This document shows positions 1 to 64,000 of a stretch of DNA of 64,000 bases, piece after piece. The DNA is taken from positions 434,001-498,000 of the forward strand of contig NZ_JADKSO010000002.1 of NCBI RefSeq assembly GCF_015351245.1. The letters are read 5' to 3'. The first letter of the stretch is position 1; each line of letters begins with the position of its first letter. Both the position numbers and the translations under genes were made by a program. The stretch comes from Rathayibacter sp. VKM Ac-2879. GTDB lineage: Bacteria; Actinomycetota; Actinomycetes; Actinomycetales; Microbacteriaceae. Under the pieces are notes generated by a model. That model worked only from the letters and a program-made list of their open reading frames with translations, had not been told where the DNA came from and ran no database searches.

Positions 1-1134
1 CGCCGCGAACGCGAGGTAGGGGTTGCCGGAGGCGTCGGGGGCGCGGAACTCGATGCGCTTCGCCTTCGGGTTGGTGCCCGTGATCGGGATGCGGATCGAC
101 GCCGAGCGGTTGCCGGCCGAGTAGACCAGGTTGACCGGCGCCTCGAAGCCCGGGATCAGGCGGTGGTAGGAGTTGACCGTCGGGTTCGTGAACGCGAGGA
201 CAGCGGGTGCGTGCTTGAGCAGGCCGCCGATGTACCAACGCGCGATGTCCGACAGGCCGCCGTAGCCGTTCTCGTCGTAGAAGAGCGGCGTGCCGTCGTT
301 CCACAGCGACTGGTGGGTGTGCATGCCCGAGCCGTTGTCGCCGAAGAGCGGCTTCGGCATGAAGGTGGCGGTCTTGCCCCACTGCTCGGCCGTGTTCTTG
401 ACGATGTACTTGAACTTCAGGATGTCGTCCGCCGCGTGCACCATGGTGTCGAAGCGGTAGTTGATCTCGGCCTGGCCACCGGTGCCCACCTCGTGGTGGG
501 AGCGCTCGAGGATGAGGCCGGCGTCGATCAGCTTGAGGCAGATGTCGTCGCGCAGGTCGGCCTGCTTGTCGACCGGGCTGACGGGGAAGTAGCCGCCCTT
601 GTAGGGAGTCTTGTTGCCGAGGTTGCCGCCCTCTTCGACCCGGCCCGAGTTCCAGGCACCTTCGACGGAGTCGACGGAGTGGAAGGCCGAGTTCTGGGTG
701 ACCTCGTAGCGTACGTCGTCGAAGATGTAGAACTCGGCCTCGGGGGCGAAGAACGCGGTGTCGGCGATGCCGGTCGAGGCGAGGTACTTCTCGGCCTTCT
801 TGGCGACCTGGCGCGGGTCCTTCGAGTAGATCTCGCCGTTGCGCGGGTTGTAGATGTCGAAGACGAGGATGAGCGTGCGCTCAACCCGGAACGGGTCGAC
901 GTACGCGGTCGTCACGTCAGGGATCAGCTGCATGTCCGACTCGTGGATGTTCGCGAATCCACGGATCGACGACCCGTCGAAGAGCTGTCCAATGGAGAAG
1001 AACTCCTCGTCGACAGTCGAGGCGGGGATGTTGAAGTGCTGCTGGACACCGGGGAGATCGGTGAACCGGATGTCGAGGAACTTGACGTCCGTGTCCTTGA
1101 TGAACGTGAGCACCTCGGAAGAATCTTTAAACAT
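1..1134 (-). CDS. glnA: Glutamine synthetase type I (3' part beyond window)
   Basis: Makes glutamine from glutamate, ammonia and ATP in the cytoplasm; the main ammonia-assimilating enzyme. The first 378 codons are present out of about 474 usual for GSI-beta, and the gene runs off the left edge. The translation starts [14 protein letters not shown]. It carries the beta-grasp latch region (residues about 50-60, GSSIRGF) and the active-site segments [40 protein letters not shown] and NRSASIRIP. The regulatory tyrosine that is adenylylated (near residue 397 in the family) lies beyond the edge, so adenylylation control cannot be judged. The ATG is preceded by GGAGACC. A GTAAC-N6-GAAAC box lies about 90 nt upstream, pointing to GlnR-type nitrogen control. 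Confidence 0.97.
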
Positions 1135-1224
1135 GCAAAGGTCTCCAATGGCATAACAACGGGTGGCTGCAGGGCGCAGCTGTCTCAGGGTAGTGGCAGG
1201 GGGTTTCCCCTCCGTGTCCCTATT

Positions 1225-1240
1225 GTTTCGGGCGTGTTAC
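1225..1240 (-). promoter_or_regulatory. GlnR-type nitrogen box upstream of glnA
   Basis: Read on the minus strand this is GTAAC-N6-GAAAC, with the N6 being ACGCCC. This is an exact match to the actinobacterial GlnR half-site pair (gTnAC-n6-GaAAC). It ends about 90 nt upstream of the glnA start. The same pair with the same spacing lies in front of amt at 38491-38506. Binding is inferred from the motif; no glnR gene is in the window. Confidence 0.65.
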
Positions 1241-1298
1241 GTGCGGCGGGGGGGCTCTGCCGGTCGGGCCGGGGAGGGCTCGCGGATAGGATCGGGGG

Positions 1299-1715
1299 AT
1301 GCCAGAGCGCAAGACCTTCGCCGATGTCGCCCCCAGCCGGTACCCGGGGGAGCGACTCGGCCTGCCAGAGCAGGGCCGGATGTCGGTCGGGCGCGTGGGG
1401 CGACGCTCCGCCGCCCTTGCCGTCGATCTCGCCGTGCCCGCGCTGCTCTCTTTGGCCTTCTTCGGCTATGACCGCTGGGCGAGCCTCGTCCTCTTCGTGG
1501 CGTTGCAGGCGGTGTTCATCCCGACGATCGGCGGGAGCATCGGCCACAGACTGCTGGGAATGCGCGTGATCCGCCTCGGCGGGGGCTGGGTCGGGGTGTG
1601 GCGACCGCTCGTTCGCACGGTCCTGCTGTCGGTTGTCGTGCCTGCCCTGGTCTGGGATTCGGACCAGCGCGGATTCCATGACAAGGTCGCGGGGACGGTG
1701 CTCGTCCGCTTCTGA
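1299..1715 (+). CDS. RDD family membrane protein
   Basis: A 138-aa small integral membrane protein of the RDD family (named for its conserved Arg and two Asp). Hydrophobic segments lie at about residues 35-55, 60-80 and 100-120. The family signatures are the Arg/Asp in RSAALAVDLAV of the first segment and the Asp in GFHDKVAGTVLV near the C-terminus. Function is not established; some relatives have been linked to ion exchange. It is divergent from glnA, and an RDD gene next to glnA and DUF4191 is a recurrent actinobacterial arrangement. The ATG at 1299 follows a G-rich stretch. Confidence 0.85.
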   Translation: MPERKTFADVAPSRYPGERLGLPEQGRMSVGRVGRRSAALAVDLAVPALLSLAFFGYDRWASLVLFVALQAVFIPTIGGSIGHRLLGMRVIRLGGGWVGVWRPLVRTVLLSVVVPALVWDSDQRGFHDKVAGTVLVRF

Positions 1716-1785
1716 TCGCGTCCGATGACGGAGACGCGGCGACGACGAAGGGCCGACGGAATCCCTCCCACCGGCCCTTCTCCGG

Positions 1786-2496
1786 TCAGCGTGAGCGCTG
1801 CGGACGCACCTTGAAGGGGTCGACTCCCTTGGGGATCGGCAGCGAGGCGTGGAGCGAGGCGAGGCGGTTCTTGACCGCGAGCACCTCCGCCTTGGTGAGC
1901 ACGTTCTTGGTCTTCGCCAGCGTTCGGGGAACGCGGTGCAGGGGCACGGAGTCGGCGTCGGGACCGACGTTCACGAAGATAACCGGGACGTTGGGAAGGA
2001 CACGAGTCACCTTGCGCCGCTCATCCTCGAGCATGCGCTTGGTGCGAGTCGCCGGTCCTTCGGCGATGAGGACGACTCCGCCTCGGCCGACGGCACGGTA
2101 GACGGCATCCTGGGTCTTCCCGTTGACGGCGACCGGCATCTCGCCACCCGTCCAGGTGCCGCGCAGGCCGCTGCGGAGCACCGCACCCACGGCGCCCGGC
2201 TGCCCCGCGATCTGCCCGTAGGCGGCGCGCTCGGCGCGGCGAGACAGGACGGCGAGCCCGATGACGAGGCCGGCCATCACGCCGACCACGATCCACAGCG
2301 CGATGACGAAACCGTTGCCGTTGCCCAACAGGACGCCCAGGAGGACGCCGAGGAGGATCGGGACGACGAGCGAGAGCAGGATGATCCACACCGCGCTGCT
2401 GTCGTAGCGGCGGGTCATCTGGAACACCTGCCACATCTGCTTGAGACGACCGGGTTCCTTAACCGCCTTCGTCGACGGTTCGGTGCTGCGTGCCAT
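1786..2496 (-). CDS. DUF4191 domain membrane protein
   Basis: A 236-aa protein of the actinobacterial DUF4191 family. A hydrophilic N-terminus of about 35 residues (GRLKQMWQVFQMTRRYD) is followed by two adjacent membrane helices, about residues 36-58 and 62-84. A cytoplasmic domain follows with the typical GAVGAVLRSGLRGTW and PVAVNGKTQDAVYRAVGRGG segments. In many actinobacteria it lies between lipA/lipB and glnA; here lipA is not next to it. Its role is unknown. Confidence 0.85.
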   Translation of the reverse strand: MARSTEPSTKAVKEPGRLKQMWQVFQMTRRYDSSAVWIILLSLVVPILLGVLLGVLLGNGNGFVIALWIVVGVMAGLVIGLAVLSRRAERAAYGQIAGQPGAVGAVLRSGLRGTWTGGEMPVAVNGKTQDAVYRAVGRGGVVLIAEGPATRTKRMLEDERRKVTRVLPNVPVIFVNVGPDADSVPLHRVPRTLAKTKNVLTKAEVLAVKNRLASLHASLPIPKGVDPFKVRPQRSR

Positions 2497-2637
2497 GGAG
2501 TCAAGGATACCGAGCCGATCCGGGCATCACCGACCCGGTCTCCCTCGATCTCCCTCCACAGACGAGTTGAGGGCGAACTCTCCACCGGATCCAGCAGCAT
2601 GCCGCGGACGGAGGGGCACGGCGGGCATCCTCGGGGC

Positions 2638-3768
2638 ATGACGACTCCCACGCCTGCCAGGCCCTCCCGCCCCGATCGCCGTGGGGCCTCCTCCGACTCG
2701 CCGAGCGACGACGTCCGACGTCTTCCGCGGGACGAGGCGGCGGCGATCGCCGGGAGTCCGCTTGCCCGCCTCGCCCCACATCTCCATCGCGAGCGACTCG
2801 TCGAGGTCACGCGCTCGGGACGACAGCGCATCGTTGTGACGTCGCCGGTCATCGCGTGCACCCTCGAGGAGGTGCTCTCCTCCGTCCGTCCGCTCGAAGC
2901 GGGGATGTTCGTCACCCTGCTCGCGCCGATGGTCTCCGCAGCGCGCGACGCCGCGGCGGCCGGGGTTCATCCCGCTCCCGCTGCCACCGATATCGGGCTC
3001 ACCTCGGACGGGCGTCCGGTGTTGCTGCTCACCACGCCGGTCGAAGACTCCGCGAGTGCCTCGCTCGCCGCGTTCCGCAGGCTCCTGGACCGCTCCCGGT
3101 CACGGTGTCCGAGTTGCCCGGACATCGAGGAGGCGGCGGACCTCGTCGGTCTCGAGGCGACGCTCTACCGCGTGGCGCCACCGATGCCTCTCGGAACGCT
3201 GCCGAAGTCCCCCACTGAGGAGTCAGTCGCCGCGACACCGGCGCGTCACCGGCGTCGACACCCGATCGACGGATGGCGCGGGCGCGTCGCCTCCCTCGCA
3301 CGACGCCATCGCGGTCCATTGCTCGCCGCCACCGTGATCCTCCTCGGAGCCGCGACGGCCAGCCTCCTGGGCGGAACGGCGGACGAACGCGCGGCCGAGG
3401 CCTCGACGGCAGCGCCCACTACATCGCCCGCAAGCAGTTCGGGGACGGCTCCGGCATCCCCGCCTCCCACGGCGGGCGGGCCGGCCGACGAGGCTGCGCG
3501 CGCTCTGGTGGCGGCGGCGGGCGCCTGCGAGACGGGGGAGTGCCTCCGTGCCCTCACGACGGCAGACTCGCCGCTACGTTCTCAGGCATCGGCGCGCGAG
3601 ATCCTTCCCGACGCGGCGTCCGTGGCCTCGGTCGTCACCGAAGCGGAGGGAGGCTCGGCACTGGTCTCGCTGCGCGCGTCCGGGGGAACGACAGTGGCCT
3701 CCGTCCTGATCGTCAGGACGGAGGCCGGCTGGCTTATCCGGGACGTCTACGCCGGAGCGGCCTCATGA
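2638..3768 (+). CDS. Membrane-anchored protein with a degenerate Ser/Thr-kinase-like domain
   Basis: A 376-aa protein with no confident family name. The start chosen is the ATG at 2638, because upstream codons in this frame overlap the divergent DUF4191 gene. Residues about 60-155 follow the layout of a bacterial protein kinase: TLEEVLSS like the segment after the hinge, then AAAAGVHPAPAATDIGLTSD in the place of the HRD catalytic loop, then DGRPVLLL where the DFG strand would be. HRD and DFG residues are all missing, so a catalytically dead pseudokinase is suggested. A single membrane helix is at about 227-246. A Ser/Thr/Ala/Pro linker and an external domain of about 100 residues follow. The kinase relation is my inference from pattern, not a search result. 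Confidence 0.6.
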   Translation: MTTPTPARPSRPDRRGASSDSPSDDVRRLPRDEAAAIAGSPLARLAPHLHRERLVEVTRSGRQRIVVTSPVIACTLEEVLSSVRPLEAGMFVTLLAPMVSAARDAAAAGVHPAPAATDIGLTSDGRPVLLLTTPVEDSASASLAAFRRLLDRSRSRCPSCPDIEEAADLVGLEATLYRVAPPMPLGTLPKSPTEESVAATPARHRRRHPIDGWRGRVASLARRHRGPLLAATVILLGAATASLLGGTADERAAEASTAAPTTSPASSSGTAPASPPPTAGGPADEAARALVAAAGACETGECLRALTTADSPLRSQASAREILPDAASVASVVTEAEGGSALVSLRASGGTTVASVLIVRTEAGWLIRDVYAGAAS

Positions 3769-3791
3769 GGCCTTCCCGTGCGAGGCGCGTC

Positions 3792-5192
3792 TCAGAGACC
3801 GAGGTCGTTCTCGAAGGCACCCTCCTCGAGACGCTCCTTGATCGCGACCAGGAAGCGCGCCGCATCTGCCCCGTCGACCGTGCGGTGATCGTACGAGAGG
3901 GCGAGGAAGACCGTCGAGCGGATCGCGATCGCGTCGGCGCCGTCGACCTGCACGACGGCCGGCTTCTTGGTGACGATGCCGGTGCCGAGGATCGCCGTCT
4001 GCGGAAGGAACACGACGGGGGTGTCGAAGAGCGCGCCGCGCGAGCCCGTGTTGGTGAGCGTGAAGGTGCCGCCGGCAAGCTCGTCGGGCTTGAGCTTGTT
4101 GTTGCGCGTGCGCTCTGCGAGGTCGCCGATGGTCGAGGCGATCTGGGCGAGGGTGAGCTCGGAGGCGTTCTTCAGGACCGGGGTCAGCAGGCCGCGCTCG
4201 GTGTCGACGGCGATGCTGATGTTCTCGTGGTCGGGGTAGACGATCGAGTCCCCGTCGAGGGTCGAGTTGATCACGGGGTAGGCCTTGAGCGCCTCAGCCG
4301 CCGCGAGGGCGAAGAACGGGAGGAAGGACAGCTTGGCGCCGGTCTTCTCCTGGAAGCTCTTCTTGACCGCGTCGCGGAAACGGGCGACGGCCGTGACGTC
4401 GACCTCGATGACCGAGGTGAGCTGGGCGCTCGTCTGCATCGACTCCACCGCGCGCTGGGCGAGCACCTTGCGCAGACGCGACATCGGCTGCGTGGTCCCG
4501 CGCAGGGCGGAGGTCTCGAGCGGCGTCCGCGCGACCTTCGCCGCAGCGGCGGCAGGAGCCGAGACGGGGACCGGAGCCGACTTCGCGGCCTCGGCGGCGT
4601 CGAGGACGTCCTGCTTGCGGATCCGGCCGCCGACGCCGGTGCCCGTGAGCGTGGCGAGGTCGATACCGTGCTCGCTCGCGAGCTTGCGTACGAGTGGCGT
4701 GACGTAGCCGGGATTCGAGTCGGTGGGCTCCGGGGTGGGGGCAGCGGCAGCGGGAGCCGGGGTGGAGGGCGCGGGAGCCGCGGCTTCCGGGGCGGCAGGC
4801 TTCTCGACGGCGGGAGCAGGCTCGGGCTCGGCGGGAGCGGGCGCCTCTGCCTCGCTCTCGGCGTCGACCGACGGAGTGGCCTCCTCGGTGGGCTCGTTCT
4901 CGGCGGCTGCGACCTCCTCGGCAGGAGACTCCGGTGCGGCGGCGGGCGCTCCCGAGCCGTCCCCGATGCGGACGAGCTCGGCACCGACCTCGACGGTCTC
5001 GTCCTCCTGGACGAGGATCTCCTCGATGACTCCCGCCACCGGCGAGGGGATCTCGGTGTCCACCTTGTCGGTCGAGACCTCGAGCAGGGGCTCGTCGACC
5101 TCGACCCGGTCACCGACGTTCTTCAGCCAGCGGGTGACCGTTCCTTCCGTGACACTCTCTCCGAGTGCCGGGAGGCTGACGGATTCGCTCAT
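3792..5192 (-). CDS. sucB: Dihydrolipoamide acyltransferase (E2 of 2-oxo acid dehydrogenase)
   Basis: The 466-aa E2 core enzyme moves an acyl group from lipoamide to CoA. A single lipoyl domain spans residues 1-80, with the lipoylated Lys43 in STDKVDTE. It is followed by a long Glu/Ala/Pro linker, a peripheral-subunit-binding domain (about 160-195, VTPLVRKLASEHGIDL) and the catalytic acyltransferase domain, with His436 and Asp440 in SYDHRTVDGAD. Actinobacterial proteins of this type are labelled SucB, but in Corynebacterium and Mycobacterium they serve the pyruvate dehydrogenase complex, so both substrates are possible. It lies 81 nt downstream of lpdA (E3) on the same strand. A strong AAGGAGA precedes the ATG. 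Confidence 0.93.
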   Translation of the reverse strand: MSESVSLPALGESVTEGTVTRWLKNVGDRVEVDEPLLEVSTDKVDTEIPSPVAGVIEEILVQEDETVEVGAELVRIGDGSGAPAAAPESPAEEVAAAENEPTEEATPSVDAESEAEAPAPAEPEPAPAVEKPAAPEAAAPAPSTPAPAAAAPTPEPTDSNPGYVTPLVRKLASEHGIDLATLTGTGVGGRIRKQDVLDAAEAAKSAPVPVSAPAAAAAKVARTPLETSALRGTTQPMSRLRKVLAQRAVESMQTSAQLTSVIEVDVTAVARFRDAVKKSFQEKTGAKLSFLPFFALAAAEALKAYPVINSTLDGDSIVYPDHENISIAVDTERGLLTPVLKNASELTLAQIASTIGDLAERTRNNKLKPDELAGGTFTLTNTGSRGALFDTPVVFLPQTAILGTGIVTKKPAVVQVDGADAIAIRSTVFLALSYDHRTVDGADAARFLVAIKERLEEGAFENDLGL

Positions 5193-5273
5193 GAGCCTGT
5201 CTCCTTAAGACGTGGATGTATCGATGTTCAGCTTACTGAAGCGGGAGCGGCGAGTCGCCGCCTCGCGATGGTT

Positions 5274-6647
5274 CTACAGGGCGTGCAGCGGCTTCCCGGC
5301 GAGCGCGAGGTGCGCCTCCCCGAGGGCCTCGTTCTGGGTGGGGTGCGCGTGCACGAGCGGCGCGACGTCCTCGGGATGCGCTTCCCAGTTGACGATGAGC
5401 TGCGCCTCCCCGATGAGCTCTCCCACCCGAGCGCCCACCATGTGGATGCCGACCACCGGACCGTCGACGACCCGGACGACCTTGACCGAGCCCGTCGTGC
5501 CGATGATCGTGCTGCGCGCGTTGCCTCCCAGCCCGTAGTCGTAGCTCGCGACCCGGTCGGCACCGTACTCGGCGACGGCACGCGCCTCGCTGAGCCCGAT
5601 CGACGCGACTTCGGGGTCGCTGTAGGTGACCTTCGGGATGTTCACGTCCGAGACGACCTGCGGGGCGAGCCCTGCGATCTCCTCGGCCACGAAAACGCCC
5701 TGCTGGAAGCTCCGGTGCGCGAGTTGGAGGCCGGGCACGATGTCTCCGACCGCGTAGACGCCCGGCACCGAGGTCTGCAGGCGTTCGTCTGTGACGACCC
5801 AGCCGCGGTCGAGGCGGACCCCGTTCTCCTCGAGGTCGAGGCCCGCCGTGACCGGGCCGCGCCCGACCGCCACCAGCAGCAGATCGCCTTCGACGACGGC
5901 TCCGCTCTCGAGCGAGACCGTGACCCCCGTCTCGTTCTGCGAGACAGCGGAGACACGAGAACCCAGCGTGAACGAGATCCCGCGCCGGCGGAACGCTCTC
6001 TCCAGCTGCTTGCTGACGCTCTCGTCCTCGTGGGGAACGAGATGCGGAAGGGCTTCCACGATCGTGACCTCCGCGCCGAAAGAACGCCAGACGCTCGCGA
6101 ACTCCACGCCGATGACACCGCCTCCGAGAACCACGACGTGCGAGGGCACATGATCGAGCTCGATGGCCTGCTCGCTCGTGAGGATGCGCCCGCCGATCTC
6201 GATGCCCGGGAGCGTCCGCGAAGACGAACCGGTCGCGAGCACGATGGAGGCTCCATGCAAGACGTGCTCGCCGACTGTGACGGTCCGCGGTCCGGTCAGA
6301 CGGCCGTCACCCGACACGACGGTGATCCCGCGCGACGAGATGAGGCTTTGAAGACCCTTGTACTTGCCGGCCACGACCTGCTCGCGATATCGGGTGACAC
6401 CGGCGACGTCGATGCCGGAGAAGCTCGCCAAGACGCCGTACCTCTCGGCGTCCCGCGCACCGTCGGCGAGTTCCGCCGCGTGCAGGAGGGCCTTCGTCGG
6501 AATGCAGCCGCGATGCAAGCACGTGCCGCCGAGCTTGTCCCGTTCGACGATGGCGACGCTCATCCCGAGTTGGGTCGCGCGCAGAGCGGCCGCGTACCCG
6601 CCGCTGCCACCCCCGAGCACGACCAGGTCGTAGCGCTCTTCGGACAC
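5274..6647 (-). CDS. lpdA: Dihydrolipoyl dehydrogenase (E3)
   Basis: A 457-aa FAD enzyme that reoxidises the lipoamide of 2-oxo acid dehydrogenase complexes using NAD. An N-terminal FAD-binding GGGSGGYAAA leads into the redox disulfide Cys43/Cys48 in GGTCLHRGCIPTKA. A second Rossmann motif, VVVLGGGVIGVEFASVW, binds NAD, and the catalytic dyad is His435/Glu440 in HPTQNEAL. All key residues are present. It is transcribed between pepA (upstream) and sucB (downstream), so E3 and E2 are probably co-expressed. Confidence 0.96.
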   Translation of the reverse strand: MSEERYDLVVLGGGSGGYAAALRATQLGMSVAIVERDKLGGTCLHRGCIPTKALLHAAELADGARDAERYGVLASFSGIDVAGVTRYREQVVAGKYKGLQSLISSRGITVVSGDGRLTGPRTVTVGEHVLHGASIVLATGSSSRTLPGIEIGGRILTSEQAIELDHVPSHVVVLGGGVIGVEFASVWRSFGAEVTIVEALPHLVPHEDESVSKQLERAFRRRGISFTLGSRVSAVSQNETGVTVSLESGAVVEGDLLLVAVGRGPVTAGLDLEENGVRLDRGWVVTDERLQTSVPGVYAVGDIVPGLQLAHRSFQQGVFVAEEIAGLAPQVVSDVNIPKVTYSDPEVASIGLSEARAVAEYGADRVASYDYGLGGNARSTIIGTTGSVKVVRVVDGPVVGIHMVGARVGELIGEAQLIVNWEAHPEDVAPLVHAHPTQNEALGEAHLALAGKPLHAL

Positions 6648-6733
6648 CCGGTCACTCCCTCGCTGCGTGCGGTTCCCCTCGCCTCTCGGTCGCCGCGAGC
6701 GCGGGACGCAAGGGCTGAGCGGAGGGGGGACGA

Positions 6734-6749
6734 GGCGGGAGATCCCGCC
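6734..6749 (-). terminator. Short hairpin downstream of pepA
   Basis: GGCGGGAGATCCCGCC is self-complementary, with a 6-bp GC stem and a 4-nt loop. It sits 12 nt beyond the pepA stop, in the 114-nt gap before lpdA. There is no T run, so it may only attenuate readthrough. Confidence 0.35.
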
Positions 6750-6761
6750 CCATCGACCCTA

Positions 6762-8258
6762 CTACGCGCTCGCCAGACCCTCCGCCAGCGCGATCAGGGC
6801 ACGCACCGAGACACCCGTGGGGCCGGAGCCCGTGAAGCCGTGAGCCGCTCCCGCGTTGTTCGCCGCGCCGGCGATGTCGAGGTGCACCCAGGGGATGCTC
6901 GTCGCACCCTCGCCCTCGCCGCGGGTTCCGACGAACTCGCGGAGGAAATGCCCGGCGATGAGCATGCCCCCAGCGGTGTTGCCGGGCTTCACATTCGCGA
7001 TGTCGGCGATGTCCGAGTTGAGCAGCGGGCGCAGCTCCGCGGGCAAGGGCATGTGCCAGAACGATTCGCCCGCCGCGGTCGCGGCGTCGAGCACGGACGC
7101 GATCAGCGCGTCGTCGCCCATCGCTCCGACCGTCCGGGTGCCGAGGGCGACGGTCGCCGCCCCGGTGAGGGTCGCGACATCGACGAGGGCGTCGGGCTGT
7201 TCCTCACTCGCCGCGACCAGGCCGTCGGCCAGGACGAGCCGGCCCTCCGCGTCGGTGTTGAGCACCTCCACGGTCGTGCCGCCCCGGATGGTGAGGACGT
7301 CGTTCGGCCGGATGGCCGTCCCGGACGGGAGGTTCTCGGCCAAGCACAGCCAGGCAGTCACCCGCACGGGAAGCCGGAGTTCGGCGACCGCTCGCACCAC
7401 GGCGTAGACGGTCGCGGCGCCGGTCATGTCGTACTTCATCCCGATCATCGACGCCGGGGGCTTGAGCGAGAGCCCCCCGCTGTCGAAAGTGATGCCCTTG
7501 CCGACGAGCGCGAGATGCGTGGAGGCGCCGTCAGGTGCGTAAGCGAGCTTCACGAGACGCGGCGGGCGGGAGGATCCGCTGCCGACGCCGAGGATGCCGC
7601 CGAAGCCCTCCGCCTCGAGTGCCTTCTCGTCCCACACGGTGAGCTCGAGCGGGAGGCCCGCGACTCCCTCCTCGACCGCGTCGGCCAGGGTTTGCGGGTA
7701 CAGGTGCGACGGCGGCGTATTGACGAGGTCCTTCACCGCCGACACCGCCCGCGCGACGACGAGCGCACGATCGAGGACGTCCTGCTCGCCCTCGCCGAGC
7801 ACGACGACGTGTTCGACCGGCGCCTTGACCGAGGAGGCGCTCGAGCCGCGGAACGAGGTGAACGCATAGGCGCCCAGCGCGGCTCCTTCGGCCACTGCTG
7901 CGTAGCTGCCGTCCGTGCCGGCGGGCAGGGCCAGAGCGACGGAGGCGGCACCCGCGAGCGAGCGCACCGCGGCTCCCGCGGCCGCACGCAGTGCAGCATC
8001 GTCGGGCTCGCTCGATCCGAGGCCGACGAGCGTCACGACGCCGGCGCGCACCGACGAGGGCACCCGCACCACGCTCTCGCTTGCGCCCGTCACGCCGAGG
8101 GCGGACAGCGACTTCGAGAGCGAGGTGGCCAGCTTCCCCAGGCCCTCAGCCCCCACGAGACGAGGACCGTCCGGCCCGGGCGCGATGCCGAGGACGAGGG
8201 CGTCGGTGTCGATGTCGGAGGCGGGAACGGACGAGTACTCGAGAGAGGAAAGGGGCAT
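6762..8258 (-). CDS. pepA: Leucyl aminopeptidase (M17 family)
   Basis: A 498-aa cytosolic metallo-aminopeptidase, the usual family length. The C-terminal catalytic domain carries the two-metal motifs: GKGITFDSGGLSLKP, with the metal Lys region and Asp, then KYDMTGAATV, and the signature NTDAEGRLVLADGL. The N-terminal macro-like domain is divergent, as is common. The start chosen is the ATG at 8258 (MPLSSLEYSS), giving a family-like length; the open frame continues far upstream but only as an antisense shadow of the PAC2 gene. No good ribosome site precedes the ATG. It is the first gene of a minus-strand set with lpdA and sucB. Confidence 0.94.
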   Translation of the reverse strand: MPLSSLEYSSVPASDIDTDALVLGIAPGPDGPRLVGAEGLGKLATSLSKSLSALGVTGASESVVRVPSSVRAGVVTLVGLGSSEPDDAALRAAAGAAVRSLAGAASVALALPAGTDGSYAAVAEGAALGAYAFTSFRGSSASSVKAPVEHVVVLGEGEQDVLDRALVVARAVSAVKDLVNTPPSHLYPQTLADAVEEGVAGLPLELTVWDEKALEAEGFGGILGVGSGSSRPPRLVKLAYAPDGASTHLALVGKGITFDSGGLSLKPPASMIGMKYDMTGAATVYAVVRAVAELRLPVRVTAWLCLAENLPSGTAIRPNDVLTIRGGTTVEVLNTDAEGRLVLADGLVAASEEQPDALVDVATLTGAATVALGTRTVGAMGDDALIASVLDAATAAGESFWHMPLPAELRPLLNSDIADIANVKPGNTAGGMLIAGHFLREFVGTRGEGEGATSIPWVHLDIAGAANNAGAAHGFTGSGPTGVSVRALIALAEGLASA

Positions 8259-8339
8259 GGGCGCAATGCTAGGCGCTGTTCGCTGAGGGCTCAGCGCTGC
8301 CTCCGAAGGAGCCCAGGGCCGCCGTCTACAGTGGATCGC

Positions 8340-9263
8340 ATGCTGGATCCGGAAGAGCTGTTCGACGTCGAGGGCGACCTGTCGGAGGTTCCGCGCGGCC
8401 TGCACCTCGTGGCGGGGCTCACGGGATTCGCGGATGCCGGCGGCGCTGTCGCGCAGCTGGGGGAGTACCTCCTCGACACCCTCGAGCACCGGCCGATCGT
8501 CGTCTTCGACCAAGACCAATTGCTCGACTACCGTGCTCGCCGGCCGATCATCACCTTCGACCAGGATCATCTGACCGACTACCACCCGGCGATGCTCCGT
8601 CTCTCGCTCGCGCGCGACGAGCTGCACCAGCCCTTCCTTCTGCTCACGGGCTTCGAGCCGGACTTCCAGTGGGAGCGCTTCGCGCAAGCGATGCTCGGGC
8701 TCATCGAGCGACTCGAGGTCACAGCGACCACCTGGGTGCACGCGATACCGATGCCGGTCCCGCACACGCGTCCGGTCGGAGTGACGGTCAGCGGCAACCG
8801 GGAGGACCTCATCGACGCGATGTCGGTGTGGAAGCCGCACACCCAGGTTCCCGCGAACGTGCTCCACCTGCTCGAGTACCGCCTCTTCGAGCGGGGGCTC
8901 AGCACGGTCGGCTTCGCGCTGCTGATCCCGCACTACCTCTCGGACACCGAGTACCCGCAGGCGGCCGTCACCGCGCTCGAGAGCATCTCTGCGGCGACGG
9001 GGCTGATCTTCCCCACCGACCGATTGCGCGAGAGCGGGCGGGAGTTCCTCGGCAAGGTAGACGAGCAGGTGAGCGGGAACGAGGAGCTGCAGAAGCTCGT
9101 CGCCGCCCTCGAGGCCCGCCACGACACGTATATGGAAGGCACGAGCCTCCGCTCGCCCCTCACGGACGAGGACGGCTTCGTGCCGAGTGCGGACGCGATC
9201 GCGGCCGAGCTCGAGAAGTTCCTGGCGATCCGTCGCCCGGGCGAGGAGCCGTCCGCCTCCTAA
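8340..9263 (+). CDS. PAC2 family protein (proteasome-assembly-chaperone-like), copy 1
   Basis: A 307-aa protein of the PAC2 family, named after the eukaryotic proteasome assembly chaperone 2 fold. Recognisable segments are LVAGLTGFADAGGAVAQL near the N-terminus, LLTGFEPDFQWERF, VHAIPMPVPHTRP and LLIPHYLSDTEYPQAA. It resembles mycobacterial Rv2714, which also sits in the sigA neighbourhood; the sigma gene is 1.7 kb downstream here. Biochemical function is unknown. The ATG at 8340 is divergent from pepA with 81 nt between them. A second paralogue is at 57137-57997. Confidence 0.85.
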   Translation: MLDPEELFDVEGDLSEVPRGLHLVAGLTGFADAGGAVAQLGEYLLDTLEHRPIVVFDQDQLLDYRARRPIITFDQDHLTDYHPAMLRLSLARDELHQPFLLLTGFEPDFQWERFAQAMLGLIERLEVTATTWVHAIPMPVPHTRPVGVTVSGNREDLIDAMSVWKPHTQVPANVLHLLEYRLFERGLSTVGFALLIPHYLSDTEYPQAAVTALESISAATGLIFPTDRLRESGREFLGKVDEQVSGNEELQKLVAALEARHDTYMEGTSLRSPLTDEDGFVPSADAIAAELEKFLAIRRPGEEPSAS

Positions 9264-9302
9264 GTCGGGCTCCACCCCCGTACGCGGGCCATCGCTAGGA
9301 TC

Positions 9303-10637
9303 GTGCGAGTGGGATCTCGTAGAGCCTGGTTCGTGTTCGGTGCCGGCGCTTTCGCCTACCTGGTCGCGGTGCTCGACCGCGCGAGCCTCGGGGTCGCCGG
9401 GGTGGATGCCGCCGAGCGGTTCGAGGTGGCGGCCGCCGTCCTCTCGACGCTCGCCGTGGTTCAGCTCATCGTCTACGCAGGGATGCAGATCCCCGTCGGA
9501 ATCCTGATCGACCGGTTCGGACCGAAAGCCCTGATCCTGTCGGGGACGGCGCTGATGGCGATCGGCCAGGTGATCCTGGCTATGGCCCCCGACATCGGCA
9601 TCGCGATCCTCGGGCGCATCCTCCTCGGCGCGGGCGATGCGGCGATCTTCACCTCCGTCATCCGACTGACGGTGACGTGGTTCAGGGGGCCGATCGTTCC
9701 CCAGCTGTCCCAGTGGATCGGCAACATCGGGCAGATCGGCCAGATCCTCTCGGCGCTGCCTTTCGCGGCGCTGCTGCACGTCTTCGGCTGGACCCCGGCG
9801 TTCCTGTCGGCGGCCGGTCTGGGTGCGGTCGCTTTCCTCGGCGTACTGCTCTTCATCAGCGATCTCCCGCCGCGCACCGAACCGATCGTCCTCGTGCCAC
9901 CGACTTTGCGGGCGACGATCGCGCAGCTCGGGGTGAGCCTGCGCCGGCCGGGCACACAGCTCGGCTTCTGGTCGCACTTCGTGACCCAGTCCTCCGGCAC
10001 GGTCTTCACCCTGCTGTGGGGCTACCCGTTCCTTGTCTTCGGGATCGGGCTGGCGCCCACGTTGGCGGCCGGCACTCTGACGATCCTCGTGATCGCCGGC
10101 ATCGTCGTCGGCCCCGTGCTCGGAATCCTCACGGCGCGCCATCCGACGCGTCGGAGCAACCTCGTCCTCGGGATCGTCTCGGCGATGGCGCTCGCCTGGA
10201 CACTCGTCCTGCTCTGGCCGGGCACTCCGCCCTATTGGCTTGTCGTGCTGCTGCTGATCGTCGTCGGCGCGGGCGGCCCCGGCTCGATGATCGGCTTCGA
10301 CTTCGCGCGCACCTTCAATCCTTCTCGGAGTCTCGGAGCGGCCAACGGCGTCGTCAACGTCGGCGGGTTCCTCGCGAGCTTCACGATGATGTTCGTCATG
10401 GGGGTGATCCTCGATGCGCTGGCCGGCCCCCACGCGGACTCGGCGGAGCTCTATTCGATGGATCACTTTCGGCTCGCGTGGTGCGTGCAGTACGTCGTGG
10501 TCGGTGGAGGAGTCGTCGGACTGATCGTCGCGCGCCGGCGCACGCGTCGCCGACTGGCCGAGGAGGAGGGAATAACCGTGGCCCCCCTCTGGGTTGCAGT
10601 AGCAGACGGTCTACGGCGGAGGCGCGCGAGGCGCTGA
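9303..10637 (+). CDS. MFS transporter
   Basis: A 444-aa integral membrane protein with about 12 hydrophobic helices. The MFS loop-2/3 signature is visible as GILIDRFGPKALIL (about residue 63). Helix-rich segments continue to about residue 425, followed by an Arg-rich tail. The GTG start at 9303 follows AGGAT. The substrate cannot be told from sequence. It stands alone between the PAC2 gene and sigA and ends in a hairpin. Confidence 0.85.
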   Translation: MRVGSRRAWFVFGAGAFAYLVAVLDRASLGVAGVDAAERFEVAAAVLSTLAVVQLIVYAGMQIPVGILIDRFGPKALILSGTALMAIGQVILAMAPDIGIAILGRILLGAGDAAIFTSVIRLTVTWFRGPIVPQLSQWIGNIGQIGQILSALPFAALLHVFGWTPAFLSAAGLGAVAFLGVLLFISDLPPRTEPIVLVPPTLRATIAQLGVSLRRPGTQLGFWSHFVTQSSGTVFTLLWGYPFLVFGIGLAPTLAAGTLTILVIAGIVVGPVLGILTARHPTRRSNLVLGIVSAMALAWTLVLLWPGTPPYWLVVLLLIVVGAGGPGSMIGFDFARTFNPSRSLGAANGVVNVGGFLASFTMMFVMGVILDALAGPHADSAELYSMDHFRLAWCVQYVVVGGGVVGLIVARRRTRRRLAEEEGITVAPLWVAVADGLRRRRARR

Positions 10638-10677
10638 CCCTTTCGGCACCGATTCGGTACTCGCGGTTCCGAAAAGG
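10638..10677 (+). terminator. Hairpin terminator of the MFS gene
   Basis: Immediately after the stop codon, the arm TTTCGGCACCG pairs with CGGTTCCGAAA. There is one mismatch and a 12-nt loop, extended by CC/GG after a bulge. It lies between the MFS gene and the sigA upstream region. Confidence 0.5.
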
Positions 10678-10925
10678 ACGGGCAGAGGGACGGACATACT
10701 GTCCCGATCCGCATCGCCGCCGTATCGACGTCACTGCACGGCGTGGCCGCACTACTCAGACGTGCAATAATTGTCAATAGGGCCCGTTCGGGTCGCGGAG
10801 CACCCTCCCCAGGATCGGGCGTGTGAGCTTCTCGACTTGACATGGGTCCTCGTAATGCCCACCGACGGACATCGCCCCTGCGGCGAGGTCCGCCCCCGGG
10901 ACGCAACGGATGGAGAGGTGCCGCT

Positions 10926-12248
10926 ATGGCCACCAGAGCTACCAAGACCGCAACGCTCGACGCCGTCGAGGACGACGTGACGACGACCGCCAAGAAGCCC
11001 GCAGCGCGCAAGCCCGCGGCGAAGACCACCTCCGCGAAGGCGCCGGCAACGAAGCCGGCCCGGTCGCGCGCGACCACCAAGGCCGCGGCTCCGGCCGAGG
11101 GAGCCGCTGAGGAACCGAGCGACGTCGTCGAGCCCGACGAGGCCGATGTCGTCGACGAGGAGGAGACCGAGGCGGTCGTCGTCGAGGACACGGAGTCCGA
11201 CACGAAGGACGACTCCGAGGCCGCCGACGCCCCGACCTCGGCCACGGCCCCTGCTGAGCCCCTCCCCAGCGGAGCACTCGTGCTCTCGTTCGGCGGCGAG
11301 GACGACGAGGTCCCCGTCTACTCGACCGCGATCACCGGTGCGACCGCCGACCCGGTCAAGGACTACCTCAAGCAGATCGGCAAGGTCGCGCTGCTCAACG
11401 CCGCCGAGGAGGTCGAGCTCGCGATGCGCATCGAGGCCGGCCTGTTCGCCGAGGACAAGCTCGCCAGCTCCTCCGACTTGAGCCCGGAGCTCGTGCGCGA
11501 GCTGCGGTGGGTCGCGAAGGACGGACAGCGGGCCAAGAGCCACCTGCTCGGAGCGAACCTCCGGCTCGTGGTGAGCCTTGCCAAGCGCTACACGGGCCGA
11601 GGGATGCAGTTCCTCGACCTCATCCAGGAGGGCAATCTCGGCCTCATCCGTGCGGTCGAGAAGTTCGACTACACCAAGGGCTTCAAGTTCTCGACCTACG
11701 CGACCTGGTGGATCCGTCAGGCGATCACGCGCGCGATGGCCGACCAGGCACGCACCATCCGCATCCCGGTGCACATGGTCGAGGTCATCAACAAGCTCGC
11801 CCGCGTGCAACGGCAAATGCTCCAGGATCTCGGCCGCGAGCCGACGCCCGAGGAGCTTTCGCGCGAGCTCGACATGACTCCCGAGAAGGTCATCGAGGTG
11901 CAGAAGTACGGCCGCGAGCCGATCTCGCTGCACACTCCCCTCGGTGAGGACGGCGACAGCGAGTTCGGCGACCTCATCGAGGACACCGAGGCGGTCGTGC
12001 CGGCCGACGCCGTGGGCTTCACGATGCTGCAGAAGCAGCTGGAGTCGCTGCTCGACTCTCTCTCCGAGCGCGAGGCGGGCGTGATCCGCATGCGCTTCGG
12101 TCTCGGTGACGGCATGCCCAAGACGCTCGACCAGATCGGCGACACGTTCGGAGTGACCCGCGAGCGGATTCGTCAGATCGAGTCGAAGACGATGGCGAAG
12201 CTCCGCCATCCGTCGCGATCGCAGTCGCTCCGCGACTACCTCGAGTAG
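10926..12248 (+). CDS. sigA: Primary RNA polymerase sigma factor (sigma-70 group 1)
   Basis: The 440-aa housekeeping sigma factor (SigA/HrdB/RpoD). About 150 residues at the N-terminus are low complexity, first Lys/Ala rich then acidic. Region 1.2 follows ([16 protein letters not shown]), then region 2 ([49 protein letters not shown]), region 3 ([13 protein letters not shown]) and region 4, with the helix-turn-helix [19 protein letters not shown]. The ATG at 10926 is chosen for its GGAGAGG site; the longer frame lacks homology. TTGACA at 10837-10842 is a possible -35 but no clear -10 follows. murT starts 4 nt after the stop, so the three genes 10926-14228 look like one operon. Confidence 0.97.
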
Positions 12249-12252
12249 GCCG

Positions 12253-13518
12253 ATGATCCGCTACGCGCCGGCGGTCCTCCTCGGGAGGGCCGCTCGGTTC
12301 GCAGCGCGCGTCCGCAAGCCCGGCGGAGGCTCTGCCGTGCCCGGGCTCGTGGTGAACCGCCTCGCGCCCGGTTTCCTTCCTGCCGTCCTCGGCGGATTCG
12401 CCGACGGACTCGTCGTCGTGAGCGGATCGGCCGGCAAGTCGACGACCACCAAGATGCTCGTCGCCGTGCTGCGAGCGCACGGCCTCCGAGTGTTCACGAA
12501 TCCCTCCACCGCGAACATCGCGCAAGGCCTCACCTCGGCCCTCCTCGAACGGGCAGACCTCCGCGGTCGAATCGACGCCGATATCGCGGTGCTCGAGATG
12601 GACGAGGGCCACGGCGCCCACCTCGCCCCTCGCATGGCTCCGCGAGTCGTGCTGCTGACGAACGTCGTCGTCGACCAGATCGACCGCTTCTTCGATCCGG
12701 CGATGGTGGCGCGGATGCTCGCCACGATCGCGTTGCGTGCCACCGGTCGGGTCGTCCTCAACGCCGACGACCGGCACATCGCCGAGATCGCGACCACGCT
12801 ACCGAGCGATCTCGTCCGCTGGTACGGCGTCTCGGAGGAGGTGCGCTCCGGCGCGCCCGGGGGCCTCGGCTACGCGGCAGACGCCGATGGCGGCGCCGAG
12901 CGCGCGACGACGGTCGTCGAGAGCACGCGAGGCGCCGCCGCCCTTCTCCGCAGCGACGGCGAGTCGCTCGACGTCCGCCTTCCCGCTCGTGGCGTGCACT
13001 ATGCCGTGGACGCGGCCGCAGCGATATCGGCCGCGCGCGCGCTGCTCGAGGGGCGATTCGACCCCGCCATCGCCGCGTCCGCGCTCTCCTCGATCGAACC
13101 CGTCTTCGGGCGGGGCGAGGTCGTCACCGTGCGCGGACAGGACGTCGAGTTCGTGCTCGTGCAGAACCCCGCGAGCTACCGCCTCAACATCGCCGAGATC
13201 CCGGCGGGCACGGAGCAGATCATGGTGGCCATCGGGTCCGATGTCCGCGACCCCTCCTACTTCTGGCCGGTCGACACCTCGGGGCTCGGCCGCGTTCGCG
13301 TGGTGTCCGGGTCCAAGGCCCACGAGGCGGCTCTCCACCTGCGCTACGACGGCGTCACGGTGGACGCGGTCGACGACGACCTCGCGCGAGCACTCGACGG
13401 ATTCCTCGCTCTGCCCACGCCGACGGCGGGACGCAAAACCATCGTCTTCTCGGCCGATGCGATGCGCCGTACCCGCGCGCACCTCCAGCTCGCCACGAAC
13501 CGTGAGGAGTCATCGTGA
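12253..13518 (+). CDS. murT: MurT-like Mur ligase lacking the zinc ribbon
   Basis: A 421-aa Mur-ligase-fold protein of the MurT family (Mur ligase middle domain plus DUF1727 C-terminal domain). In other Gram-positives MurT activates the alpha-carboxyl of D-Glu in lipid II with ATP and amidates it using ammonia from GatD. The P-loop is SGSAGKSTTTKM (Lys62), NPSTANIAQGL follows, and the middle domain reads LTNVVVDQIDRF. Departures: no cysteine anywhere, so the four-Cys zinc ribbon usually inserted near residues 195-235 is missing. The C-terminal segment reads SYFWPVD (Pro339) where I recall the family having W-I-W-D. Overlaps gatD by GTGA. Probably active as a ligase, but its nucleophile may not be ammonia. 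Confidence 0.88.
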   Translation: MIRYAPAVLLGRAARFAARVRKPGGGSAVPGLVVNRLAPGFLPAVLGGFADGLVVVSGSAGKSTTTKMLVAVLRAHGLRVFTNPSTANIAQGLTSALLERADLRGRIDADIAVLEMDEGHGAHLAPRMAPRVVLLTNVVVDQIDRFFDPAMVARMLATIALRATGRVVLNADDRHIAEIATTLPSDLVRWYGVSEEVRSGAPGGLGYAADADGGAERATTVVESTRGAAALLRSDGESLDVRLPARGVHYAVDAAAAISAARALLEGRFDPAIAASALSSIEPVFGRGEVVTVRGQDVEFVLVQNPASYRLNIAEIPAGTEQIMVAIGSDVRDPSYFWPVDTSGLGRVRVVSGSKAHEAALHLRYDGVTVDAVDDDLARALDGFLALPTPTAGRKTIVFSADAMRRTRAHLQLATNREESS

Positions 13519-14228
13519 CCGCGCTGCGCATCGCTGTGCTCGCCCCCGACCTCCTCGACAGCAACGGAGACGCGGCCAATGCTCGCGTGCTGGCGGCGCG
13601 CGCCCGGTGGGCGGGCCTCGAGGCCGAGGTCGTGGCGCTGGAGAACGTGCAGGACACTCGGGTCCGACCGGACGTGCTGGTCGCCGGCACCGGCGCCGAC
13701 GACGATCTGCCCGCGGCGCTGGAGCTCCTCCGCTCGGTGCGCTCCACCCTCCACTCCTGGGTCGAGCAGGGAACCCAGGTCCTCGCGATCGGTGCCGGCT
13801 GGGAGCTCTTGGCCGGGACGATCGCCACGCGGGCCGGCGTGATCGAGGGGATCGGCCTCTTCCCCGGACGCTCGGTCGCGGGGGAACGCGCGACGGACGA
13901 CCTGCTCGTCCAGACTCCGGAGGGCGTGCTCGTGGGGTTCGAGAACCACGACCGGCGCATGGAGGGGATTACCGCGGAGCAGTCTCTCGGCCGGGTCCTG
14001 CACGGTACCGGCGACGGAACGGGGCACGAGGGGTACCGCGTCGGCGGCCTGCTCGGTACTCATCTGCACGGGCCGGTACTCGCGAAGAACCCCGTTCTGG
14101 CCGACGGGATCCTGAGGCGAGCGCTCGGCGACGCCTATGAGGCGAACGATGCGCGCCTGCTCCTCGCGGACGATACGGCACGAGCCGCCCGCGAAGTGAT
14201 CGCGAAGCGGCTCGGTGTCGGTCTGTAG
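13515..14228 (+). CDS. gatD: GatD-like glutamine amidotransferase fold without catalytic cysteine
   Basis: A 237-aa class I (CobB/CobQ-type) amidotransferase-fold protein, the usual partner of MurT. Canonical GatD hydrolyses glutamine with a Cys in a motif like ICGGYQLLG. Here the aligned stretch is AIGAGWELLAG (residues 91-101), so the nucleophile position is Gly93 and the protein has no Cys at all. The general-base region GTHLHGPVLAKNP (His185) and GFENHD are kept. Glutaminase activity is therefore not expected. The GTG start overlaps the murT stop (GTGA), so translation is coupled and a complex is likely. See the findings for a possible role in group-B peptidoglycan. Confidence 0.85.
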   Translation: MTALRIAVLAPDLLDSNGDAANARVLAARARWAGLEAEVVALENVQDTRVRPDVLVAGTGADDDLPAALELLRSVRSTLHSWVEQGTQVLAIGAGWELLAGTIATRAGVIEGIGLFPGRSVAGERATDDLLVQTPEGVLVGFENHDRRMEGITAEQSLGRVLHGTGDGTGHEGYRVGGLLGTHLHGPVLAKNPVLADGILRRALGDAYEANDARLLLADDTARAAREVIAKRLGVGL

Positions 14229-14241
14229 GGCGTACTGAGGG

Positions 14242-14475
14242 TCAGGGGCGCTGCTCTTCGAAGAGGCGCGCCGACTCGTCGTGCCAGCTCTGGGCGATGC
14301 TCGAGAGCTTCTCCTGGTACTTCTTGCCGTGGTGGGCGCAGAACAGCAGTTCTCCGCTGTTCACGACGACGCGGATGTACGCCTGCGCGCCGCAACTGTC
14401 GCAGCGGTCCGCGGCCGAGAGCTGCTGGGCGGTCGCGAGTTCGTCCACGCCGTTCTGGGTTGCTGTGGTCGACAT
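14242..14475 (-). CDS. Small zinc-ribbon protein (DUF7455)
   Basis: A 77-aa protein beginning MSTTATQNG. The core reads RCDSCGAQAYIRVVV, followed by LLFCAHHGKKY, giving a CxxC...CxxH set fit to bind one zinc. The start at 14475 is set by an AGGAGG site 9 nt upstream; an alternative start six codons earlier would place that site inside the gene. This short family is common downstream of sigA in actinobacteria. Function unknown. It converges with gatD across 13 nt. Confidence 0.8.
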   Translation of the reverse strand: MSTTATQNGVDELATAQQLSAADRCDSCGAQAYIRVVVNSGELLFCAHHGKKYQEKLSSIAQSWHDESARLFEEQRP

Positions 14476-14667
14476 GACTTGGGCCTCCTGCACTCGGTCT
14501 TCGATCTCTGCTTAGTGGAACCCATCCAAGCATGCGATTGTTTCCGAGCAGAGTCCTTCGAACAGCATTTCGCTCTGCGCGTAGGTTCCCCACGAGGTGG
14601 CGTCGAGTGTCGTGCGGGCCGCCGCGTCGCGCGAGGGTCGAAGGTCGCGCGAAAGTAAACTGAGGGG

Positions 14668-16749
14668 ATGGCTTCCTCCGACTACAGCGCTCGGCATCTC
14701 TCCGTCCTCGAGGGCCTCGAGGCGGTCAGGAAGCGCCCGGGCATGTACATCGGGTCGACCGACTCCCGCGGTCTCATGCACTGCCTGTGGGAGATCATCG
14801 ACAACTCCGTCGACGAGGCCCTCGCGGGACACGGAACCGAGATCAGCGTCGTGCTGCACGCCGACGGCAGCGTCGAGGTCCGTGATCGGGCCCGCGGCAT
14901 CCCGGTCGACATCGAACCCAAGACCGGGTTGAGCGGCGTCGAGGTCGTCTTCACCAAGCTGCACGCGGGAGGCAAGTTCGGCTCGGGCTCCTACGCCGCC
15001 TCCGGAGGATTGCACGGCGTCGGCGCGTCGGTGGTCAATGCCCTGTCTGAACGGCTCGACGTCGAGGTCGACCGCGATGGACGCACGTACCGCATGTCGT
15101 TCCACCGGGGCGAGCCGGGACGCTTCGCGGACGCGGGCGAACCGACTCCGGATGCACCGTTCACGCCGTTCGAGAACGGCTCGGAACTCGACGTGGTCGG
15201 CAAGGTCCGCAAGAACGTCACCGGCACGCGCGTGCGGTACTGGGCCGACCGGCAGATCTTCACCAAGGGCGCCGCGTTCCAGACCGACGACCTGGTGACG
15301 CGAGCGCGCCAGACCGCTTTCCTCGTGCCGGGGCTCACGATCGACATCGTCGATGACCGTGGCGAGGAGCGCCGCGCCGAGATGTTCCGCTACGACGGGG
15401 GCATCTCGGAGTTCGTCGAGTTCCTCGCCCCCGACTCCGCCGTCACGGACGTGCTGCGGTTGACCGGTTGGGGCACCTTCACCGAGACGGTCCCCGTGCT
15501 GACGCCCGGCGGGGCGATGGTGCCGACGGAGGTGGAGCGCACCTGCGAGGTCGATATCGCGCTCCGGTGGGGCACGGGCTACGACACGGTGCTTCGCAGC
15601 TTCGTCAACATCATCTCCACGCCCAAGGGCGGCACGCATCAGACCGGCTTCGAGCAGGGTCTGCTGAAGCTGCTCCGCTCTCAGGTCGAGGCCAACGCGC
15701 GGCGGCTGAAGGTGGGGTCGGACAAGCTCGAGAAGGACGACGTGCTCGCGGGACTGACCGCGGTGCTCACCGTCCGCCTCCCGGAGCCGCAGTTCGAGGG
15801 CCAGACCAAGGAGGTCCTGGGGACGCCCGCCGTGCGCGCGATCGTCGCCTCCACCCTCGCGTCGACGCTCGGCGCGGTCTTCGCCTCGACCAAGCGTGAA
15901 GACAAGACGCAGACGTCGCAGCTGCTCGAGAAGGTCGTCGCCGAGATGAAGTCGCGCATCTCGGCGCGTGCGCACAAAGAGACGCAGCGCCGCAAGAACG
16001 CGCTGGAGTCCTCCTCGCTTCCTGCCAAGCTCGTCGACTGCCGCAGCAACGATGTCGAGAACAGCGAGCTGTTCATCGTCGAGGGTGACTCGGCGCTCGG
16101 CACGGCCAAGCTCGCGCGTCATAGCGAGTACCAGGCCCTGCTGCCCATTCGCGGCAAGATCCTCAACGTCCAGAAGGCCAGCATCGCCGACATGCTCTCG
16201 AACGCGGAGTGCGCGTCGATGATCCAGGTGATCGGGGCCGGCTCCGGCCGCTCCTTCGATCTCGCGGCGGCCCGCTACGGCAAGATCATCCTGATGAGCG
16301 ACGCCGACGTCGACGGCGCGCACATTCGGACGCTGCTGCTGACGCTGTTCTTCCGCTACATGCGTCCGCTCGTCGAGGCGGGTCGTGTCTTCGCGGCAGT
16401 CCCCCCGCTGCACCGAGTCGTCGTCATGAACCCGGGCAAGAAGCCGAACGAGACGATCTACACCTACTCCGAGAAGGAGCTGCAGGGCGTGCTCTCGGCG
16501 CTCGGGAAGGCCAACCGCTCGTACCAGGACCCGATCCAGCGTTATAAGGGCCTCGGCGAGATGGACGCCGACCAGCTCGCGACGACCACGATGGACCGCT
16601 CCCGACGGACCCTGCGGCGGGTGCGGGTATCGGACGCCGAGAACGCGGGACGGGTCTTCGAGCTGTTGATGGGCAACGACGTCGCCCCGCGCAAGGAGTT
16701 CATCGTGCGCGGCTCCGAGACGCTCTCGCGCGACCGCATCGACGTCTGA
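14668..16749 (+). CDS. parE: DNA topoisomerase IV-type subunit B (GyrB/ParE family)
   Basis: The 693-aa ATPase subunit of a type IIA topoisomerase. The GHKL ATPase domain has KRPGMYIGSTD and the catalytic Glu/Asn in IIDNSVDEALAGH. The transducer follows, then the TOPRIM domain with VEGDSALGTAK (about residue 470) and DADVDGAHIRTLL (about 545), and a C-terminal QRYKGLGEMDADQL. It faces the A subunit tail to tail 33 nt away, rather than sitting next to gyrA near the origin, so it is taken as the second topoisomerase of the genome (called ParE or ParY in actinobacteria). Its ATG follows GAGGGG. Confidence 0.88.
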   Translation: MASSDYSARHLSVLEGLEAVRKRPGMYIGSTDSRGLMHCLWEIIDNSVDEALAGHGTEISVVLHADGSVEVRDRARGIPVDIEPKTGLSGVEVVFTKLHAGGKFGSGSYAASGGLHGVGASVVNALSERLDVEVDRDGRTYRMSFHRGEPGRFADAGEPTPDAPFTPFENGSELDVVGKVRKNVTGTRVRYWADRQIFTKGAAFQTDDLVTRARQTAFLVPGLTIDIVDDRGEERRAEMFRYDGGISEFVEFLAPDSAVTDVLRLTGWGTFTETVPVLTPGGAMVPTEVERTCEVDIALRWGTGYDTVLRSFVNIISTPKGGTHQTGFEQGLLKLLRSQVEANARRLKVGSDKLEKDDVLAGLTAVLTVRLPEPQFEGQTKEVLGTPAVRAIVASTLASTLGAVFASTKREDKTQTSQLLEKVVAEMKSRISARAHKETQRRKNALESSSLPAKLVDCRSNDVENSELFIVEGDSALGTAKLARHSEYQALLPIRGKILNVQKASIADMLSNAECASMIQVIGAGSGRSFDLAAARYGKIILMSDADVDGAHIRTLLLTLFFRYMRPLVEAGRVFAAVPPLHRVVVMNPGKKPNETIYTYSEKELQGVLSALGKANRSYQDPIQRYKGLGEMDADQLATTTMDRSRRTLRRVRVSDAENAGRVFELLMGNDVAPRKEFIVRGSETLSRDRIDV

Positions 16750-16767
16750 GGCCCGGCTCCGACGACG

Positions 16768-16782
16768 CTCCGCCGCACGGAG
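16768..16782. terminator. Small bidirectional hairpin between parE and parC
   Basis: CTCCG-CCGCA-CGGAG forms a 5-bp stem in the 33-nt gap between two convergent stop codons. It is short and has no T tract, so this is a weak call. Confidence 0.3.
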
Positions 16783-19272
16783 TCAGAACAGCTCGGGTGC
16801 GGCGCCGATCGTCGCGATCATCGCCTCGAGGGCGACTCCCGACCCGTCGCGCTTCATCCCGGAGTCGGGCAGAGCCGCGACGGACCCGTCGGCTTCGAGC
16901 GCGTGCGCGGGGCCCGGGCCCACCCAGGCGACCCGGAGCGCCGTCTCGCCCTTCAGGAACCGCTGGGCGCGGACGCCTCCGGTCGCTCGGCCCTTGGCCG
17001 GGAACTCCGAGAAGTCCGATACCTTCGCGCTTCCGGTGTCGGTACCCGACAGCGCCCAGCTGTCCACCGCGACAGTCGCCACGACGGTCTCCTCACGCTC
17101 CGCCGGCGTCACGACGGCAAAGTGGACGACCTCGTCGGTCTCGCCGAGCTTGATGCCCGCCATCCCCGCCGCAGTGCGACCCTGCGGACGGACCGCGGAG
17201 GCCGCGAAGCGCAGCAGCTGCGCCTCGCCGGTCACGAACACCAGCTCGTCGTCCTCCGACGAGGGGGCGGCTCCGATCACGGAGTCCTTGGGCTTGAGGG
17301 CGAGGAGATCGATGTCGGGCCGCTGGGGGAGATCCCCTGGGGCGACGCGCTTGACAATTCCCTGCACTGTCCCGAGCGCGAGGGGCCGCGGATCGTCGAG
17401 CGCCACGACCGCCAGGACACGCTCCTGCGCACCGAGCTGGGGAAGGTAGTCGGCCATGCGCACCCCGGCGCCGAGTTGCACGGAGGAGGAGGGGACCGAG
17501 GGCACGTCGATCGCCGAGAAGCGCAGGAGACGTCCTGCCGTCGTGACCGCTCCGATCTCGGTTCGCGTGGTCGTGTCGAGGACGCTGAGGACGGCGTCGT
17601 GCTTGCTGCGGCGCGTGGCGCGCTCAGGATGCGGCGCTGCCTCAGGATCGCGGTCGACCCGAACGAGTCGACCCGTCGTGCTGAGCAGCACCCGACACGG
17701 CACATCCGCGATCTCGAGGACGGCCGGGGCGGCGCGGCGCCCGGTCGTAGCGACTGACGGCCGTGCCTCGGTGAGAAGGGTGCGCCGCGGAGTGCCGAGG
17801 CGCTGCGCCACGTCGTCGAGCTCGTCGGAGACGAGGGCGTCGAGGCGGTCGCGACTGGCGAGCAGCGCCTCCAGCTCGTCGATCTCGGCGAGAAGGGTGT
17901 CGCGCTCCGTCTCGAGCTCGATGCGCGAGAACTTGGTCAAGCGACGCAGCTGCAGTTCGAGGATGTAGTCCGCCTGGAGCGTGCTCAGGTCGAACACGTC
18001 GATGAGGCGCGCCCGAGCGGCTGCGGTGTCGTCGCTCCCGCGGATGAGCTGGATGACCTCGTCGATGTCGAGGATCGCGACGAGGAGACCCTCGACGAGG
18101 TGCAGTCGCTCCTGCCGCTTACGCAAGCGATAGCGCGAGCGTCGCGTGACGACCTGCACGCGGTGGCCGACATAGACCTGCAGGAGCTCCTTGAGCCCGA
18201 GGGTCCGGGGGCCACCGTCGACGAGGGCGACGTTGTTGATCGCAAAGGTGTCCTCGAGCGGGGTGAAGCGATAGAGCTGCTCGAGCACCGCCTCGGGACT
18301 GAAACCTGTCTTGATGCCGATCACGAGGCGGAGGCCGTTGTCGCGGTCGGTCAGGTCGGTCACGTCGGCGATGCCGCTGAGCTTCTTGTTCTGCACACCG
18401 TCCTTGATCTTGTCGATGACCTTCTCGGCGCCGACCAGATAGGGGAGCTCGGTGACCACGAGGCCCGACTTCCGGGCGGTGATGCTCTCGATCGAGACCC
18501 TGGCCCGTGTCTTGAAGCTTCCGCGCCCCGAGGCATAGGCGTCGCGCACGCCGGCCAGGCCGACGATCGTGCCGCCACTGGGGAAGTCGGGGCCCGGCAC
18601 GAACGACATCAGCTCGTCGAGGGAGGCGTCGGGATGGGCGATGAGGTGACGCGCGGCTCCGACCACCTCGACCAGGTTGTGCGGGGCCATGTTCGTGGCC
18701 ATGCCGACGGCGATTCCGCTCGCTCCGTTCACGAGCAGGTTCGGGAACGCCGAGGGGAGCACCTCCGGCTGGTCGTGTGAGTTGTCGTAGTTGGGGATGA
18801 ACTCGACGACGTCCTCGCCGAGGTGCTCGGTCATCGCCATGGAGGCGGGGGCGAGTCGCGCCTCCGTGTACCGGGCCGCGGCCGGGCCGTCGTCGAGCGA
18901 GCCGAAGTTGCCGTGGCCGTCGACGAGCGGTACCCGCATCGTGAACGGCTGGGCGAGCCTCACGAGAGAGTCGTAGATGGAGGCGTCTCCGTGGGGGTGG
19001 AGCTTGCCCATGACTTCGCCGGTCACGCGCGCCGACTTGACGTGTCCGCGGTCGGGCCGCAGCCCCATCTCGCTCATCATGTAGAGGATTCGGCGCTGCA
19101 CGGGCTTCAGTCCGTCTCGCGCGTCGGGCAGAGCCCGTGAGTAGATCACCGAGTACGCGTACTCGAGGAACGAGCCCTCCATCTCGGTCGAGACATCGAC
19201 GTCCTCGATCCGCTCGACCAGGGAGGATCGGGGCGTCTCGGAGGACCCGGAGGACGAGGCTGCTGCGTTCAT
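16783..19272 (-). CDS. parC: DNA topoisomerase IV-type subunit A (GyrA/ParC family)
   Basis: The 829-aa breakage-reunion subunit. The catalytic Tyr135 is in AAARYTEARL. The quinolone-determining stretch, residues 92-101, reads HPHGDASIYD, so the position of E. coli GyrA Ser83 is Ala, as in mycobacterial GyrA. DARDGLKPVQRRILYMM marks the WHD entry. A coiled-coil tower is at about 400-490, and a C-terminal beta-pinwheel begins near 520. The C-terminal domain lacks an obvious GyrA box (QRRGGRG), consistent with a topoisomerase IV-type rather than gyrase A subunit. It converges with parE. The symbol is by context. Confidence 0.86.
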   Translation of the reverse strand: MNAAASSSGSSETPRSSLVERIEDVDVSTEMEGSFLEYAYSVIYSRALPDARDGLKPVQRRILYMMSEMGLRPDRGHVKSARVTGEVMGKLHPHGDASIYDSLVRLAQPFTMRVPLVDGHGNFGSLDDGPAAARYTEARLAPASMAMTEHLGEDVVEFIPNYDNSHDQPEVLPSAFPNLLVNGASGIAVGMATNMAPHNLVEVVGAARHLIAHPDASLDELMSFVPGPDFPSGGTIVGLAGVRDAYASGRGSFKTRARVSIESITARKSGLVVTELPYLVGAEKVIDKIKDGVQNKKLSGIADVTDLTDRDNGLRLVIGIKTGFSPEAVLEQLYRFTPLEDTFAINNVALVDGGPRTLGLKELLQVYVGHRVQVVTRRSRYRLRKRQERLHLVEGLLVAILDIDEVIQLIRGSDDTAAARARLIDVFDLSTLQADYILELQLRRLTKFSRIELETERDTLLAEIDELEALLASRDRLDALVSDELDDVAQRLGTPRRTLLTEARPSVATTGRRAAPAVLEIADVPCRVLLSTTGRLVRVDRDPEAAPHPERATRRSKHDAVLSVLDTTTRTEIGAVTTAGRLLRFSAIDVPSVPSSSVQLGAGVRMADYLPQLGAQERVLAVVALDDPRPLALGTVQGIVKRVAPGDLPQRPDIDLLALKPKDSVIGAAPSSEDDELVFVTGEAQLLRFAASAVRPQGRTAAGMAGIKLGETDEVVHFAVVTPAEREETVVATVAVDSWALSGTDTGSAKVSDFSEFPAKGRATGGVRAQRFLKGETALRVAWVGPGPAHALEADGSVAALPDSGMKRDGSGVALEAMIATIGAAPELF

Positions 19273-19432
19273 GACTCACTTCGGTGGCGGACAGGGCTGA
19301 GCGGTCGGGGCGCCGCCTCCCGCTCACAGGGAGCGGACTCCGAGGCACGGACGGACGGCACTCGCCGACGAGCCGCCACGCCGAGCGGGGCCGCGCTCGG
19401 AGCGCAAGGGCGCTGTGCGACACTGGGGCGCG

Positions 19433-20563
19433 ATGACCCACATGCTACCGGTCGCCCCCTCCGGGCGGCGGAGCCTCGCCGATGTCCTGCCGGGGGCTCT
19501 GGACGCGCTCCTCGGCCGGCCGGGGATTTTCGCTCCCACCCGTGTCGAGCGCATCGTCGTGGTGCTCGTCGACGGCCTGGGCTCGATGAACCTGCGGCAG
19601 CGTGCCGGTCACGCGCGCACGCTGGCACCGGCCCTGACCCGCGCGTCGACCCTGGTCTCTGGCTTCCCGACGACGACCGCGACCGCCCTCGCGAGCCTCA
19701 CGACGGGCGTGCTCCCCGGGGCGCACGGGATGGTCGGCTATCGCGTCCTCGACCGCGTCTCCGACCGTCTAGTGAATCAGCTGTCGGGGTGGGACGAGCG
19801 GATGGTGCCCGAACAGTGGCAGCCTCGCCAGACCGTGTTCGAGCGCGCGACGGCGGAGGGGGTTCGCGCAGGCGTCGTCGGGCCGTCGCGGTACGCCCGC
19901 TCGGGACTCACGCGGGCGATCCTCCGCGGAGCCGACTACCACCCCGCCGGGTCTGTCTCGGAGCGCTTCGCCACCGCCCGCGCCCTCCTCGACGAGGGCG
20001 GACGGCAGCTGGTGTACCTCTACGTGCCTGAGCTCGACATGGCCGCACACGCCCGCGGTTGGGAGTCTCCGGAATGGACCGCGGCCCTCGAGCAGCTCGA
20101 CGGGGAGGTCGGTGCGTTCGTCCGGCGCCTCCGCCCGAGCGAGGGACTGCTGGTGACGGCCGACCACGGCATCGTCGACGTGCCGGCGTTCTCGCACGTT
20201 CTGGTGGAGCGCGGCCCGTTACTCGACGGCGTCCGTCACCTCGGTGGCGAGCCACGTTGCCTCCAGCTGCATCTGGAGCCGGGAGTCGACGCCGACGAGG
20301 TCGCACGTCGGTGGGTGGACGCCGAGGGTGGCCGCTCGTGGATCGGCACTCGCGCCGATGTCGTGGCGAGTGGGTGGTTCGGCGAAGTCGGGCCCGCCGC
20401 GGCCGACCGGATGGGCGACGTGTTCGTCGCCGCGCGGAAGGCGATCGCGTACTACGCCGCAGACGACCCCGCGGGCCGGGCGATGATCGGACAGCACGGG
20501 TCCCTCACGCCGGAGGAGACGCAGGTACCGCTGCTCGGCTTCGGTGCCCTCGCACCGCGCTGA
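19433..20563 (+). CDS. Alkaline-phosphatase-superfamily phosphodiesterase (NPP-like)
   Basis: A 376-aa enzyme of the nucleotide pyrophosphatase/phosphodiesterase branch. It has the metal-binding Asp in VVVLVDGLGSMNL, the nucleophile Thr in SGFPTTTATALASL, LYVPELDMAAHARGW and TADHGIVDVP with metal His/Asp. No signal peptide is visible, so it is probably cytoplasmic. The ATG at 19433 (MTHMLPVAPSG) with GGGG upstream is preferred over a GTG 18 nt earlier. It stands between divergent parC and convergent sepH and is a frequent sepH neighbour in actinobacteria. Substrate unknown. Confidence 0.82.
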   Translation: MTHMLPVAPSGRRSLADVLPGALDALLGRPGIFAPTRVERIVVVLVDGLGSMNLRQRAGHARTLAPALTRASTLVSGFPTTTATALASLTTGVLPGAHGMVGYRVLDRVSDRLVNQLSGWDERMVPEQWQPRQTVFERATAEGVRAGVVGPSRYARSGLTRAILRGADYHPAGSVSERFATARALLDEGGRQLVYLYVPELDMAAHARGWESPEWTAALEQLDGEVGAFVRRLRPSEGLLVTADHGIVDVPAFSHVLVERGPLLDGVRHLGGEPRCLQLHLEPGVDADEVARRWVDAEGGRSWIGTRADVVASGWFGEVGPAAADRMGDVFVAARKAIAYYAADDPAGRAMIGQHGSLTPEETQVPLLGFGALAPR

Positions 20564-20598
20564 GCCCTCCGATCTCGCCAGAGCCCGATCAGCCGCGC

Positions 20599-21672
20599 TC
20601 AGTCGTCGCTACGGGCTCCGAAGACGATCTCGTCCCAGCTGGGCATCGATGTCCGCCCTCGTCGCAGCGACGTGCGCGACCCCGTAGAGGGGTGCTCTGC
20701 GGCGGGAGGCGTGGGGCGCGGCTCCGGCTCGGACGCCGCGGCCGGGGTCTCGGGCACCTGCTGGTCGCGACCCCGAAGGGAGGCGTGGTCGCGCTCGCCC
20801 CGCCGGCGCCGTAGCGCGTCGAGCAGGTCGGCGGTGTCGTTGAGGTTGCGTTCGCGCTGCTCCGTGGTGGTCGTCACGGGGCGGGGGAGGGTCGACATGG
20901 GCCGCGGTGACTCCGCGAGGGCGGGTTGCGGCTCCGTGTCGGACGGGCGCACCGCCGCAGGGCGGGCGTGCGGGGCGGCGGCGGGGCGCACCGAGGTCGG
21001 GTGCTCGGCGCGCGAGGCGTCGGACGGCGCGAAGGCCTCCGGATCGAAACGCGTCGCGAGTTCGTCGACGGCGGCGGGGATGACGGCTCGCAGTCGCGGG
21101 ATCAGTGTCGGCCGGATCTCGCCCTGCTGTGACAGCGTCGTCGCCTCCGGCGTGAGCGGAGACAGCAGGGCTTTCTTCGGATCGAAGCGCCAGCGGGCGT
21201 CGTGATCGATCTCGTCCGAGCGGAAGAGGAGCTTGACGACCCAGCCCTCGACCTCCTTCCAGCTCGACCACGACTCGCCCTCCGCGCCGAGGGAGGTGAG
21301 GCGCTCGCGGATGACGTCGCCGAAGGGCGTGCCCTCCTCGAGCGGATCCGGGTCGGCGCTCGTGTAGACGCGGACGGCGAGGGCGGAGGCGACGATGTGC
21401 TCGCGTTCAGCGGTCACGGGGCCTTCGAAGCGCCGGACGTAGTCGAGCTCGGCACCGGTCAGCTCGGCGACCTCGTCGGCCGAGAGGCCGGAGCGGATGT
21501 GCGCCTGGATCTCGCGCGGGGACACGCGCTTCTCGCGAGGCGGGAGCGAGTGCACGCGCGGGCGGAGCTGGCTCTGCAGCGTCTCGTCGATCCGCACCGA
21601 GAACCGTTCGCCCCCGTCGGAGACGAGGACGAGCGATCCGCTCTCGACGCCGATCACCTTCAGTTCCATCAT
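20599..21672 (-). CDS. sepH: Septation protein SepH (DUF3071)
   Basis: A 357-aa actinobacterial cell-division protein; in Streptomyces SepH promotes FtsZ filament assembly. The N-terminal DUF3071 domain (about 1-170) begins MMELKVIGVESGSLVLVSDGG. It contains a helix-turn-helix near IRSGLSADEVAELTG and the segment SSWKEVEGWVVKLLFRS. The rest is Pro/Ala/Arg-rich and disordered, ending in a conserved short motif MPSWDEIVFGARS. The start at 21672 (two tandem ATGs) fits the family and follows GAGAGGTCC. It is divergent from DUF4193, with structured DNA between them. Confidence 0.9.
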   Translation of the reverse strand: MMELKVIGVESGSLVLVSDGGERFSVRIDETLQSQLRPRVHSLPPREKRVSPREIQAHIRSGLSADEVAELTGAELDYVRRFEGPVTAEREHIVASALAVRVYTSADPDPLEEGTPFGDVIRERLTSLGAEGESWSSWKEVEGWVVKLLFRSDEIDHDARWRFDPKKALLSPLTPEATTLSQQGEIRPTLIPRLRAVIPAAVDELATRFDPEAFAPSDASRAEHPTSVRPAAAPHARPAAVRPSDTEPQPALAESPRPMSTLPRPVTTTTEQRERNLNDTADLLDALRRRRGERDHASLRGRDQQVPETPAAASEPEPRPTPPAAEHPSTGSRTSLRRGRTSMPSWDEIVFGARSDD

Positions 21673-21720
21673 CGTGCGGGACCTCTCTTCTGGACGCGGA
21701 CGGGGCAAGGATGTCACGCG

Positions 21721-21758
21721 TTCGACCCGTTGCCCGGGAATACCCCGGGCGGGTCGAA
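21721..21758. other. Stem-loop in the sepH / DUF4193 intergenic region
   Basis: TTCGACCCG and CCCGGG, separated by TTG, pair perfectly with CCCGGGCGGGTCGAA, leaving a short AATAC loop. This is a 15-bp GC-rich stem with a 3-nt bulge, about 50 nt upstream of the sepH start. It could lie in the sepH 5' leader or act as an operator. No family is recognised. Confidence 0.4.
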
Positions 21759-21814
21759 AGTTGATGCGGGCGGAGGCGTGGCCGGCCGTGTCAACCGCGG
21801 CCCCAGGTGGTTTG

Positions 21815-21826
21815 CGTATCGATACG
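21815..21826. promoter_or_regulatory. 12-bp palindrome upstream of DUF4193
   Basis: CGTATCGATACG is a perfect palindrome, 59 nt upstream of the DUF4193 start in the divergent gap with sepH. It is a plausible operator; no regulator can be assigned. Confidence 0.35.
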
Positions 21827-21884
21827 TCTTGATGCACACTGACCCCGCCGATGTGTTGAACAGCTGAATAAGAAGTGGATGGGA

Positions 21885-22178
21885 ATGGCTACGGACTACG
21901 ACGCCCCCCGCAAGACCGATGACGACTCCGAGTCGATCGAGGCCCTGAAGGAGCGAGTCCCCGACAAGATGTCCGGAGTCGTCGACGTCGATGACGCCGA
22001 CAACCCGGGCGGATTCGAACTGCCCGGTGCCGATCTGTCCGACCTCGATCTGGACGTCGTGGTTCTCCCGCCCCAGGCGGACGAGTTCACGTGCGTGAGC
22101 TGCTTCCTCGTGAAGCACCGCTCGCAGATCGACCACGAGGAGAAGCTCGGACCGATCTGCCTGGAGTGCGCCGCCTAG
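21885..22178 (+). CDS. DUF4193 zinc-ribbon protein
   Basis: A 97-aa conserved actinobacterial protein beginning MATDYDAPRKTDDDSES, the typical family start; an ATG two codons upstream is less likely. It is very acidic in the middle. Two CxxC pairs near the C-terminus (FTCVSCFLVKH and GPICLECAA) form a probable zinc ribbon. Function unknown. GGATGGGA precedes the start. Its last 4 nt overlap the end of the convergent DUF3093 gene. Confidence 0.88.
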   Translation: MATDYDAPRKTDDDSESIEALKERVPDKMSGVVDVDDADNPGGFELPGADLSDLDLDVVVLPPQADEFTCVSCFLVKHRSQIDHEEKLGPICLECAA

Positions 22179-22648
22179 GCGTCTCCTCGCTCCGACGAAC
22201 GACCGCTCCGTCGCCGTGATCCTTGGATCGCGGCGACGATGTCGTTGGGGCGGCGGGTCGAGAGCAGCCAGTACGGAGTCGGATCCTGCGGGTCCTCGAT
22301 CGGGACGCGCACCACATCCTTCACCCAGCCGCGGATGACGAGGTAGGCACGGGCGTCGAGGCGGGGGCCGCGCTCGGCGAAGGCCTGGGCACCGGTGTGG
22401 CTCGAAGGCTCGCCGACCAGCTCCAGGGGGATGTGCGCTGGGCCCGCACGTAGCTCGCCCTCGCCGATCTCGATCGTCGGAGACAGGGCGAGGAGCGAGA
22501 GCACGCAGCCCGTGTAGAGCGCTGCCGCGACGATCACGCCCACGGCGAGGTTGATCGGAGCGAAGACCAGGACGCTGGCGGGGATGACGAGGGCGGTGGC
22601 GATGAAGAGCCACGGCGCAGGCCATAGCCTCTCTCGGTAGGACGGCAT
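22175..22648 (-). CDS. DUF3093 membrane protein
   Basis: A 157-aa protein with two membrane helices near the N-terminus (about residues 12-30 and 33-55). A small PH-like soluble domain follows ([56 protein letters not shown]). It matches the actinobacterial DUF3093 family, which is generally found beside dut. Function unknown. It is divergent from dut with 38 nt between the starts. Confidence 0.85.
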
Positions 22649-22686
22649 GGCCCTATTGCATCAGACAACTGGTCTACCCTCGACAC

Positions 22687-23169
22687 GTGCCCGAATCCGT
22701 CGACGTCCCCACCCTCGCGGACGCACCTCCGTCCTACGCTCATCCGGGGGACGCCGGAGCGGATCTGCGCTCCACTGAGGACGTCGTGCTCGCCCCGGGT
22801 GAGCGCGCGAGCGTCGGAACCGGAGTCGCGATCGCCCTCCCCGAGGGGCATGTCGGCTTCGTCGTCCCGCGCAGCGGCCTCGCCTTCCGGCACGGCATCA
22901 GCGTCGTCAATGCGCCGGGCACGATCGACGCGGGCTACCGCGGCGAGATCCGGGTGGCGCTTCTGAATACCGACCGTGACGAGAGCTATCGCGTCACGGC
23001 GGGCGACCGGATCGCGCAGCTCGTGATCGTCCCCGTGGTGCGCGCGAGCTTCACCGCCGTCGCCGAGCTCCCCGAGTCGGCCCGGGGCACGGGCGGCTTC
23101 GGATCGACCGGCTACGCGGCCGCGCCCGTCGTCCCCCAGTCATCCAGCATCCCCGAGGAGAGCTCATGA
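22687..23169 (+). CDS. dut: dUTP diphosphatase
   Basis: The 160-aa trimeric dUTPase converts dUTP to dUMP and PPi, keeping uracil out of DNA. All five motifs are present in order: [42 protein letters not shown] and [10 protein letters not shown] (the P-loop-like C-terminal arm). The start is GTG. Its stop overlaps the next gene by ATGA, forming the conserved dut-DUF3710-DUF3159 set. Confidence 0.96.
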
Positions 23170-23786
23170 GCGACATCCAGCCCGCGGCTTCGTCCGACGA
23201 GACCCTCGAGCCGGACTTCGAGAAGTCCGCGCCCGAGGACCGCGCCGAGGCCGGTCCACTCGACGAGCGCGAGGCGAACCCGGTCCGCCCGTACATCGAC
23301 CTCGGCGGGGTGAAGGTGCTCCCGCGAGAGGGCATGCACATCCGCCTCGAGGTCGAGGAGGGGACGAAGCGCGTCATCGCGGTGGGCCTCGACTATGCGA
23401 ACTCGACTCTTCAGGTGCAGCCGTTCTCGGCGCCCCGGTCCTCCGGTCTGTGGCACGAGATCCGGAGTCAGATCGCGGAGCAGATCGGTCGCCAGGGCGG
23501 AACGACCTCGGAGCAGGAGGGTGTCTTCGGGCCTGAGCTCGTGGCCGAGCTTCCGGTCGCGGGGGGCGAGGCCCGGGTGGCGCGCTTCGTCGGAGTCGAC
23601 GGCCCGCGCTGGTTCCTCCGTGGCGTGATCGCAGGAGCGGGGGCGGTCGAACCAGAGGCGGCCGCCGCCATCGAAGACTTGTTCCGCAGCATCGTGGTGG
23701 TGCGTGGCAACGGTCCGATGCCGCCCCGTGACCTCATTCCCCTCAAAGTCCCCACCGGCAGCCAGACCCAGCAGAGCGCGAGCTGA
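23166..23786 (+). CDS. DUF3710 protein
   Basis: A 206-aa conserved actinobacterial protein of unknown role, always found next to dut in relatives such as mycobacteria. An acidic N-terminus is followed by the family core: [39 protein letters not shown] and [15 protein letters not shown]. It overlaps dut by ATGA, so translation is probably coupled. Confidence 0.88.
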
Positions 23787-23791
23787 TCGCA

Positions 23792-24535
23792 ATGGAACCC
23801 GGTCGGTCCGAGCCCGGCGCCCCGTCGGGCGAGCCGCCGCAGGCGCGCCCGGAGGTGGCCGATGCGATCACGCAGGCCGCGCGTCGCTCGGGGCTCGGAG
23901 CGGTCGCCGACGGCGAATCGTTCGACGGGCAGGCGCTGCTGCGCAGCATGGGCGGAGTGCGGGGGATCCTCGAAGCCGTCGTCCCGGGTGTGGCATTCGT
24001 CCTCTTCTACACGGTGACGAGCGAGCTCGTCCTGTCGTTGCTCGCCTCCGTCGGGCTCGCAGTGGTCTTCACCGTCGCGCGCGTGCTCGGCCGCACCCCG
24101 GTCGTCCAGGCGCTCGGCGGGCTCCTGGGCGTGGTCGTCTCGGCGGTTCTCGCTCTGATGACGGGGCGCGCCGTCGACAACTTCGTGCCCGGGCTCATCA
24201 CGAACCTCGCCTACGGGCTGGTGTTCCTCGTGTCGGTGCTCGTGCGCTGGCCCCTCATCGGCGTCGGCGCCGGCTACCTCATGGGCGACGGGACGGCGTG
24301 GAGGCAGGACAGACGCAAGCGCCGTCTCTTCTCGGCCCTGTCGCTCGCGTGGGCCGGGCTCTTCCTCCTCCGACTCGCCGTGCAGTACCCCCTGTTTCTC
24401 GCTGAGGACACGACCGCGCTCGGCACCTGGAAGCTCGTCTTGGGGCTCCCGCTCTATGCGCCGCTGCTGGTGCTGACGGTGCTCGCCGTCCGGGCGGAGT
24501 ACCGCGGCGCCTCCGAACGCGGCAACGCGTCCTAG
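23792..24535 (+). CDS. DUF3159 membrane protein
   Basis: A 247-aa integral membrane protein. After about 55 hydrophilic residues, five or six hydrophobic helices run to about residue 235, including GGVRGILEAVVPGVAFVLFY and ALGGLLGVVVSAVLALMTG. Matches DUF3159, found downstream of DUF3710 in most actinobacteria. Role unknown. It starts 5 nt after DUF3710; the ribosome site is weak. Confidence 0.87.
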   Translation: MEPGRSEPGAPSGEPPQARPEVADAITQAARRSGLGAVADGESFDGQALLRSMGGVRGILEAVVPGVAFVLFYTVTSELVLSLLASVGLAVVFTVARVLGRTPVVQALGGLLGVVVSAVLALMTGRAVDNFVPGLITNLAYGLVFLVSVLVRWPLIGVGAGYLMGDGTAWRQDRRKRRLFSALSLAWAGLFLLRLAVQYPLFLAEDTTALGTWKLVLGLPLYAPLLVLTVLAVRAEYRGASERGNAS

Positions 24536-24569
24536 TCGGGGAGCGACAGCCGAACACGCCCACGACGCA

Positions 24570-24591
24570 TAGAATTGTCTCGACGTCGAGA
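24570..24591 (+). promoter_or_regulatory. Candidate aconitase promoter -10 with overlapping 14-bp operator palindrome
   Basis: TAGAAT (24570-24575) fits a sigma-70 -10 element. It is followed 2 nt later by TCTCGACGTCGAGA (24578-24591), a perfect 14-bp palindrome covering the expected transcription start. This layout suits a repressor of acn. It would leave a leader of about 175 nt before the GTG start. The regulator is not identified. Confidence 0.5.
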
Positions 24592-24761
24592 TACATGCTC
24601 CCCGCCTCCTCGCCTCATCTCGAGCGCGGCGGGTGGGAGCGGCGACGTCGTGGTGTTAGGCCCTCCTTGGTGGCAGCCCGCCGTGGGTGGTCGTCAAGAT
24701 GGGTTCGGAGAGGTGGCTCGGCCCGTCGGCGCGAGTCACAGTCAGCGAAGGAGAGGGCGAC

Positions 24762-27572
24762 GTGTCCGCGGTAGACAGCTTTGGATCGAAAGACACCCTG
24801 AAGGTCGGCTCGACCGACTACGAGGTGTTCCGTATCGACCGGGTCCCCGGTCACGAGAAGCTCCCGTTCAGCCTCAAAGTGCTGCTCGAGAACCTCCTCC
24901 GCACGGAGGACGGCGCGAACATCACCGCGGAGCATATCCGCGCGCTCGGCGAGTGGGTGCCGGAGGCGGAGCCCGACACCGAGATCCAGTTCACCCCGGC
25001 ACGTGTGGTCATGCAGGACTTCACCGGCGTGCCCTGCATCGTCGACCTCGCGACCATGCGCGAGGCCGTCGCGGCCCTCGGCGGCGACGCCAAGAAGATC
25101 AACCCGCTCGCACCGGCCGAGATGGTCATCGACCACTCCGTCATCGCCGACCTCTTCGGCACCGCAGACGCCCTCGAGCGCAACGTCGAACTCGAGTACG
25201 AGCGCAACGGCGAGCGCTACCAGTTCCTCCGCTGGGGACAGACGGCTTTCGATGACTTCAAGGTGGTCCCGCCGGGGACCGGCATCGTCCACCAGGTCAA
25301 CATCGAATACCTCGCCCGGGTCACGATGACCCGCGAGGTCGACGGTGCGTTGCGCGCCTATCCGGACACCTGTGTAGGCACCGACTCGCACACCACCATG
25401 GTGAACGGCCTCGGCGTGCTCGGCTGGGGCGTGGGCGGCATCGAGGCCGAGGCGGCGATGCTCGGCCAGCCGGTGTCGATGCTCATCCCCAAGGTGGTCG
25501 GCTTCAAGCTCTCGGGGGCGATCCCCACCGGTGTCACGGCAACCGACGTCGTTCTCACCATCACCGAGATGCTCCGCAAGCACGGCGTGGTCGGCAAGTT
25601 CGTCGAGTTCTACGGAGCCGGCGTCGCCGAGGTCCCGCTCGCCAACCGGGCCACCATCGGAAACATGAGCCCCGAGTTCGGCTCCACCGCAGCGATGTTC
25701 CCCATCGACGACGTGACCCTCGACTACCTGCGTCTCACCGGACGCAGCGCGGAGCAGATCGAGCTGGTCGAGCAGTACTCCAAGCTGCAGAAGCTCTGGC
25801 ACGACCCGGCCGTAGAGCCCGTGTTCAGCGAGTACCTCGAGCTGGACCTCAGCACGGTCGTGCCGTCGATCGCCGGACCCAAGCGTCCGCAGGACCGTAT
25901 CGAGTTGTCGGCCGCGAAGGCCCAGTTCGAGTCCGACCTCACCAACTACGCCGACGTCTCCCACGATCTCGTCGACCTGACGATCGCCGAATCGTTCCCT
26001 GCCTCCGACCCCGGCGAGCTCCAGCCGCAGGACGAGCACAGCACGCACTCCCACGTGCACCGTTCGCACGCGCCGGCCACCGCCTCCAAGCCGACCACCG
26101 TCGAGCTCGGCGAGGGGGAGAGCTTCACGATCGACCACGGAGCGGTCGCCATCGCCGCGATCACCTCCTGCACGAACACTTCCAACCCCTCCGTGATGCT
26201 CGCCGCGGGCCTGCTCGCTCGCAATGCAGCACAGAAGGGCCTCACGGCGAAGCCGTGGGTCAAGACCACGCTGGCGCCCGGCTCCAAGGTCGTCACCGAC
26301 TACTACGAGAAGGCTGGCCTGACCGAGTCGCTCGAGGCGCTCGGCTTCTACACCGTCGGCTACGGCTGCACGACCTGTATCGGCAACTCCGGTCCGCTGC
26401 TCGATGAGATCTCGACGGCCGTGCAGGACAACGACCTTGCCGTGACCGCTGTGCTCTCGGGAAACCGCAACTTCGAGGGCCGCATCAACCCCGACGTCAA
26501 GATGAACTACCTTGCGAGCCCGCCGCTCGTGATCGCGTACGCGCTGGCCGGCTCGATGAACTTCGACTTCGAGGTCGATGCGCTCGGCACCGACTCCGAG
26601 GGCAACGAGGTGTTCCTCAAGGACATCTGGCCGGACGCCGCCGAGGTGCAGGCGACGATCGACTCCTCGATCGACAAGTCGATGTTCGAGACGCAGTACA
26701 GCGGAGTGTTCGACGGCGACGAGCGCTGGCGGTCGCTGCAGACCCCAGAGGGCTCGATCTTCGAGTGGGACGAGACCTCGACCTACGTCCGCAAGCCCCC
26801 GTACTTCGATGGCATGACGATGGAGACGACTCCCGTCACCGACATCGCCGGAGCCCGCGTGCTCGCCAAGCTCGGCGACTCCGTCACCACCGACCACATC
26901 AGCCCCGCCGGTTCGATCAAGGCTGACAGCCCGGCGGGACAGTACCTCGCCGCGCACGGAGTCGACCGCAAGGACTACAACTCCTACGGCTCGCGCCGTG
27001 GCAACCACGAGGTGATGATCCGCGGCACGTTCGCGAACATCCGTCTGCGCAACCAGCTGCTCGACGGCGTAGAGGGCGGGTACACCCGCGACTTCACGAA
27101 GCCCGATGCGCCGCAGTCGTTCATCTACGACGCCTCCGAGAACTACCAGGCCCAGGGCACCCCGCTCGTCATCCTGGGCGGCAAGGAGTACGGCTCTGGG
27201 TCCTCGCGCGACTGGGCGGCGAAGGGGACCAGCCTCCTGGGTGTCAAGGCGGTCATCGTCGAGAGCTTCGAGCGCATCCACCGCTCGAACCTGATCGGCA
27301 TGGGAGTCGTCCCGCTGCAGTTCCCGGCTGGCGAGAGCTGGGCCTCGCTCGGACTTGACGGAACGGAGTCGATCAGCATCTCGGGCATCGAGAAGCTGAA
27401 CGAGGGAGTCACGCCCAAGACGGTGCACGTCGTCGCCGAGCCGACCGAGCACTCGCCTGCGGGCAAGCAGCCGATCGAGTTCGATGCGGTCGTCCGCATC
27501 GACACCCCCGGTGAGGCCGATTACTACCGCAACGGCGGCATCCTGCAGTACGTGCTGCGTTCGCTGGTCTGA
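24762..27572 (+). CDS. acnA: Aconitate hydratase
   Basis: The 936-aa [4Fe-4S] enzyme isomerises citrate to isocitrate in the TCA cycle. Cluster cysteines are in [11 protein letters not shown] and [12 protein letters not shown]. Other markers are [36 protein letters not shown] and the C-terminal swivel domain with [15 protein letters not shown]. The length matches AcnA/IRP-type aconitases. The GTG at 24762 is chosen because GAAGGAGAGGG precedes it and upstream codons do not resemble the family. The promoter palindrome and a strong terminator suggest a single-gene unit under its own control. Confidence 0.96.
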
Positions 27573-27581
27573 TCCGTCCGA

Positions 27582-27620
27582 CAGGGATGCGCCTCCCCTG
27601 ATGGGGGAGGCGCATCCCTG
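27582..27620 (+). terminator. Strong hairpin terminator of acn
   Basis: A perfect 17-bp inverted repeat: CAGGGATGCGCCTCCCC, a 5-nt loop TGATG, then the exact complement, followed by TT. It starts 10 nt after the aconitase stop codon. Confidence 0.85.
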
Positions 27621-27690
27621 TTCCCGGCACCCCCGCGCGTAGACTCGGGAGACGTCCTCACCCCTCGACTCGACCCGGAAGGCGGCGCGA

Positions 27691-29634
27691 ATGGCTGTTC
27701 TCGAGACCATCGGCGGCCCTCGCGACCTCGATCGCCTGACCCGGAGTGAGCTCGAGACCCTGGCCCAAGAGATCCGCGACTTCCTCGTCCGCGAGGTCTC
27801 GAAGACCGGCGGCCATCTCGGCCCGAACCTCGGGGTCGTCGAGACGACCATCGCGATCCACCGCGTGTTCGACTCCCCGCGGGACGCGATCATCTTCGAC
27901 ACCGGACACCAGTCGTATGTGCACAAGCTGCTGACAGGTCGCCAGGACTTCTCGGGGCTGCGTCAGCGCGGCGGGCTCGCCGGCTATCCGCAGCGCTCGG
28001 AGTCGCCCCACGACATCGTCGAGAGCTCCCACGCCTCAAGCTCCCTCTCGTGGGCGGACGGCATCTCTCGTGCCTTCGCCATGACGGGACAGAAGGACCG
28101 CCACGTGGTCGCGGTGGTGGGCGATGGCGCGCTCACGGGCGGCATGACCTGGGAGGCGCTGAACAACATCAGCGATGACAATGCCCGCGGGCTCGTCATC
28201 GTCGTCAACGACAACGGCCGCTCCTACGCGCCGACGATCGGCGGCATGGCCCGCTTCCTCAACGGTGTGCGCACGCGTCGGAGCTATCGCACGCTGCACC
28301 GAGGCTCGCGCGCCGTCTCGGAGCGGCTCGGCGGCCCCGCGGCAGCCGTCTATCGAGGGGTGCGTGGCGGTCTCCATGGGTTCCTCAGTCGCTTCATCAA
28401 CAACGAGGCGCTCTACTCCAACCTCGACATCAAATACCTCGGCCCCATCGACGGGCACGATCTCACCGCGATGGAGGAGGCGCTCCAGCAGGCCAAGGAC
28501 TACGGTCAGCCCGTCATCGTGCACGCCATCACGCAGAAGGGCAAAGGTTTCGAGCCTGCCGTCCAGGACCTCGCCGACCAGTTCCACGCCGTCGGGCAGA
28601 TCGACCCCGAGACGGGCGAGCCGCTGAGCGCGAGCGGCACTCGCTCCTGGACCTCGGTCTTCGCGGAGGAGATCGTGACCCTCGCCGACGACAACCCCGC
28701 CATCGTGGGGATCACCGCCGCGATGCTCCGACCTGTGGGGCTCGACCGTCTTGCCGAGAAGTACCCCGAGCGGGTGTTCGACGTCGGTATCGCCGAGCAG
28801 CACGCCGTGACCTCGGCCGCGGGGCTCGCTTTCGGCGGACTGCATCCCGTCGTCGCCCTCTATGCCACGTTCGTGAACCGCGCCTTCGATCAGGTGCTCA
28901 TGGACGTCGCGCTGCATCGCGCCGGCGTCACCTTCGTGCTCGACCGTGCGGGAGTGACAGGTCCCGACGGACCGAGCCACCACGGCATGTGGGATCTCGC
29001 GATCCTGCAGGTCGTCCCGAACATCCGCCTGGCGGCTCCGCGAGACTCCGTGCGTCTGCGCGAAGAGCTCAGGGAGGCGGTGCGCGTCGACGACGCGCCG
29101 ACCGTCGTGCGCTTCTCGAAGGGAAACGTCGGCGACGAGATCGACGCGGTGGAGCGACTCCACGACGGCGTCGACGTGCTCAGCCGCGCCGAGCGACAGG
29201 ATGTGCTGCTCGTGACCGTCGGCCCGATGGCGGCAATGGGGCTCGATGTGGCTCGCCGTCTGGCCGCGCAGGGGATCGGAGCCACCGTCGTCGATCCGCG
29301 GTGGGTCGTGCCCGTGCCCTCCAGCATCATCGAGCTCGCTCGCGACCACCGCATCGTCGTGTCGATCGAGGACGGCGTGCGCGTCGGCGGCATCGGCACC
29401 CGTATTCGCCAGGACCTCCGCGAGGCGGGCGTCGACACAGCGGTCACCGAGCTAGGGCTGCCCGACCAGTTCCTCGACCACGCCAAGCGCGAAGAGATCC
29501 TCGAGGATGTGGGGCTCACTCCGCAGCACATCGCCCGCGACGTCGTCGCGCAGGTTCTCGGCAGCAAGATCCCCGTCGCCCGTCCGCTGCCCGACGAGGT
29601 GGCCGCCCACGACGAGGCCCGTAGCGCCGAGTAG
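27691..29634 (+). CDS. dxs: 1-deoxy-D-xylulose-5-phosphate synthase
   Basis: A 647-aa thiamine-diphosphate enzyme that condenses pyruvate and glyceraldehyde 3-phosphate, the first step of the MEP isoprenoid pathway. The TPP-binding motif is GDGALTGGMTWEALNN. The N-terminal DTGHQSYVHKLLTGR, the transketolase pyrimidine-binding domain (GIAEQHAVTSAAGLAFGG, DRAGVTGPDGPSHHG) and the transketolase C-domain are all present. The ATG at 27691 lies after the acn terminator. dxs near dut and sigA is also seen in mycobacteria. It converges with fadB. Confidence 0.96.
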   Translation: MAVLETIGGPRDLDRLTRSELETLAQEIRDFLVREVSKTGGHLGPNLGVVETTIAIHRVFDSPRDAIIFDTGHQSYVHKLLTGRQDFSGLRQRGGLAGYPQRSESPHDIVESSHASSSLSWADGISRAFAMTGQKDRHVVAVVGDGALTGGMTWEALNNISDDNARGLVIVVNDNGRSYAPTIGGMARFLNGVRTRRSYRTLHRGSRAVSERLGGPAAAVYRGVRGGLHGFLSRFINNEALYSNLDIKYLGPIDGHDLTAMEEALQQAKDYGQPVIVHAITQKGKGFEPAVQDLADQFHAVGQIDPETGEPLSASGTRSWTSVFAEEIVTLADDNPAIVGITAAMLRPVGLDRLAEKYPERVFDVGIAEQHAVTSAAGLAFGGLHPVVALYATFVNRAFDQVLMDVALHRAGVTFVLDRAGVTGPDGPSHHGMWDLAILQVVPNIRLAAPRDSVRLREELREAVRVDDAPTVVRFSKGNVGDEIDAVERLHDGVDVLSRAERQDVLLVTVGPMAAMGLDVARRLAAQGIGATVVDPRWVVPVPSSIIELARDHRIVVSIEDGVRVGGIGTRIRQDLREAGVDTAVTELGLPDQFLDHAKREEILEDVGLTPQHIARDVVAQVLGSKIPVARPLPDEVAAHDEARSAE

Positions 29635-29658
29635 CCCGGCAGCGCCGTACGGGGCGCC

Positions 29659-29672
29659 TGCGGCGTACCGCA
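29659..29672. terminator. Weak hairpin between convergent dxs and fadB
   Basis: TGCGG-CGTA-CCGCA, a 5-bp stem in the 52-nt gap between two stop codons. There is no T run. Confidence 0.25.
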
Positions 29673-29686
29673 GACACCCCTCGCCC

Positions 29687-31810
29687 TCAGGCCACGCCGC
29701 GGATGACGGGGTGATGGAACGTGTCGCCGAACGCCCGTTCGCTCGCGCCGACACGATCGAGGTAGGGGGTCAGACCGCCCATCTGGAACGGGTAGCCCGC
29801 TCCGAGAATGAGGCACAGATCGATGTCCTCGGCCGCATGCACGACATCGTCGTCGAGCATCCGCTTGACCTCGTCGGCCAGACCGGTCTCGACGCGCAGC
29901 CGCAGCTCGTCCGCCGTCATCGGCTCCGTGCCGCCGGCGACGATCGCCACGGCACGCTTGTCGATGCCCTTCACCCGGCCCTTGGAGTCGCGTTCGAACA
30001 CGTGGCCGAGCTCGGCCAGCCGGTGCAGGTTGGCGCTGTCGTAGAAGCGGTCGGGGAACGCCGCATGGTGCGTGTCGAGCACGTGCGCGCCGACCTTGAG
30101 GCCCACCAGCTCGAGCAGCTCGAAGGGCGTCATCGGCAGACCGAAGGGGGCGAGCGAGCGCTCGACCACCTCGAAAGGCGTGCCGGTGTCGACGGCGTGC
30201 ATCGCCTCCCCGAGCACCTTCGCCAGCACGCGGTTGACGACGAAGCCCGGAGTGTCGCGAGTGATGACCGCGTTCTTCTTGAGCTTCGCCGCAGTCACCA
30301 TCGCGGTCGAGAGGGTCTCGTCGTCGGTGTTCGGGGTGCGCACGACCTCGATGAGAGGCATCACCGCGACCGGGTTGAAGAAGTGGAAGCCGACCAGGCG
30401 CTCGGGGTGGTCGAGCCTCTCGCCGATCCGTTCGACCGAGAGGGAGGAGGTGTTGGTGGCCAGGACTGCCGTGGGCGAGACGTGCCGTTCGATGTCCGCG
30501 AAGACCTCCTGCTTGACCGAGAGCTCCTCGAACACGGCCTCGATCACCCAGTCCGCATCGGCGAAATCGGCCCGGTTGGTTGTGCCGGTGACGAGGCTGC
30601 GGAGGCGGTTGGACTCGTCGGGCGAGATGCGCCCCTTGGCCAGGAGAGCGTCGATCTCGCCGACGATCGTCGCGACACCCTTGTCGACGCGCGACTGGTC
30701 GAGGTCGGTGATCACGACGGGCACCTGGAGGCGACGGACGAAGAGGAGGGCGAACTGCGTCGCCATGAGGCCGGCCCCGATCACGCCTACCTTGGTCACC
30801 GGCTTGGCGAGACCCTTGTCCGGAGCCCCGGCTGGCCGCTTCGCACGCTTCTGCACGAGGTCGAAGGCATAGATGCTCGCGCGGAACTGGTCGCCGGAGA
30901 TCAGGTCGGCCAGAGCCTCGTCCTCGGCGGCGAACCCCTCGGCGCGCGTGGTGTTCTTCGCGGCCTTCAGGAGCTCGAGGGCTCGGTACGGGGAGGAGGC
31001 GACGGTGCCGATCCGCTCTTCCAGCTGCTTGCGCGCGATCGAGATCGCCACGTCCCATTTGACGAGGCGCTCGAGCTTGCCCGGCGCGTGCGGGCGCTCG
31101 ACCCTGACCGTGCCGCCCAGAACGCCGTCTGCCCAGCGCAGGGAGTCTTCGAGGAAGCTCGCCGAGGAGAAGATCGCGTCAGCGATGCCCAGGTCGAACA
31201 CCTCCTGGCCCTTGAGGGTGCGGTTGTTCTTGAGCGGGTTCTCGACGACGACCTTGAGCGCGTTCTCGATGCCGATGAGGTTGGGGAGGAGCCAGGCGCC
31301 TCCCCAGCCGGGGATGATGCCGAGGAAGACCTCGGGGAGCCCGAGCGCCGGGATCGACGCGTCGACAGTGCGATAGTCGGCGTTGAGGCCGATCTCGGTG
31401 CCACCGCCCAGGGCCAAGCCGTTGATGAACGCGAAGGACGGGACGCCGAGCTCGCTCAGCATCCCCAGCGTCCGATGTCCCAGCCGCGCAAGTTGCCGGC
31501 CGAGCTCGCGGCTCGGGATCTGCCCCACCTTGCTGAGGTCGGCTCCCGCAGCGAGGATGAACGGCTTGCCGGTGACGCCGACAGCCTGGATCTCGCCGCG
31601 GGACGCGCGCTCCTTCTGGGCGACGAGCACGTCGGCCAGCTCGAACAGGGAGGCCGGTCCGAAGGTGTTCGGCCGCGTGTGGTCGCGGTCGTTGTCGAGC
31701 GTGATGAGCGCGAGCGTGCGGCCACTGGGCAGCGGCACGTCTCGAACGTAGGAGTGAGTGACGACCTCGCCCTCGGCGAGGTCGACCAGGTTCTCGAATC
31801 CGTCGAGCAT
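29687..31810 (-). CDS. fadB: Fatty-acid oxidation multifunctional enzyme (enoyl-CoA hydratase / 3-hydroxyacyl-CoA dehydrogenase)
   Basis: A 707-aa bifunctional beta-oxidation enzyme. The crotonase domain (about 1-290) has the oxyanion-hole region LALGGGTEIGLNADYR and the catalytic Glu in LPEVFLGIIPGWGGA. The NAD-binding dehydrogenase (about 335-520) has the Rossmann motif KVGVIGAGLMATQFALLF and the catalytic His in LVGFHFFNPVAVMPLIEV. A C-terminal dehydrogenase domain carries FELLELVGLKVG. Both activities look intact. It starts 3 nt after the fadA stop, so the two form the hydratase/dehydrogenase plus thiolase unit. Confidence 0.94.
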   Translation of the reverse strand: MLDGFENLVDLAEGEVVTHSYVRDVPLPSGRTLALITLDNDRDHTRPNTFGPASLFELADVLVAQKERASRGEIQAVGVTGKPFILAAGADLSKVGQIPSRELGRQLARLGHRTLGMLSELGVPSFAFINGLALGGGTEIGLNADYRTVDASIPALGLPEVFLGIIPGWGGAWLLPNLIGIENALKVVVENPLKNNRTLKGQEVFDLGIADAIFSSASFLEDSLRWADGVLGGTVRVERPHAPGKLERLVKWDVAISIARKQLEERIGTVASSPYRALELLKAAKNTTRAEGFAAEDEALADLISGDQFRASIYAFDLVQKRAKRPAGAPDKGLAKPVTKVGVIGAGLMATQFALLFVRRLQVPVVITDLDQSRVDKGVATIVGEIDALLAKGRISPDESNRLRSLVTGTTNRADFADADWVIEAVFEELSVKQEVFADIERHVSPTAVLATNTSSLSVERIGERLDHPERLVGFHFFNPVAVMPLIEVVRTPNTDDETLSTAMVTAAKLKKNAVITRDTPGFVVNRVLAKVLGEAMHAVDTGTPFEVVERSLAPFGLPMTPFELLELVGLKVGAHVLDTHHAAFPDRFYDSANLHRLAELGHVFERDSKGRVKGIDKRAVAIVAGGTEPMTADELRLRVETGLADEVKRMLDDDVVHAAEDIDLCLILGAGYPFQMGGLTPYLDRVGASERAFGDTFHHPVIRGVA

Positions 31811-31813
31811 GGG

Positions 31814-33028
31814 TCAGCGTCCCTTCCGTCGTGCGCTCTTGCCGTCGAAGTGCGGGTTCTCCCAGATGACCGTGCCGCCCTGCCCGAGGCCGACGCACAG
31901 CGCCGTGAGGCCGTAGCGGACCTCCGGGTGCTCCTCGAACTGGCGAGCGAGCTGAATCATCAGGCGGACCCCGGAGGACGCGAGCGGGTGCCCGATCGCG
32001 ATCGCCCCGCCGTACTCATTCACTCGAGGGTCATCGTCGTCGAGGCCGAAGTGGTCGAGGAAGGAGAGGACCTGCACCGCGAACGCCTCGTTGAGCTCGA
32101 AGAGACCGATGTCCTCGATACGCAGGCCCGCCTTCGCGAGGGCCTTCTCGGTGGAGGGGACCGGGCCCAGTCCCATGATCTCGGGCTCGACGCCCGCGTA
32201 GGCGAAGGCGACCATCCGCATCTTCGTGCTCAGACCGAGCTCGGCTGCCGCCTCGGCGCTCGCGAGCAGAGACACGGTCGCGCCATCGTTGAGACCAGAG
32301 GAGTTGCCGGCCGTCACTCGCCCGTGCGGACGGAACGGCGTGCGCAGCGTCGCGAGGCCCTCGAGGGTCGTGTCAGGGCGCGGCGCCTCGTCGGCGGTCG
32401 CCAGCCCCCATCCAGACGCGCTGCGCGTCGCCACGGGCACGAGGTCGGGCTGGATCTTGCCGGCCGCGTAGGCGGCGGCGAGCTTCTGCTGGCTCCGCAG
32501 GGCGTAGTGGTCGGCGCGCGCCTTGGTGAGATGCGGGAAGCGGTCGTGGATCTTCTCCGCCGTCTTGCCCATGTTGAGCGCATCCTCGCCCACGAGACGC
32601 TCGGAGAGGAAACGCGGGTTCGGGTCGGCTCCAAAGCCCATGGGGTGGCGGCCCATGTGCTCCACGCCGCCAGCGATGACCACGTCGTAGGCGCCGAACG
32701 CGATGCCGCCCGCGGTCGTGGTCACCGACGTCATCGCGCCGGCGCACATGCGGTCGATCGCGAAGCCAGGCACCGACCGGGGCAGGCCCGCGAGCAGGGC
32801 CGCCGTGCGTCCGAGGGTGAGCCCCTGGTCGCCCTGCTGCGTCGTGGCGGCGATGGCCACCTCGTCGACCCGCTCCTTCGGCAGTGAGCTGTTGCGCTCG
32901 AGGAGCGCGATCATCGCCTTGACGATGAGGTCATCGGCTCGGGTCTGCCAGTACATACCCTTTTCACCGGCTCGCCCGAACGGAGTACGGACTCCATCGA
33001 CGAACACGATCTCGGATCTCTCGGCCAC
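31814..33028 (-). CDS. fadA: Acetyl-CoA C-acyltransferase (3-ketoacyl-CoA thiolase)
   Basis: A 404-aa thiolase that cleaves 3-ketoacyl-CoA, the last step of each beta-oxidation round. The acyl-accepting Cys is in DRMCAGAMTS (about residue 95), the activating His in AIGHPLASSGVRL, and the second Cys in LTALCVGLGQGGTVIWE. The GTG start is set by GGGAGG upstream. It is the first gene of the fadA-fadB pair, 75 nt downstream of rnd on the same strand. Confidence 0.95.
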   Translation of the reverse strand: MAERSEIVFVDGVRTPFGRAGEKGMYWQTRADDLIVKAMIALLERNSSLPKERVDEVAIAATTQQGDQGLTLGRTAALLAGLPRSVPGFAIDRMCAGAMTSVTTTAGGIAFGAYDVVIAGGVEHMGRHPMGFGADPNPRFLSERLVGEDALNMGKTAEKIHDRFPHLTKARADHYALRSQQKLAAAYAAGKIQPDLVPVATRSASGWGLATADEAPRPDTTLEGLATLRTPFRPHGRVTAGNSSGLNDGATVSLLASAEAAAELGLSTKMRMVAFAYAGVEPEIMGLGPVPSTEKALAKAGLRIEDIGLFELNEAFAVQVLSFLDHFGLDDDDPRVNEYGGAIAIGHPLASSGVRLMIQLARQFEEHPEVRYGLTALCVGLGQGGTVIWENPHFDGKSARRKGR

Positions 33029-33103
33029 AATGCCTCCCAGGAACTCACGGTCGCCGTCGATCGTAGGAAGGCGACCACGCGAACCCGAATCCTTTGCCGC
33101 TTC

Positions 33104-34303
33104 CTACGAAGCGGTTTCGGCGCCGTCGCTCGGCGCTTGGGCTGCTTCGACAAACGCGGTCGCGATGGACCCGGCGGTGGCCTCGATCTGCCACGGACGC
33201 GCGCCGGCGCGCAGGAGCTCGGCGGCGACGGTGTCCGTGTCGACGGGCTCCGGCGGGCTCCACGCGAGACGCCGGAGAATCTCGGGCGTCAGCAGATTCT
33301 CGACGGGAAGGGAGAGGAGCTCCGCGATCTCGGTGACGACGGCGCGCCCCGCTTTCAACCGGGCGTCGGCCGGGGGATTGCGGTCGCCCCATGCGCGGGG
33401 CGGGGGCAACGTCTCGACGGCGGGCCGGGTCGGAGTCGGCAGGTCGTCGGTCGTCCGCCCTCGTTCGATCGCCTCCCACCAGCGCTCGACCTCGCCGCGG
33501 CTCGCGCGACCTGTGAAGTCACGACGCCCCGAGAGTTGCCCGACGCTCGTCGGGACGTTGCGGGCGACCGCGAGGATCGAGGAGTCAGGGATCAAGCGGC
33601 CGGGAGCGATGTCGCGCTCGCGCGCGAAAGCGTCACGTGCGAGCCAGAGCTCGCGGGCCACAGCGAGCGGCCGGGGTCCGCGCAGAGAGTGGATGCCCGA
33701 GAGCTTCCGCCAGGGGTCTGTGGGCGCGAGCTTCGGGAGGCGGGCGAGGGTCGCGGCGAACTCTTCCCGCGCGATGCGCGTTTTGCGGGCCTCGATGAGC
33801 ATCTCCTCCATGCGATCGCGCAGGTCGACGAGCAGCTCGACGTCCTTCGCCGCATAGACGAGCCAGCTCTGGGGGAGTGGCCGCGTCGACCAGTCGGCGG
33901 CGGAGTGCTCCTTCGCGAGGTGGATGCCCAGCAGGTCCTCTACGACAGCGCCGAGGCCGACCTTGGGCAGGCCGAGCAGCCGTGCGGCGAGCTCGGTGTC
34001 GAAGATGCGGGAGGGGTCGAGCCCGACCTCGCGCAGGCAGGCGAGATCCTGGCTCGCGGCGTGCAAGACCCACTCCTCGTCGCCGATCGCCTCCTGCAGC
34101 GCGTCCATCCTCCCAAGAGCGGGCGGGTCGAAGAGGAACACGCCAGCCCCACGTCGGTACATCTGAATGAGGTAGGCGCGCTGCGAGTAGGTGAAGCCCG
34201 AGGCGCGCTCGGCGTCGACGGCGACGGGGCCGACGCCTGCCGACAGGGCATCGACGGCGGCAAGGAGCTCGTCGGGGGTGGAGAGGACGCGGTAATCAGT
34301 CAC
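33104..34303 (-). CDS. rnd: Ribonuclease D family exonuclease with HRDC domain
   Basis: A 399-aa 3'-5' exoribonuclease likely acting in tRNA and stable-RNA maturation. The DEDDy nuclease domain has VAVDAERASGF (DxE), HAASQDLACL (Asp) and the YAAKDVELLVDLRD Tyr/Asp motif. An HRDC domain follows (about 215-295; ELWLARDAFARERDIAP). The C-terminal region (300-399) is typical of actinobacterial homologues, which are often annotated only as HRDC protein. Its start overlaps the end of the DUF3000 gene by 8 nt, so the two are coupled. Confidence 0.9.
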   Translation of the reverse strand: MTDYRVLSTPDELLAAVDALSAGVGPVAVDAERASGFTYSQRAYLIQMYRRGAGVFLFDPPALGRMDALQEAIGDEEWVLHAASQDLACLREVGLDPSRIFDTELAARLLGLPKVGLGAVVEDLLGIHLAKEHSAADWSTRPLPQSWLVYAAKDVELLVDLRDRMEEMLIEARKTRIAREEFAATLARLPKLAPTDPWRKLSGIHSLRGPRPLAVARELWLARDAFARERDIAPGRLIPDSSILAVARNVPTSVGQLSGRRDFTGRASRGEVERWWEAIERGRTTDDLPTPTRPAVETLPPPRAWGDRNPPADARLKAGRAVVTEIAELLSLPVENLLTPEILRRLAWSPPEPVDTDTVAAELLRAGARPWQIEATAGSIATAFVEAAQAPSDGAETAS

Positions 34304-34895
34304 GGTAGTTCCGTCGGTGGGCGAGTGAGGTCACGCCGTCTCCGGCGACAGGCGGAAGGCCCGCGAGCATGCACAACAGCTCACCCCACCCTTCGACGTG
34401 GGCGGCGAGCTCTGCGTCGCGGGGGGTCCAGGATGCGCGGATCTCGATCTGCGCGCCATCTCCCTGCGCGGCGAGTTCGCCGAAGCCGGTCGAGAGCACA
34501 GTGGTCGCGGTCCCGGACGCGGCGGTGTAGGAGGCGTCTCTCGCGGCGAGCGCATCGACCAGCCACGACCAGGCGACTTCGGCGAGGAACGGGTCGGTGC
34601 CGATCTCGACCTCGAGCGGCGCCTGGGCGAAGCAGACGATCCTGAACGGGCCCCCCCACTGCTCGGGCTCATCGGGGTCGTGCAGCAGGATGAACCGCCC
34701 CGTACCCAGCTCGGAGTCGCGTCCGTGCGTACGAGGAGAGACGTCTCCGGAGAGCGCGAGCGACCACGGCGCGAGCCCCGTCGGCGAGACGATTTCAGAG
34801 ACGATCAGCTCGGCGCGCGTCGCGGCCAGGCGGATCGACTCCGTGGCGATCCGGAACTCCTCGGGGAGCTGGGACGACGCTGGGAATTCGGGCAC
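34296..34895 (-). CDS. DUF3000 protein
   Basis: A 199-aa conserved actinobacterial protein of unknown function (ELPEEFRIATESI-like N-terminus here reading LPEEFRIATESIRLAAT). It contains LAPWSLALSGDV and GRFILLHDPDEPEQWGG, which are typical of the family. It lies directly upstream of, and overlaps, rnd; this pairing is conserved in actinobacteria and suggests a link to RNA processing, but nothing direct supports that. No membrane segment or cofactor motif is seen. Confidence 0.87.
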   Translation of the reverse strand: MPEFPASSQLPEEFRIATESIRLAATRAELIVSEIVSPTGLAPWSLALSGDVSPRTHGRDSELGTGRFILLHDPDEPEQWGGPFRIVCFAQAPLEVEIGTDPFLAEVAWSWLVDALAARDASYTAASGTATTVLSTGFGELAAQGDGAQIEIRASWTPRDAELAAHVEGWGELLCMLAGLPPVAGDGVTSLAHRRNYRD

Positions 34896-34964
34896 GTCCG
34901 CAGACTAGGGTCCTCAGGACTCGCTGAGCGGAAGGCACGCCGCGAACGACGGGGGCGGCGACGC

Positions 34965-35666
34965 TCAGCGGATGCGGGTCCAGCGCGCATAGGTGGCGCC
35001 GGAGTCGTCGGCGGCAAGGAGGGTCAGCGAGAAGGCGTCGTCGATCCTCGTCGCGCCCGTCGCGACCGCGAGACCGGGCAGGACGACGCGCGGCGCCGTG
35101 GTGAGGCAGATCTCGTCGACGAGCGAGGACGCGAGGAACTGGCCGGTGAGCGAAGCGCCTCCCTCGCAGACGACCCGGTCAAACCCCAGCGAGCGGAGGC
35201 TCGCCAGCACTGCCTCCACCGACAGCCTCGACCCCCCGGCCGCCACGCGGACGACCTCGATTCCGGGCGGCACGACGGGGACGTCGGCCGACTCCGGCAC
35301 GAGCACCAGCACCCGGGCACCATCGCGCATTTCCAGTCGATGTCCCGAGAGATCCCCCGAGGAGGACACGATCGCGAGCGGGACGCGTCGCGGAACCCGA
35401 TACCCCTCGGCGCGGACACTGGCGGCACCGACCACGACGACATCGGCCTGTTCGCGGAGGACGCCCAGGATCGTGCGGTCGACCCGGTTGGTCAGAGTCT
35501 CGCTCGTACCGTCCGCGCCGATGCTCGAGCCGTTGAGGCTCGCGATCATGTTGACCCGTACGCGGACCGCGGAGGGGGCGAGCCAGGCGTTCGCGATCGC
35601 CTCCCGCGCCCCCTCCTCGCCGAGGACGATCGCCGGCGCGGGAGGGAGGAGGGGTCGCAGGATCAC
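34965..35666 (-). CDS. Pyrimidine reductase family protein (RibD C-terminal domain)
   Basis: A 233-aa protein of the RibD_C/dihydrofolate-reductase-like fold. Motifs: VNMIASLNGSSIGADGTSE near residue 40 and ADVVVVGAASVRAEGY for NADPH binding, then VVCEGGASLTGQFL. It resembles stand-alone actinobacterial pyrimidine reductases; a riboflavin role is possible but no rib gene is nearby. The GTG at 35666 is chosen because it overlaps the sufE stop as GTGA; a longer open frame upstream is only the antisense of sufE codons. Confidence 0.82.
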   Translation of the reverse strand: MILRPLLPPAPAIVLGEEGAREAIANAWLAPSAVRVRVNMIASLNGSSIGADGTSETLTNRVDRTILGVLREQADVVVVGAASVRAEGYRVPRRVPLAIVSSSGDLSGHRLEMRDGARVLVLVPESADVPVVPPGIEVVRVAAGGSRLSVEAVLASLRSLGFDRVVCEGGASLTGQFLASSLVDEICLTTAPRVVLPGLAVATGATRIDDAFSLTLLAADDSGATYARWTRIR

Positions 35667-36103
35667 GCGGCCAGGTGCTCGCGGATCTGCCGCTTCGCTC
35701 GGCCGAGGAGCGCGGTCATGCCGCGCAGACGCAGCGGCGACACCGCCTCCGCGAGACCGATCGTCTGCGGGAAGTCGTCGGGAACGGCGAGGACCTCCTC
35801 GGCGGTGAGCCCCGCGAGACCTTGGGCGAGGATCGAGGCGAAGCCGCGGGTGGTCGGCGCCTCGCGCGGAGCGGTGGCGTGCAGGTGCACGATCTCGCCG
35901 TCGATCTCGACGACGATGAAGACCGGAGCCTGACACTCCTCGACGCGCTCGAAAAGATCGGGGTGGTCGCGGAACCGCTCAGGGAGCTCGGGGAGCTCCT
36001 GGGAGAACTCCAGCAGGAGCTGCAAACGCTCGGGCTTCTCGAGCGCCAGGAACTCCTCGCGGATCTCCTGAAGTGCGGACGGAAGCGGCGGGACGGAGGA
36101 CAT
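35663..36103 (-). CDS. sufE: SufE-like sulfur acceptor protein
   Basis: A 146-aa SufE-family protein, which takes persulfide sulfur from a cysteine desulfurase for Fe-S cluster building. The active Cys is in VEECQAPVFIVVE, and the C-terminal GLTAEEVLAVPDDF and RLRGMTALLGRAKRQI are family segments. The start at 36103 (MSSVPPLPSALQEIREEF) is preceded by GGGGAACC; earlier codons in frame lie inside the long palindrome. It is downstream of sseA on the same strand, a sulfur-themed pair also common in actinobacteria. Confidence 0.9.
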   Translation of the reverse strand: MSSVPPLPSALQEIREEFLALEKPERLQLLLEFSQELPELPERFRDHPDLFERVEECQAPVFIVVEIDGEIVHLHATAPREAPTTRGFASILAQGLAGLTAEEVLAVPDDFPQTIGLAEAVSPLRLRGMTALLGRAKRQIREHLAA

Positions 36104-36124
36104 GGTTCCCCATTCTCTCATCGC

Positions 36125-36195
36125 CGGGAGTGCCGCTCCTGTCGGCACGAGGACTCGCCGGGCGAGTCCTCGTGCCGACAGGAGCGGCACTCCCG
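36125..36195. repeat. 71-nt perfect palindrome (35-bp arms, 1-nt centre)
   Basis: The arm starting CGGGAGTGCCGCTCCTGTCG (35 nt) is followed by a single G and its exact 35-nt reverse complement. It fills most of the gap between the sseA stop and the sufE start. It could be a terminator for sseA, but it is far longer than needed, has no T tract on either side and no real loop. A dispersed palindromic repeat or a structured RNA element is also possible. Confidence 0.85.
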
Positions 36196-36205
36196 AATAC
36201 TCGGA

Positions 36206-37108
36206 TCAGCGGGAAGCGGGAGCCTCGCCGGGCGCGCTGCCGCGGACGATCGGCACGCGCACGGCGCTGCCCCACTCGGTCCACGATCCGTCGTAGTTGC
36301 GCACGCCCTCGAAGCCGAGCAGGTGGGTGAGCACGAACCAGGTGTGCGCCGAGCGCTCGCCGATGCGGCAATAGGCGATCACCGAGTCGCCCTCTCGCAG
36401 TCCCGCGCCCTCGCGGTAGACGTCGTTCAGCTCGTCGAGCGGTCGGAAGGTGCCGTCCTCGGCCGCCGCCTTCGCCCACGGCACGTTCTGCGCGCTGGGA
36501 ATGTGTCCGGCGCGCAGCGAACCCTCCTCCGGGTAGGCCGGAGCGGTCGTGCGCTCGCCCGAGTACTCCTCGGGGGAGCGTACGTCGATCAGGGGGTTGC
36601 CCAGGTGCGCGAGCACGTCGTCCTTATAGGCACGGATCGCGGTGTCGTCCCGCTCGACAATGGGGTAGTCGACCCGCGCGGGGGTCGACGTCTCCGTCGT
36701 GACCGGGCGGCCCTCGGCGATCCACTTGTCGCGACCTCCGTCGAGGAGACGGACGTCCTCGTGGCCGAAGAGCGAGAAGACCCACAGAGCGTAGGCAGCC
36801 CACCAGTTGTTCTTGTCGCCGTAGATGACGACCGTCGTGTCGCGCGAGATCCCCTTGCCGCCGACCAGCTCGGCGAACGCGGCGCCCTCGATGTAGTCAC
36901 GCTGCACCGGGTCGTTGAGGTCGGTGTGCCAGTCGATCTTCACGGCACCCGGGATGTGGCCGACCTCGTAGAGGAGGACGTCCTCGTCCGACTCCACGAC
37001 GACCAGCCCGGGAGCGCCGAGTCGCTCCTGCAGCCAGTCCGCGCTGACCAATCGTTCGGGGTGGGCGTAGGAGGCGAACTTCGGCGACGGATCGATTTCG
37101 ACGGACAA
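36206..37108 (-). CDS. sseA: Sulfurtransferase (rhodanese, thiosulfate/3-mercaptopyruvate type)
   Basis: A 300-aa protein with two rhodanese domains. The first (about 15-130) is inactive, having no Cys in its loop ([17 protein letters not shown]). The second (about 160-285) has the active Cys in [15 protein letters not shown]. Motifs HIPGAVKID and [12 protein letters not shown] are typical. It transfers sulfane sulfur, probably from thiosulfate. It is upstream of sufE, separated by a 71-nt palindrome. Confidence 0.93.
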
Positions 37109-37319
37109 GGAGAACCTCCAGGATGGTGCGCGGGGCGCGAGCGTGATTCCACGGCGGGCTACGCTGGAGCCCGCACGTCAGCGACAGTACGCGTCCTCGG
37201 ATGCGGCCGCATGGGAGCGGCGTAAGAGTTCGACACTCTGCACTCCGCCGTTCAGACGCCCGGCACTGTCCACGCCCGTACACCGGAGGACGACGTCGCA
37301 CCCCGAGAGAGGAAGACGC

Positions 37320-38363
37320 GTGGCCACCGAGGACGTCCGCTCGACGACGAGTCTGACCACCCGCTCTCCGCAGATCAGCGGGCACGAGATCGCGTCGACC
37401 CTCGTCCCGCCTCGCCAGTTCGAGGGAGCCACGTTCGAGAGCTACCGCCCCGACCCCGCGTACCCCTCGCAGGCCGACGCCGTGGAGGCACTGCGCGAGT
37501 TCGCGGCGGGAGGCGCCTCCCGCGGCGGTGGCGGCTTCTTCGGCTTCGGCCGCAAGAAGGCACCGGAGGCGAAGCCCGGTGTCTACCTCGACGGCGGCTT
37601 CGGGGTCGGCAAGACCCATCTGCTCGCCGCGATCTGGCACGCCGTCCCGGGCCGCACCTACTTCGGGACGTTCATCGAGTACACGGCCCTGGTCGGAGCG
37701 CTCGGCTACGCCGCGACGGTCTCGCTGCTCAAGGGCTCCGCGCTGCTGTGCATCGACGAGTTCGAGCTCGACGACCCGGGCGACACGATGCTGATGACCC
37801 GCCTGCTCGGCGAGCTGGTCGCCTCCGGCACCCGCATCGCCGCGACGTCGAATACCCCGCCCAACGCGCTGGGGGAGGGGCGCTTCGCTGCAGCCGACTT
37901 CCTCCGCGAGATCCAGTCGATGTCCGAGCACTTCCGCACCATGCGCATCGACGGCACCGACTACCGCCGGCGCGACATCGAGGGCCACGCCGTCGTGCGG
38001 ACCGACGGCGTGATCGACGAAACACTCCAGCATGCCCCGGCCGGAGCCACCGTCACCGATGACACGTTCCTCGACGCGGTCCACCACCTCGGCACGGTGC
38101 ATCCGTCCCGGTACATCAAGGTGATCGACGGACTCGACGCCATCGTCCTCCGCGACGTGTCGGCGCTCACCGACCAGACCGATGCGCTGCGGCTCGTGGC
38201 CTTCATCGACCGCGTGTACGACGCGCAGATCCCGGTGCTCTCTTCCGGCACCCCGCTCGACGAGGTGTTCGGCGGCGGCATGCTCGATGGCGGCTACCGG
38301 AAGAAGTACCTCCGGTCGATGTCGCGCCTGATCGCGCTGACCTCGATGACGCCGTTCGCCTGA
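37320..38363 (+). CDS. zapE: Cell division protein ZapE (AFG1-like ATPase)
   Basis: A 347-aa AAA-type ATPase of the ZapE/AFG1 family. Walker A is in LDGGFGVGKTHLL, Walker B in LLCIDEFELDD, and sensor-like segments IAATSNTPPNAL and GTDYRRRDIEG follow. In E. coli ZapE modulates the Z ring; the role in actinobacteria is not established. The GTG at 37320 follows AGAGGAAG; the longer frame upstream overlaps the divergent sseA promoter region. Confidence 0.9.
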   Translation: MATEDVRSTTSLTTRSPQISGHEIASTLVPPRQFEGATFESYRPDPAYPSQADAVEALREFAAGGASRGGGGFFGFGRKKAPEAKPGVYLDGGFGVGKTHLLAAIWHAVPGRTYFGTFIEYTALVGALGYAATVSLLKGSALLCIDEFELDDPGDTMLMTRLLGELVASGTRIAATSNTPPNALGEGRFAAADFLREIQSMSEHFRTMRIDGTDYRRRDIEGHAVVRTDGVIDETLQHAPAGATVTDDTFLDAVHHLGTVHPSRYIKVIDGLDAIVLRDVSALTDQTDALRLVAFIDRVYDAQIPVLSSGTPLDEVFGGGMLDGGYRKKYLRSMSRLIALTSMTPFA

Positions 38364-38419
38364 GGCCCCTCTTTCCGGCGCGGGTTCGTCGCGCGGCGGC
38401 GAGTCCGTCGGGTTTCCCG

Positions 38420-38436
38420 GCGACCCCAGAGGTCGC
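38420..38436 (+). terminator. Hairpin after zapE
   Basis: GCGACC-CCAGA-GGTCGC forms a 6-bp stem 56 nt after the zapE stop and upstream of the amt control region. There is no T run. Confidence 0.35.
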
Positions 38437-38459
38437 GCGGTGCGGTTCGCCAGCCGGTC

Positions 38460-38506
38460 GTAACGCGCTGTTTACCTGGCGGCCCCACCCGTAACATGCT
38501 CGAAAC
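38460..38506 (+). promoter_or_regulatory. GlnR-type nitrogen control region of amt
   Basis: GTAAC-ATGCTC-GAAAC at 38491-38506 is an exact GTAAC-N6-GAAAC pair, identical in layout to the one before glnA at 1225-1240. A partial copy, GTAAC-N6-TTTAC, lies 31 nt upstream (38460-38475), about three helical turns away. The full box ends 138 nt before the amt start. GlnR binding is inferred. Confidence 0.68.
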
Positions 38507-38644
38507 CTCGCGCCGCTCGGACCGAAACGTCCTACCGAGAGACTGTGCCCTACCCGAGGTGACCCGACACCTTCGTGTCTGGGATGCGCTCCTGCGTGCT
38601 CCCGCATCGGGCTTTTCTCTGCTCAATCACGAGAGGTTCAACAG

Positions 38645-39910
38645 ATGGATCAAGGCAATACCGCGTTCCTGCTCCTGGCGGCAGCGCTGGTTCTGCTCAT
38701 GACCCCCGGGCTCGCCTTCTTCTATGGCGGACTGGTCCGTGCCAAGAGTGTCATCAGCATGATGATGCTCAGCTTCGGCGCGATGGGGCTCATCGGCGTG
38801 CTGTGGGTGCTCTACGGCTACGCGATCACGTTCTCCAACGCGGGAGTCGGCGACTTCGTCGGCATCGACGGGTTCCTCGGGATCGACCTCAGCCAGCTCG
38901 GGCTCCAGGCCGCGTTCGACGAGGCCACGGGAGGCGACATCACCGCCGCCTACCCGACCCTCGCCTTCGCGAGCTTCCAGGCCACGTTCGCGATCATCAC
39001 GGTCGCGCTGATCTCGGGAGCGATCGCCGACCGCGCCAAGTTCGGCGCCTGGATGGTCTTCGCCGGCGTCTGGGCCACCCTGGTCTACTTCCCGGTCGCC
39101 TCGTGGGTGTTCAACTTCACCGTCACAGACGGCAAGGTCAGCGACGGCGGCTGGATCGCCTACAACATCGGCGCCAACGACTTCGCCGGCGGAACGGCGG
39201 TCCACATCAACGCTGGAGCCGCGGCCCTCGCCCTGGCTCTGGTCCTCGGCAAGCGCGTCAACTTCACCAAGGGCGCCCACCAGCCGCACAACCCGCCGTT
39301 CGTCCTCCTCGGTGCGGGCCTCCTGTGGTTCGGCTGGTTCGGGTTCAACGCCGGCTCCGAGCTCGCCGCCGACGGGATCGCGGCCGTCGCCTTCCTCAAC
39401 ACCATCGCCGCCCCCGCGGCCGGTGTGCTCGGCTGGCTCCTGGTCGAGAAGATCAAGGACGGCAAGCCCACCTCGGTCGGTGCCGCCTCCGGAGCCGTGG
39501 CCGGCCTGGTCGCTATCACCCCCGCCTGTAACATCCTCACCCCCTTCTGGGCGATCGTGCTCGGTATCGTCACCGGCGCCATCTGCGCTCTGGCGATCGA
39601 CCTGAAGTACAAGCTCGGCTTCGACGACTCGCTCGACGTCGTGGGCGTGCACCTCGTCGGTGGTCTGATCGGAACGCTCTACATCGGCTTCTTCGGGAAC
39701 AACGTCGGACTGCTCTTCGGCTTCGGCTTCGACCAGCTCGGAAAGCAGGCCGTTGCGGCCTTCGCCGTGCTGATCTACTCCTTCCTCATGACGCTCCTCA
39801 TCGGCTGGGTCATCCAGAAGACGATGGGATTCCGCGTCAAGAACGAAGACGAGATCGCGGGAATCGACACCGCGATCCACGGCGAGTCGGGCTACGTCCT
39901 GGCGGACTGA
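38645..39910 (+). CDS. amt: Ammonium transporter (Amt/MEP/Rh family)
   Basis: A 421-aa membrane protein with 11 predicted helices that takes up ammonium. Signatures: GLAFFYGGLVRAKSV in helix 1 and the twin pore histidines in GGTAVHINAGAAALAL and GVHLVGGLIGTLY. The length and a short C-terminal tail fit AmtB-type proteins. No glnK or glnD follows; the gene ends in its own terminator. The control box matches that of glnA, so nitrogen limitation probably induces it. Confidence 0.96.
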   Translation: MDQGNTAFLLLAAALVLLMTPGLAFFYGGLVRAKSVISMMMLSFGAMGLIGVLWVLYGYAITFSNAGVGDFVGIDGFLGIDLSQLGLQAAFDEATGGDITAAYPTLAFASFQATFAIITVALISGAIADRAKFGAWMVFAGVWATLVYFPVASWVFNFTVTDGKVSDGGWIAYNIGANDFAGGTAVHINAGAAALALALVLGKRVNFTKGAHQPHNPPFVLLGAGLLWFGWFGFNAGSELAADGIAAVAFLNTIAAPAAGVLGWLLVEKIKDGKPTSVGAASGAVAGLVAITPACNILTPFWAIVLGIVTGAICALAIDLKYKLGFDDSLDVVGVHLVGGLIGTLYIGFFGNNVGLLFGFGFDQLGKQAVAAFAVLIYSFLMTLLIGWVIQKTMGFRVKNEDEIAGIDTAIHGESGYVLAD

Positions 39911-39930
39911 GCGCTAGCGCTACCCGCTCG

Positions 39931-39964
39931 ACGGGGTGTCTGCTCTTCGGAGCAGGCACCCCGT
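39931..39964 (+). terminator. Hairpin terminator of amt with UUCG tetraloop
   Basis: ACGGGGTGTCTGCTC-TTCG-GAGCAGGCACCCCGT forms a 15-bp stem with one G-U pair and an extra-stable TTCG loop, 21 nt after the amt stop. Confidence 0.8.
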
Positions 39965-40018
39965 CGTCGTTCGCGTCGTCGGACGCGCGACAGCGAGCAT
40001 CCGAGCTAGGGTTCCGGG

Positions 40019-40549
40019 GTGCCCTCCTCGCGCTCGGTCCTCTCCCTGTTCCTCCGGCTGCTGGGCCGCGCGAGTGCACCGCGCGCCGATGCCGCGCCGC
40101 ACGCCCGGCGTCCCTACCTGACGACGACGGCTCCGACTCCCGGGGCGAGCGGAGTCGGGCGGACCGTCGAGGTCGATCCGACGCGGCTGCGCGGCGTGCA
40201 GGTCGGCTACGCGCCTACTCCCGACGGCGACCCCGATCCCGGCGAGATCGTCTGGACCTGGGTCCCGTACGAAGAGGACGACGGCCGCGGCAAGGACCGC
40301 CCCGTCCTGGTTCTCGCGGTCGAGAAGGCGGGGACCGTGCTCGCGGTACGGCTCAGCTCGAAGGAGCACGACGGCTACCTGGCCGTCGGAACCGGTGCGT
40401 GGGACCCCGAGGGTCGCGCGAGCTTCATCGACCCGGAGCGGGTGTTCCGCGTGCATCCGGCCGGGATGCGACGCGAGGGATCGGCGCTCGAGCGGTCGCG
40501 GTTCGAGATCGTGGCCCGGACGGTCGCCGCACGCTACGGCTGGCGCTGA
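40019..40549 (+). CDS. PemK/MazF-like protein
   Basis: A 176-aa protein whose second half has the PemK/MazF ribonuclease fold signature: GEIVWTWVPYEEDDGRGKDR, then PVLVLAV and a later strand VLAVRLSSKEHD. About 70 N-terminal residues are an extra Arg/Pro-rich region. No antitoxin-like small ORF lies directly upstream or downstream (the gap to amt is 108 nt and holds a terminator), so this is an orphan. It may be a housekeeping MazF-fold protein rather than a toxin. GTG start, weak ribosome site. Confidence 0.7.
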   Translation: MPSSRSVLSLFLRLLGRASAPRADAAPHARRPYLTTTAPTPGASGVGRTVEVDPTRLRGVQVGYAPTPDGDPDPGEIVWTWVPYEEDDGRGKDRPVLVLAVEKAGTVLAVRLSSKEHDGYLAVGTGAWDPEGRASFIDPERVFRVHPAGMRREGSALERSRFEIVARTVAARYGWR

Positions 40550-40558
40550 TCGATCCCG

Positions 40559-41314
40559 TCAGCTGCGCGGCCCGACGGTGATGAAGGTCGGATGCTTGGC
40601 GAGCCGACCGTCTCCCGAGGAGGTTCCCGTGAGCCTCCGCCGTACCCACGGTGCGACGTGCCGCCGGTAGTACGCGGCGGAGCCCCCGGGCGCGACGGGC
40701 TCGGCGGCCGGCTCGTCGTCCGGCGGGGGAGTCAGGCCGAGGGAGGTCAGGACACGCTCGGTGACCCGTCGATGGCCGCGCGGGCCGAGGTGCAGGCGAT
40801 CCTCCGACCAGAGGGACGGATCGGCGAAGCCGGGGTCGTTCCAGTTGTCGGCCACCACCACGTCGTCGCGTCCCGCGAGCCGTCGGAGAACGGCGTCGGT
40901 CAGGGCATCGCCTCGGCCGCGGATCATCCCGCCGAGCGGTAGGCGCGGCGACGGATCGGCGCCCGCGAGCGCGATGAGCGTCACGCCCTCGGCGTCGCAG
41001 CGGCCGAGGACGTCCGCGTACACGTCGGCGATCCGCGCGATGTCCGCGCGTGGGCGGAGCATGTCGTTGCCGCCTCCGTTGAACGACAGATGGGTCGGGC
41101 GTAGCGCGAGGGCGGCCTCGAGCTGCTCGTCCACGATCGGAGCGATCAGGCGTCCGCGGATCGCGAGGTTCGCGTACTCGACCGGCCCTCCGAGCGCATC
41201 GGCCCATCCCTGGGCGGTGCGGTCGGCCCAACCCCGGGGCGAGCCATCGGGCCACTCGTCGCCGACGCCTTCCGTGAAGGAGTCTCCGATGGCGACGAAG
41301 CGGATGACGGTCAT
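40559..41314 (-). CDS. SGNH/GDSL hydrolase
   Basis: A 251-aa esterase/lipase-like hydrolase. Block I nucleophile Ser is in VAIGDSFTEGVGDE, block II Gly in NLAIRGR, block III Asn in SFNGGGNDML, and block V Asp/His in EDRLHLGPRGHRR. All catalytic residues are present. No signal peptide, so cytoplasmic. The ATG at 41314 gives a family-like length, though no purine-rich site precedes it. It converges with the PemK-like gene across 9 nt. Substrate unknown; relatives deacylate lipids or sugars. Confidence 0.86.
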   Translation of the reverse strand: MTVIRFVAIGDSFTEGVGDEWPDGSPRGWADRTAQGWADALGGPVEYANLAIRGRLIAPIVDEQLEAALALRPTHLSFNGGGNDMLRPRADIARIADVYADVLGRCDAEGVTLIALAGADPSPRLPLGGMIRGRGDALTDAVLRRLAGRDDVVVADNWNDPGFADPSLWSEDRLHLGPRGHRRVTERVLTSLGLTPPPDDEPAAEPVAPGGSAAYYRRHVAPWVRRRLTGTSSGDGRLAKHPTFITVGPRS

Positions 41315-41385
41315 CGGGGGCAGGATTCGACGCAGCGCATCTCGGCACTGTATCGCGGCTCCATGCCCGCGACGTTCGGCAGGAG

Positions 41386-42012
41386 TCAGGTGCCGCGACC
41401 GGCGAGGAGGAGGGCATCGCCTTGGGACTCGCCGGGGGAGGCGGATCGACTCGACGCCATCCGGAGCCACGCCGCGAGCACGGGAACACGGCGGTAGCGG
41501 AGGAAGTCGCGATCGAGGGCACCGACGCCGGGATAGCCGGAGCGGCGAGCCACGAGCTCGAGGCCGCCCAGCCGGTACGGAGACGACTCCATGAGCAGCG
41601 TCGCGAGCTCGATGCGGCGCAGCGCGAGGTGTTCGTCGAGCGTGAGCCCATAGAAGCGCGTGAACCGACGCCGGAGCACGAACAGGGCGACCCGCAGCTC
41701 CTTCGAGAGCTCGCCGAGGGTGAAGCGCGGATCGAGGTAGCGCTCGTTGACGAGCGCCGCGACGGCGACCGCGAGAACGTCGAGGCGCAGGCCGCCGCGT
41801 CGACCGCGTGTCATCGGAACGAACCGGGGAAGGCGGAGGCGCGCGGCGCGCGGCCGAGGGGGACGGCGCTCGACGGCGGGAGGAGTTTCGACAGAGGTCG
41901 GGAAGGGAGGGGGAGTGGAGACGGGGGAACCGGCCGCAACAGACGGGGCGTCCGTGATGTGCACGGTGGCTAGGGGATCGCGCGTTCGGGAGACGCAGAA
42001 CAATACGGGCAT
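41386..42012 (-). CDS. AraC-type helix-turn-helix regulator
   Basis: About 208 aa if it starts at the ATG at 42012; the start is uncertain because no ribosome site is clear and a shorter ATG start at 41814 is possible. The C-terminal 100 residues follow the AraC DNA-binding domain: RFTLGELSKELRVALFVLRR for the first HTH, RFYGLTLDEHLALRRIELA, then a second HTH with GGLELVARRSGYPGVGALDRD. The N-terminal part is Pro/Arg-rich and lacks a recognisable cupin or sensor domain. It lies beside the SGNH hydrolase and a CPT-like kinase gene. Target unknown. Confidence 0.6.
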   Translation of the reverse strand: MPVLFCVSRTRDPLATVHITDAPSVAAGSPVSTPPPFPTSVETPPAVERRPPRPRAARLRLPRFVPMTRGRRGGLRLDVLAVAVAALVNERYLDPRFTLGELSKELRVALFVLRRRFTRFYGLTLDEHLALRRIELATLLMESSPYRLGGLELVARRSGYPGVGALDRDFLRYRRVPVLAAWLRMASSRSASPGESQGDALLLAGRGT

Positions 42013-42284
42013 GGGGGAGAGACCGCTCACCGCGACAGCGATGACGCGATGGCGCGAATTCGTTCGACGCTGGCGGCGTGAGCGGTTCAGTGTCCGGGTG
42101 TGACGTCGACACCCTCGCCGGATGCCGAAGGTCACCCGCAGGCCGATCCGCCCCGCGCGCGGCGCACTCATCTTCGCGACCGAAAGTTCCCTCGTCGAAC
42201 CGTCCCGGAGGACTCGGACGGTCCGCGAACCAGATCGAGCGGTGTCCCCGCGCGTTCACGACGACTTTGTCAGTTCCTGGGCGC

Positions 42285-42848
42285 TCATGACTCCGCTCCG
42301 GGACGCAGAGGCACCGCGTCGACCCATTCGGCGATCCGACCGGCGCAGATCGCCGCCGAGTCCCGGCCGGAGTCGACCTCGATGTCGTACACGACTCGCC
42401 GGTGGACGGACTCGGCCTGGTGCGCAGCCATTCCGAGCAACCGATCTCCGCGCGCCCGCTCCCTCTCCGTTGCGATGTCCGGAGCACACCGGACGCCGAC
42501 CCAGACGATGTCGAGTCCATCGAGATGATCGCGCAATCGCTCCTGCGACTCCGACCCGTCCAGGAACACGTCGTCCAGAATGATCCGCGCCCCGGTACGA
42601 GCCATCGCGACGACGCCTGCCATCCACGCCGCTTCGAGCCGGCGGAACCCGCCGCCGAGTTCTACGGCGCCGTCATCGCCGTACGAGACGCCGTCATCGG
42701 CCCCGTCGAGGTGAGGCGGTAAAGCATCCACCAGGGCGTCGATGGAGATGCTCAGGTACGGTTCGGGCAACATCTCCTGCAGGCTCTTGGCAATCGAAGT
42801 CTTGCCGGAGCTTGACCCGCCGTTCACGACAATGATGTCCGGGGTCAT
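42285..42848 (-). CDS. Chloramphenicol phosphotransferase (CPT)-like kinase
   Basis: A 187-aa P-loop kinase of the CPT family, which in Streptomyces venezuelae phosphorylates chloramphenicol at O-3'. Walker A is in VVNGGSSSGKTSIAKSLQ, closely matching the family's NGGSSAGKS start. The acidic residue in SIDALVDALPP lines up with the catalytic Asp of CPT. IILDDVFLDG is the Walker-B-like strand. Whether this homologue acts on chloramphenicol or on another small molecule cannot be told. The ATG at 42848 follows GGAGGCAG. It lies in an accessory stretch with no obvious partner. Confidence 0.8.
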   Translation of the reverse strand: MTPDIIVVNGGSSSGKTSIAKSLQEMLPEPYLSISIDALVDALPPHLDGADDGVSYGDDGAVELGGGFRRLEAAWMAGVVAMARTGARIILDDVFLDGSESQERLRDHLDGLDIVWVGVRCAPDIATERERARGDRLLGMAAHQAESVHRRVVYDIEVDSGRDSAAICAGRIAEWVDAVPLRPGAES

Positions 42849-43062
42849 GATGTGCTGCCTCCTTCGGGCAGGACGTGGACGCGATACCGATCGGTGATCG
42901 TTGCGATGTCGTCCTCCAGTCCCGCGGCGCTGGAGCCGACCAGAACAATCCGTCCGCTTGCCTCCCACACGCGGGGTCAGCGCCGATCACGTCGCCGTGC
43001 TGTGGGCGAGGTCCGGTGGCGAGCATGGTGCAGCTGTCGCGACAACACTCACACGAACTGAC

Positions 43063-43076
43063 ATAATGTGCATTAT
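43063..43076. promoter_or_regulatory. AT-rich 14-nt palindrome between SDR and CPT-like genes
   Basis: ATAATG-TG-CATTAT is a 6-bp inverted repeat with a 2-nt centre in an AT-rich island of an otherwise GC-rich region. On the minus strand it overlaps GATAAT, a fair -10 element, in the gap upstream of the CPT-like gene. Possible operator; the regulator is unknown. Confidence 0.35.
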
Positions 43077-43122
43077 CGGTTATTCCTGATGGGGCGCGCG
43101 CGGCCTGTCCGTCGCGCAGCCT

Positions 43123-43881
43123 TCAGCCGAAGTCGGAGACGTCTCCCACGAGTCTCGTGTTGTCGTCCGGGATCGGATCGACAGCAGCCAGCGCAACCTC
43201 GGCGGCGAACTCGCCCACGTTGTAGAGCCGACCGGCCGACTCGCGGCGCGAGCTGATCGCTCCGGGGTTCGAGCGCTCGAGGAGGGTCGCGGTGATGGTG
43301 CCCTCGATCATGTCTCCCGAGACCACCACGAACTCGACACCGCGCTCGGCAAGCTCGCCGATCCGCGCCCGCAATGCGTCCTCGCCCGCGCGCTTCGAGA
43401 GGGCCACCGGCTCGTACTCGGGCATAGTCGGGGTGGTGCGGATGAAATGCGCCTGGTGGCTCGTGACGAAGACCACCCGCGACCCTTCGCCGAGAAGCGG
43501 AAGCGCCGCCTCCAGCGTGGCCACCTGGGAGTCGCGGTTCAGCACCATCGCGTAGTCCTCCCCCCTGTTGCTCTCCATGCCGCCGGAGGCGTTCAGCACG
43601 AGGACGTCGAGCCCCCCGTACTCATTCTCGATGCGCGAGAAGAGTGCCGCGCGCGACCCCGGATCGCTCAGATCGGCGCCGACGGCGATCGCCGCGCCTC
43701 CCGCCTCGATGATCTGCGCGACGAGCTTGTCGGCTCGGGGCGCCTTCGAGCGGTAGTTCACGACGACGCGTGCGCCCGCCTCTGCGAAGTAGCGGACGGT
43801 GTCGGCGCCGATGCCGCGAGAGGAACCGGTGACGAGGATCCGCTTGCCGTCGAGCGAGCCGGGTGCGAGGGGGTTGGACAC
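43123..43881 (-). CDS. SDR family oxidoreductase, atypical active site
   Basis: A 252-aa short-chain dehydrogenase/reductase. The nucleotide-binding TGSSRGIGADTVRYF, acidic VGADLSDPGS and VLNASGG are standard, and the catalytic Ser is probably in FVTSHQAHF. The usual YxxxK is not spaced normally: the region reads PEYEPVALSKRAGEDAL, with Tyr seven residues before Lys. The reaction is unknown. The GTG start follows GGAGGATC. It is not obviously part of an operon. Confidence 0.82.
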   Translation of the reverse strand: MSNPLAPGSLDGKRILVTGSSRGIGADTVRYFAEAGARVVVNYRSKAPRADKLVAQIIEAGGAAIAVGADLSDPGSRAALFSRIENEYGGLDVLVLNASGGMESNRGEDYAMVLNRDSQVATLEAALPLLGEGSRVVFVTSHQAHFIRTTPTMPEYEPVALSKRAGEDALRARIGELAERGVEFVVVSGDMIEGTITATLLERSNPGAISSRRESAGRLYNVGEFAAEVALAAVDPIPDDNTRLVGDVSDFG

Positions 43882-44031
43882 GAGGAGATCCTCCAGGAGA
43901 CCGGCTCAGGCCGGATCGGGCACGAGAACAGGGCCACAGCCCGACTGCCGAGCCTACAAGACCGTCTCCCAGCGCGCTCGCGGCGGGCCTTGATAAAGTT
44001 GTGATGCTCGCCGCAGGGAAGGAGCATCGAC

Positions 44032-44499
44032 ATGGACACTGTCCTTGACTACGCGTGGATCCTCTGGATTGCGCTCATCCTCGTCTTCGTCGTCGTCGAG
44101 ATGCTCACCCTCGACTTCACCTTCCTCATGCTCGCGGTCGGCAGTGTCGGCGGGCTGGCCGCAGGGCTGTTCGGAACTCCGTTCGGCGTCCAGGTGATCG
44201 TGGCTGCGGTCCTCTCAGCCCTGCTCCTCTTCGCCGTGCGCCCTCCCCTGCTGCGGCTGCTCAAACGCGGAGGCGATCCCACGCCGACGGGCGCCGAGGC
44301 GCTCCTCGGTCTGAGCGGCAGCGTGGTACTAGGCGGCAGCGGCGCAAGTCAGGTCAAGCTCGCCAACGGAGAGACGTGGACCGCCCGCCTGTCCCCTCTC
44401 GTCGAGAGCCGCACACTCGGAGTCGGCGAGCGTGTCGTCGTCACCGCCATCGAGGGCGCGACCGCGGTCGTCGTCCCCGCCGAAAGGAGCACTCCGTGA
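44032..44499 (+). CDS. NfeD family membrane protein
   Basis: A 155-aa short NfeD protein: two or three membrane helices (about 8-28, 32-50, 54-70) and a C-terminal OB-fold domain (LLGLSGSVVLGGSGASQVKL, GERVVVTAIEGATAVV). NfeD proteins pair with stomatin-like SPFH proteins, and here the SPFH gene follows with a GTGA overlap. The pair probably acts in membrane microdomain organisation or membrane-protein quality control. The ribosome site AAGGAGC is strong. Confidence 0.9.
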   Translation: MDTVLDYAWILWIALILVFVVVEMLTLDFTFLMLAVGSVGGLAAGLFGTPFGVQVIVAAVLSALLLFAVRPPLLRLLKRGGDPTPTGAEALLGLSGSVVLGGSGASQVKLANGETWTARLSPLVESRTLGVGERVVVTAIEGATAVVVPAERSTP

Positions 44500-45416
44500 C
44501 CGCCTCCACCTTCGTGACGCTCGTCGTCGTCGCCGTCATCGTCCTCTTCGTGCTGGTCGTGCTCTTTCGAGCGATCCGCATCATCCCGCAGGCGACCGCG
44601 GGAGTCGTCGAACGCCTCGGCAAATACCACAAGACCCTCCTCCCCGGCCTCAACCTGGTGGTGCCGTTCGTCGATCGGGTCCGCCCCCTGATCGACCTTC
44701 GCGAACAGGTCGTATCCTTTCCCCCGCAACCCGTCATCACCGAGGACAACCTCGTCGTCTCGATCGACACGGTCGTCTACTTCCAGGTGACGGATGCGCG
44801 AGCCGCGACCTACGAGATCGCCAACTACCTGGGTGCGGTCGAGCAGCTGACCACCACGACGCTCCGTAACGTCGTCGGAGGCCTCAACCTCGAAGAGGCG
44901 CTCACCTCCCGCGACAACATCAACGGTCAGCTGCGCATCGTCCTCGACGAGGCGACGGGCAAGTGGGGCATCCGTGTCGGTCGTGTCGAGCTCAAGGCAA
45001 TCGACCCGCCGCTCTCGATCCAAGATTCGATGGAGAAGCAGATGCGCGCCGAGCGCGACCGCCGCGCGGTGATCCTGACCGCCGAGGGCACCAAGCAGTC
45101 GCAGATCCTCAACGCCGAGGGGCAACGTCAGGCCGCCATTCTCGCCGCGGAGGGTCAAGCCAAGGCCGCGGTCCTCCGGGCCGAGGGTGAGGCGAAGGCC
45201 ATCACGACCGTCTTCCACGCCATCCACGAAGGACGTCCCGACAGCGGGCTCCTCGCGTACCAGTACCTGCAGACCCTGCCCAAGATCGCCGAGGGCAGCG
45301 CCAACAAGGTCTGGCTGGTGCCGACCGAGCTCACCGAGGCGCTCAAGGGAGTCGGCAACGCCTTCGGTCGCCCGGCCGCGCCGCCTCAGAGCACACCCAC
45401 TCCCCCGCCCGCCTGA
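44496..45416 (+). CDS. SPFH/Band 7 (stomatin-like) protein
   Basis: A 306-aa protein. One N-terminal membrane helix (about 5-25) precedes the Band 7 domain: IIPQATAGVVERLGKYHKTL, LREQVVSFPPQPVITEDN and LEEALTSRDNINGQL. An Ala/Glu/Gln-rich coiled coil follows (QILNAEGQRQAAILAAEGQ) and a Pro-rich tail. It resembles QmcA/YbbK and mycobacterial Rv1488, which also follow nfeD-like genes. It forms ring-like membrane oligomers in relatives. The GTG start overlaps nfeD; AAAGGAG precedes it. Confidence 0.92.
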   Translation: MTASTFVTLVVVAVIVLFVLVVLFRAIRIIPQATAGVVERLGKYHKTLLPGLNLVVPFVDRVRPLIDLREQVVSFPPQPVITEDNLVVSIDTVVYFQVTDARAATYEIANYLGAVEQLTTTTLRNVVGGLNLEEALTSRDNINGQLRIVLDEATGKWGIRVGRVELKAIDPPLSIQDSMEKQMRAERDRRAVILTAEGTKQSQILNAEGQRQAAILAAEGQAKAAVLRAEGEAKAITTVFHAIHEGRPDSGLLAYQYLQTLPKIAEGSANKVWLVPTELTEALKGVGNAFGRPAAPPQSTPTPPPA

Positions 45417-45447
45417 GTCGCGCCCCTCTCTCTGCTCCGAGCCCGCG

Positions 45448-46254
45448 ATGACGCCCACCGAGCGAGTCCCCTTCCTCCGGGGAGCGACTCCCCGCGTGAT
45501 CGCCCATCGCGGGCTCGATCCGGCTGGGCCCGGCAACACCCTGGGAGCGTTCCGTCGCGCTTTGGCCGCCGGCGCCGACATCCTCGAGACCGACGCCCGC
45601 GCCTCCCTCGACGGAGTGGCGGTGCTTGTGCATGACGCCGAAGTGATCGACTCAGCTGGACGGCGCCACGTCGTCGCGGACGAGCGATGGGAGGAGCTCG
45701 CTTCCCTCGAGCTGCCCGGCGGCGAGTCGCTCCTCGCACTCGCCGACGCCCTGCGTCTCTTGCCCGACGCGCTCATCACTATCGACGTGAAGGCGAACGC
45801 CGCGATCCTCCCCGTCGCCGCGGCCGTGAACGATGCCGGCGCCCAGGACCGGGTGCTGCTCACATCCTTCTCCGAGAGGCGCCGTACCGCGACGCTCAGG
45901 CGGGTGCCCGGCGCGGCGACGTCCGCGTCAGCCGCTCGCTTCGTGGTCGCTCTCCTCGCCGCCCACGCTGGGCTGCCTCTGATCGTCCGCGCCGCCCTCC
46001 GAGGAATCGACGCACTGCAGGTCCCGGAGCGAGCCCTCGGGCTCTCGACCACCGAACCACGCCCGCTCTTGCTATTGCGCGCCGGCGGTCGCGAGGTCCA
46101 CATCTGGACCGTGAACGAGCCGGAGAGGATGGCTCTCCTGCTCCGACGCGGCGTCGACGGGATTGTGACCGACCGCAGCGATCTCGCGCGAACGGAGATC
46201 GATGCCTTCCGGAACGAGCACAGTCGGGCAAGACCGAATACGCCTCCGACCTGA
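45448..46254 (+). CDS. Glycerophosphodiester phosphodiesterase
   Basis: A 268-aa GDPD-family TIM-barrel enzyme that hydrolyses glycerophosphodiesters to glycerol 3-phosphate and an alcohol. Catalytic residues: His and Arg in VIAHRGLDP, Glu and Asp in ILETDARAS, and His in VLVHDAEV, plus ITIDVKAN and VHIWTVNEPERM near the end. No signal peptide, so cytoplasmic. It starts 31 nt after the SPFH gene on the same strand, so it may be co-transcribed, with rbpA next. Confidence 0.92.
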   Translation: MTPTERVPFLRGATPRVIAHRGLDPAGPGNTLGAFRRALAAGADILETDARASLDGVAVLVHDAEVIDSAGRRHVVADERWEELASLELPGGESLLALADALRLLPDALITIDVKANAAILPVAAAVNDAGAQDRVLLTSFSERRRTATLRRVPGAATSASAARFVVALLAAHAGLPLIVRAALRGIDALQVPERALGLSTTEPRPLLLLRAGGREVHIWTVNEPERMALLLRRGVDGIVTDRSDLARTEIDAFRNEHSRARPNTPPT

Positions 46255-46340
46255 GGATTCTCTGGCAAACGCGGAGACAGGAAGACCACCCCCAGCTACG
46301 ACGTTGACACTGGGGAAGCACAGCGAGAGGAGACCACACA

Positions 46341-46706
46341 ATGGCAGATCGAAGCTTGCGAGGAATGCGGCTCGGATCCCAGAGCCTGCAGAGCGAAGAA
46401 GGCGTCATCTTCTCCCCGCGATCAACCTACGAGTACCACTGCTCCAACTGCGGCCATGACACCGACATGGTGTTCTCGGCCGAGGCGGAGGCGCCGGAGA
46501 CCTGGGAGTGCCGCTCGTGCGGCCACGAGGCCACGTTGATGGTGGACTCGAAGCCGGTCGTCGTGGACAAGGGCGAGCAGAAAGCACCCCGCACACACTG
46601 GGACATGCTGCTCGAGCGCCGGACGCGCGCAGAGCTGGAGGAGCTGCTCGAGGAGCGGCTCGCCTATCTGCGGGCTCGCCGCGGCGAGCACAAGATCGGC
46701 GCTTGA
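46341..46706 (+). CDS. rbpA: RNA polymerase-binding protein RbpA
   Basis: A 121-aa actinobacterial transcription factor that binds group-1 sigma (SigA) and RNA polymerase and stabilises the open promoter complex. An N-terminal tail and core start MADRSLRGMRLGSQSL. A zinc ribbon has Cys34/Cys37 and Cys57/Cys60, and the C-terminal sigma-interaction domain reads KAPRTHWDMLLERRT. The ribosome site GAGAGGAG is good. It converges with lnt 6 nt away, the same neighbour pair as Rv2050/Rv2051c in mycobacteria. Confidence 0.95.
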   Translation: MADRSLRGMRLGSQSLQSEEGVIFSPRSTYEYHCSNCGHDTDMVFSAEAEAPETWECRSCGHEATLMVDSKPVVVDKGEQKAPRTHWDMLLERRTRAELEELLEERLAYLRARRGEHKIGA

Positions 46707-46712
46707 CGCCGC

Positions 46713-48257
46713 TCAGCGGGAACGGCGTCGGTGCTCACGCGTCCTCAGGACGAACGAGACCGCGCCGATGAGGCCGACGGCGAGGAAGTACCAGCCGAGG
46801 TCTCGAGCCCACACCAGAGCCGGGGTCGTGGTGGAAGAGAGGGGAACCTCGTCCACCATGGCACCCGGCTCAAACCATGTCAGGGAGTCGATCGTCGACC
46901 CATTAGGGCCGATGATCGCGCTCGTCCCCACCGTCGAGATGTTGACCACACTGCGACCCGTCTCGATGGCACGGAGGCGCGCGATGGCGAGCTGCTGCAC
47001 GCTCTCGTCGGTGCGACCGAAGTCGGCGTTGTTCGTCTGCCCCAGGATGACCTGCGCGCCCCCGTCGATCATCCGGTTCGTCAGCGCGTCATCGGAGATG
47101 TCGAAACAGATTGCGATCCCGGCCAGGACGCCGTCGACGTCGAAGACGTTCGGGCGGGTGCCGATCGAGTAGTCCCGGCTCACGAGATCGACGAGGTCGG
47201 GCGCGAGCGCTCGCCAGAACGCGCGATCGGGCATGTACTCCGCGAACGGTACCGGGTGCACCTTGTCGTAGATCTGCGTCGCCCCCTCCCCCGCCTTCCA
47301 GAGCAGAGAGCTGTTGTAGAAGACGTCCTGAGAGGGATTCGTGATCGTGCCGACGATGAACGGCGCGTCCATCGTCCGGCTGAGGTAGTCGAGCACCGCC
47401 GCCGACTGCGCATTGCGCGTGGGATCGATGTCGACGCCGTTCTCGGGCCAGACGACCATGTCCACGCGCTGGTCGAGGATCGGAAGGGTCGCCGAGGTGT
47501 GGTCCTCGAGAATCTGCCCCTTGTAGCTGCGTGAGAAGAGCCCCGCGTCGGAGTCGCCCTGTACCGCCGCTATGCGGGTCGTGCCCTCGGTCGGGGCAGG
47601 CCAGGCGGGGAAGACCAAGGCGACGATCGCGAAGCCCGCCACCGCTGTGACGCGGGCGGTCACGGGGACCGAGACCTCCCGCACGGCCTGGGCGAGTACC
47701 GCCCCCAGAAAGGCGACGACGAAGCCGAGCCCAGCGAAGCCTATCCAGGCCGCGAGCCCCGCAAGCGGGCCAGTGGACTGCGAGAGCGCGAGCCTCCCCC
47801 ACGCGAAGCCGCCGTACGGCCACACGTTCGTGATCGTCTCGCGCCCGATCCACAGGGCCGCGAGCAGGGCGGGAATCCCGACGATCCGTCCGAGGGGGCC
47901 GAGCCACACGCGGTAACCCCGCGTCGAGATCACCGCCATGAGCCCGGCCGACAGGGCGAAGAAGATCGCCTGCAGACCGGCGAGGGCCGCCCACGGGACG
48001 GGACCCAGATAGAGCGTCAGCCACGAGATGTGCAGCCCCCAGAAGACGCCGCCACCGACGAGCCCGACGAGCACCCCGCTCCAATACCCCCTGCCCGCGA
48101 GGGCGAGGAGGATCGCGGCGACCCCGACGATCGCGAACGGCCAGACGTCGAGGGCAGGAAATCCGTGGTCGAGGGCGGCGCCGCCCGCCGCGGCGAGCGG
48201 GAGCGCGACCCACAGCGGGAGGATCCGCCTAGGGGGCGGGGCGAGCAGCGGCCTCAT
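46713..48257 (-). CDS. lnt: Apolipoprotein N-acyltransferase
   Basis: A 514-aa membrane enzyme that adds the third acyl chain to lipoproteins. Six or more N-terminal helices run to about residue 200, followed by a nitrilase domain with the triad Glu in VVWPENGVD, Lys in YDKVHPVPFAEYMP and Cys384 in AICFDISDD, where E. coli has CYE. A final helix is at about 490. It lacks the fused dolichol-phosphate-mannose synthase domain of mycobacterial Ppm1 (Rv2051c). The start at 48257 overlaps the helY stop as ATGA. It is the last gene of the tatA-tatC-helY-lnt run. Confidence 0.92.
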   Translation of the reverse strand: MRPLLAPPPRRILPLWVALPLAAAGGAALDHGFPALDVWPFAIVGVAAILLALAGRGYWSGVLVGLVGGGVFWGLHISWLTLYLGPVPWAALAGLQAIFFALSAGLMAVISTRGYRVWLGPLGRIVGIPALLAALWIGRETITNVWPYGGFAWGRLALSQSTGPLAGLAAWIGFAGLGFVVAFLGAVLAQAVREVSVPVTARVTAVAGFAIVALVFPAWPAPTEGTTRIAAVQGDSDAGLFSRSYKGQILEDHTSATLPILDQRVDMVVWPENGVDIDPTRNAQSAAVLDYLSRTMDAPFIVGTITNPSQDVFYNSSLLWKAGEGATQIYDKVHPVPFAEYMPDRAFWRALAPDLVDLVSRDYSIGTRPNVFDVDGVLAGIAICFDISDDALTNRMIDGGAQVILGQTNNADFGRTDESVQQLAIARLRAIETGRSVVNISTVGTSAIIGPNGSTIDSLTWFEPGAMVDEVPLSSTTTPALVWARDLGWYFLAVGLIGAVSFVLRTREHRRRSR

Positions 48258-50692
48258 GCGACGGTCGAGTAGGCGACGATGCCGCGACGGACGAGGTCGA
48301 GGGCCGTCCGGGCGGATCTGCCGACCTTGCCGTCGGCGACGACCGACAGCTGGTCGAGGAGGTCGATGGTCTGCTTCGCCCAGCGGACGAAGTCGCCGGC
48401 CGCCATGTCGGACTCTCGCAGCACGGCATCGAGCGGCATGCCCTTTGCCCACATGTTCATCGAGAGGGCGAGGCTCGTCGAAATCGGACTGCTGCCCGGG
48501 AGGCGGTGACCGCGTTCGACATCGTCGAGCCGAGCCCAGAGCAGCTGGGTCTTCTCGAGGGCCTCGGGGAAGTGCCCACGCGGCAGGAACTTCTCGCCGA
48601 GGGTCCCCTCCTCTCGCCGCGGTTCGAAGACGAGGCAGCATGCCATCGCCGCGAGCCCGGCGGGGTCGAGCTCGGTCCAGGCCTGCTTGCGGAGGCACTC
48701 GGCGACGAGCAGGTCGCGCTCTCCGTAGATACGACGCAGGGTGCGTCCATTCGGGGTGAGGGAGAGCTCGCCGGTGTCGTCGCGGCGGAAGTAGCCCAGC
48801 TCGAGCAGTACCTCCGTGATCCGATCGAAGACCCGCGCGACGGCTCCGGTGCGGGAGCGGATCTGCCGTTCGATCTCGTCGGTCTCGCGGCGGAGCTTCC
48901 ACCAGCGCTCGGCCCAGCGGGCGTGCTGCTCGCGATCGGAACAGGCATGACAGGGATGCGCCTTCATCCGACGTCGGAGGTGCGTGAGCTGAGCCTGGCG
49001 CTTCTCACGCTCGGCGTGGGAGGCCGAGTCCCCTCGCACCGCACCGCGGCGTTCGAGCTCGCCGATCTCGCGGCGGATGGCTGCGTACTGCTCGAAGTCG
49101 CCGAGGTGGCACTGCATCGCCGCGACGTAGCCCTCGAGCGACTCCTCCTGCTGACGAACCCTCCGCGCGAGGTCGACGACGGAGCGGTCGGCCTGGAACT
49201 GTGCGAACGAGGACTCCAGGATCTCGCGCGTGCGGCTCCGGCCGAACTGTTCGATGAGGTTCGCCGACATGTTATAGCTCGGGCGGAAGCTCGAGTTGAG
49301 GGGATAGGTGCGACGGGAGGCGAGGGAGGCGACCGCCTGCGGGTCCATGCCTCCGCGCCACTGGATCACGGCATGACCCTCGACGTCGATCCCGCGACGA
49401 CCGGCGCGCCCGGTCAGCTGCGTGTACTCCCCCGGCGTGATCGGCACTCGAGCCTCGCCGTTGAACTTCTCGAGCTTCTCGAGCACCACCGTGCGGGCGG
49501 GCATGTTGATGCCGAGCGCGAGCGTCTCGGTCGCGAAGACGACACGGACGAGGCGACGCAGGAAGAGCTCCTCGACGACCTCCTTGAACGCCGGGAGCAT
49601 TCCGGCGTGGTGCGCCGCGACTCCGCGCTGGAGGCCGTCGAGCCATTCCCAGTAGCCGAGGACGGCAAGGTCCTCGTCGCGAATCGTGCGGCACCGCTCT
49701 TCGACGATCGCACGGATCTCGTCGCGTTCGTGCCGCTCCGTCAGCCGGACGCCCGAGCGCAGCACCTGCCGAACGGCCTGATCGCAGCCCGCGCGGCTGA
49801 AGACGAAGAAGATCGCGGGGAGCAGGTTCTTGCCCCGGAGGATGTCGACGACCTCGGACCGCAGGACGAGCTCGTCGCCACGCGCCTCCGGGAACCTGCT
49901 GCGACCCGCACGGCCGCCACGGCCTCCTCGTCCGCCGCGCTCGACTCGGGAGCCCCCCTGTGCCAGGCGCGCCAGCTCGGGGTTCACCCGGTTCGTCGCG
50001 GCCCGGCCCGAAGAGTCGAAGAGGTCGATGAGCTTGCCCCCGACCAGCACGTGCTGATCGAGTGGCACCGGCCGCTCCTCCGAGACGATCACGTCGGTCT
50101 CGCCGCGGACGGTCTGCAGCCAGTCGCCGAACTCCTCGGCGTTCGACACCGTCGCGCTGAGCGAGACGAGCCGCACCCGCTGAGGGAGATGGATGATGAC
50201 CTCCTCCCACACGGCTCCGCGGAAGCGATCGGCGAGGTAGTGCACCTCGTCCATGACGACGTAGGCGAGATCGCGGAGGAGATCGGAGTCGGCGTAGAGC
50301 ATGTTGCGCAGGACCTCGGTCGTCATGACGACGATCCGGGCGCGCGCATTGACGTTGGAGTCTCCGGTGAGCAGCCCGACCTCGGACGCCCCGTAGTCGT
50401 CGACGAACTCCTGGAACTTCTGATTGCTCAGAGCCTTCATCGGCGTCGTGTAAAAGACCTTCGCTGTCGGATCCTGCATGGCGAGATGGATCGCGAACTC
50501 CGCGACGGCAGTCTTGCCCGCACCGGTGGGTGCCGCCACGAGGACGCTACGGCCCGAGTCAAGCGCCGTGCAGGCCTCGTACTGGAAGGGATCGAGGTCG
50601 AAGGCGAGAGTCGAGCGGAACGACTCGACCCTCGCATGGCCCTGCCGAGTCCGGAACGCGGCGAAGCGCTCGGCAGGCGTCGGATCGGTCAC
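48254..50692 (-). CDS. helY: Ski2-like DEAD/DEAH-box RNA helicase HelY
   Basis: An 812-aa superfamily 2 helicase. Walker A is in AAPTGAGKTAVAEF (about 54-61), Walker B in VVMDEVHYLAD, motif III in SLSATVSN and motif VI in TGRAGRRGIDVEG. A DSHCT-type domain lies near the C-terminus. Between the RecA domains an Arg/Gly-rich stretch reads ERGGRGGRGGRAGRSRF (about 250-262), an RGG-type sequence that could bind RNA. The GTG at 50692 overlaps the tatC stop as GTGA. Order tatA-tatC-helY is as in mycobacteria (Rv2094c-Rv2092c). Probably RNA processing or decay. Confidence 0.93.
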   Translation of the reverse strand: MTDPTPAERFAAFRTRQGHARVESFRSTLAFDLDPFQYEACTALDSGRSVLVAAPTGAGKTAVAEFAIHLAMQDPTAKVFYTTPMKALSNQKFQEFVDDYGASEVGLLTGDSNVNARARIVVMTTEVLRNMLYADSDLLRDLAYVVMDEVHYLADRFRGAVWEEVIIHLPQRVRLVSLSATVSNAEEFGDWLQTVRGETDVIVSEERPVPLDQHVLVGGKLIDLFDSSGRAATNRVNPELARLAQGGSRVERGGRGGRGGRAGRSRFPEARGDELVLRSEVVDILRGKNLLPAIFFVFSRAGCDQAVRQVLRSGVRLTERHERDEIRAIVEERCRTIRDEDLAVLGYWEWLDGLQRGVAAHHAGMLPAFKEVVEELFLRRLVRVVFATETLALGINMPARTVVLEKLEKFNGEARVPITPGEYTQLTGRAGRRGIDVEGHAVIQWRGGMDPQAVASLASRRTYPLNSSFRPSYNMSANLIEQFGRSRTREILESSFAQFQADRSVVDLARRVRQQEESLEGYVAAMQCHLGDFEQYAAIRREIGELERRGAVRGDSASHAEREKRQAQLTHLRRRMKAHPCHACSDREQHARWAERWWKLRRETDEIERQIRSRTGAVARVFDRITEVLLELGYFRRDDTGELSLTPNGRTLRRIYGERDLLVAECLRKQAWTELDPAGLAAMACCLVFEPRREEGTLGEKFLPRGHFPEALEKTQLLWARLDDVERGHRLPGSSPISTSLALSMNMWAKGMPLDAVLRESDMAAGDFVRWAKQTIDLLDQLSVVADGKVGRSARTALDLVRRGIVAYSTVA

Positions 50693-51513
50693 GCGGGCAG
50701 ATCGGAGGGGCCGCCGTCGAACACGACCTGGCGCTTGGCGACACGCCGATCGTGCAGGATGGCGATCCCGCAGGCCGCGAAGTAGAGGGCTGTGATCGGG
50801 ATCGCGAGAAGGAACATCGAGATCGGGTCGGCGGCCGGAGTCGCGATGGCCGTGAACAGGACGATGACCATGATCGCCACGCGCCACGACTTGAGGATCA
50901 GCATGCCGGGCAGCATGCCCACGAAGTTGAGCAGCACGAGGAACACCGGCAGCACGAACGCGACGCCCACGACCAGCACCAGCTTGAGCACGAAGTCGTA
51001 GTACATCTTGGCGTTGAGGAAGCTCGCCGCCTGCTCACCCGTGAAGCTGGTCAACAGCTCGACGATATGGGGAAAGATGAACCACCCCGATGCGCACCCT
51101 GCGAAGAACAGCGGGATCGCCGTGAGGATGAAGCCCAGGCCGTACCGGATCTCTTTGCCGGTGAGCCCGGGGACGAGGAAGGCCCAGATCTGATAGAGCC
51201 ACACCGGGCTGGCGATCACCACGCCGATCGTCATGGCGATCTGCAACTTGAGGTCGAAGGCTCCCGTGATCGTGTCGAAGTTGAGGATGGCCTCTTTGTT
51301 CTGGGTCGTCGCCACGACCTGGATCGGCGCCTTGAGCGCCTCGAACACCCAGTCCGAGAGGAACCATCCGGCGACGCACGCGACCGCGATGGCGATGGCC
51401 GAGATGAAGAGCCTATTGCGAAGCTCGACGAGGTGAGCGCCGAGCGACATACGCCCCTCGGGGTTCTTCTTCGACCGCCTCGTCCGTGGCTTCTTCGCTG
51501 CCACGGAGGTCAT
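50689..51513 (-). CDS. tatC: Sec-independent protein translocase TatC
   Basis: The 274-aa core of the twin-arginine translocase. A basic N-terminus and the signal-peptide-binding Glu in LGAHLVELRNRLF are followed by six hydrophobic helices between about residues 30 and 250. Typical loops include PIQVVATTQNKEAI and MTIGVVIASPVWLYQIWAFL. Its ATG overlaps the tatA stop by one nucleotide (TAATG), and its stop overlaps helY. Confidence 0.95.
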   Translation of the reverse strand: MTSVAAKKPRTRRSKKNPEGRMSLGAHLVELRNRLFISAIAIAVACVAGWFLSDWVFEALKAPIQVVATTQNKEAILNFDTITGAFDLKLQIAMTIGVVIASPVWLYQIWAFLVPGLTGKEIRYGLGFILTAIPLFFAGCASGWFIFPHIVELLTSFTGEQAASFLNAKMYYDFVLKLVLVVGVAFVLPVFLVLLNFVGMLPGMLILKSWRVAIMVIVLFTAIATPAADPISMFLLAIPITALYFAACGIAILHDRRVAKRQVVFDGGPSDLPA

Positions 51514-51782
51514 TACTTGATCGGAGACTCGGGCGGCGTGGTCGTGCCGGTCGTCGAGCCCGTGCCGGAGGTCGTCCCCGTGGCCGAACTCGGGCCAGAG
51601 ACGTCACTGACGTCGCGGCGCTCCGTACCGTCCTCGTCTTTCATGGTCTTGACCTCGCTCTTGAAGATGCGCATCGACTGCCCGACACTGCGGGCCAGCT
51701 GCGGGAGCTTGGGCGCACCGAAGAGAAGGAGGATCACGGCGAGGATGATGAGGAGGTGCCACCCCTGGAGGCCAGCGAACAT
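51513..51782 (-). CDS. tatA: Twin-arginine translocase subunit TatA
   Basis: An 89-aa protein: one N-terminal membrane helix ([20 protein letters not shown]), the hinge Gly-Ala-Pro-Lys, then an amphipathic helix ([19 protein letters not shown]). A Thr/Ser/Gly-rich tail follows. It is translationally coupled to tatC. No TatB is nearby; in Gram-positives TatA can serve both roles. Confidence 0.93.
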
Positions 51783-51789
51783 TGCAGAC

Positions 51790-52119
51790 TCACTTCACTT
51801 GTCGGTTGCGGTGTACGAGGAGCTTACCCCGTTCGATCCGAGCGGACCGTCGAAGCTCGATCTTGTCGCGCCGGGCGTCGCGTCGGTCCTCCCGAGCGCG
51901 TCGCACCCCGTCGCGGTCGGCGAACAGCGACGACGCCGGACGGGACTCGACCGGCGGCGACGCCTCCGGGGCGACGCCCTCGAGCCGGGAGGCAAGCTCA
52001 TCGAGCTGCCTGAGGAGCGCGCGCGCCTTGCGCCAGTAGGACAGCACAAACAGCACCAGCACGGCGAGCGCACACAGTGCTAGCACCAGCCAGATCAGGA
52101 TCCAGGACCACCAGGTCAC
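51790..52119 (-). CDS. Small membrane protein between pafC and tatA
   Basis: A 109-aa protein with one N-terminal membrane helix (about 3-28, starting [20 protein letters not shown]). A coiled-coil-like segment follows ([19 protein letters not shown]) and a very Arg/Asp-rich C-terminus (about 75-105). Not a recognised family. The GTG start overlaps the pafC stop as GTGA, and tatA follows 7 nt later, so it belongs to the operon. A link with Tat export is possible by context only. Confidence 0.75.
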
Positions 52120-53114
52120 GATGCCTCCTGCTCGTTCGCGCCCAGAGCATCCGCGGCCCAGTGCGCGACCGCCGCGCGCGCCTCCTCCGGGGAGACCACT
52201 GTCACGAGGCCCGAGAGCGACGCGACGAGACGCGTCAATCCCTCGAGGTGGGCCACGCGCACACGGACCAGAACGCCCCGATGTCGCTCGGAGGCGGGAA
52301 CAGGCGGGTACTCGGCATCCGCCGCGTAATCGCCCAGCAGCACCACGGCGCTCGCCGCAACCAGGAGATCGACGACGAGATCGGACTCGGACGCCTCGAA
52401 GAGGCGGTCGGAGAGGGTGACCTCGTTGCGCCGGCGGACAATCGGCGTACCCGTGTCGACGACCGAGCGCATGCGGTCGACCCTGAACGTGCGCACTCCC
52501 TCACGGAGGTGGTCCCAGCCGCGGAGGTACCAGTCGCGGTCGACGGACTCGAGAAGGAAGGGATCGACGAGCCGTGCCTCCGTCTCCCCGCGGGCATTGC
52601 GATAGTCGAACGTGAGCTGTGTGCCGGCGGTCATCGCGGCGCGCAGGAGCGCCAGAGTGGCGTCGTTGCCAACTCCACGCGCGACGGCCATCGCGCTCGG
52701 CGCGGAGGAGGCTCCCCGCGAGAGCTTGCCCATCAGCGAGGCGATACGGTCGTTGCCCTGATTCTCGGGGAGGGCGGCGAGGTACTGCATCCCGGCGATC
52801 AGCGCCGCCGCCTCCCGCGCCGAGAAGCGCGGCGAATCGTCGATGGCGACCTGCTGGGTCAAGACGATGTGATCGTTCTCCTCGAAGTCGTCCCAGCCGA
52901 TGTCGAACAGGTCGTTCGCCTGGTACTGCGCGGTCTCCCCGGGGATTCCCGAGACGGCGATGAGGCGCACAGCGCGGCGCACCTCCTCTTCGGCGATCTC
53001 GAAGTGCTCGGCGACCTCGCGCACGCTGACACGCCCTCGGTCGAGAAGGTACGGCACGAGGGAAAGGAGGACGGCGAGGCGATCGCGCGCCTGGAGCGAA
53101 CGCGGCCTAGCCAC
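52116..53114 (-). CDS. pafC: WYL-domain transcriptional regulator PafC
   Basis: A 332-aa regulator: an N-terminal winged helix (VSVREVAEHFEIAEEEVRRA), a WYL domain with DRDWYLRGWDHLREGVRTFR and VDRM, and a C-terminal WCX extension. With PafB it forms the activator of the LexA/RecA-independent DNA-damage response in mycobacteria. The GTG at 53114 is chosen because it overlaps the pafB end by 8 nt; the open frame continues upstream only as antisense sequence. It is named for its usual place next to pafA, which is absent here. Confidence 0.88.
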   Translation of the reverse strand: MARPRSLQARDRLAVLLSLVPYLLDRGRVSVREVAEHFEIAEEEVRRAVRLIAVSGIPGETAQYQANDLFDIGWDDFEENDHIVLTQQVAIDDSPRFSAREAAALIAGMQYLAALPENQGNDRIASLMGKLSRGASSAPSAMAVARGVGNDATLALLRAAMTAGTQLTFDYRNARGETEARLVDPFLLESVDRDWYLRGWDHLREGVRTFRVDRMRSVVDTGTPIVRRRNEVTLSDRLFEASESDLVVDLLVAASAVVLLGDYAADAEYPPVPASERHRGVLVRVRVAHLEGLTRLVASLSGLVTVVSPEEARAAVAHWAADALGANEQEAS

Positions 53115-54114
53115 GGGCGCCTGCGTGATCGAGGAGCGTGCGTCGCAGGCGCTCGAGCACGCGCTCCCGGAGAGCCTCGGGCTCGACGACGCGGACCTCG
53201 GGGCCATACCCGGCGAGCTCATCGGCGAGGATGTCCGCGTCGGTGAAGTGCAGTCGCAGGATCCCTGCTCCCTCGCCCGCGGCCTCAGCCCGACCGCCGA
53301 GACGGAGGGCGGCATCGGAATCCGGAGCGACCCGCACGAGAGCCGAGCTGCGGCGGAGGATCTCGTCGAGCTGAGCCAGCGCGATCGCGGCGTGATCGCC
53401 CTCCGGCGGGGTCACGACGCGGCCGAGGGTGGTGACGGGTCCCACGATCCGCGAGAGGAGGAAGGTGCGGGTCGCCTCCGCGCCCTCGTCCCAGCCGTGC
53501 AGATGCCAGCGACCCTGATGATTCACCAGCGCGCGTGGCTGCACGGTCCGCACCCGGGGCTGCTCGCCTCCCGGCTTGAGATACGGGAAGCGCACGACCT
53601 GAGCGCGGTCGAGAGCGGAACTCAACGGCTCGAAGGACGCCTCCCGCACCCGCAGGGACGGGCTGATGCCGATGACGGGATCGACCGAGTCGACCCCGAT
53701 CGAGCGCAGCTTGATGAGCGCGCGCCGCGACTCCGCAGAGAGCGTGCCCTCACGCCACACCGCGCCGGCAAGACGGAGCAGCGCCAGCTCGTCCTGATCG
53801 AACACGATGTCGGCCGGGAGGTCGTAGCTCCGCTTGGCGATCCGGTAACGCGTCGTCTGGGTGTTGCCCGGATCCCCGGGAGCGTCGACCGTCTCGATGG
53901 GGATTCCGAGCTCGCGCAGATCGTCTTTGTCGCGCTCGAACTGACGCTCCAGCGCGACCCGATCTCCACGGTCCACGCGCTGGCGGTAGCCCTGCACGGT
54001 CGAGAGCACCTCGGACTTCGTGAGGCCGCTCTCGGCCGCGACGAGCGCGAGCACCAGGCTGAACAGACGCTCCTCGGCCGGAACACGGCTTGAGGACGGG
54101 GCGTCGGCAGGCAC
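53107..54114 (-). CDS. pafB: WYL-domain transcriptional regulator PafB
   Basis: A 335-aa partner of PafC. The N-terminal helix-turn-helix (RLFSLVLALVAAESGLTKSE, then VLSTVQGYR) is followed by a WYL domain with GRWHLHGWDEGAEATRTFLL and a WCX-type C-terminal domain. The GTG at 54114 with GAAGG upstream gives the family length. It lies 23 nt downstream of the FKBP gene. In mycobacteria PafBC is post-translationally activated upon DNA damage; the same role is inferred here. Confidence 0.88.
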   Translation of the reverse strand: MPADAPSSSRVPAEERLFSLVLALVAAESGLTKSEVLSTVQGYRQRVDRGDRVALERQFERDKDDLRELGIPIETVDAPGDPGNTQTTRYRIAKRSYDLPADIVFDQDELALLRLAGAVWREGTLSAESRRALIKLRSIGVDSVDPVIGISPSLRVREASFEPLSSALDRAQVVRFPYLKPGGEQPRVRTVQPRALVNHQGRWHLHGWDEGAEATRTFLLSRIVGPVTTLGRVVTPPEGDHAAIALAQLDEILRRSSALVRVAPDSDAALRLGGRAEAAGEGAGILRLHFTDADILADELAGYGPEVRVVEPEALRERVLERLRRTLLDHAGARG

Positions 54115-54137
54115 GACCTTCAGTCTAGGGCCGGGGA

Positions 54138-55094
54138 TCAGGCCTTCCCGAGGACGTCGGCGACGAACACCAGCGTCGAGCCGGCGGGGATCTTGGCCTG
54201 CGCGGTGTCGCCGTATCCCTGGCCGGGCGGGATGATCGCGATGACCTGCGAGCCGACCGGCTGGCCGATGAGGGCCTTCGCGAAGCCGGGGATCACTCCG
54301 CCCTGGGTCGCCGAGCCGTCGGCGGCGACGAAGACGGCAGGAGCACCCTTGTCCCAGCTGGAGTCGAACACCGTGCCGTCCTTCCAGAGCCAGCCGGTGT
54401 AGGCCACGACGACCTGGTCGCCCTCGGCGACGACGTCGCCCTCGCCCTTCTTGAGCTGAGCGATCTGAAGGTCCGTCGGTGCGTCGCCTGAGGGCTTCGC
54501 GAGGCCGGGACGTCCATCGGCGTCGAGCGTGACCGTGGGGAAACCGTTCGGGACGGGCTGGTCGGCTCCGTTCGCCCGCGCGAGCGACGCCTTCTCGATG
54601 TCGGCCACGAGCACGAGCGTGTCGTCGGCCGAGATTCCCAGCTGGGCGGAGGCCTGACCGAATCCGTCTGCGGGCGCGATCGCGATGGCGACCCGCGAGC
54701 CGACCTTCGAACAGAGCAGGCCCTGGTTGAGACCGACGAGTCCGGTGCCGCCGGCGCCGAAACGGGCGGTGCTCGCGCCGTCGTACTTCGAGGTCTCGAG
54801 CACGCTGCCGTCCGCGCCGTTCACGAGCGTGTAGTCGATGGTGACGAGCTGGCCCTTGACGATCGGATCGCCCGAGCCCTCGATCAGCGTGCTGACCTGC
54901 GTCACATCGGCGTGAAGCGGGCTCGGCACGGTCACGTCCGGTGTGGCGCCGAAGTCGCCGGTCGCGGCGACCGCCGCCGACGAGTCGCCCGAGCCGTACG
55001 GTGCATCGCACCCCGCGGCCGAGGGAGAGGCGGAGCATCCGGTGAGAGCGGCGAGGATGCCGATGCTGGCGATGAGCGCGGCGGTCTTGCGCAC
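54138..55094 (-). CDS. FKBP-type peptidyl-prolyl isomerase lipoprotein, two FKBP domains
   Basis: A 318-aa exported lipoprotein: a signal peptide with lipobox LTGC (Cys20), then two FKBP-type domains. The first (about 75-170) is divergent. The second (about 205-318) has VVAYTGWLWKDGTVFDSSWD, GVIPGFAKALIGQPVGSQ and IPPGQGYGD, which are close to active FKBPs. It would assist folding outside the membrane. An FKBP gene directly upstream of pafB is usual in actinobacteria. It follows trmI with a 75-nt gap in which nothing else is seen. Confidence 0.9.
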   Translation of the reverse strand: MRKTAALIASIGILAALTGCSASPSAAGCDAPYGSGDSSAAVAATGDFGATPDVTVPSPLHADVTQVSTLIEGSGDPIVKGQLVTIDYTLVNGADGSVLETSKYDGASTARFGAGGTGLVGLNQGLLCSKVGSRVAIAIAPADGFGQASAQLGISADDTLVLVADIEKASLARANGADQPVPNGFPTVTLDADGRPGLAKPSGDAPTDLQIAQLKKGEGDVVAEGDQVVVAYTGWLWKDGTVFDSSWDKGAPAVFVAADGSATQGGVIPGFAKALIGQPVGSQVIAIIPPGQGYGDTAQAKIPAGSTLVFVADVLGKA

Positions 55095-55169
55095 GAGGAC
55101 TCGTTTCGACGTGGTGGGAAGGAGGGCTGACTGCGAGGCGAATGCGTCGTCTCGCAGGCCGGGAACAGC

Positions 55170-56222
55170 TTAGAGGATGCCGTCGGCGCGGCCGTCGGGC
55201 TGCCCGCCACCGCTCGGGTCAGCGTCGGCCTCCCCGAAACCTCGAGCCCGCGAGAGCTCCGCGCTCGTGGCCGACTCCCGGACTCGCTTGCGGAGGCTCT
55301 TGGGGCTGACGGCGCGCTCCCCCAGTGCACCGGGCGTCCACGCCTCGACGTCCTCATCACTGAAGTCACTCTTGGACGGTCGGCGCTTGAGCTCCGGGAG
55401 CACCGCCCCCGGAGCGAGGCGACGCGCCGTGATGAGAAACCCGGTGTGCCCGATCATTCTGTGATCGGGTCGCACGGCAAGGCCCTCGACGTGCCAGCCG
55501 CGCACCATCGTCTCGTTCGAGGCGGGGTTGGTGAAGAGACCGGAGGCGCGAATCGCCTCGGCCACGCGCGACAGCTGGGTGACGGTCGCGACGTAGCAAA
55601 GCAGCACGCCGCCGGGAGTCAGCGCCTCGGCGGCGACATCGAGGCACTCCCACGGAGCGAGCATGTCGAGAACGACGCGGTCGGCCTCTCCTGGCGGCAC
55701 CGTTTCGGGCAGGGCCTCCACCAGGTCGCCGACCGTGACGCTCCAGTTGTCGGGGGTGTAGCCGAGGAAGGTCTCGATATTGGCGCGAGCGACGTCGGCG
55801 AACTCCTCCCGACGCTCGAACGACGAGAGGCGCCCGCCCGGGCCGATCGCTCGCAGGAGCCACAACGAGAGGGCACCGGAGCCCACGCCGGCCTCGACCA
55901 CGCGAGCGCCAGGGAACACGTCGGCTTGAGCGAGGATCTGCGCCGCGTCCTTCGGGTACACAATCGCGGCACCCCTCGGCATCGACATCACGAAGTCGGC
56001 GAGCAGCGGCCGGAGCGCGAGGTGCTCGACTCCGACCGTGTTGCTGACGACCGAGCCGTCGGGGAGGCCGATCACGGCGTCGTGCTCGATGCCGCCGCGA
56101 TGGGTGTGGAACACCGCGCCGGGAACGAGCGTGACGGTGTTCATCCGCCCCTTAGGTCCCGTCAGCTGGACGCGGTCGCCCGCGCGGAAGGGTCCGGAAT
56201 GCTGCAGTGCCTCACCGGTCAT
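55170..56222 (-). CDS. trmI: tRNA (adenine-N1)-methyltransferase TrmI
   Basis: A 350-aa SAM-dependent enzyme making m1A58 in tRNA, homologous to Rv2118c. An N-terminal beta-barrel (GPFRAGDRVQLTGPKGR) precedes the methyltransferase domain with ARVVEAGVGSGALSLWLL for SAM and the catalytic-pocket motif VVLDMLAPWE. The C-terminal 70 residues are an extra charged, probably disordered tail. The start at 56222 overlaps the HAD stop as ATGA. In relatives the Pup-proteasome genes follow trmI; here FKBP-pafBC follow directly. Confidence 0.92.
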   Translation of the reverse strand: MTGEALQHSGPFRAGDRVQLTGPKGRMNTVTLVPGAVFHTHRGGIEHDAVIGLPDGSVVSNTVGVEHLALRPLLADFVMSMPRGAAIVYPKDAAQILAQADVFPGARVVEAGVGSGALSLWLLRAIGPGGRLSSFERREEFADVARANIETFLGYTPDNWSVTVGDLVEALPETVPPGEADRVVLDMLAPWECLDVAAEALTPGGVLLCYVATVTQLSRVAEAIRASGLFTNPASNETMVRGWHVEGLAVRPDHRMIGHTGFLITARRLAPGAVLPELKRRPSKSDFSDEDVEAWTPGALGERAVSPKSLRKRVRESATSAELSRARGFGEADADPSGGGQPDGRADGIL

Positions 56223-56959
56223 CGGCGGGCCTCCGTCTCGGTCGGGGCCGGGCCGGAGCCGCGGTGGTGGGAGGAGACCGCCGCGAGGTCCGCGACGGTG
56301 CGACCCGCGAGGGTGGGCCACAGGGAATAGGGAGCGTCCTCCTCGAGGGCGAGCTGGTGCGGCACCCCGATCACGGCGGCGCCGGAGGCGAGGGCCGAGG
56401 CGAGCCCCGTGTGCGAGTCCTCGATGGCGACGCACGCCGCGATGTCGACGCCGAGAGCGCGCGCGGCGAAGAGGTACGCCTCCGGGTCCGGCTTGCCCTT
56501 CTCGACCTGGTCTCCGCTGACGATCGCGCTGAAGGCGGGGAACGGGAGGAGCGAGACCACGGCGGAGGCCATCCGGCCGATCGACATCGTGACGAGGGCC
56601 TGAGGGACGCCCGCGTCGCGCACCGAGGAGAGCAGCTCGAGTGCGCCGGGTCGCCAGGGAATGCTGACCTTGAGCTGAGCGACGACCTCGTCGGACATCC
56701 GGTCGATGATCGCTTCGACAGGGAGGTCGACGCCCTTCCTCTGCAGGATCCTCGCCGCGGCGGGGAGGGCCGAGCCGACCAGGCTCATCGCATCCTCGTG
56801 CGTCCACACTCCGCCGTACGAGGAGACGAGCGCATGCTCGGACGCCATCCAGTACGGCTCCGTGTCGACCAGCGTGCCGTCCATGTCCCAGAGCACGGCG
56901 TCGGGGAGGCCTGCATCCTGGATCGTCGGCACCGGCCGGGAGGGAGTCGGAGAAGTCAC
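56219..56959 (-). CDS. HAD-superfamily phosphatase
   Basis: A 246-aa haloacid-dehalogenase-fold hydrolase, beta-phosphoglucomutase-like subgroup. Motif I is in AVLWDMDGTLVDTEPYW, motif II in ALVTMSIGRMAS, the Lys in GDQVEKGKPDPEAYL and motif IV in AIEDSHTGLASAL. Substrate unknown; sugar phosphates or nucleotides are likely. Its stop overlaps trmI (ATGA), so the two are coupled. The cap domain is about 25-95. Confidence 0.9.
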   Translation of the reverse strand: MTSPTPSRPVPTIQDAGLPDAVLWDMDGTLVDTEPYWMASEHALVSSYGGVWTHEDAMSLVGSALPAAARILQRKGVDLPVEAIIDRMSDEVVAQLKVSIPWRPGALELLSSVRDAGVPQALVTMSIGRMASAVVSLLPFPAFSAIVSGDQVEKGKPDPEAYLFAARALGVDIAACVAIEDSHTGLASALASGAAVIGVPHQLALEEDAPYSLWPTLAGRTVADLAAVSSHHRGSGPAPTETEARR

Positions 56960-57136
56960 GAGCGACCATGGTACCGGCAGGGCCGCGAGCGGGCGCGGCG
57001 GTGAGGAGGGGGCGCGGTTCGCCCCGGCCGAAGAGGTCGCCGGGCGTGGGCGTGCCGGAGGCGGGTCCTATCCTGGAACGACGGGTAGGCGCAGCTGCGC
57101 GCCCGGGCCATCGAACCGAACGCGGAGACCCTGTCT

Positions 57137-57997
57137 ATGAACGTGATCAAGGGGAACGTCCTGCTCGTGGCCTTCGAGGGCTGGAACGACGCCGGTGACG
57201 CGGCGAGCGGAGCCGTCCGGCTGGTCAAGGACGACGGCGACTTCATGCCTCTCTTCGCAGTCGACGCCGAGCAGTACTACGACTTCCAGTACACCCGGCC
57301 GATGCTCTCGATCGGAGAGGACGGGCGCCGGAGCCTCTCCTGGCCCGGCACCCAGATGTTCGGCCCCGCCGACACCTCCGTGGACGCCGAGAGCGCCCTC
57401 TATGTGATGATCGGCACCGAGCCCTCGCGCAGCTGGAAGAGCTTCGCGGCCGAGGTCGTCGATGCCATGCTCGCGATAGACATCTCCGCGGTCGTCTTCC
57501 TCGGGGCGATGCTCGCCGACGTGCCGCACACCCGACCGATCTCGATCTTCGCCTCGAGCGAGAACGCGGAGCTGCGCAGCCAGTTCGAGCTCGAGCGATC
57601 CAGCTACGAAGGGCCGGTCGGCATCCTCAGTGTGATCGGCGAAGCCGCGGCGAAAGTCGGGATCCCGGCGGTGTCGATCTGGGCCTCCGTGCCGCACTAC
57701 GTGCACAACGCACCCTCGCCCAAAGCGATGCTGGCGTTGCTCGAGAAGCTCGAGGAGATCGTCGGTCTGGCCATCCCCCGCGGTGATCTCGTCGAGGAGG
57801 CCGAAGAGTGGGAGCGCGGCATCGATGCGCTCGCCGCCGACGACGACGAGATGGCGGCGTACATCGCCCAGCTCGAGCAGGCGCGCGACACGGTCGACTC
57901 GCCCGAGGCGAGCGGCGAGGCGATCGCCCAGGAATTCGAGCGCTATCTCCGCCGTCGCGGGGACGGACGCTCGGGCGAGGAGCCCTGGCGGAGCTGA
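57137..57997 (+). CDS. PAC2 family protein (proteasome-assembly-chaperone-like), copy 2
   Basis: A 286-aa paralogue of the protein at 8340-9263 and homologue of mycobacterial Rv2125. Segments: NVLLVAFEGWNDAGDAASGA, EQYYDFQYTRP, MLADVPHTRPISI and IWASVPHYVHNAPSPKAML. Archaeal and eukaryotic relatives help proteasome assembly, but no proteasome genes are in this window, and Rv2125 also sits near mshC, as here. Function unknown. Acidic C-terminal helices follow (about 230-275). Confidence 0.87.
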   Translation: MNVIKGNVLLVAFEGWNDAGDAASGAVRLVKDDGDFMPLFAVDAEQYYDFQYTRPMLSIGEDGRRSLSWPGTQMFGPADTSVDAESALYVMIGTEPSRSWKSFAAEVVDAMLAIDISAVVFLGAMLADVPHTRPISIFASSENAELRSQFELERSSYEGPVGILSVIGEAAAKVGIPAVSIWASVPHYVHNAPSPKAMLALLEKLEEIVGLAIPRGDLVEEAEEWERGIDALAADDDEMAAYIAQLEQARDTVDSPEASGEAIAQEFERYLRRRGDGRSGEEPWRS

Positions 57998-58076
57998 TCC
58001 GCGAGAGCCTCTGCGCCGGCGAGCGAGCCCTCCGACCGCCTGCCACGCGGCAGCGGACCGGGCTCACCCGGCCGGA

Positions 58077-59330
58077 TCATGCCAGGCGGAGACGGATCCC
58101 CAGGAGCGCGTCGACGAGGTCGGAGAACAGGGCAGGATCGTCCACCCCCTCTTCGGCAGCGCGATCGAGCTCGACGAGCGCAGCGGGCGTGTCGAGGTCG
58201 TCGGCGAGGACCGAGCGCACCCCCGCCAACACGTCGACAGCGGACCGGGACCCGCGGGTGTGCACAGACGCCTCCCACGCCGCAAGCCGAGCCTGGGCGG
58301 TGGGCAAGTCGGCCGGCAGCCACTCCCAGTCAGAGCGGTAGTGGTGGGCGAGGAGCGCGAGACGGATCGCGCGTGGATCGACGCCCCCTTCGCGCAGGCG
58401 CGAGACGAGCACCAGGTTGCCGAGTGATTTGCTCATCTTCTCGCCCTCGTAGGCGACCATGCCCGCGTGCGCGTAGGCGCGGGCCAGCGGGCGCCCCGAG
58501 AGAGAGGACGCGTGCGCCGCGCTGAACTCGTGGTGCGGGAAGACCAGATCGCTGCCTCCGCCCTGGAGAGTGAACAGGCCACCCAAGCGCTTGAGCGCGA
58601 TCACCGAGCACTCGATGTGCCAACCGGGACGACCGCGCCCGACCGGGGACTCCCAGGCTGGCTCACCGCGGCGTTCGGCACGCCAGAGGAGCGGATCGAG
58701 CGGATCGCGTTTGCCGGGTCGCTCAGGATCGCCGCCGCGCTGGGCGAAGAGCTCGGCCATCGACGCCGCGTCGAGACCGCTCTCGCTGCCGAGGTGCCAG
58801 CTCTCGTTCTCGCCCGCCGCGATGTCGTAGTAGAGGTCGGCGGGTGCCTCCCCGAGGGCCTCGGGAGCGGGCACGCGATAGGCGACACCCTCGCGCTCGA
58901 GCCGGGCGACCGCGTCCGCGATCGGAGCGATAGCCTCTGAGACGGCGACGTAATGCCGGGGAGGCAGAATCCGCAACGCGGTCATGTCGCCGCGGAAGAG
59001 CTCGACCTGTTCCTCCGCGAGGACGCGCCAGTCGACTCCCGTCGCCGTGGCGCGCTCGAGCAGCGGATCGTCGACGTCGGTGACATTCTGCGCATAGTCG
59101 ACCGAGTAGCCGGCATCGAGCCAGAGCCGCTGCACGGTGTCGAACGCAAGATAGGTCGAGGCATGGCCGAGGTGGGTCGCGTCGTAGGGAGTGATGCCGC
59201 AGACGTAGAGACGGGCGACACCGTCATCGGCCGAGAGCTCGACGCGACCCGCGGAGGCGGTGTCATGGACGCACGGCACGGCTCCGCGTCCCGGCAGCCG
59301 CGGGACGTCGGGAGAGTTCCAGGCCCGCAT
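58077..59330 (-). CDS. mshC: Cysteine:1D-myo-inosityl 2-amino-2-deoxy-glucopyranoside ligase
   Basis: A 417-aa mycothiol-synthesis enzyme that joins cysteine to GlcN-Ins through cysteinyl-adenylate. It derives from cysteinyl-tRNA synthetase but lacks the anticodon domain. The MshC-specific [14 protein letters not shown] has a zinc Cys and HxGH, the zinc site continues in [10 protein letters not shown] and [11 protein letters not shown], and the [12 protein letters not shown] loop is intact. Its ATG abuts the uppP stop, so translation is coupled. Shows the organism makes mycothiol. Confidence 0.94.
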
Positions 59331-60179
59331 CTAGGCGGCGATGATGCCGAGGGACAGCGCGATCATGAGGGCGACGCCGAGGACGATCCGGTAGATCACG
59401 AACGGCAGGAAGCTGCGGCGCGAAATGTATCCCATGAAGAACGCGATGACCACGAAGCCGACGACGAAGGCGACGACCGTGGCGACCAGCGTCTCGAGGC
59501 CGCCGACCTGGATCTGGTTGGGCAGGACCTCCGGATCGGCGAGGCTCTTGTACAGCTGGTAGAGACCGCTGCCGAAGACCGCAGGGATCGCGAGGAGGAA
59601 CGAGTACCGCGCCGCAGCCTTGCGCTCGTATCCCATCAGCAGGCCCGCAGTGATGGTGCCACCCGAACGCGAGACGCCGGGGACGAGCGCGAGCGCCTGC
59701 GCGCCTCCGAAGATCAGGCCGTCACGCACGTTCAGGTCGCGCAGACGGCGCTTCTTGGCGCCGATCGCATCTGCCACACCGAGCAGGATGCCGAACACGA
59801 TCAAAGTCGTCGCGACCACCCACAGCGAGCGCAGCGTCGTCTCGATCGCGTCCTGGAAGAGCAGGCCGAGCACGATGATCGGAAGGCTGCCGATGATGAT
59901 CAGCCAGCCCATCCGCGCGTTGGCGTCCGTGCGGGGGACGCGGCCCACGAGCGAACGCGCCCAGTGGGAGACGATCTTCACGATGTCGCGCCAAAAATAA
60001 ATGATGACCGCGGTCTCGGTGCCCAGTTGCGTGATAGCGGTGAACGCGGCTCCCGTGTCGCGGCCATCGAGCCCGGGGAGGAGTTCGCTGACGATCCGCA
60101 GATGGGCGCTGGAGGAGACGGGGAGGAATTCGGTCAGACCCTGGACTAATCCCAGGATCAACGCGTCGAGCAGGCCCAT
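59331..60179 (-). CDS. uppP: Undecaprenyl-diphosphatase
   Basis: A 282-aa membrane enzyme of the BacA/UppP type that regenerates undecaprenyl phosphate for cell-wall synthesis and can confer low bacitracin tolerance. Signature motifs are [15 protein letters not shown] near the N-terminus and [18 protein letters not shown], with about eight helices. It lies between the M20 peptidase and mshC on the same strand, the same order as Rv2141c-Rv2136c-Rv2130c in mycobacteria. Confidence 0.95.
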
Positions 60180-60243
60180 GCGTCACTTTCGAGGAGGGCT
60201 GGGGCGTCGTCGGCCAGCAGAACGGTCGGGGTGAGAGCAGGAC

Positions 60244-61551
60244 CTACGATCGCAGAAGCAGATCGGTCAGGACCTTCCTGCCAAACACTAGTGCGTCCAG
60301 GGGAACCCGCTCGTCGACCCCGTGGAACAGCGCCGGGAAGTCGAGCGAGCCCGGCAACTGGAGGGGCGCGAAGCCGTATCCCGTGATCCCGAGCGTCGAG
60401 AGTGCCTTGTTGTCGGTGCCACCGGAGAGAAGGTACGGAAGCACCTCTGCGTCCGGATCGAAGCGGCGCAGGGAGGCGGCCATGCTCTCGACCAGAGGAC
60501 CGGCGAAGGGCACTTCGAGACCGATGTCGCGATGCTGCACGAGGATCTCGACGTTCTCGCCCGCGAGCACGCGCAGTCGGGCGAGCACCGCGTCCTCCTC
60601 CCCCGGAAGCACCCGGACATCGATCGTGGCCTCGGCCGTGTCGGGGATGACGTTGGCCTTGTAACCGGCGGAGAGCATCGAGGGGTTGGCGGTCGTGCGC
60701 AGCGTGGCCGCGATGAAGCGCGAGGCGGTACCGGTGGCGAGCGCGAGCTCCTCCGGGGTACTGCGCTGGGGGTCGTGGCCGAGGATGCGGGCGACCTCGC
60801 CGAGCAGCTCGCGCGTGGTGTCGGTGAGACGCGTGGGCCACTCCTCGCTGCCGATGCGCGCGATGGCCTCCGCAAGCCGGGTCACGGCGTTCTCGCTGTT
60901 GATCTGGGAACCGTGCCCGGCGGTGCCGTGGGCGCGCAGCGTCAGCCACATCAGCGCCTTCTCGCCCGTCTGCACGAGGTAGGCGCGCTTTCCGCCCAGG
61001 TCGATGGAGTAGCCGCCGACCTCGCTGATCGCCTCGGTGGCGCCGGCGAAGAGTTCGGGCCGTGTCGAGACCAGATGCGCGGAGCCGCGCACTCCCCCTG
61101 CTTCCTCGTCGGCGAAGAAGGCGACGACCAAGTCTCGGGACGGACGCCGGCCCTCCCGGAGGATGTCGCCGAGCGACGCGAGAATCATCGCGTCCATGTT
61201 CTTCATGTCAACGGCGCCGCGGCCCCAGAGCATGCCGTCCTTGATCACCCCGCCGAACGGATCGACGCTCCAGTTGTCGGCAATGGCGGGCACCACGTCG
61301 AGGTGGCCGTGTACGACCAGGGCGCCACGGTCGCGATCCTCCCCCGCTACCCGCGCCACGACACTCGTGCGTCCGGGGTCGGAGTCGATCAGCTCGGGCT
61401 CGAGGCCCAGATCGCGCAGCTTGGCGGCGACGTACTCGGCGGCCTCTCGCTCGGGCTCGGCCCGCCCGTCGCCGTAATTGCTCGTGTCGAAGCGGATGAG
61501 ATCGCGAGCGATCAGCGCGGTCTCGTCGAGGTTCTCGATGCTGTCGGACAT
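60244..61551 (-). CDS. M20/M25/M40 family metallo-dipeptidase
   Basis: A 435-aa M20-family zinc peptidase. Metal ligands and catalytic residues are seen in LVVHGHLDVVPA, LWGRGAVDMKNMDA and FFADEEAGGVRGSAH. The lid/dimerisation domain contains RAHGTAGHGSQIN, and the final ligand His is in FPALFHGVDERVP. The ATG at 61551 (MSDSIENLDETALIARD) fits relatives; an earlier in-frame start is less likely. Probably cleaves small peptides in the cytoplasm. First gene of the run with uppP and mshC. Confidence 0.92.
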   Translation of the reverse strand: MSDSIENLDETALIARDLIRFDTSNYGDGRAEPEREAAEYVAAKLRDLGLEPELIDSDPGRTSVVARVAGEDRDRGALVVHGHLDVVPAIADNWSVDPFGGVIKDGMLWGRGAVDMKNMDAMILASLGDILREGRRPSRDLVVAFFADEEAGGVRGSAHLVSTRPELFAGATEAISEVGGYSIDLGGKRAYLVQTGEKALMWLTLRAHGTAGHGSQINSENAVTRLAEAIARIGSEEWPTRLTDTTRELLGEVARILGHDPQRSTPEELALATGTASRFIAATLRTTANPSMLSAGYKANVIPDTAEATIDVRVLPGEEDAVLARLRVLAGENVEILVQHRDIGLEVPFAGPLVESMAASLRRFDPDAEVLPYLLSGGTDNKALSTLGITGYGFAPLQLPGSLDFPALFHGVDERVPLDALVFGRKVLTDLLLRS

Positions 61552-61754
61552 GCCAGCAACGCTACCGGGGAGACGTGTGCCGGCCGGAGCACCGCACAAC
61601 GTCAGCTAAGACGCGTCGTCATCGACGATCGTGCGCGAGGAAGCGACCTGGCTGACGTTGTGCTCGGGCGGCACCGTTGCACGGTGGCGCGGGGGCCTCC
61701 CGAACCGTGCTAATGTCTTCTTCGGCCACGGAAACGTCGGCCGCAAAAACACTC

Positions 61755-61839
61755 GTCCGGGTGGCGGAAATGGCAGACGCGCTAGCTTGAGGTGCTAGTG
61801 CCCGTATAGGGCGTGGGGGTTCAAGTCCCCCCTCGGACA
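61755..61839 (+). tRNA. tRNA-Leu (anticodon GAG)
   Basis: An 85-nt tRNA with acceptor arms GTCCGGG / CTCGGAC (one G-T pair), a 5-bp anticodon stem CTAGC/GCTAG and loop TTGAGGT, giving anticodon GAG. A long class II variable arm (GCCCGTATAGGGC) and T-loop TTCAAGT follow. Discriminator A; the CCA end is not encoded. Reads CUC and CUU codons. Confidence 0.96.
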
Positions 61840-61846
61840 CCGACGG

Positions 61847-61879
61847 TTCCCCCGTCTCTCCTCTGGGAGAGGCGGGGAA
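61847..61879 (+). terminator. Hairpin terminator after tRNA-Leu
   Basis: TTCCCC pairs with GGGGAA and GTCTCTCC with GGGAGAGGC, closing around a TCTG loop with one bulged C. It starts 7 nt after the tRNA. Confidence 0.7.
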
Positions 61880-62168
61880 TCTCTCGTTAACGAGCGCTGA
61901 CGGAAGCGGCGGTCAACGTCGGCGGAAGACCCGTCTCGCCACCGCTGGCTCACCGCAAAGCCGGGCGATCCCTTCGAGTGGAGGGCCTGAACCGCTGCTT
62001 CCCGGGGTCCACGATCTGCGCTCCCACCGAGCCATGCGTCATTCACGGCAGGGTCGTCGAGAGCCGTCGAGTGGCCACTCGCGCCGATGAGCGGGTCTCG
62101 ATCGCGGAGACGCCTGCCGCGTCAGAGCGCCTCGAAGTCGGCGGATACCGAGGCCGTGAGCTCGATGC

Positions 62169-62492
62169 GTGAAGATGGTTGAGACGAACGGGGGAAATGT
62201 GATTCCGAAGCTGTCTTCAACCGCCATGTTCTGGATCGGAGTGGGCGCCGTCGTCGTCCGCATCGTATTCATCGATGTGCTGCCGTTCTTCATTGGTCCA
62301 TACCAGAGCAGCGGGTCTCCAACCATCGCGAACCTACTCTTCGTGCTGCCCATCATCGCGTCGATCGCGTCCGGTGTTGGCTACGCCTTCATCGCGAGTG
62401 CCTTCGTCGTCCGCCACTTCGAAGCGCGCGAGAAAGCCGACGAGATCCGCGCCGTACACTTCATCGGCCGCTCCGCTTCGAAGAACGAGTAA
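62169..62492 (+). CDS. Small hypothetical membrane protein
   Basis: A 107-aa protein (GTG at 62169; an ATG two codons later is equally possible). Two or three hydrophobic helices, about residues 19-42 (FWIGVGAVVVRIVFIDVLPF) and 52-82 (ANLLFVLPIIASIASGVGY), then a charged tail EAREKADEIRAVHFIG. No known family is recognised. Codon use is less GC-biased at third positions than in the neighbours, suggesting an accessory gene near the tRNA. The ribosome site is weak. Confidence 0.6.
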   Translation: MKMVETNGGNVIPKLSSTAMFWIGVGAVVVRIVFIDVLPFFIGPYQSSGSPTIANLLFVLPIIASIASGVGYAFIASAFVVRHFEAREKADEIRAVHFIGRSASKNE

Positions 62493-62834
62493 TCGCTGCC
62501 GCAACAGTGCCAGTGGACACGTTCGGCCCCGAAGCTCGACACCTCGGGAACGTGGAAGACCTGCGTGACGTCGGAATCCTTCGGTACGGCGGACAGTCGA
62601 GACCGAACCCTGGTCGGCAGACCACCAGGTCGCCGCTCCGGACGCTTGCTCGGCATGCGCCTGATCGCGCGCCCACGCGTGCAACGACGTCACCTCCGCG
62701 AGTGCCTGCACACGCGAAGGCGACTCGCGACGGATCTCGACGCGAGACCATGCCCCGCTCCGCGGGGTGGAAGTGCTGAGCCGAACCGGCGACGGTGATG
62801 GCGATGATCTCTCCATCGTGCCGCGCCGGCCCGA
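62493..62834. other. 342-nt stretch without a supported gene
   Basis: Short frames on both strands here have no recognisable protein features. The only structure noted is a small hairpin, CCCCG-CTCCG-CGGGG, near 62752. It follows the small membrane protein gene. Confidence 0.5.
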
Positions 62835-63101
62835 TCAGCGCTCTGCGATACAGCGCCTGATCTGCTCCGCGAGAGCGCGCTCGGTCGCGAGATTGCTCAG
62901 CAGTTGCTCACGGTGGCCGCCGCACGCACCGGGAAGCAGCTCCCCGGTCTGGGCGTCGATGCGGCCGTGGAGGGCTCGCTCTCCTTCTGCGATCGACTCC
63001 TCGAGAAGAGCGAGCCGACGAGCGAGCCGCTCGCATTCAAAACTCTCGACCGACCTGCGGTTGTCGAACTGGTCGTCTGCCGTGAAGGCGGAGATGCTCA
63101 T
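62835..63101 (-). CDS. Small hypothetical coiled-coil protein
   Basis: An 88-aa protein from the ATG at 63101 (MSISAFTADDQFDNRRS) with GGAACGG upstream. The sequence is helical and charged (FECERLARRLALLEESIAEG, then LLSNLATERALAEQIRRC), with a short GACGG linker, like a two-helix hairpin. No family is recognised. It lies downstream of the ProB-like gene on the same strand. A competing frame on the other strand looks less protein-like. Confidence 0.5.
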   Translation of the reverse strand: MSISAFTADDQFDNRRSVESFECERLARRLALLEESIAEGERALHGRIDAQTGELLPGACGGHREQLLSNLATERALAEQIRRCIAER

Positions 63102-63215
63102 GATGATCCGTTCCATCGGGGCGCCCGGGATCGGCGCCATCACACAGGAGACAGTCGCCCCTCGGATCGATGACGCGGTGGCGCGATATGCGCCAGCAAT
63201 TGGCGCGCTCGATCG

Positions 63216-64000
63216 TCAGGCGAGAAAGACGGCGAGCTGCTCGTTCTCGATAATCGCCAGGGTGCGCACGAGGCGGGTGTATCGCGCGACGAGCCCCTCC
63301 GCCTCCGCACCCTGACCGAGGAGGGCAGAGATGCTCTCGCCGGGAAAGAGCCCGACGATCTCCATGGCGACGGCACGAGAGTGCTCGACCGACAGACTGC
63401 GCGCGGAGTCGAGCGCCCGCGTGAGCTGAGGGCGCTCGCCCGGATCAGGTGAGGACGCGGAGGCAGGGGTCGCCGCGTGCGCCAGAACGGCGACGAACAC
63501 CCGCGCGATCTCGTCGACGCGCAGAGCCCTGACCAAAGTCAGCAGACGCGACGAGACGCGAGAGACGCCACGCGCCAAGAGCTCACCACTCAGCGCGCGC
63601 ACCTCGATGACGTCGCCGCCGACGAAGTCCCCCGAGACGCGCTTGATTCCCGAGGCGAACAGGCTCGAGCCGGCCATGATGCTCCGCTCGGCCTCGAGAT
63701 TGATCTCGACACGACCACGAGCGGTCGCGACCCCCGAGATCCAGCGCTGCTCGACCGCGGGATGGGCATGCACCGCGGGGATGAGAGTGCCCGGTCCGGG
63801 ACCGTCGATCGCGCCCAGGATCACATCGGGGGTACGTGCGCCCGCGATCCTGGTCGAGACTCCGTTGTGCGCCGCGAGCTCCGCAGCGCGCAACTTGGAG
63901 CGGATACCTCCTCGCCCGGTCCCTCCCTTCTGCACTCCGATGCCGCGCAGCTCGGCGATGCTCAACTCCTCCACATGGACGCCCTCGGCGATGCTGCCGG
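63216..64000 (-). CDS. ProB-like protein (amino-acid-kinase end plus PUA domain), 5' end beyond window
   Basis: A partial gene: the frame stays open to the right edge, and the visible 260 residues start within the kinase fold. VQKGGTGRGGIRSKLRAAEL corresponds to the glutamate 5-kinase substrate/ATP segment (usually GTGGMxTK), and GVSTRIAGARTPDVILGAI follows as in ProB. QRWISGVATARGRVEINLEA, SSLFASGIKRVSGDFVGGDV and LLARGVSRVSS form the PUA domain. After that come about 105 extra residues, helical, with no counterpart I know in ProB. The divergence and extension argue for a ProB-like paralogue rather than the biosynthetic enzyme. Confidence 0.65.
   Translation of the reverse strand, partial: GSIAEGVHVEELSIAELRGIGVQKGGTGRGGIRSKLRAAELAAHNGVSTRIAGARTPDVILGAIDGPGPGTLIPAVHAHPAVEQRWISGVATARGRVEINLEAERSIMAGSSLFASGIKRVSGDFVGGDVIEVRALSGELLARGVSRVSSRLLTLVRALRVDEIARVFVAVLAHAATPASASSPDPGERPQLTRALDSARSLSVEHSRAVAMEIVGLFPGESISALLGQGAEAEGLVARYTRLVRTLAIIENEQLAVFLA

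Follow-up and report, generated by a model that had tools for sequence, protein, structure and literature searches.

Among the closest known relatives of the gene pair considered here is the MurT-GatD lipid II isoglutaminyl synthase, known from S. aureus (6gs2), S. pneumoniae (6fqb) and S. pyogenes (9sq9), with which it shares the two-gene operon, the MurT fold with its ATP and acceptor residues, and the GatD fold. The S. aureus enzyme was reported to use lipid I and lipid II as substrates, but not UDP-MurNAc-pentapeptide (PMC3266927). Its glutaminase triad includes an Asp contributed by MurT, D349 (PMC6113224), and it was further described that a Tyr plugs the ammonia entry of GatD, that a gate Arg of MurT flanks the gate facing GatD, and that a MurT Asn corresponds to the residue holding the acceptor carboxylate in MurD and MurF (PMC6085368). 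The amino-acid ligases MurC to MurF also belong here; they take UDP-linked substrates, which they bind with an N-terminal domain of which MurT has only a truncated form (PMC6085368, PMC6113224). They have the ligase fold in common with it (MurF 4cvm matches the MurT predicted here at E 4.5e-17), and they carry out what is proposed below for the pair, the activation of a carboxylate and addition of an amino acid. MurC to MurF work without a partner protein.

In group-B peptidoglycan, an old taxonomic marker, the bridge is carried on the alpha-carboxyl of D-Glu. Microbacteriaceae are given as group B (PMC10978784), and the family member Rhodoluna as type B2-beta, with D-Ala-D-Dab and Gly-D-Glu (PMC4156110). 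Glycine on the D-Glu alpha-carboxyl is also reported for Intrasporangium, that is, an amino acid at this position outside group B (PMC3035309). Among open-licence PMC papers, none was found whose title or beginning of the abstract concerned a group-B bridge ligase or a GatD without Cys.

The window, a stretch of 64 kb, contains a murT-gatD pair between sigA and a topoisomerase subunit B gene, the latter read here as parE rather than gyrB (Table 1). As an earlier note on this DNA had proposed, the two reading frames are coupled, with an overlap of 4 bases, and neither translation contains a single Cys. Pfam places a Mur ligase middle domain on MurT (PF08245, 2.8e-12, 47.5 bits against a cut-off of 24), with the MurT_C domain (PF08353) just below its cut-off (24.0 bits against 25), and both subunits fall far short of the NCBIfam isoglutaminyl synthase equivalogs (79.8 of 800 and 66.5 of 400). 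The top solved-chain matches of both are nevertheless MurT and GatD of the three species named above; the predicted MurT fold (pLDDT 86.5) matches MurT of the same species, and the AlphaFold2 model of GatD (pLDDT 95) is nearest to S. aureus GatD (5n9m). Closest among the matches listed are the loci of Rathayibacter tanaceti and R. iranicus, at 74% and 71% GatD identity (DXS 94-95%), which places the host in or close to Rathayibacter. Comparison with R. iranicus gives dN/dS of 0.08 for MurT and 0.22 for GatD (Nei-Gojobori), indicating selection on both genes, which agrees with the earlier view that they are not decaying. Rathayibacter is plant-associated, and the bridge amino acid in the wall of a Rathayibacter-like host is presumably diaminobutyrate.

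Table 1. Genes of the sigA-parE slot in the window and the residues of the MurT-GatD pair compared in the text.
Feature	Position	Strand	Basis
sigA, primary sigma factor, left slot border; ends 4 bases 5' of murT	10842..12248	+	NF004561, 769 bits vs 582
MurT-like ligase of 421 aa lacking both Cys and zinc ribbon	12253..13518	+	Pfam and fold match
MurT P-loop G58-S-A-G-K-S63 (family GTNGKT)	12424..12441	+	sequence
MurT Asn88 = S. pneumoniae Asn85, acceptor-carboxylate site in MurD/MurF; kept	12514..12516	+	alignment
MurT Val140, in place of the canonical gate Arg (RDQ[LM]DR)	12670..12672	+	alignment
MurT Pro339, in place of S. aureus triad Asp349	13267..13269	+	alignment
GatD-like protein of 237 aa lacking Cys; glutaminase fold whose nucleophile is missing	13515..14228	+	GATase_3 domain PF07685, 2.3e-14 (Pfam)
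GatD Asn17, in place of the canonical Tyr plug of the ammonia path	13563..13565	+	alignment
GatD Gly93, at the site of catalytic Cys94	13791..13793	+	alignment
GatD His185 of HGP, kept; lost in 24/79 GS-type pairs	14067..14069	+	alignment
Conserved small protein, 83 aa, right slot border; no NCBIfam match	14242..14493	-	beside slot in relatives
Topoisomerase subunit B, called parE, right slot border	14668..16749	+	NF004189 (DNA gyrase subunit B), 757.7 bits vs 740

Alignment with the known enzymes divides the pair into residues lost and residues kept. The absence of the GatD nucleophile, claimed from the letters of the window, is confirmed by phmmer, which sets LAIGAGWELLAG opposite LTICGGYQFLG of S. 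aureus GatD. A Pro following Trp338 of MurT, where W-D had been expected, likewise proved correct: residues 337-341 read FWPVD against W/Y-D in S. aureus, S. pneumoniae and S. pyogenes, with Trp338 occupying the position of the contact Trp in isoglutaminyl synthase. The pair thus differs from that enzyme in nucleophile, Tyr plug, gate Arg and triad Asp. The P-loop and GatD His185 had been noted as retained, and are so, within GSAGKST (from MurT residue 58, its Lys being K62) and GTHLHGP; by sequence comparison MurT also retains the acidic residues that bind Mg in the lipid II enzyme.

A GatD without its nucleophile can still serve MurT, since an S. aureus pair having the same Cys-to-Gly change, GatD C94G, remains active with NH3. 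This mutant was reported to lose glutamine use, with NH3-dependent amidation of lipid II at pH 8.5 unaffected and GatD still required for it; at pH 7.5, NH3 was used by neither the wild-type nor the C94G pair (PMC3266927). The mutant could be taken as a model for the window, with MurT still making D-isoglutamine from free NH3 and GatD as scaffold, and no residue seen in the pair forbids NH3. Such an ammonia-only amidase, the chief rival of the reading given below, is nonetheless judged unlikely. NH3 went unused at the lower pH, a group-B bridge is impossible on an amidated carboxyl, free ammonia does not require loss of the gate Arg and the Tyr plug, and the genes that neighbour the pair in relatives (see below) belong to amino-acid chemistry rather than to nitrogen supply.

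How regularly these residues change together was examined in 306 distinct GatD and their MurT where readable, a set that precedes the dead pairs of other Actinomycetota described below. Without exception, the 198 Cys-bearing pairs having a GT or AT P-loop retain the GatD His and Asp, the MurT KNP and triad Asp, and the gate Arg in a same-site motif RDQ[LM]DR or RDQLHR; the Tyr plug is present in 197, one being unread. All 79 pairs with a P-loop of the GS type, by comparison, have a GatD without Cys (Gly in 60, Ala in 11, Ser in five, Asn in three), none has the Tyr plug (Asn in 63), and 78 are without the gate Arg, L301 being the exception. The carboxylate-binding Asn, Asn88 in the window, is found in all 79 and in all 198. 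By these counts the ammonia source and its path are lost jointly in GS-type pairs while the ligase part is retained. Some of the glutaminase remains in the clade, in that the triad Asp persists in 25 of 79 and the GatD His in 55. Another 18 pairs with a GT P-loop also have no Cys (14 of type IV, two of type V, L169, and L163, which groups with the Cys-less clade; types I to V are labels of the present analysis), and 11 rows have a MurT P-loop that is unreadable or of another type, nine with Cys and two without.

Zinc-ribbon loss, a candidate marker of the altered pair, was ruled out. The ribbon is described as present in only a subset of bacteria (PMC6113224), and its CxxC pairs are also absent from Cys-bearing Micrococcales pairs and from both Mycobacteriales pairs, so the loss is not diagnostic; the ribbon is truly missing from the window, as the earlier note stated, but the significance attached to this falls away. 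The ordinary Micrococcales pair (type III, Cys-bearing and zinc-less) is in fact the nearest kin of the window pair in the MurT tree; it differs in having all glutaminase residues, in having no adjacent sigA (short flanks), and in its absence from the sigA-parE slot. A FastTree of 113 MurT rows, in which long-branch warnings concern mainly types IV, V, II' and small-genome rows, recovered the Cys-less clade as 38 rows (support 100); a larger clade of 62 rows (support 100) unites it with zinc-less pairs of the family that have Cys. Since they share this clade, and since the order sample has the same Cys-bearing type as its usual pair (30 of the 30 best loci), the Cys-less pair most likely descends from the normal amidase of the order Micrococcales.

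The earlier note had suggested examining whether Cys loss tracks group B. Named genomes were scanned with a pattern that included the HGP His, so that GatD without His is under-represented, and the best 80 matches were taken. GatD from Microbacteriaceae chromosomes had no Cys in 20 of 20 cases (19 from the best 80 listed matches, and the window), and GatD of other groups, from the same 80 and from seven plasmid records, had Cys in 67 of 67. Leifsonia shinshuensis, the only one of Microbacteriaceae among the seven plasmid records, has a plasmid pair with Cys; a plasmid DNA search gave nothing on a group-B bridge enzyme. An order-wide draw of 297 genomes gave 104 places at E 5.3e-37 or better, of which 90 were read, 86 with Cys and four without; these four bear the GS-type MurT signature, and their MurT resemble that of Agromyces (84%), that of Pseudoclavibacter (70%) and, in the other two, that of a family-sample genome (74 and 82%). 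The best 29 new loci of a phylum-wide draw of 396 comprise 27 with Cys and two without, both of the latter from family-sample genomes. Among the matches listed, 19 of 19 named carriers of the GS clade are Microbacteriaceae, as the proposed tracking would have it. Dead MurT-GatD pairs resembling types IV and V were, however, seen at 10 loci in other Actinomycetota, whose walls need not be group B, which makes the wide form of the claim, that Cys-less GatD occurs only in group B, untenable. Types IV and V resemble the window pair in a GatD without Cys (theirs also without His), and type IV in its sigA-parE location; they differ in having a separate MurT lineage with a zinc ribbon and, in type IV, RDSIKR against DQ[IL][DN]R. 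Only the GS-type clade, as opposed to Cys-less GatD in general, looks confined.

Presence within the family to which R. iranicus belongs was followed in a draw of 249 genomes, which may be incomplete; classes were read from sequence where loci were fetched and otherwise taken from bit scores. In the large samples, no more than 7-11 candidates per genome were scored in the first pass. Absence of GatD was retested with more candidates in 51 family genomes (all candidates, or 55 of up to 93) and absence of MurT in 37 of these 51 (all candidates), weak GatD matches (E 4e-9 or weaker, mostly long frames) being counted as other amidotransferases and not individually read. By this reckoning 75-89 of 249 are without a Cys-less GS-type pair, and the rest have it by score or reading. 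A Cys-bearing zinc-less pair is the only one in 17 (16 read, G077 by score) and a Cys-bearing zinc-ribbon pair the only one in five, whereas type IV was found in at least 14 genomes, type V in two, and a divergent dead pair in one (G020). Neither murT nor gatD was found in 36 of the 37 genomes searched for both, nor GatD in 11 more searched for GatD only. The DXS tree, built on one gene and with many weak forks, has the MurT-GatD classes scattered over it. The earlier note had counted a second, canonical pair as evidence against its proposal, and some relatives do have one: Leifsonia aquatica and six genomes of the family sample contain both a Cys-less and a Cys-bearing pair.

The genes murT and gatD have been called universal in Actinobacteria (PMC6085368), which the family sample contradicts. 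Provided that all members of the family are group B, the GS-type pair is also no universal group-B ligase, because it is missing in so many members, and another enzyme must serve the genomes without it. The 36 genomes that have neither gene, together with small-genome lineages in which GatD is reduced to about 200 aa, could be read as signs that the pair has no enzymatic role left and survives as a structural or regulatory remnant, or is decaying. With dN/dS at 0.08-0.13 for MurT (three comparisons) and 0.13-0.28 for GatD (four comparisons; Nei-Gojobori), and with the ATP and acceptor residues retained, this is very improbable.

The strongest evidence bearing on the pair comes from its location. 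The order sigA-murT-gatD-small gene-parE of the window recurs in 14 named loci (L009-L022) among the matches listed; L008 starts within murT, L023 displays neither MurT nor neighbours, L054 has parE inverted, and in L072 the small gene adjoins sigA. Adjacent sigA was found in 37 of 40 further Cys-less family loci, and in nine small-genome Cys-less loci sigA is present in eight and parE in all. Type IV pairs occupy the same place: 13 of 14 have sigA as a neighbour and 12 have the small gene. Beside Cys-bearing pairs sigA was not seen in any of 23 family, five zinc-ribbon or 30 order loci (short flanks). Where the flanks of named type I loci could be read, sigA and parE enclose the pair and no other gene of the kinds described next. 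In six of the seven type II loci whose downstream DNA could be read, racemase-like genes or a transaminase adjoin the pair: L027 and L072, with two additional alanine-racemase-like stretches, L139, L140, L141 (only 29% identity, weak) and L156, but not L054. An ATP-grasp gene stands next to seven of 14 type IV pairs, and a CofE-like gene lies directly upstream of both type V pairs; the L500 slot holds only racemase-like genes, while L501 has CofE-like, MurT, GatD and racemase-like genes together. In the window, neither a racemase nor a transaminase nor a further ligase lies in the slot, and a tblastn search of all 64 kb with the slot proteins was equally negative.

What occupies the slot where MurT-GatD is missing was surveyed by fetching 7 kb behind sigA in 60 genomes and typing the genes by tblastn from representatives checked with Pfam. 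Among these, 34 had no MurT-GatD, of which one reached a contig edge, leaving 33 readable. A ligase gene is present in 28 of the 33 slots, either CofE-like (PF01996, 27 slots) or ATP-grasp (PF14397, 25 slots) or both, together with alanine-racemase-like stretches in 18, a diaminobutyrate-2-oxoglutarate transaminase in three (two slot transaminases exceed the NCBIfam equivalog cut-off of 552, at 601 and 603 bits) and MurJ in two. The five slots without any such gene comprise two that are nearly empty and three with an apparent amino-acid ABC transporter set (Pfam, one). One CofE-like slot protein found no match among PDB chains. In 16 genomes with only a Cys-type pair, that pair lies elsewhere in all 16 and none has these slot genes (15 have a gap shorter than 300 bases, one an additional MurE); no ligase, racemase, transaminase or MurJ gene was found in the slot of three zinc-ribbon genomes or five order outgroups. 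The ligase contrast, 28/33 against 0/16, has a Fisher p of 6e-9, not corrected for kinship. It is about evenly balanced whether the sigA-parE interval of Microbacteriaceae is a modular locus for bridge assembly of group-B peptidoglycan, in which unrelated ligases (two dead MurT-GatD lineages, CofE-like, ATP-grasp) are swapped along with racemase, transaminase and MurJ genes and the content sets the wall subtype; the window pair would then be the most frequent occupant of the slot, a former amidase that has become an amino-acid ligase and retains its glutaminase as scaffold.

The L501 slot, with both a CofE-like gene and a dead MurT-GatD, indicates that the slot alternatives may be different steps. 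Thus the pair might act as an amino-acid ligase on a different carboxyl or a later residue, with a CofE-like, ATP-grasp or unknown enzyme making the first linkage, for which the ATP-grasp genes beside half of the type IV pairs would also speak. This is regarded as fairly unlikely, as the pair retains from the lipid II enzyme both the Asn that binds the carboxylate and the Mg-binding acids, and as no other such gene stands between sigA and parE in the named type I loci whose flanks could be read.

Taken together, the pair is probably an ATP-dependent amide ligase, derived from the Micrococcales lipid II amidase, that joins an amino acid, most likely that of the group-B bridge, to the D-Glu alpha-carboxyl of lipid I or II, with GatD as non-catalytic partner. 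A cross-linking amino acid is suggested because the ammonia half of the pair is dead, the bond-forming half is intact, and the slot in relatives holds amino-acid genes; the behaviour of C94G, the site of the group-B bridge and the slot content make a ligase acting at the D-Glu alpha-carboxyl the simplest account. MurT would bind ATP and the stem-peptide carboxylate and form an acyl phosphate, which would be attacked by an amino acid entering from solution, instead of by GatD-derived ammonia, and GatD would hold MurT in its active shape. We infer the acceptor carboxyl, the amino acid and the scaffold role. The same proposal in the earlier note, a group-B bridge amino-acid ligase with GatD as scaffold, has good though not conclusive support: the loss of glutaminase and ammonia path with ligase residues kept, the Microbacteriaceae identity of the named carriers among the matches listed, and a slot with amide ligases, racemase-like genes, transaminase and MurJ favour it, but a universal role does not stand. 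Weighing against it are the patchy presence, the Cys pair alongside in seven genomes, the shared slot of L501, the triad Asp and His partly kept in the clade and the gate Arg in one pair, the dead lineage in Actinomycetota whose walls need not be group B, and the lack of a racemase or transaminase in the window.

In summary, residue and locus comparisons have led from a glutaminase without a nucleophile to a candidate for the enzyme that attaches the amino acid of the bridge to the carboxyl of D-Glu, and to a few alternatives encoded at a single locus. If true, a glutamine amidotransferase would have had its nucleophile switched from ammonia to an amino acid, with the dead glutaminase kept as a partner.

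Divergent forms of the Cys-less MurT-GatD pair were also encountered at three loci (L295, L311 and L327), where MurT reads DQ[LV]HRW, with KSP replacing KNP. A second, divergent Cys-less pair of this DQ[LV]HRW/KSP kind accompanies the type I pair in one genome of the family sample (G134). In small-genome members of the family (L159-L165, L167, L170) the Cys-less GatD is shortened, to about 200 residues in some, whereas MurT remains near full length.

The interval between sigA and parE can hold other genes. Loci L448-L480 comprise 33 readable slots, and in 27 of them MurT-GatD is replaced behind sigA by a member of a CofE-like ligase family of about 232 amino acids; one of these proteins scored only 34.9 bits against TIGR01916, for which the cut-off is 180.65, and a PDB sequence search with one of them gave no match. 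In genome G162, which has only a Cys-bearing MurT-GatD, the slot (L495) contains an extra MurE-like ligase, and two further loci carry a flippase gene there (table).

Coordinates of MurJ-like flippase genes and of a plasmid-borne MurT-GatD pair
Feature	Locus	Position	Setting
MurJ-like lipid II flippase gene	L456	969-2609	inside slot, with ATP-grasp and racemase-like genes
MurJ-like lipid II flippase gene	L473	627-2588	inside slot, with ATP-grasp and racemase-like genes
Cys-bearing MurT-GatD pair	L001	2709-5673	Leifsonia shinshuensis plasmid, adjoining an M15 (vanY-like) peptidase

First-look scoring, in which few candidates were scored, gave only 104 strong GatD places in the 297 genomes of the order sample, compared with the statement in PMC6085368 that Actinobacteria possess the operon universally. 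In the phylum sample, ten Actinomycetota loci (L420-L429) hold glutaminase-dead MurT-GatD of the type IV/V kind, with the zinc ribbon present in MurT and neither Cys nor His in GatD. The L. aquatica genome (L089) has a second MurT-GatD pair, the MurT of which is near-identical to that of the L. shinshuensis plasmid.
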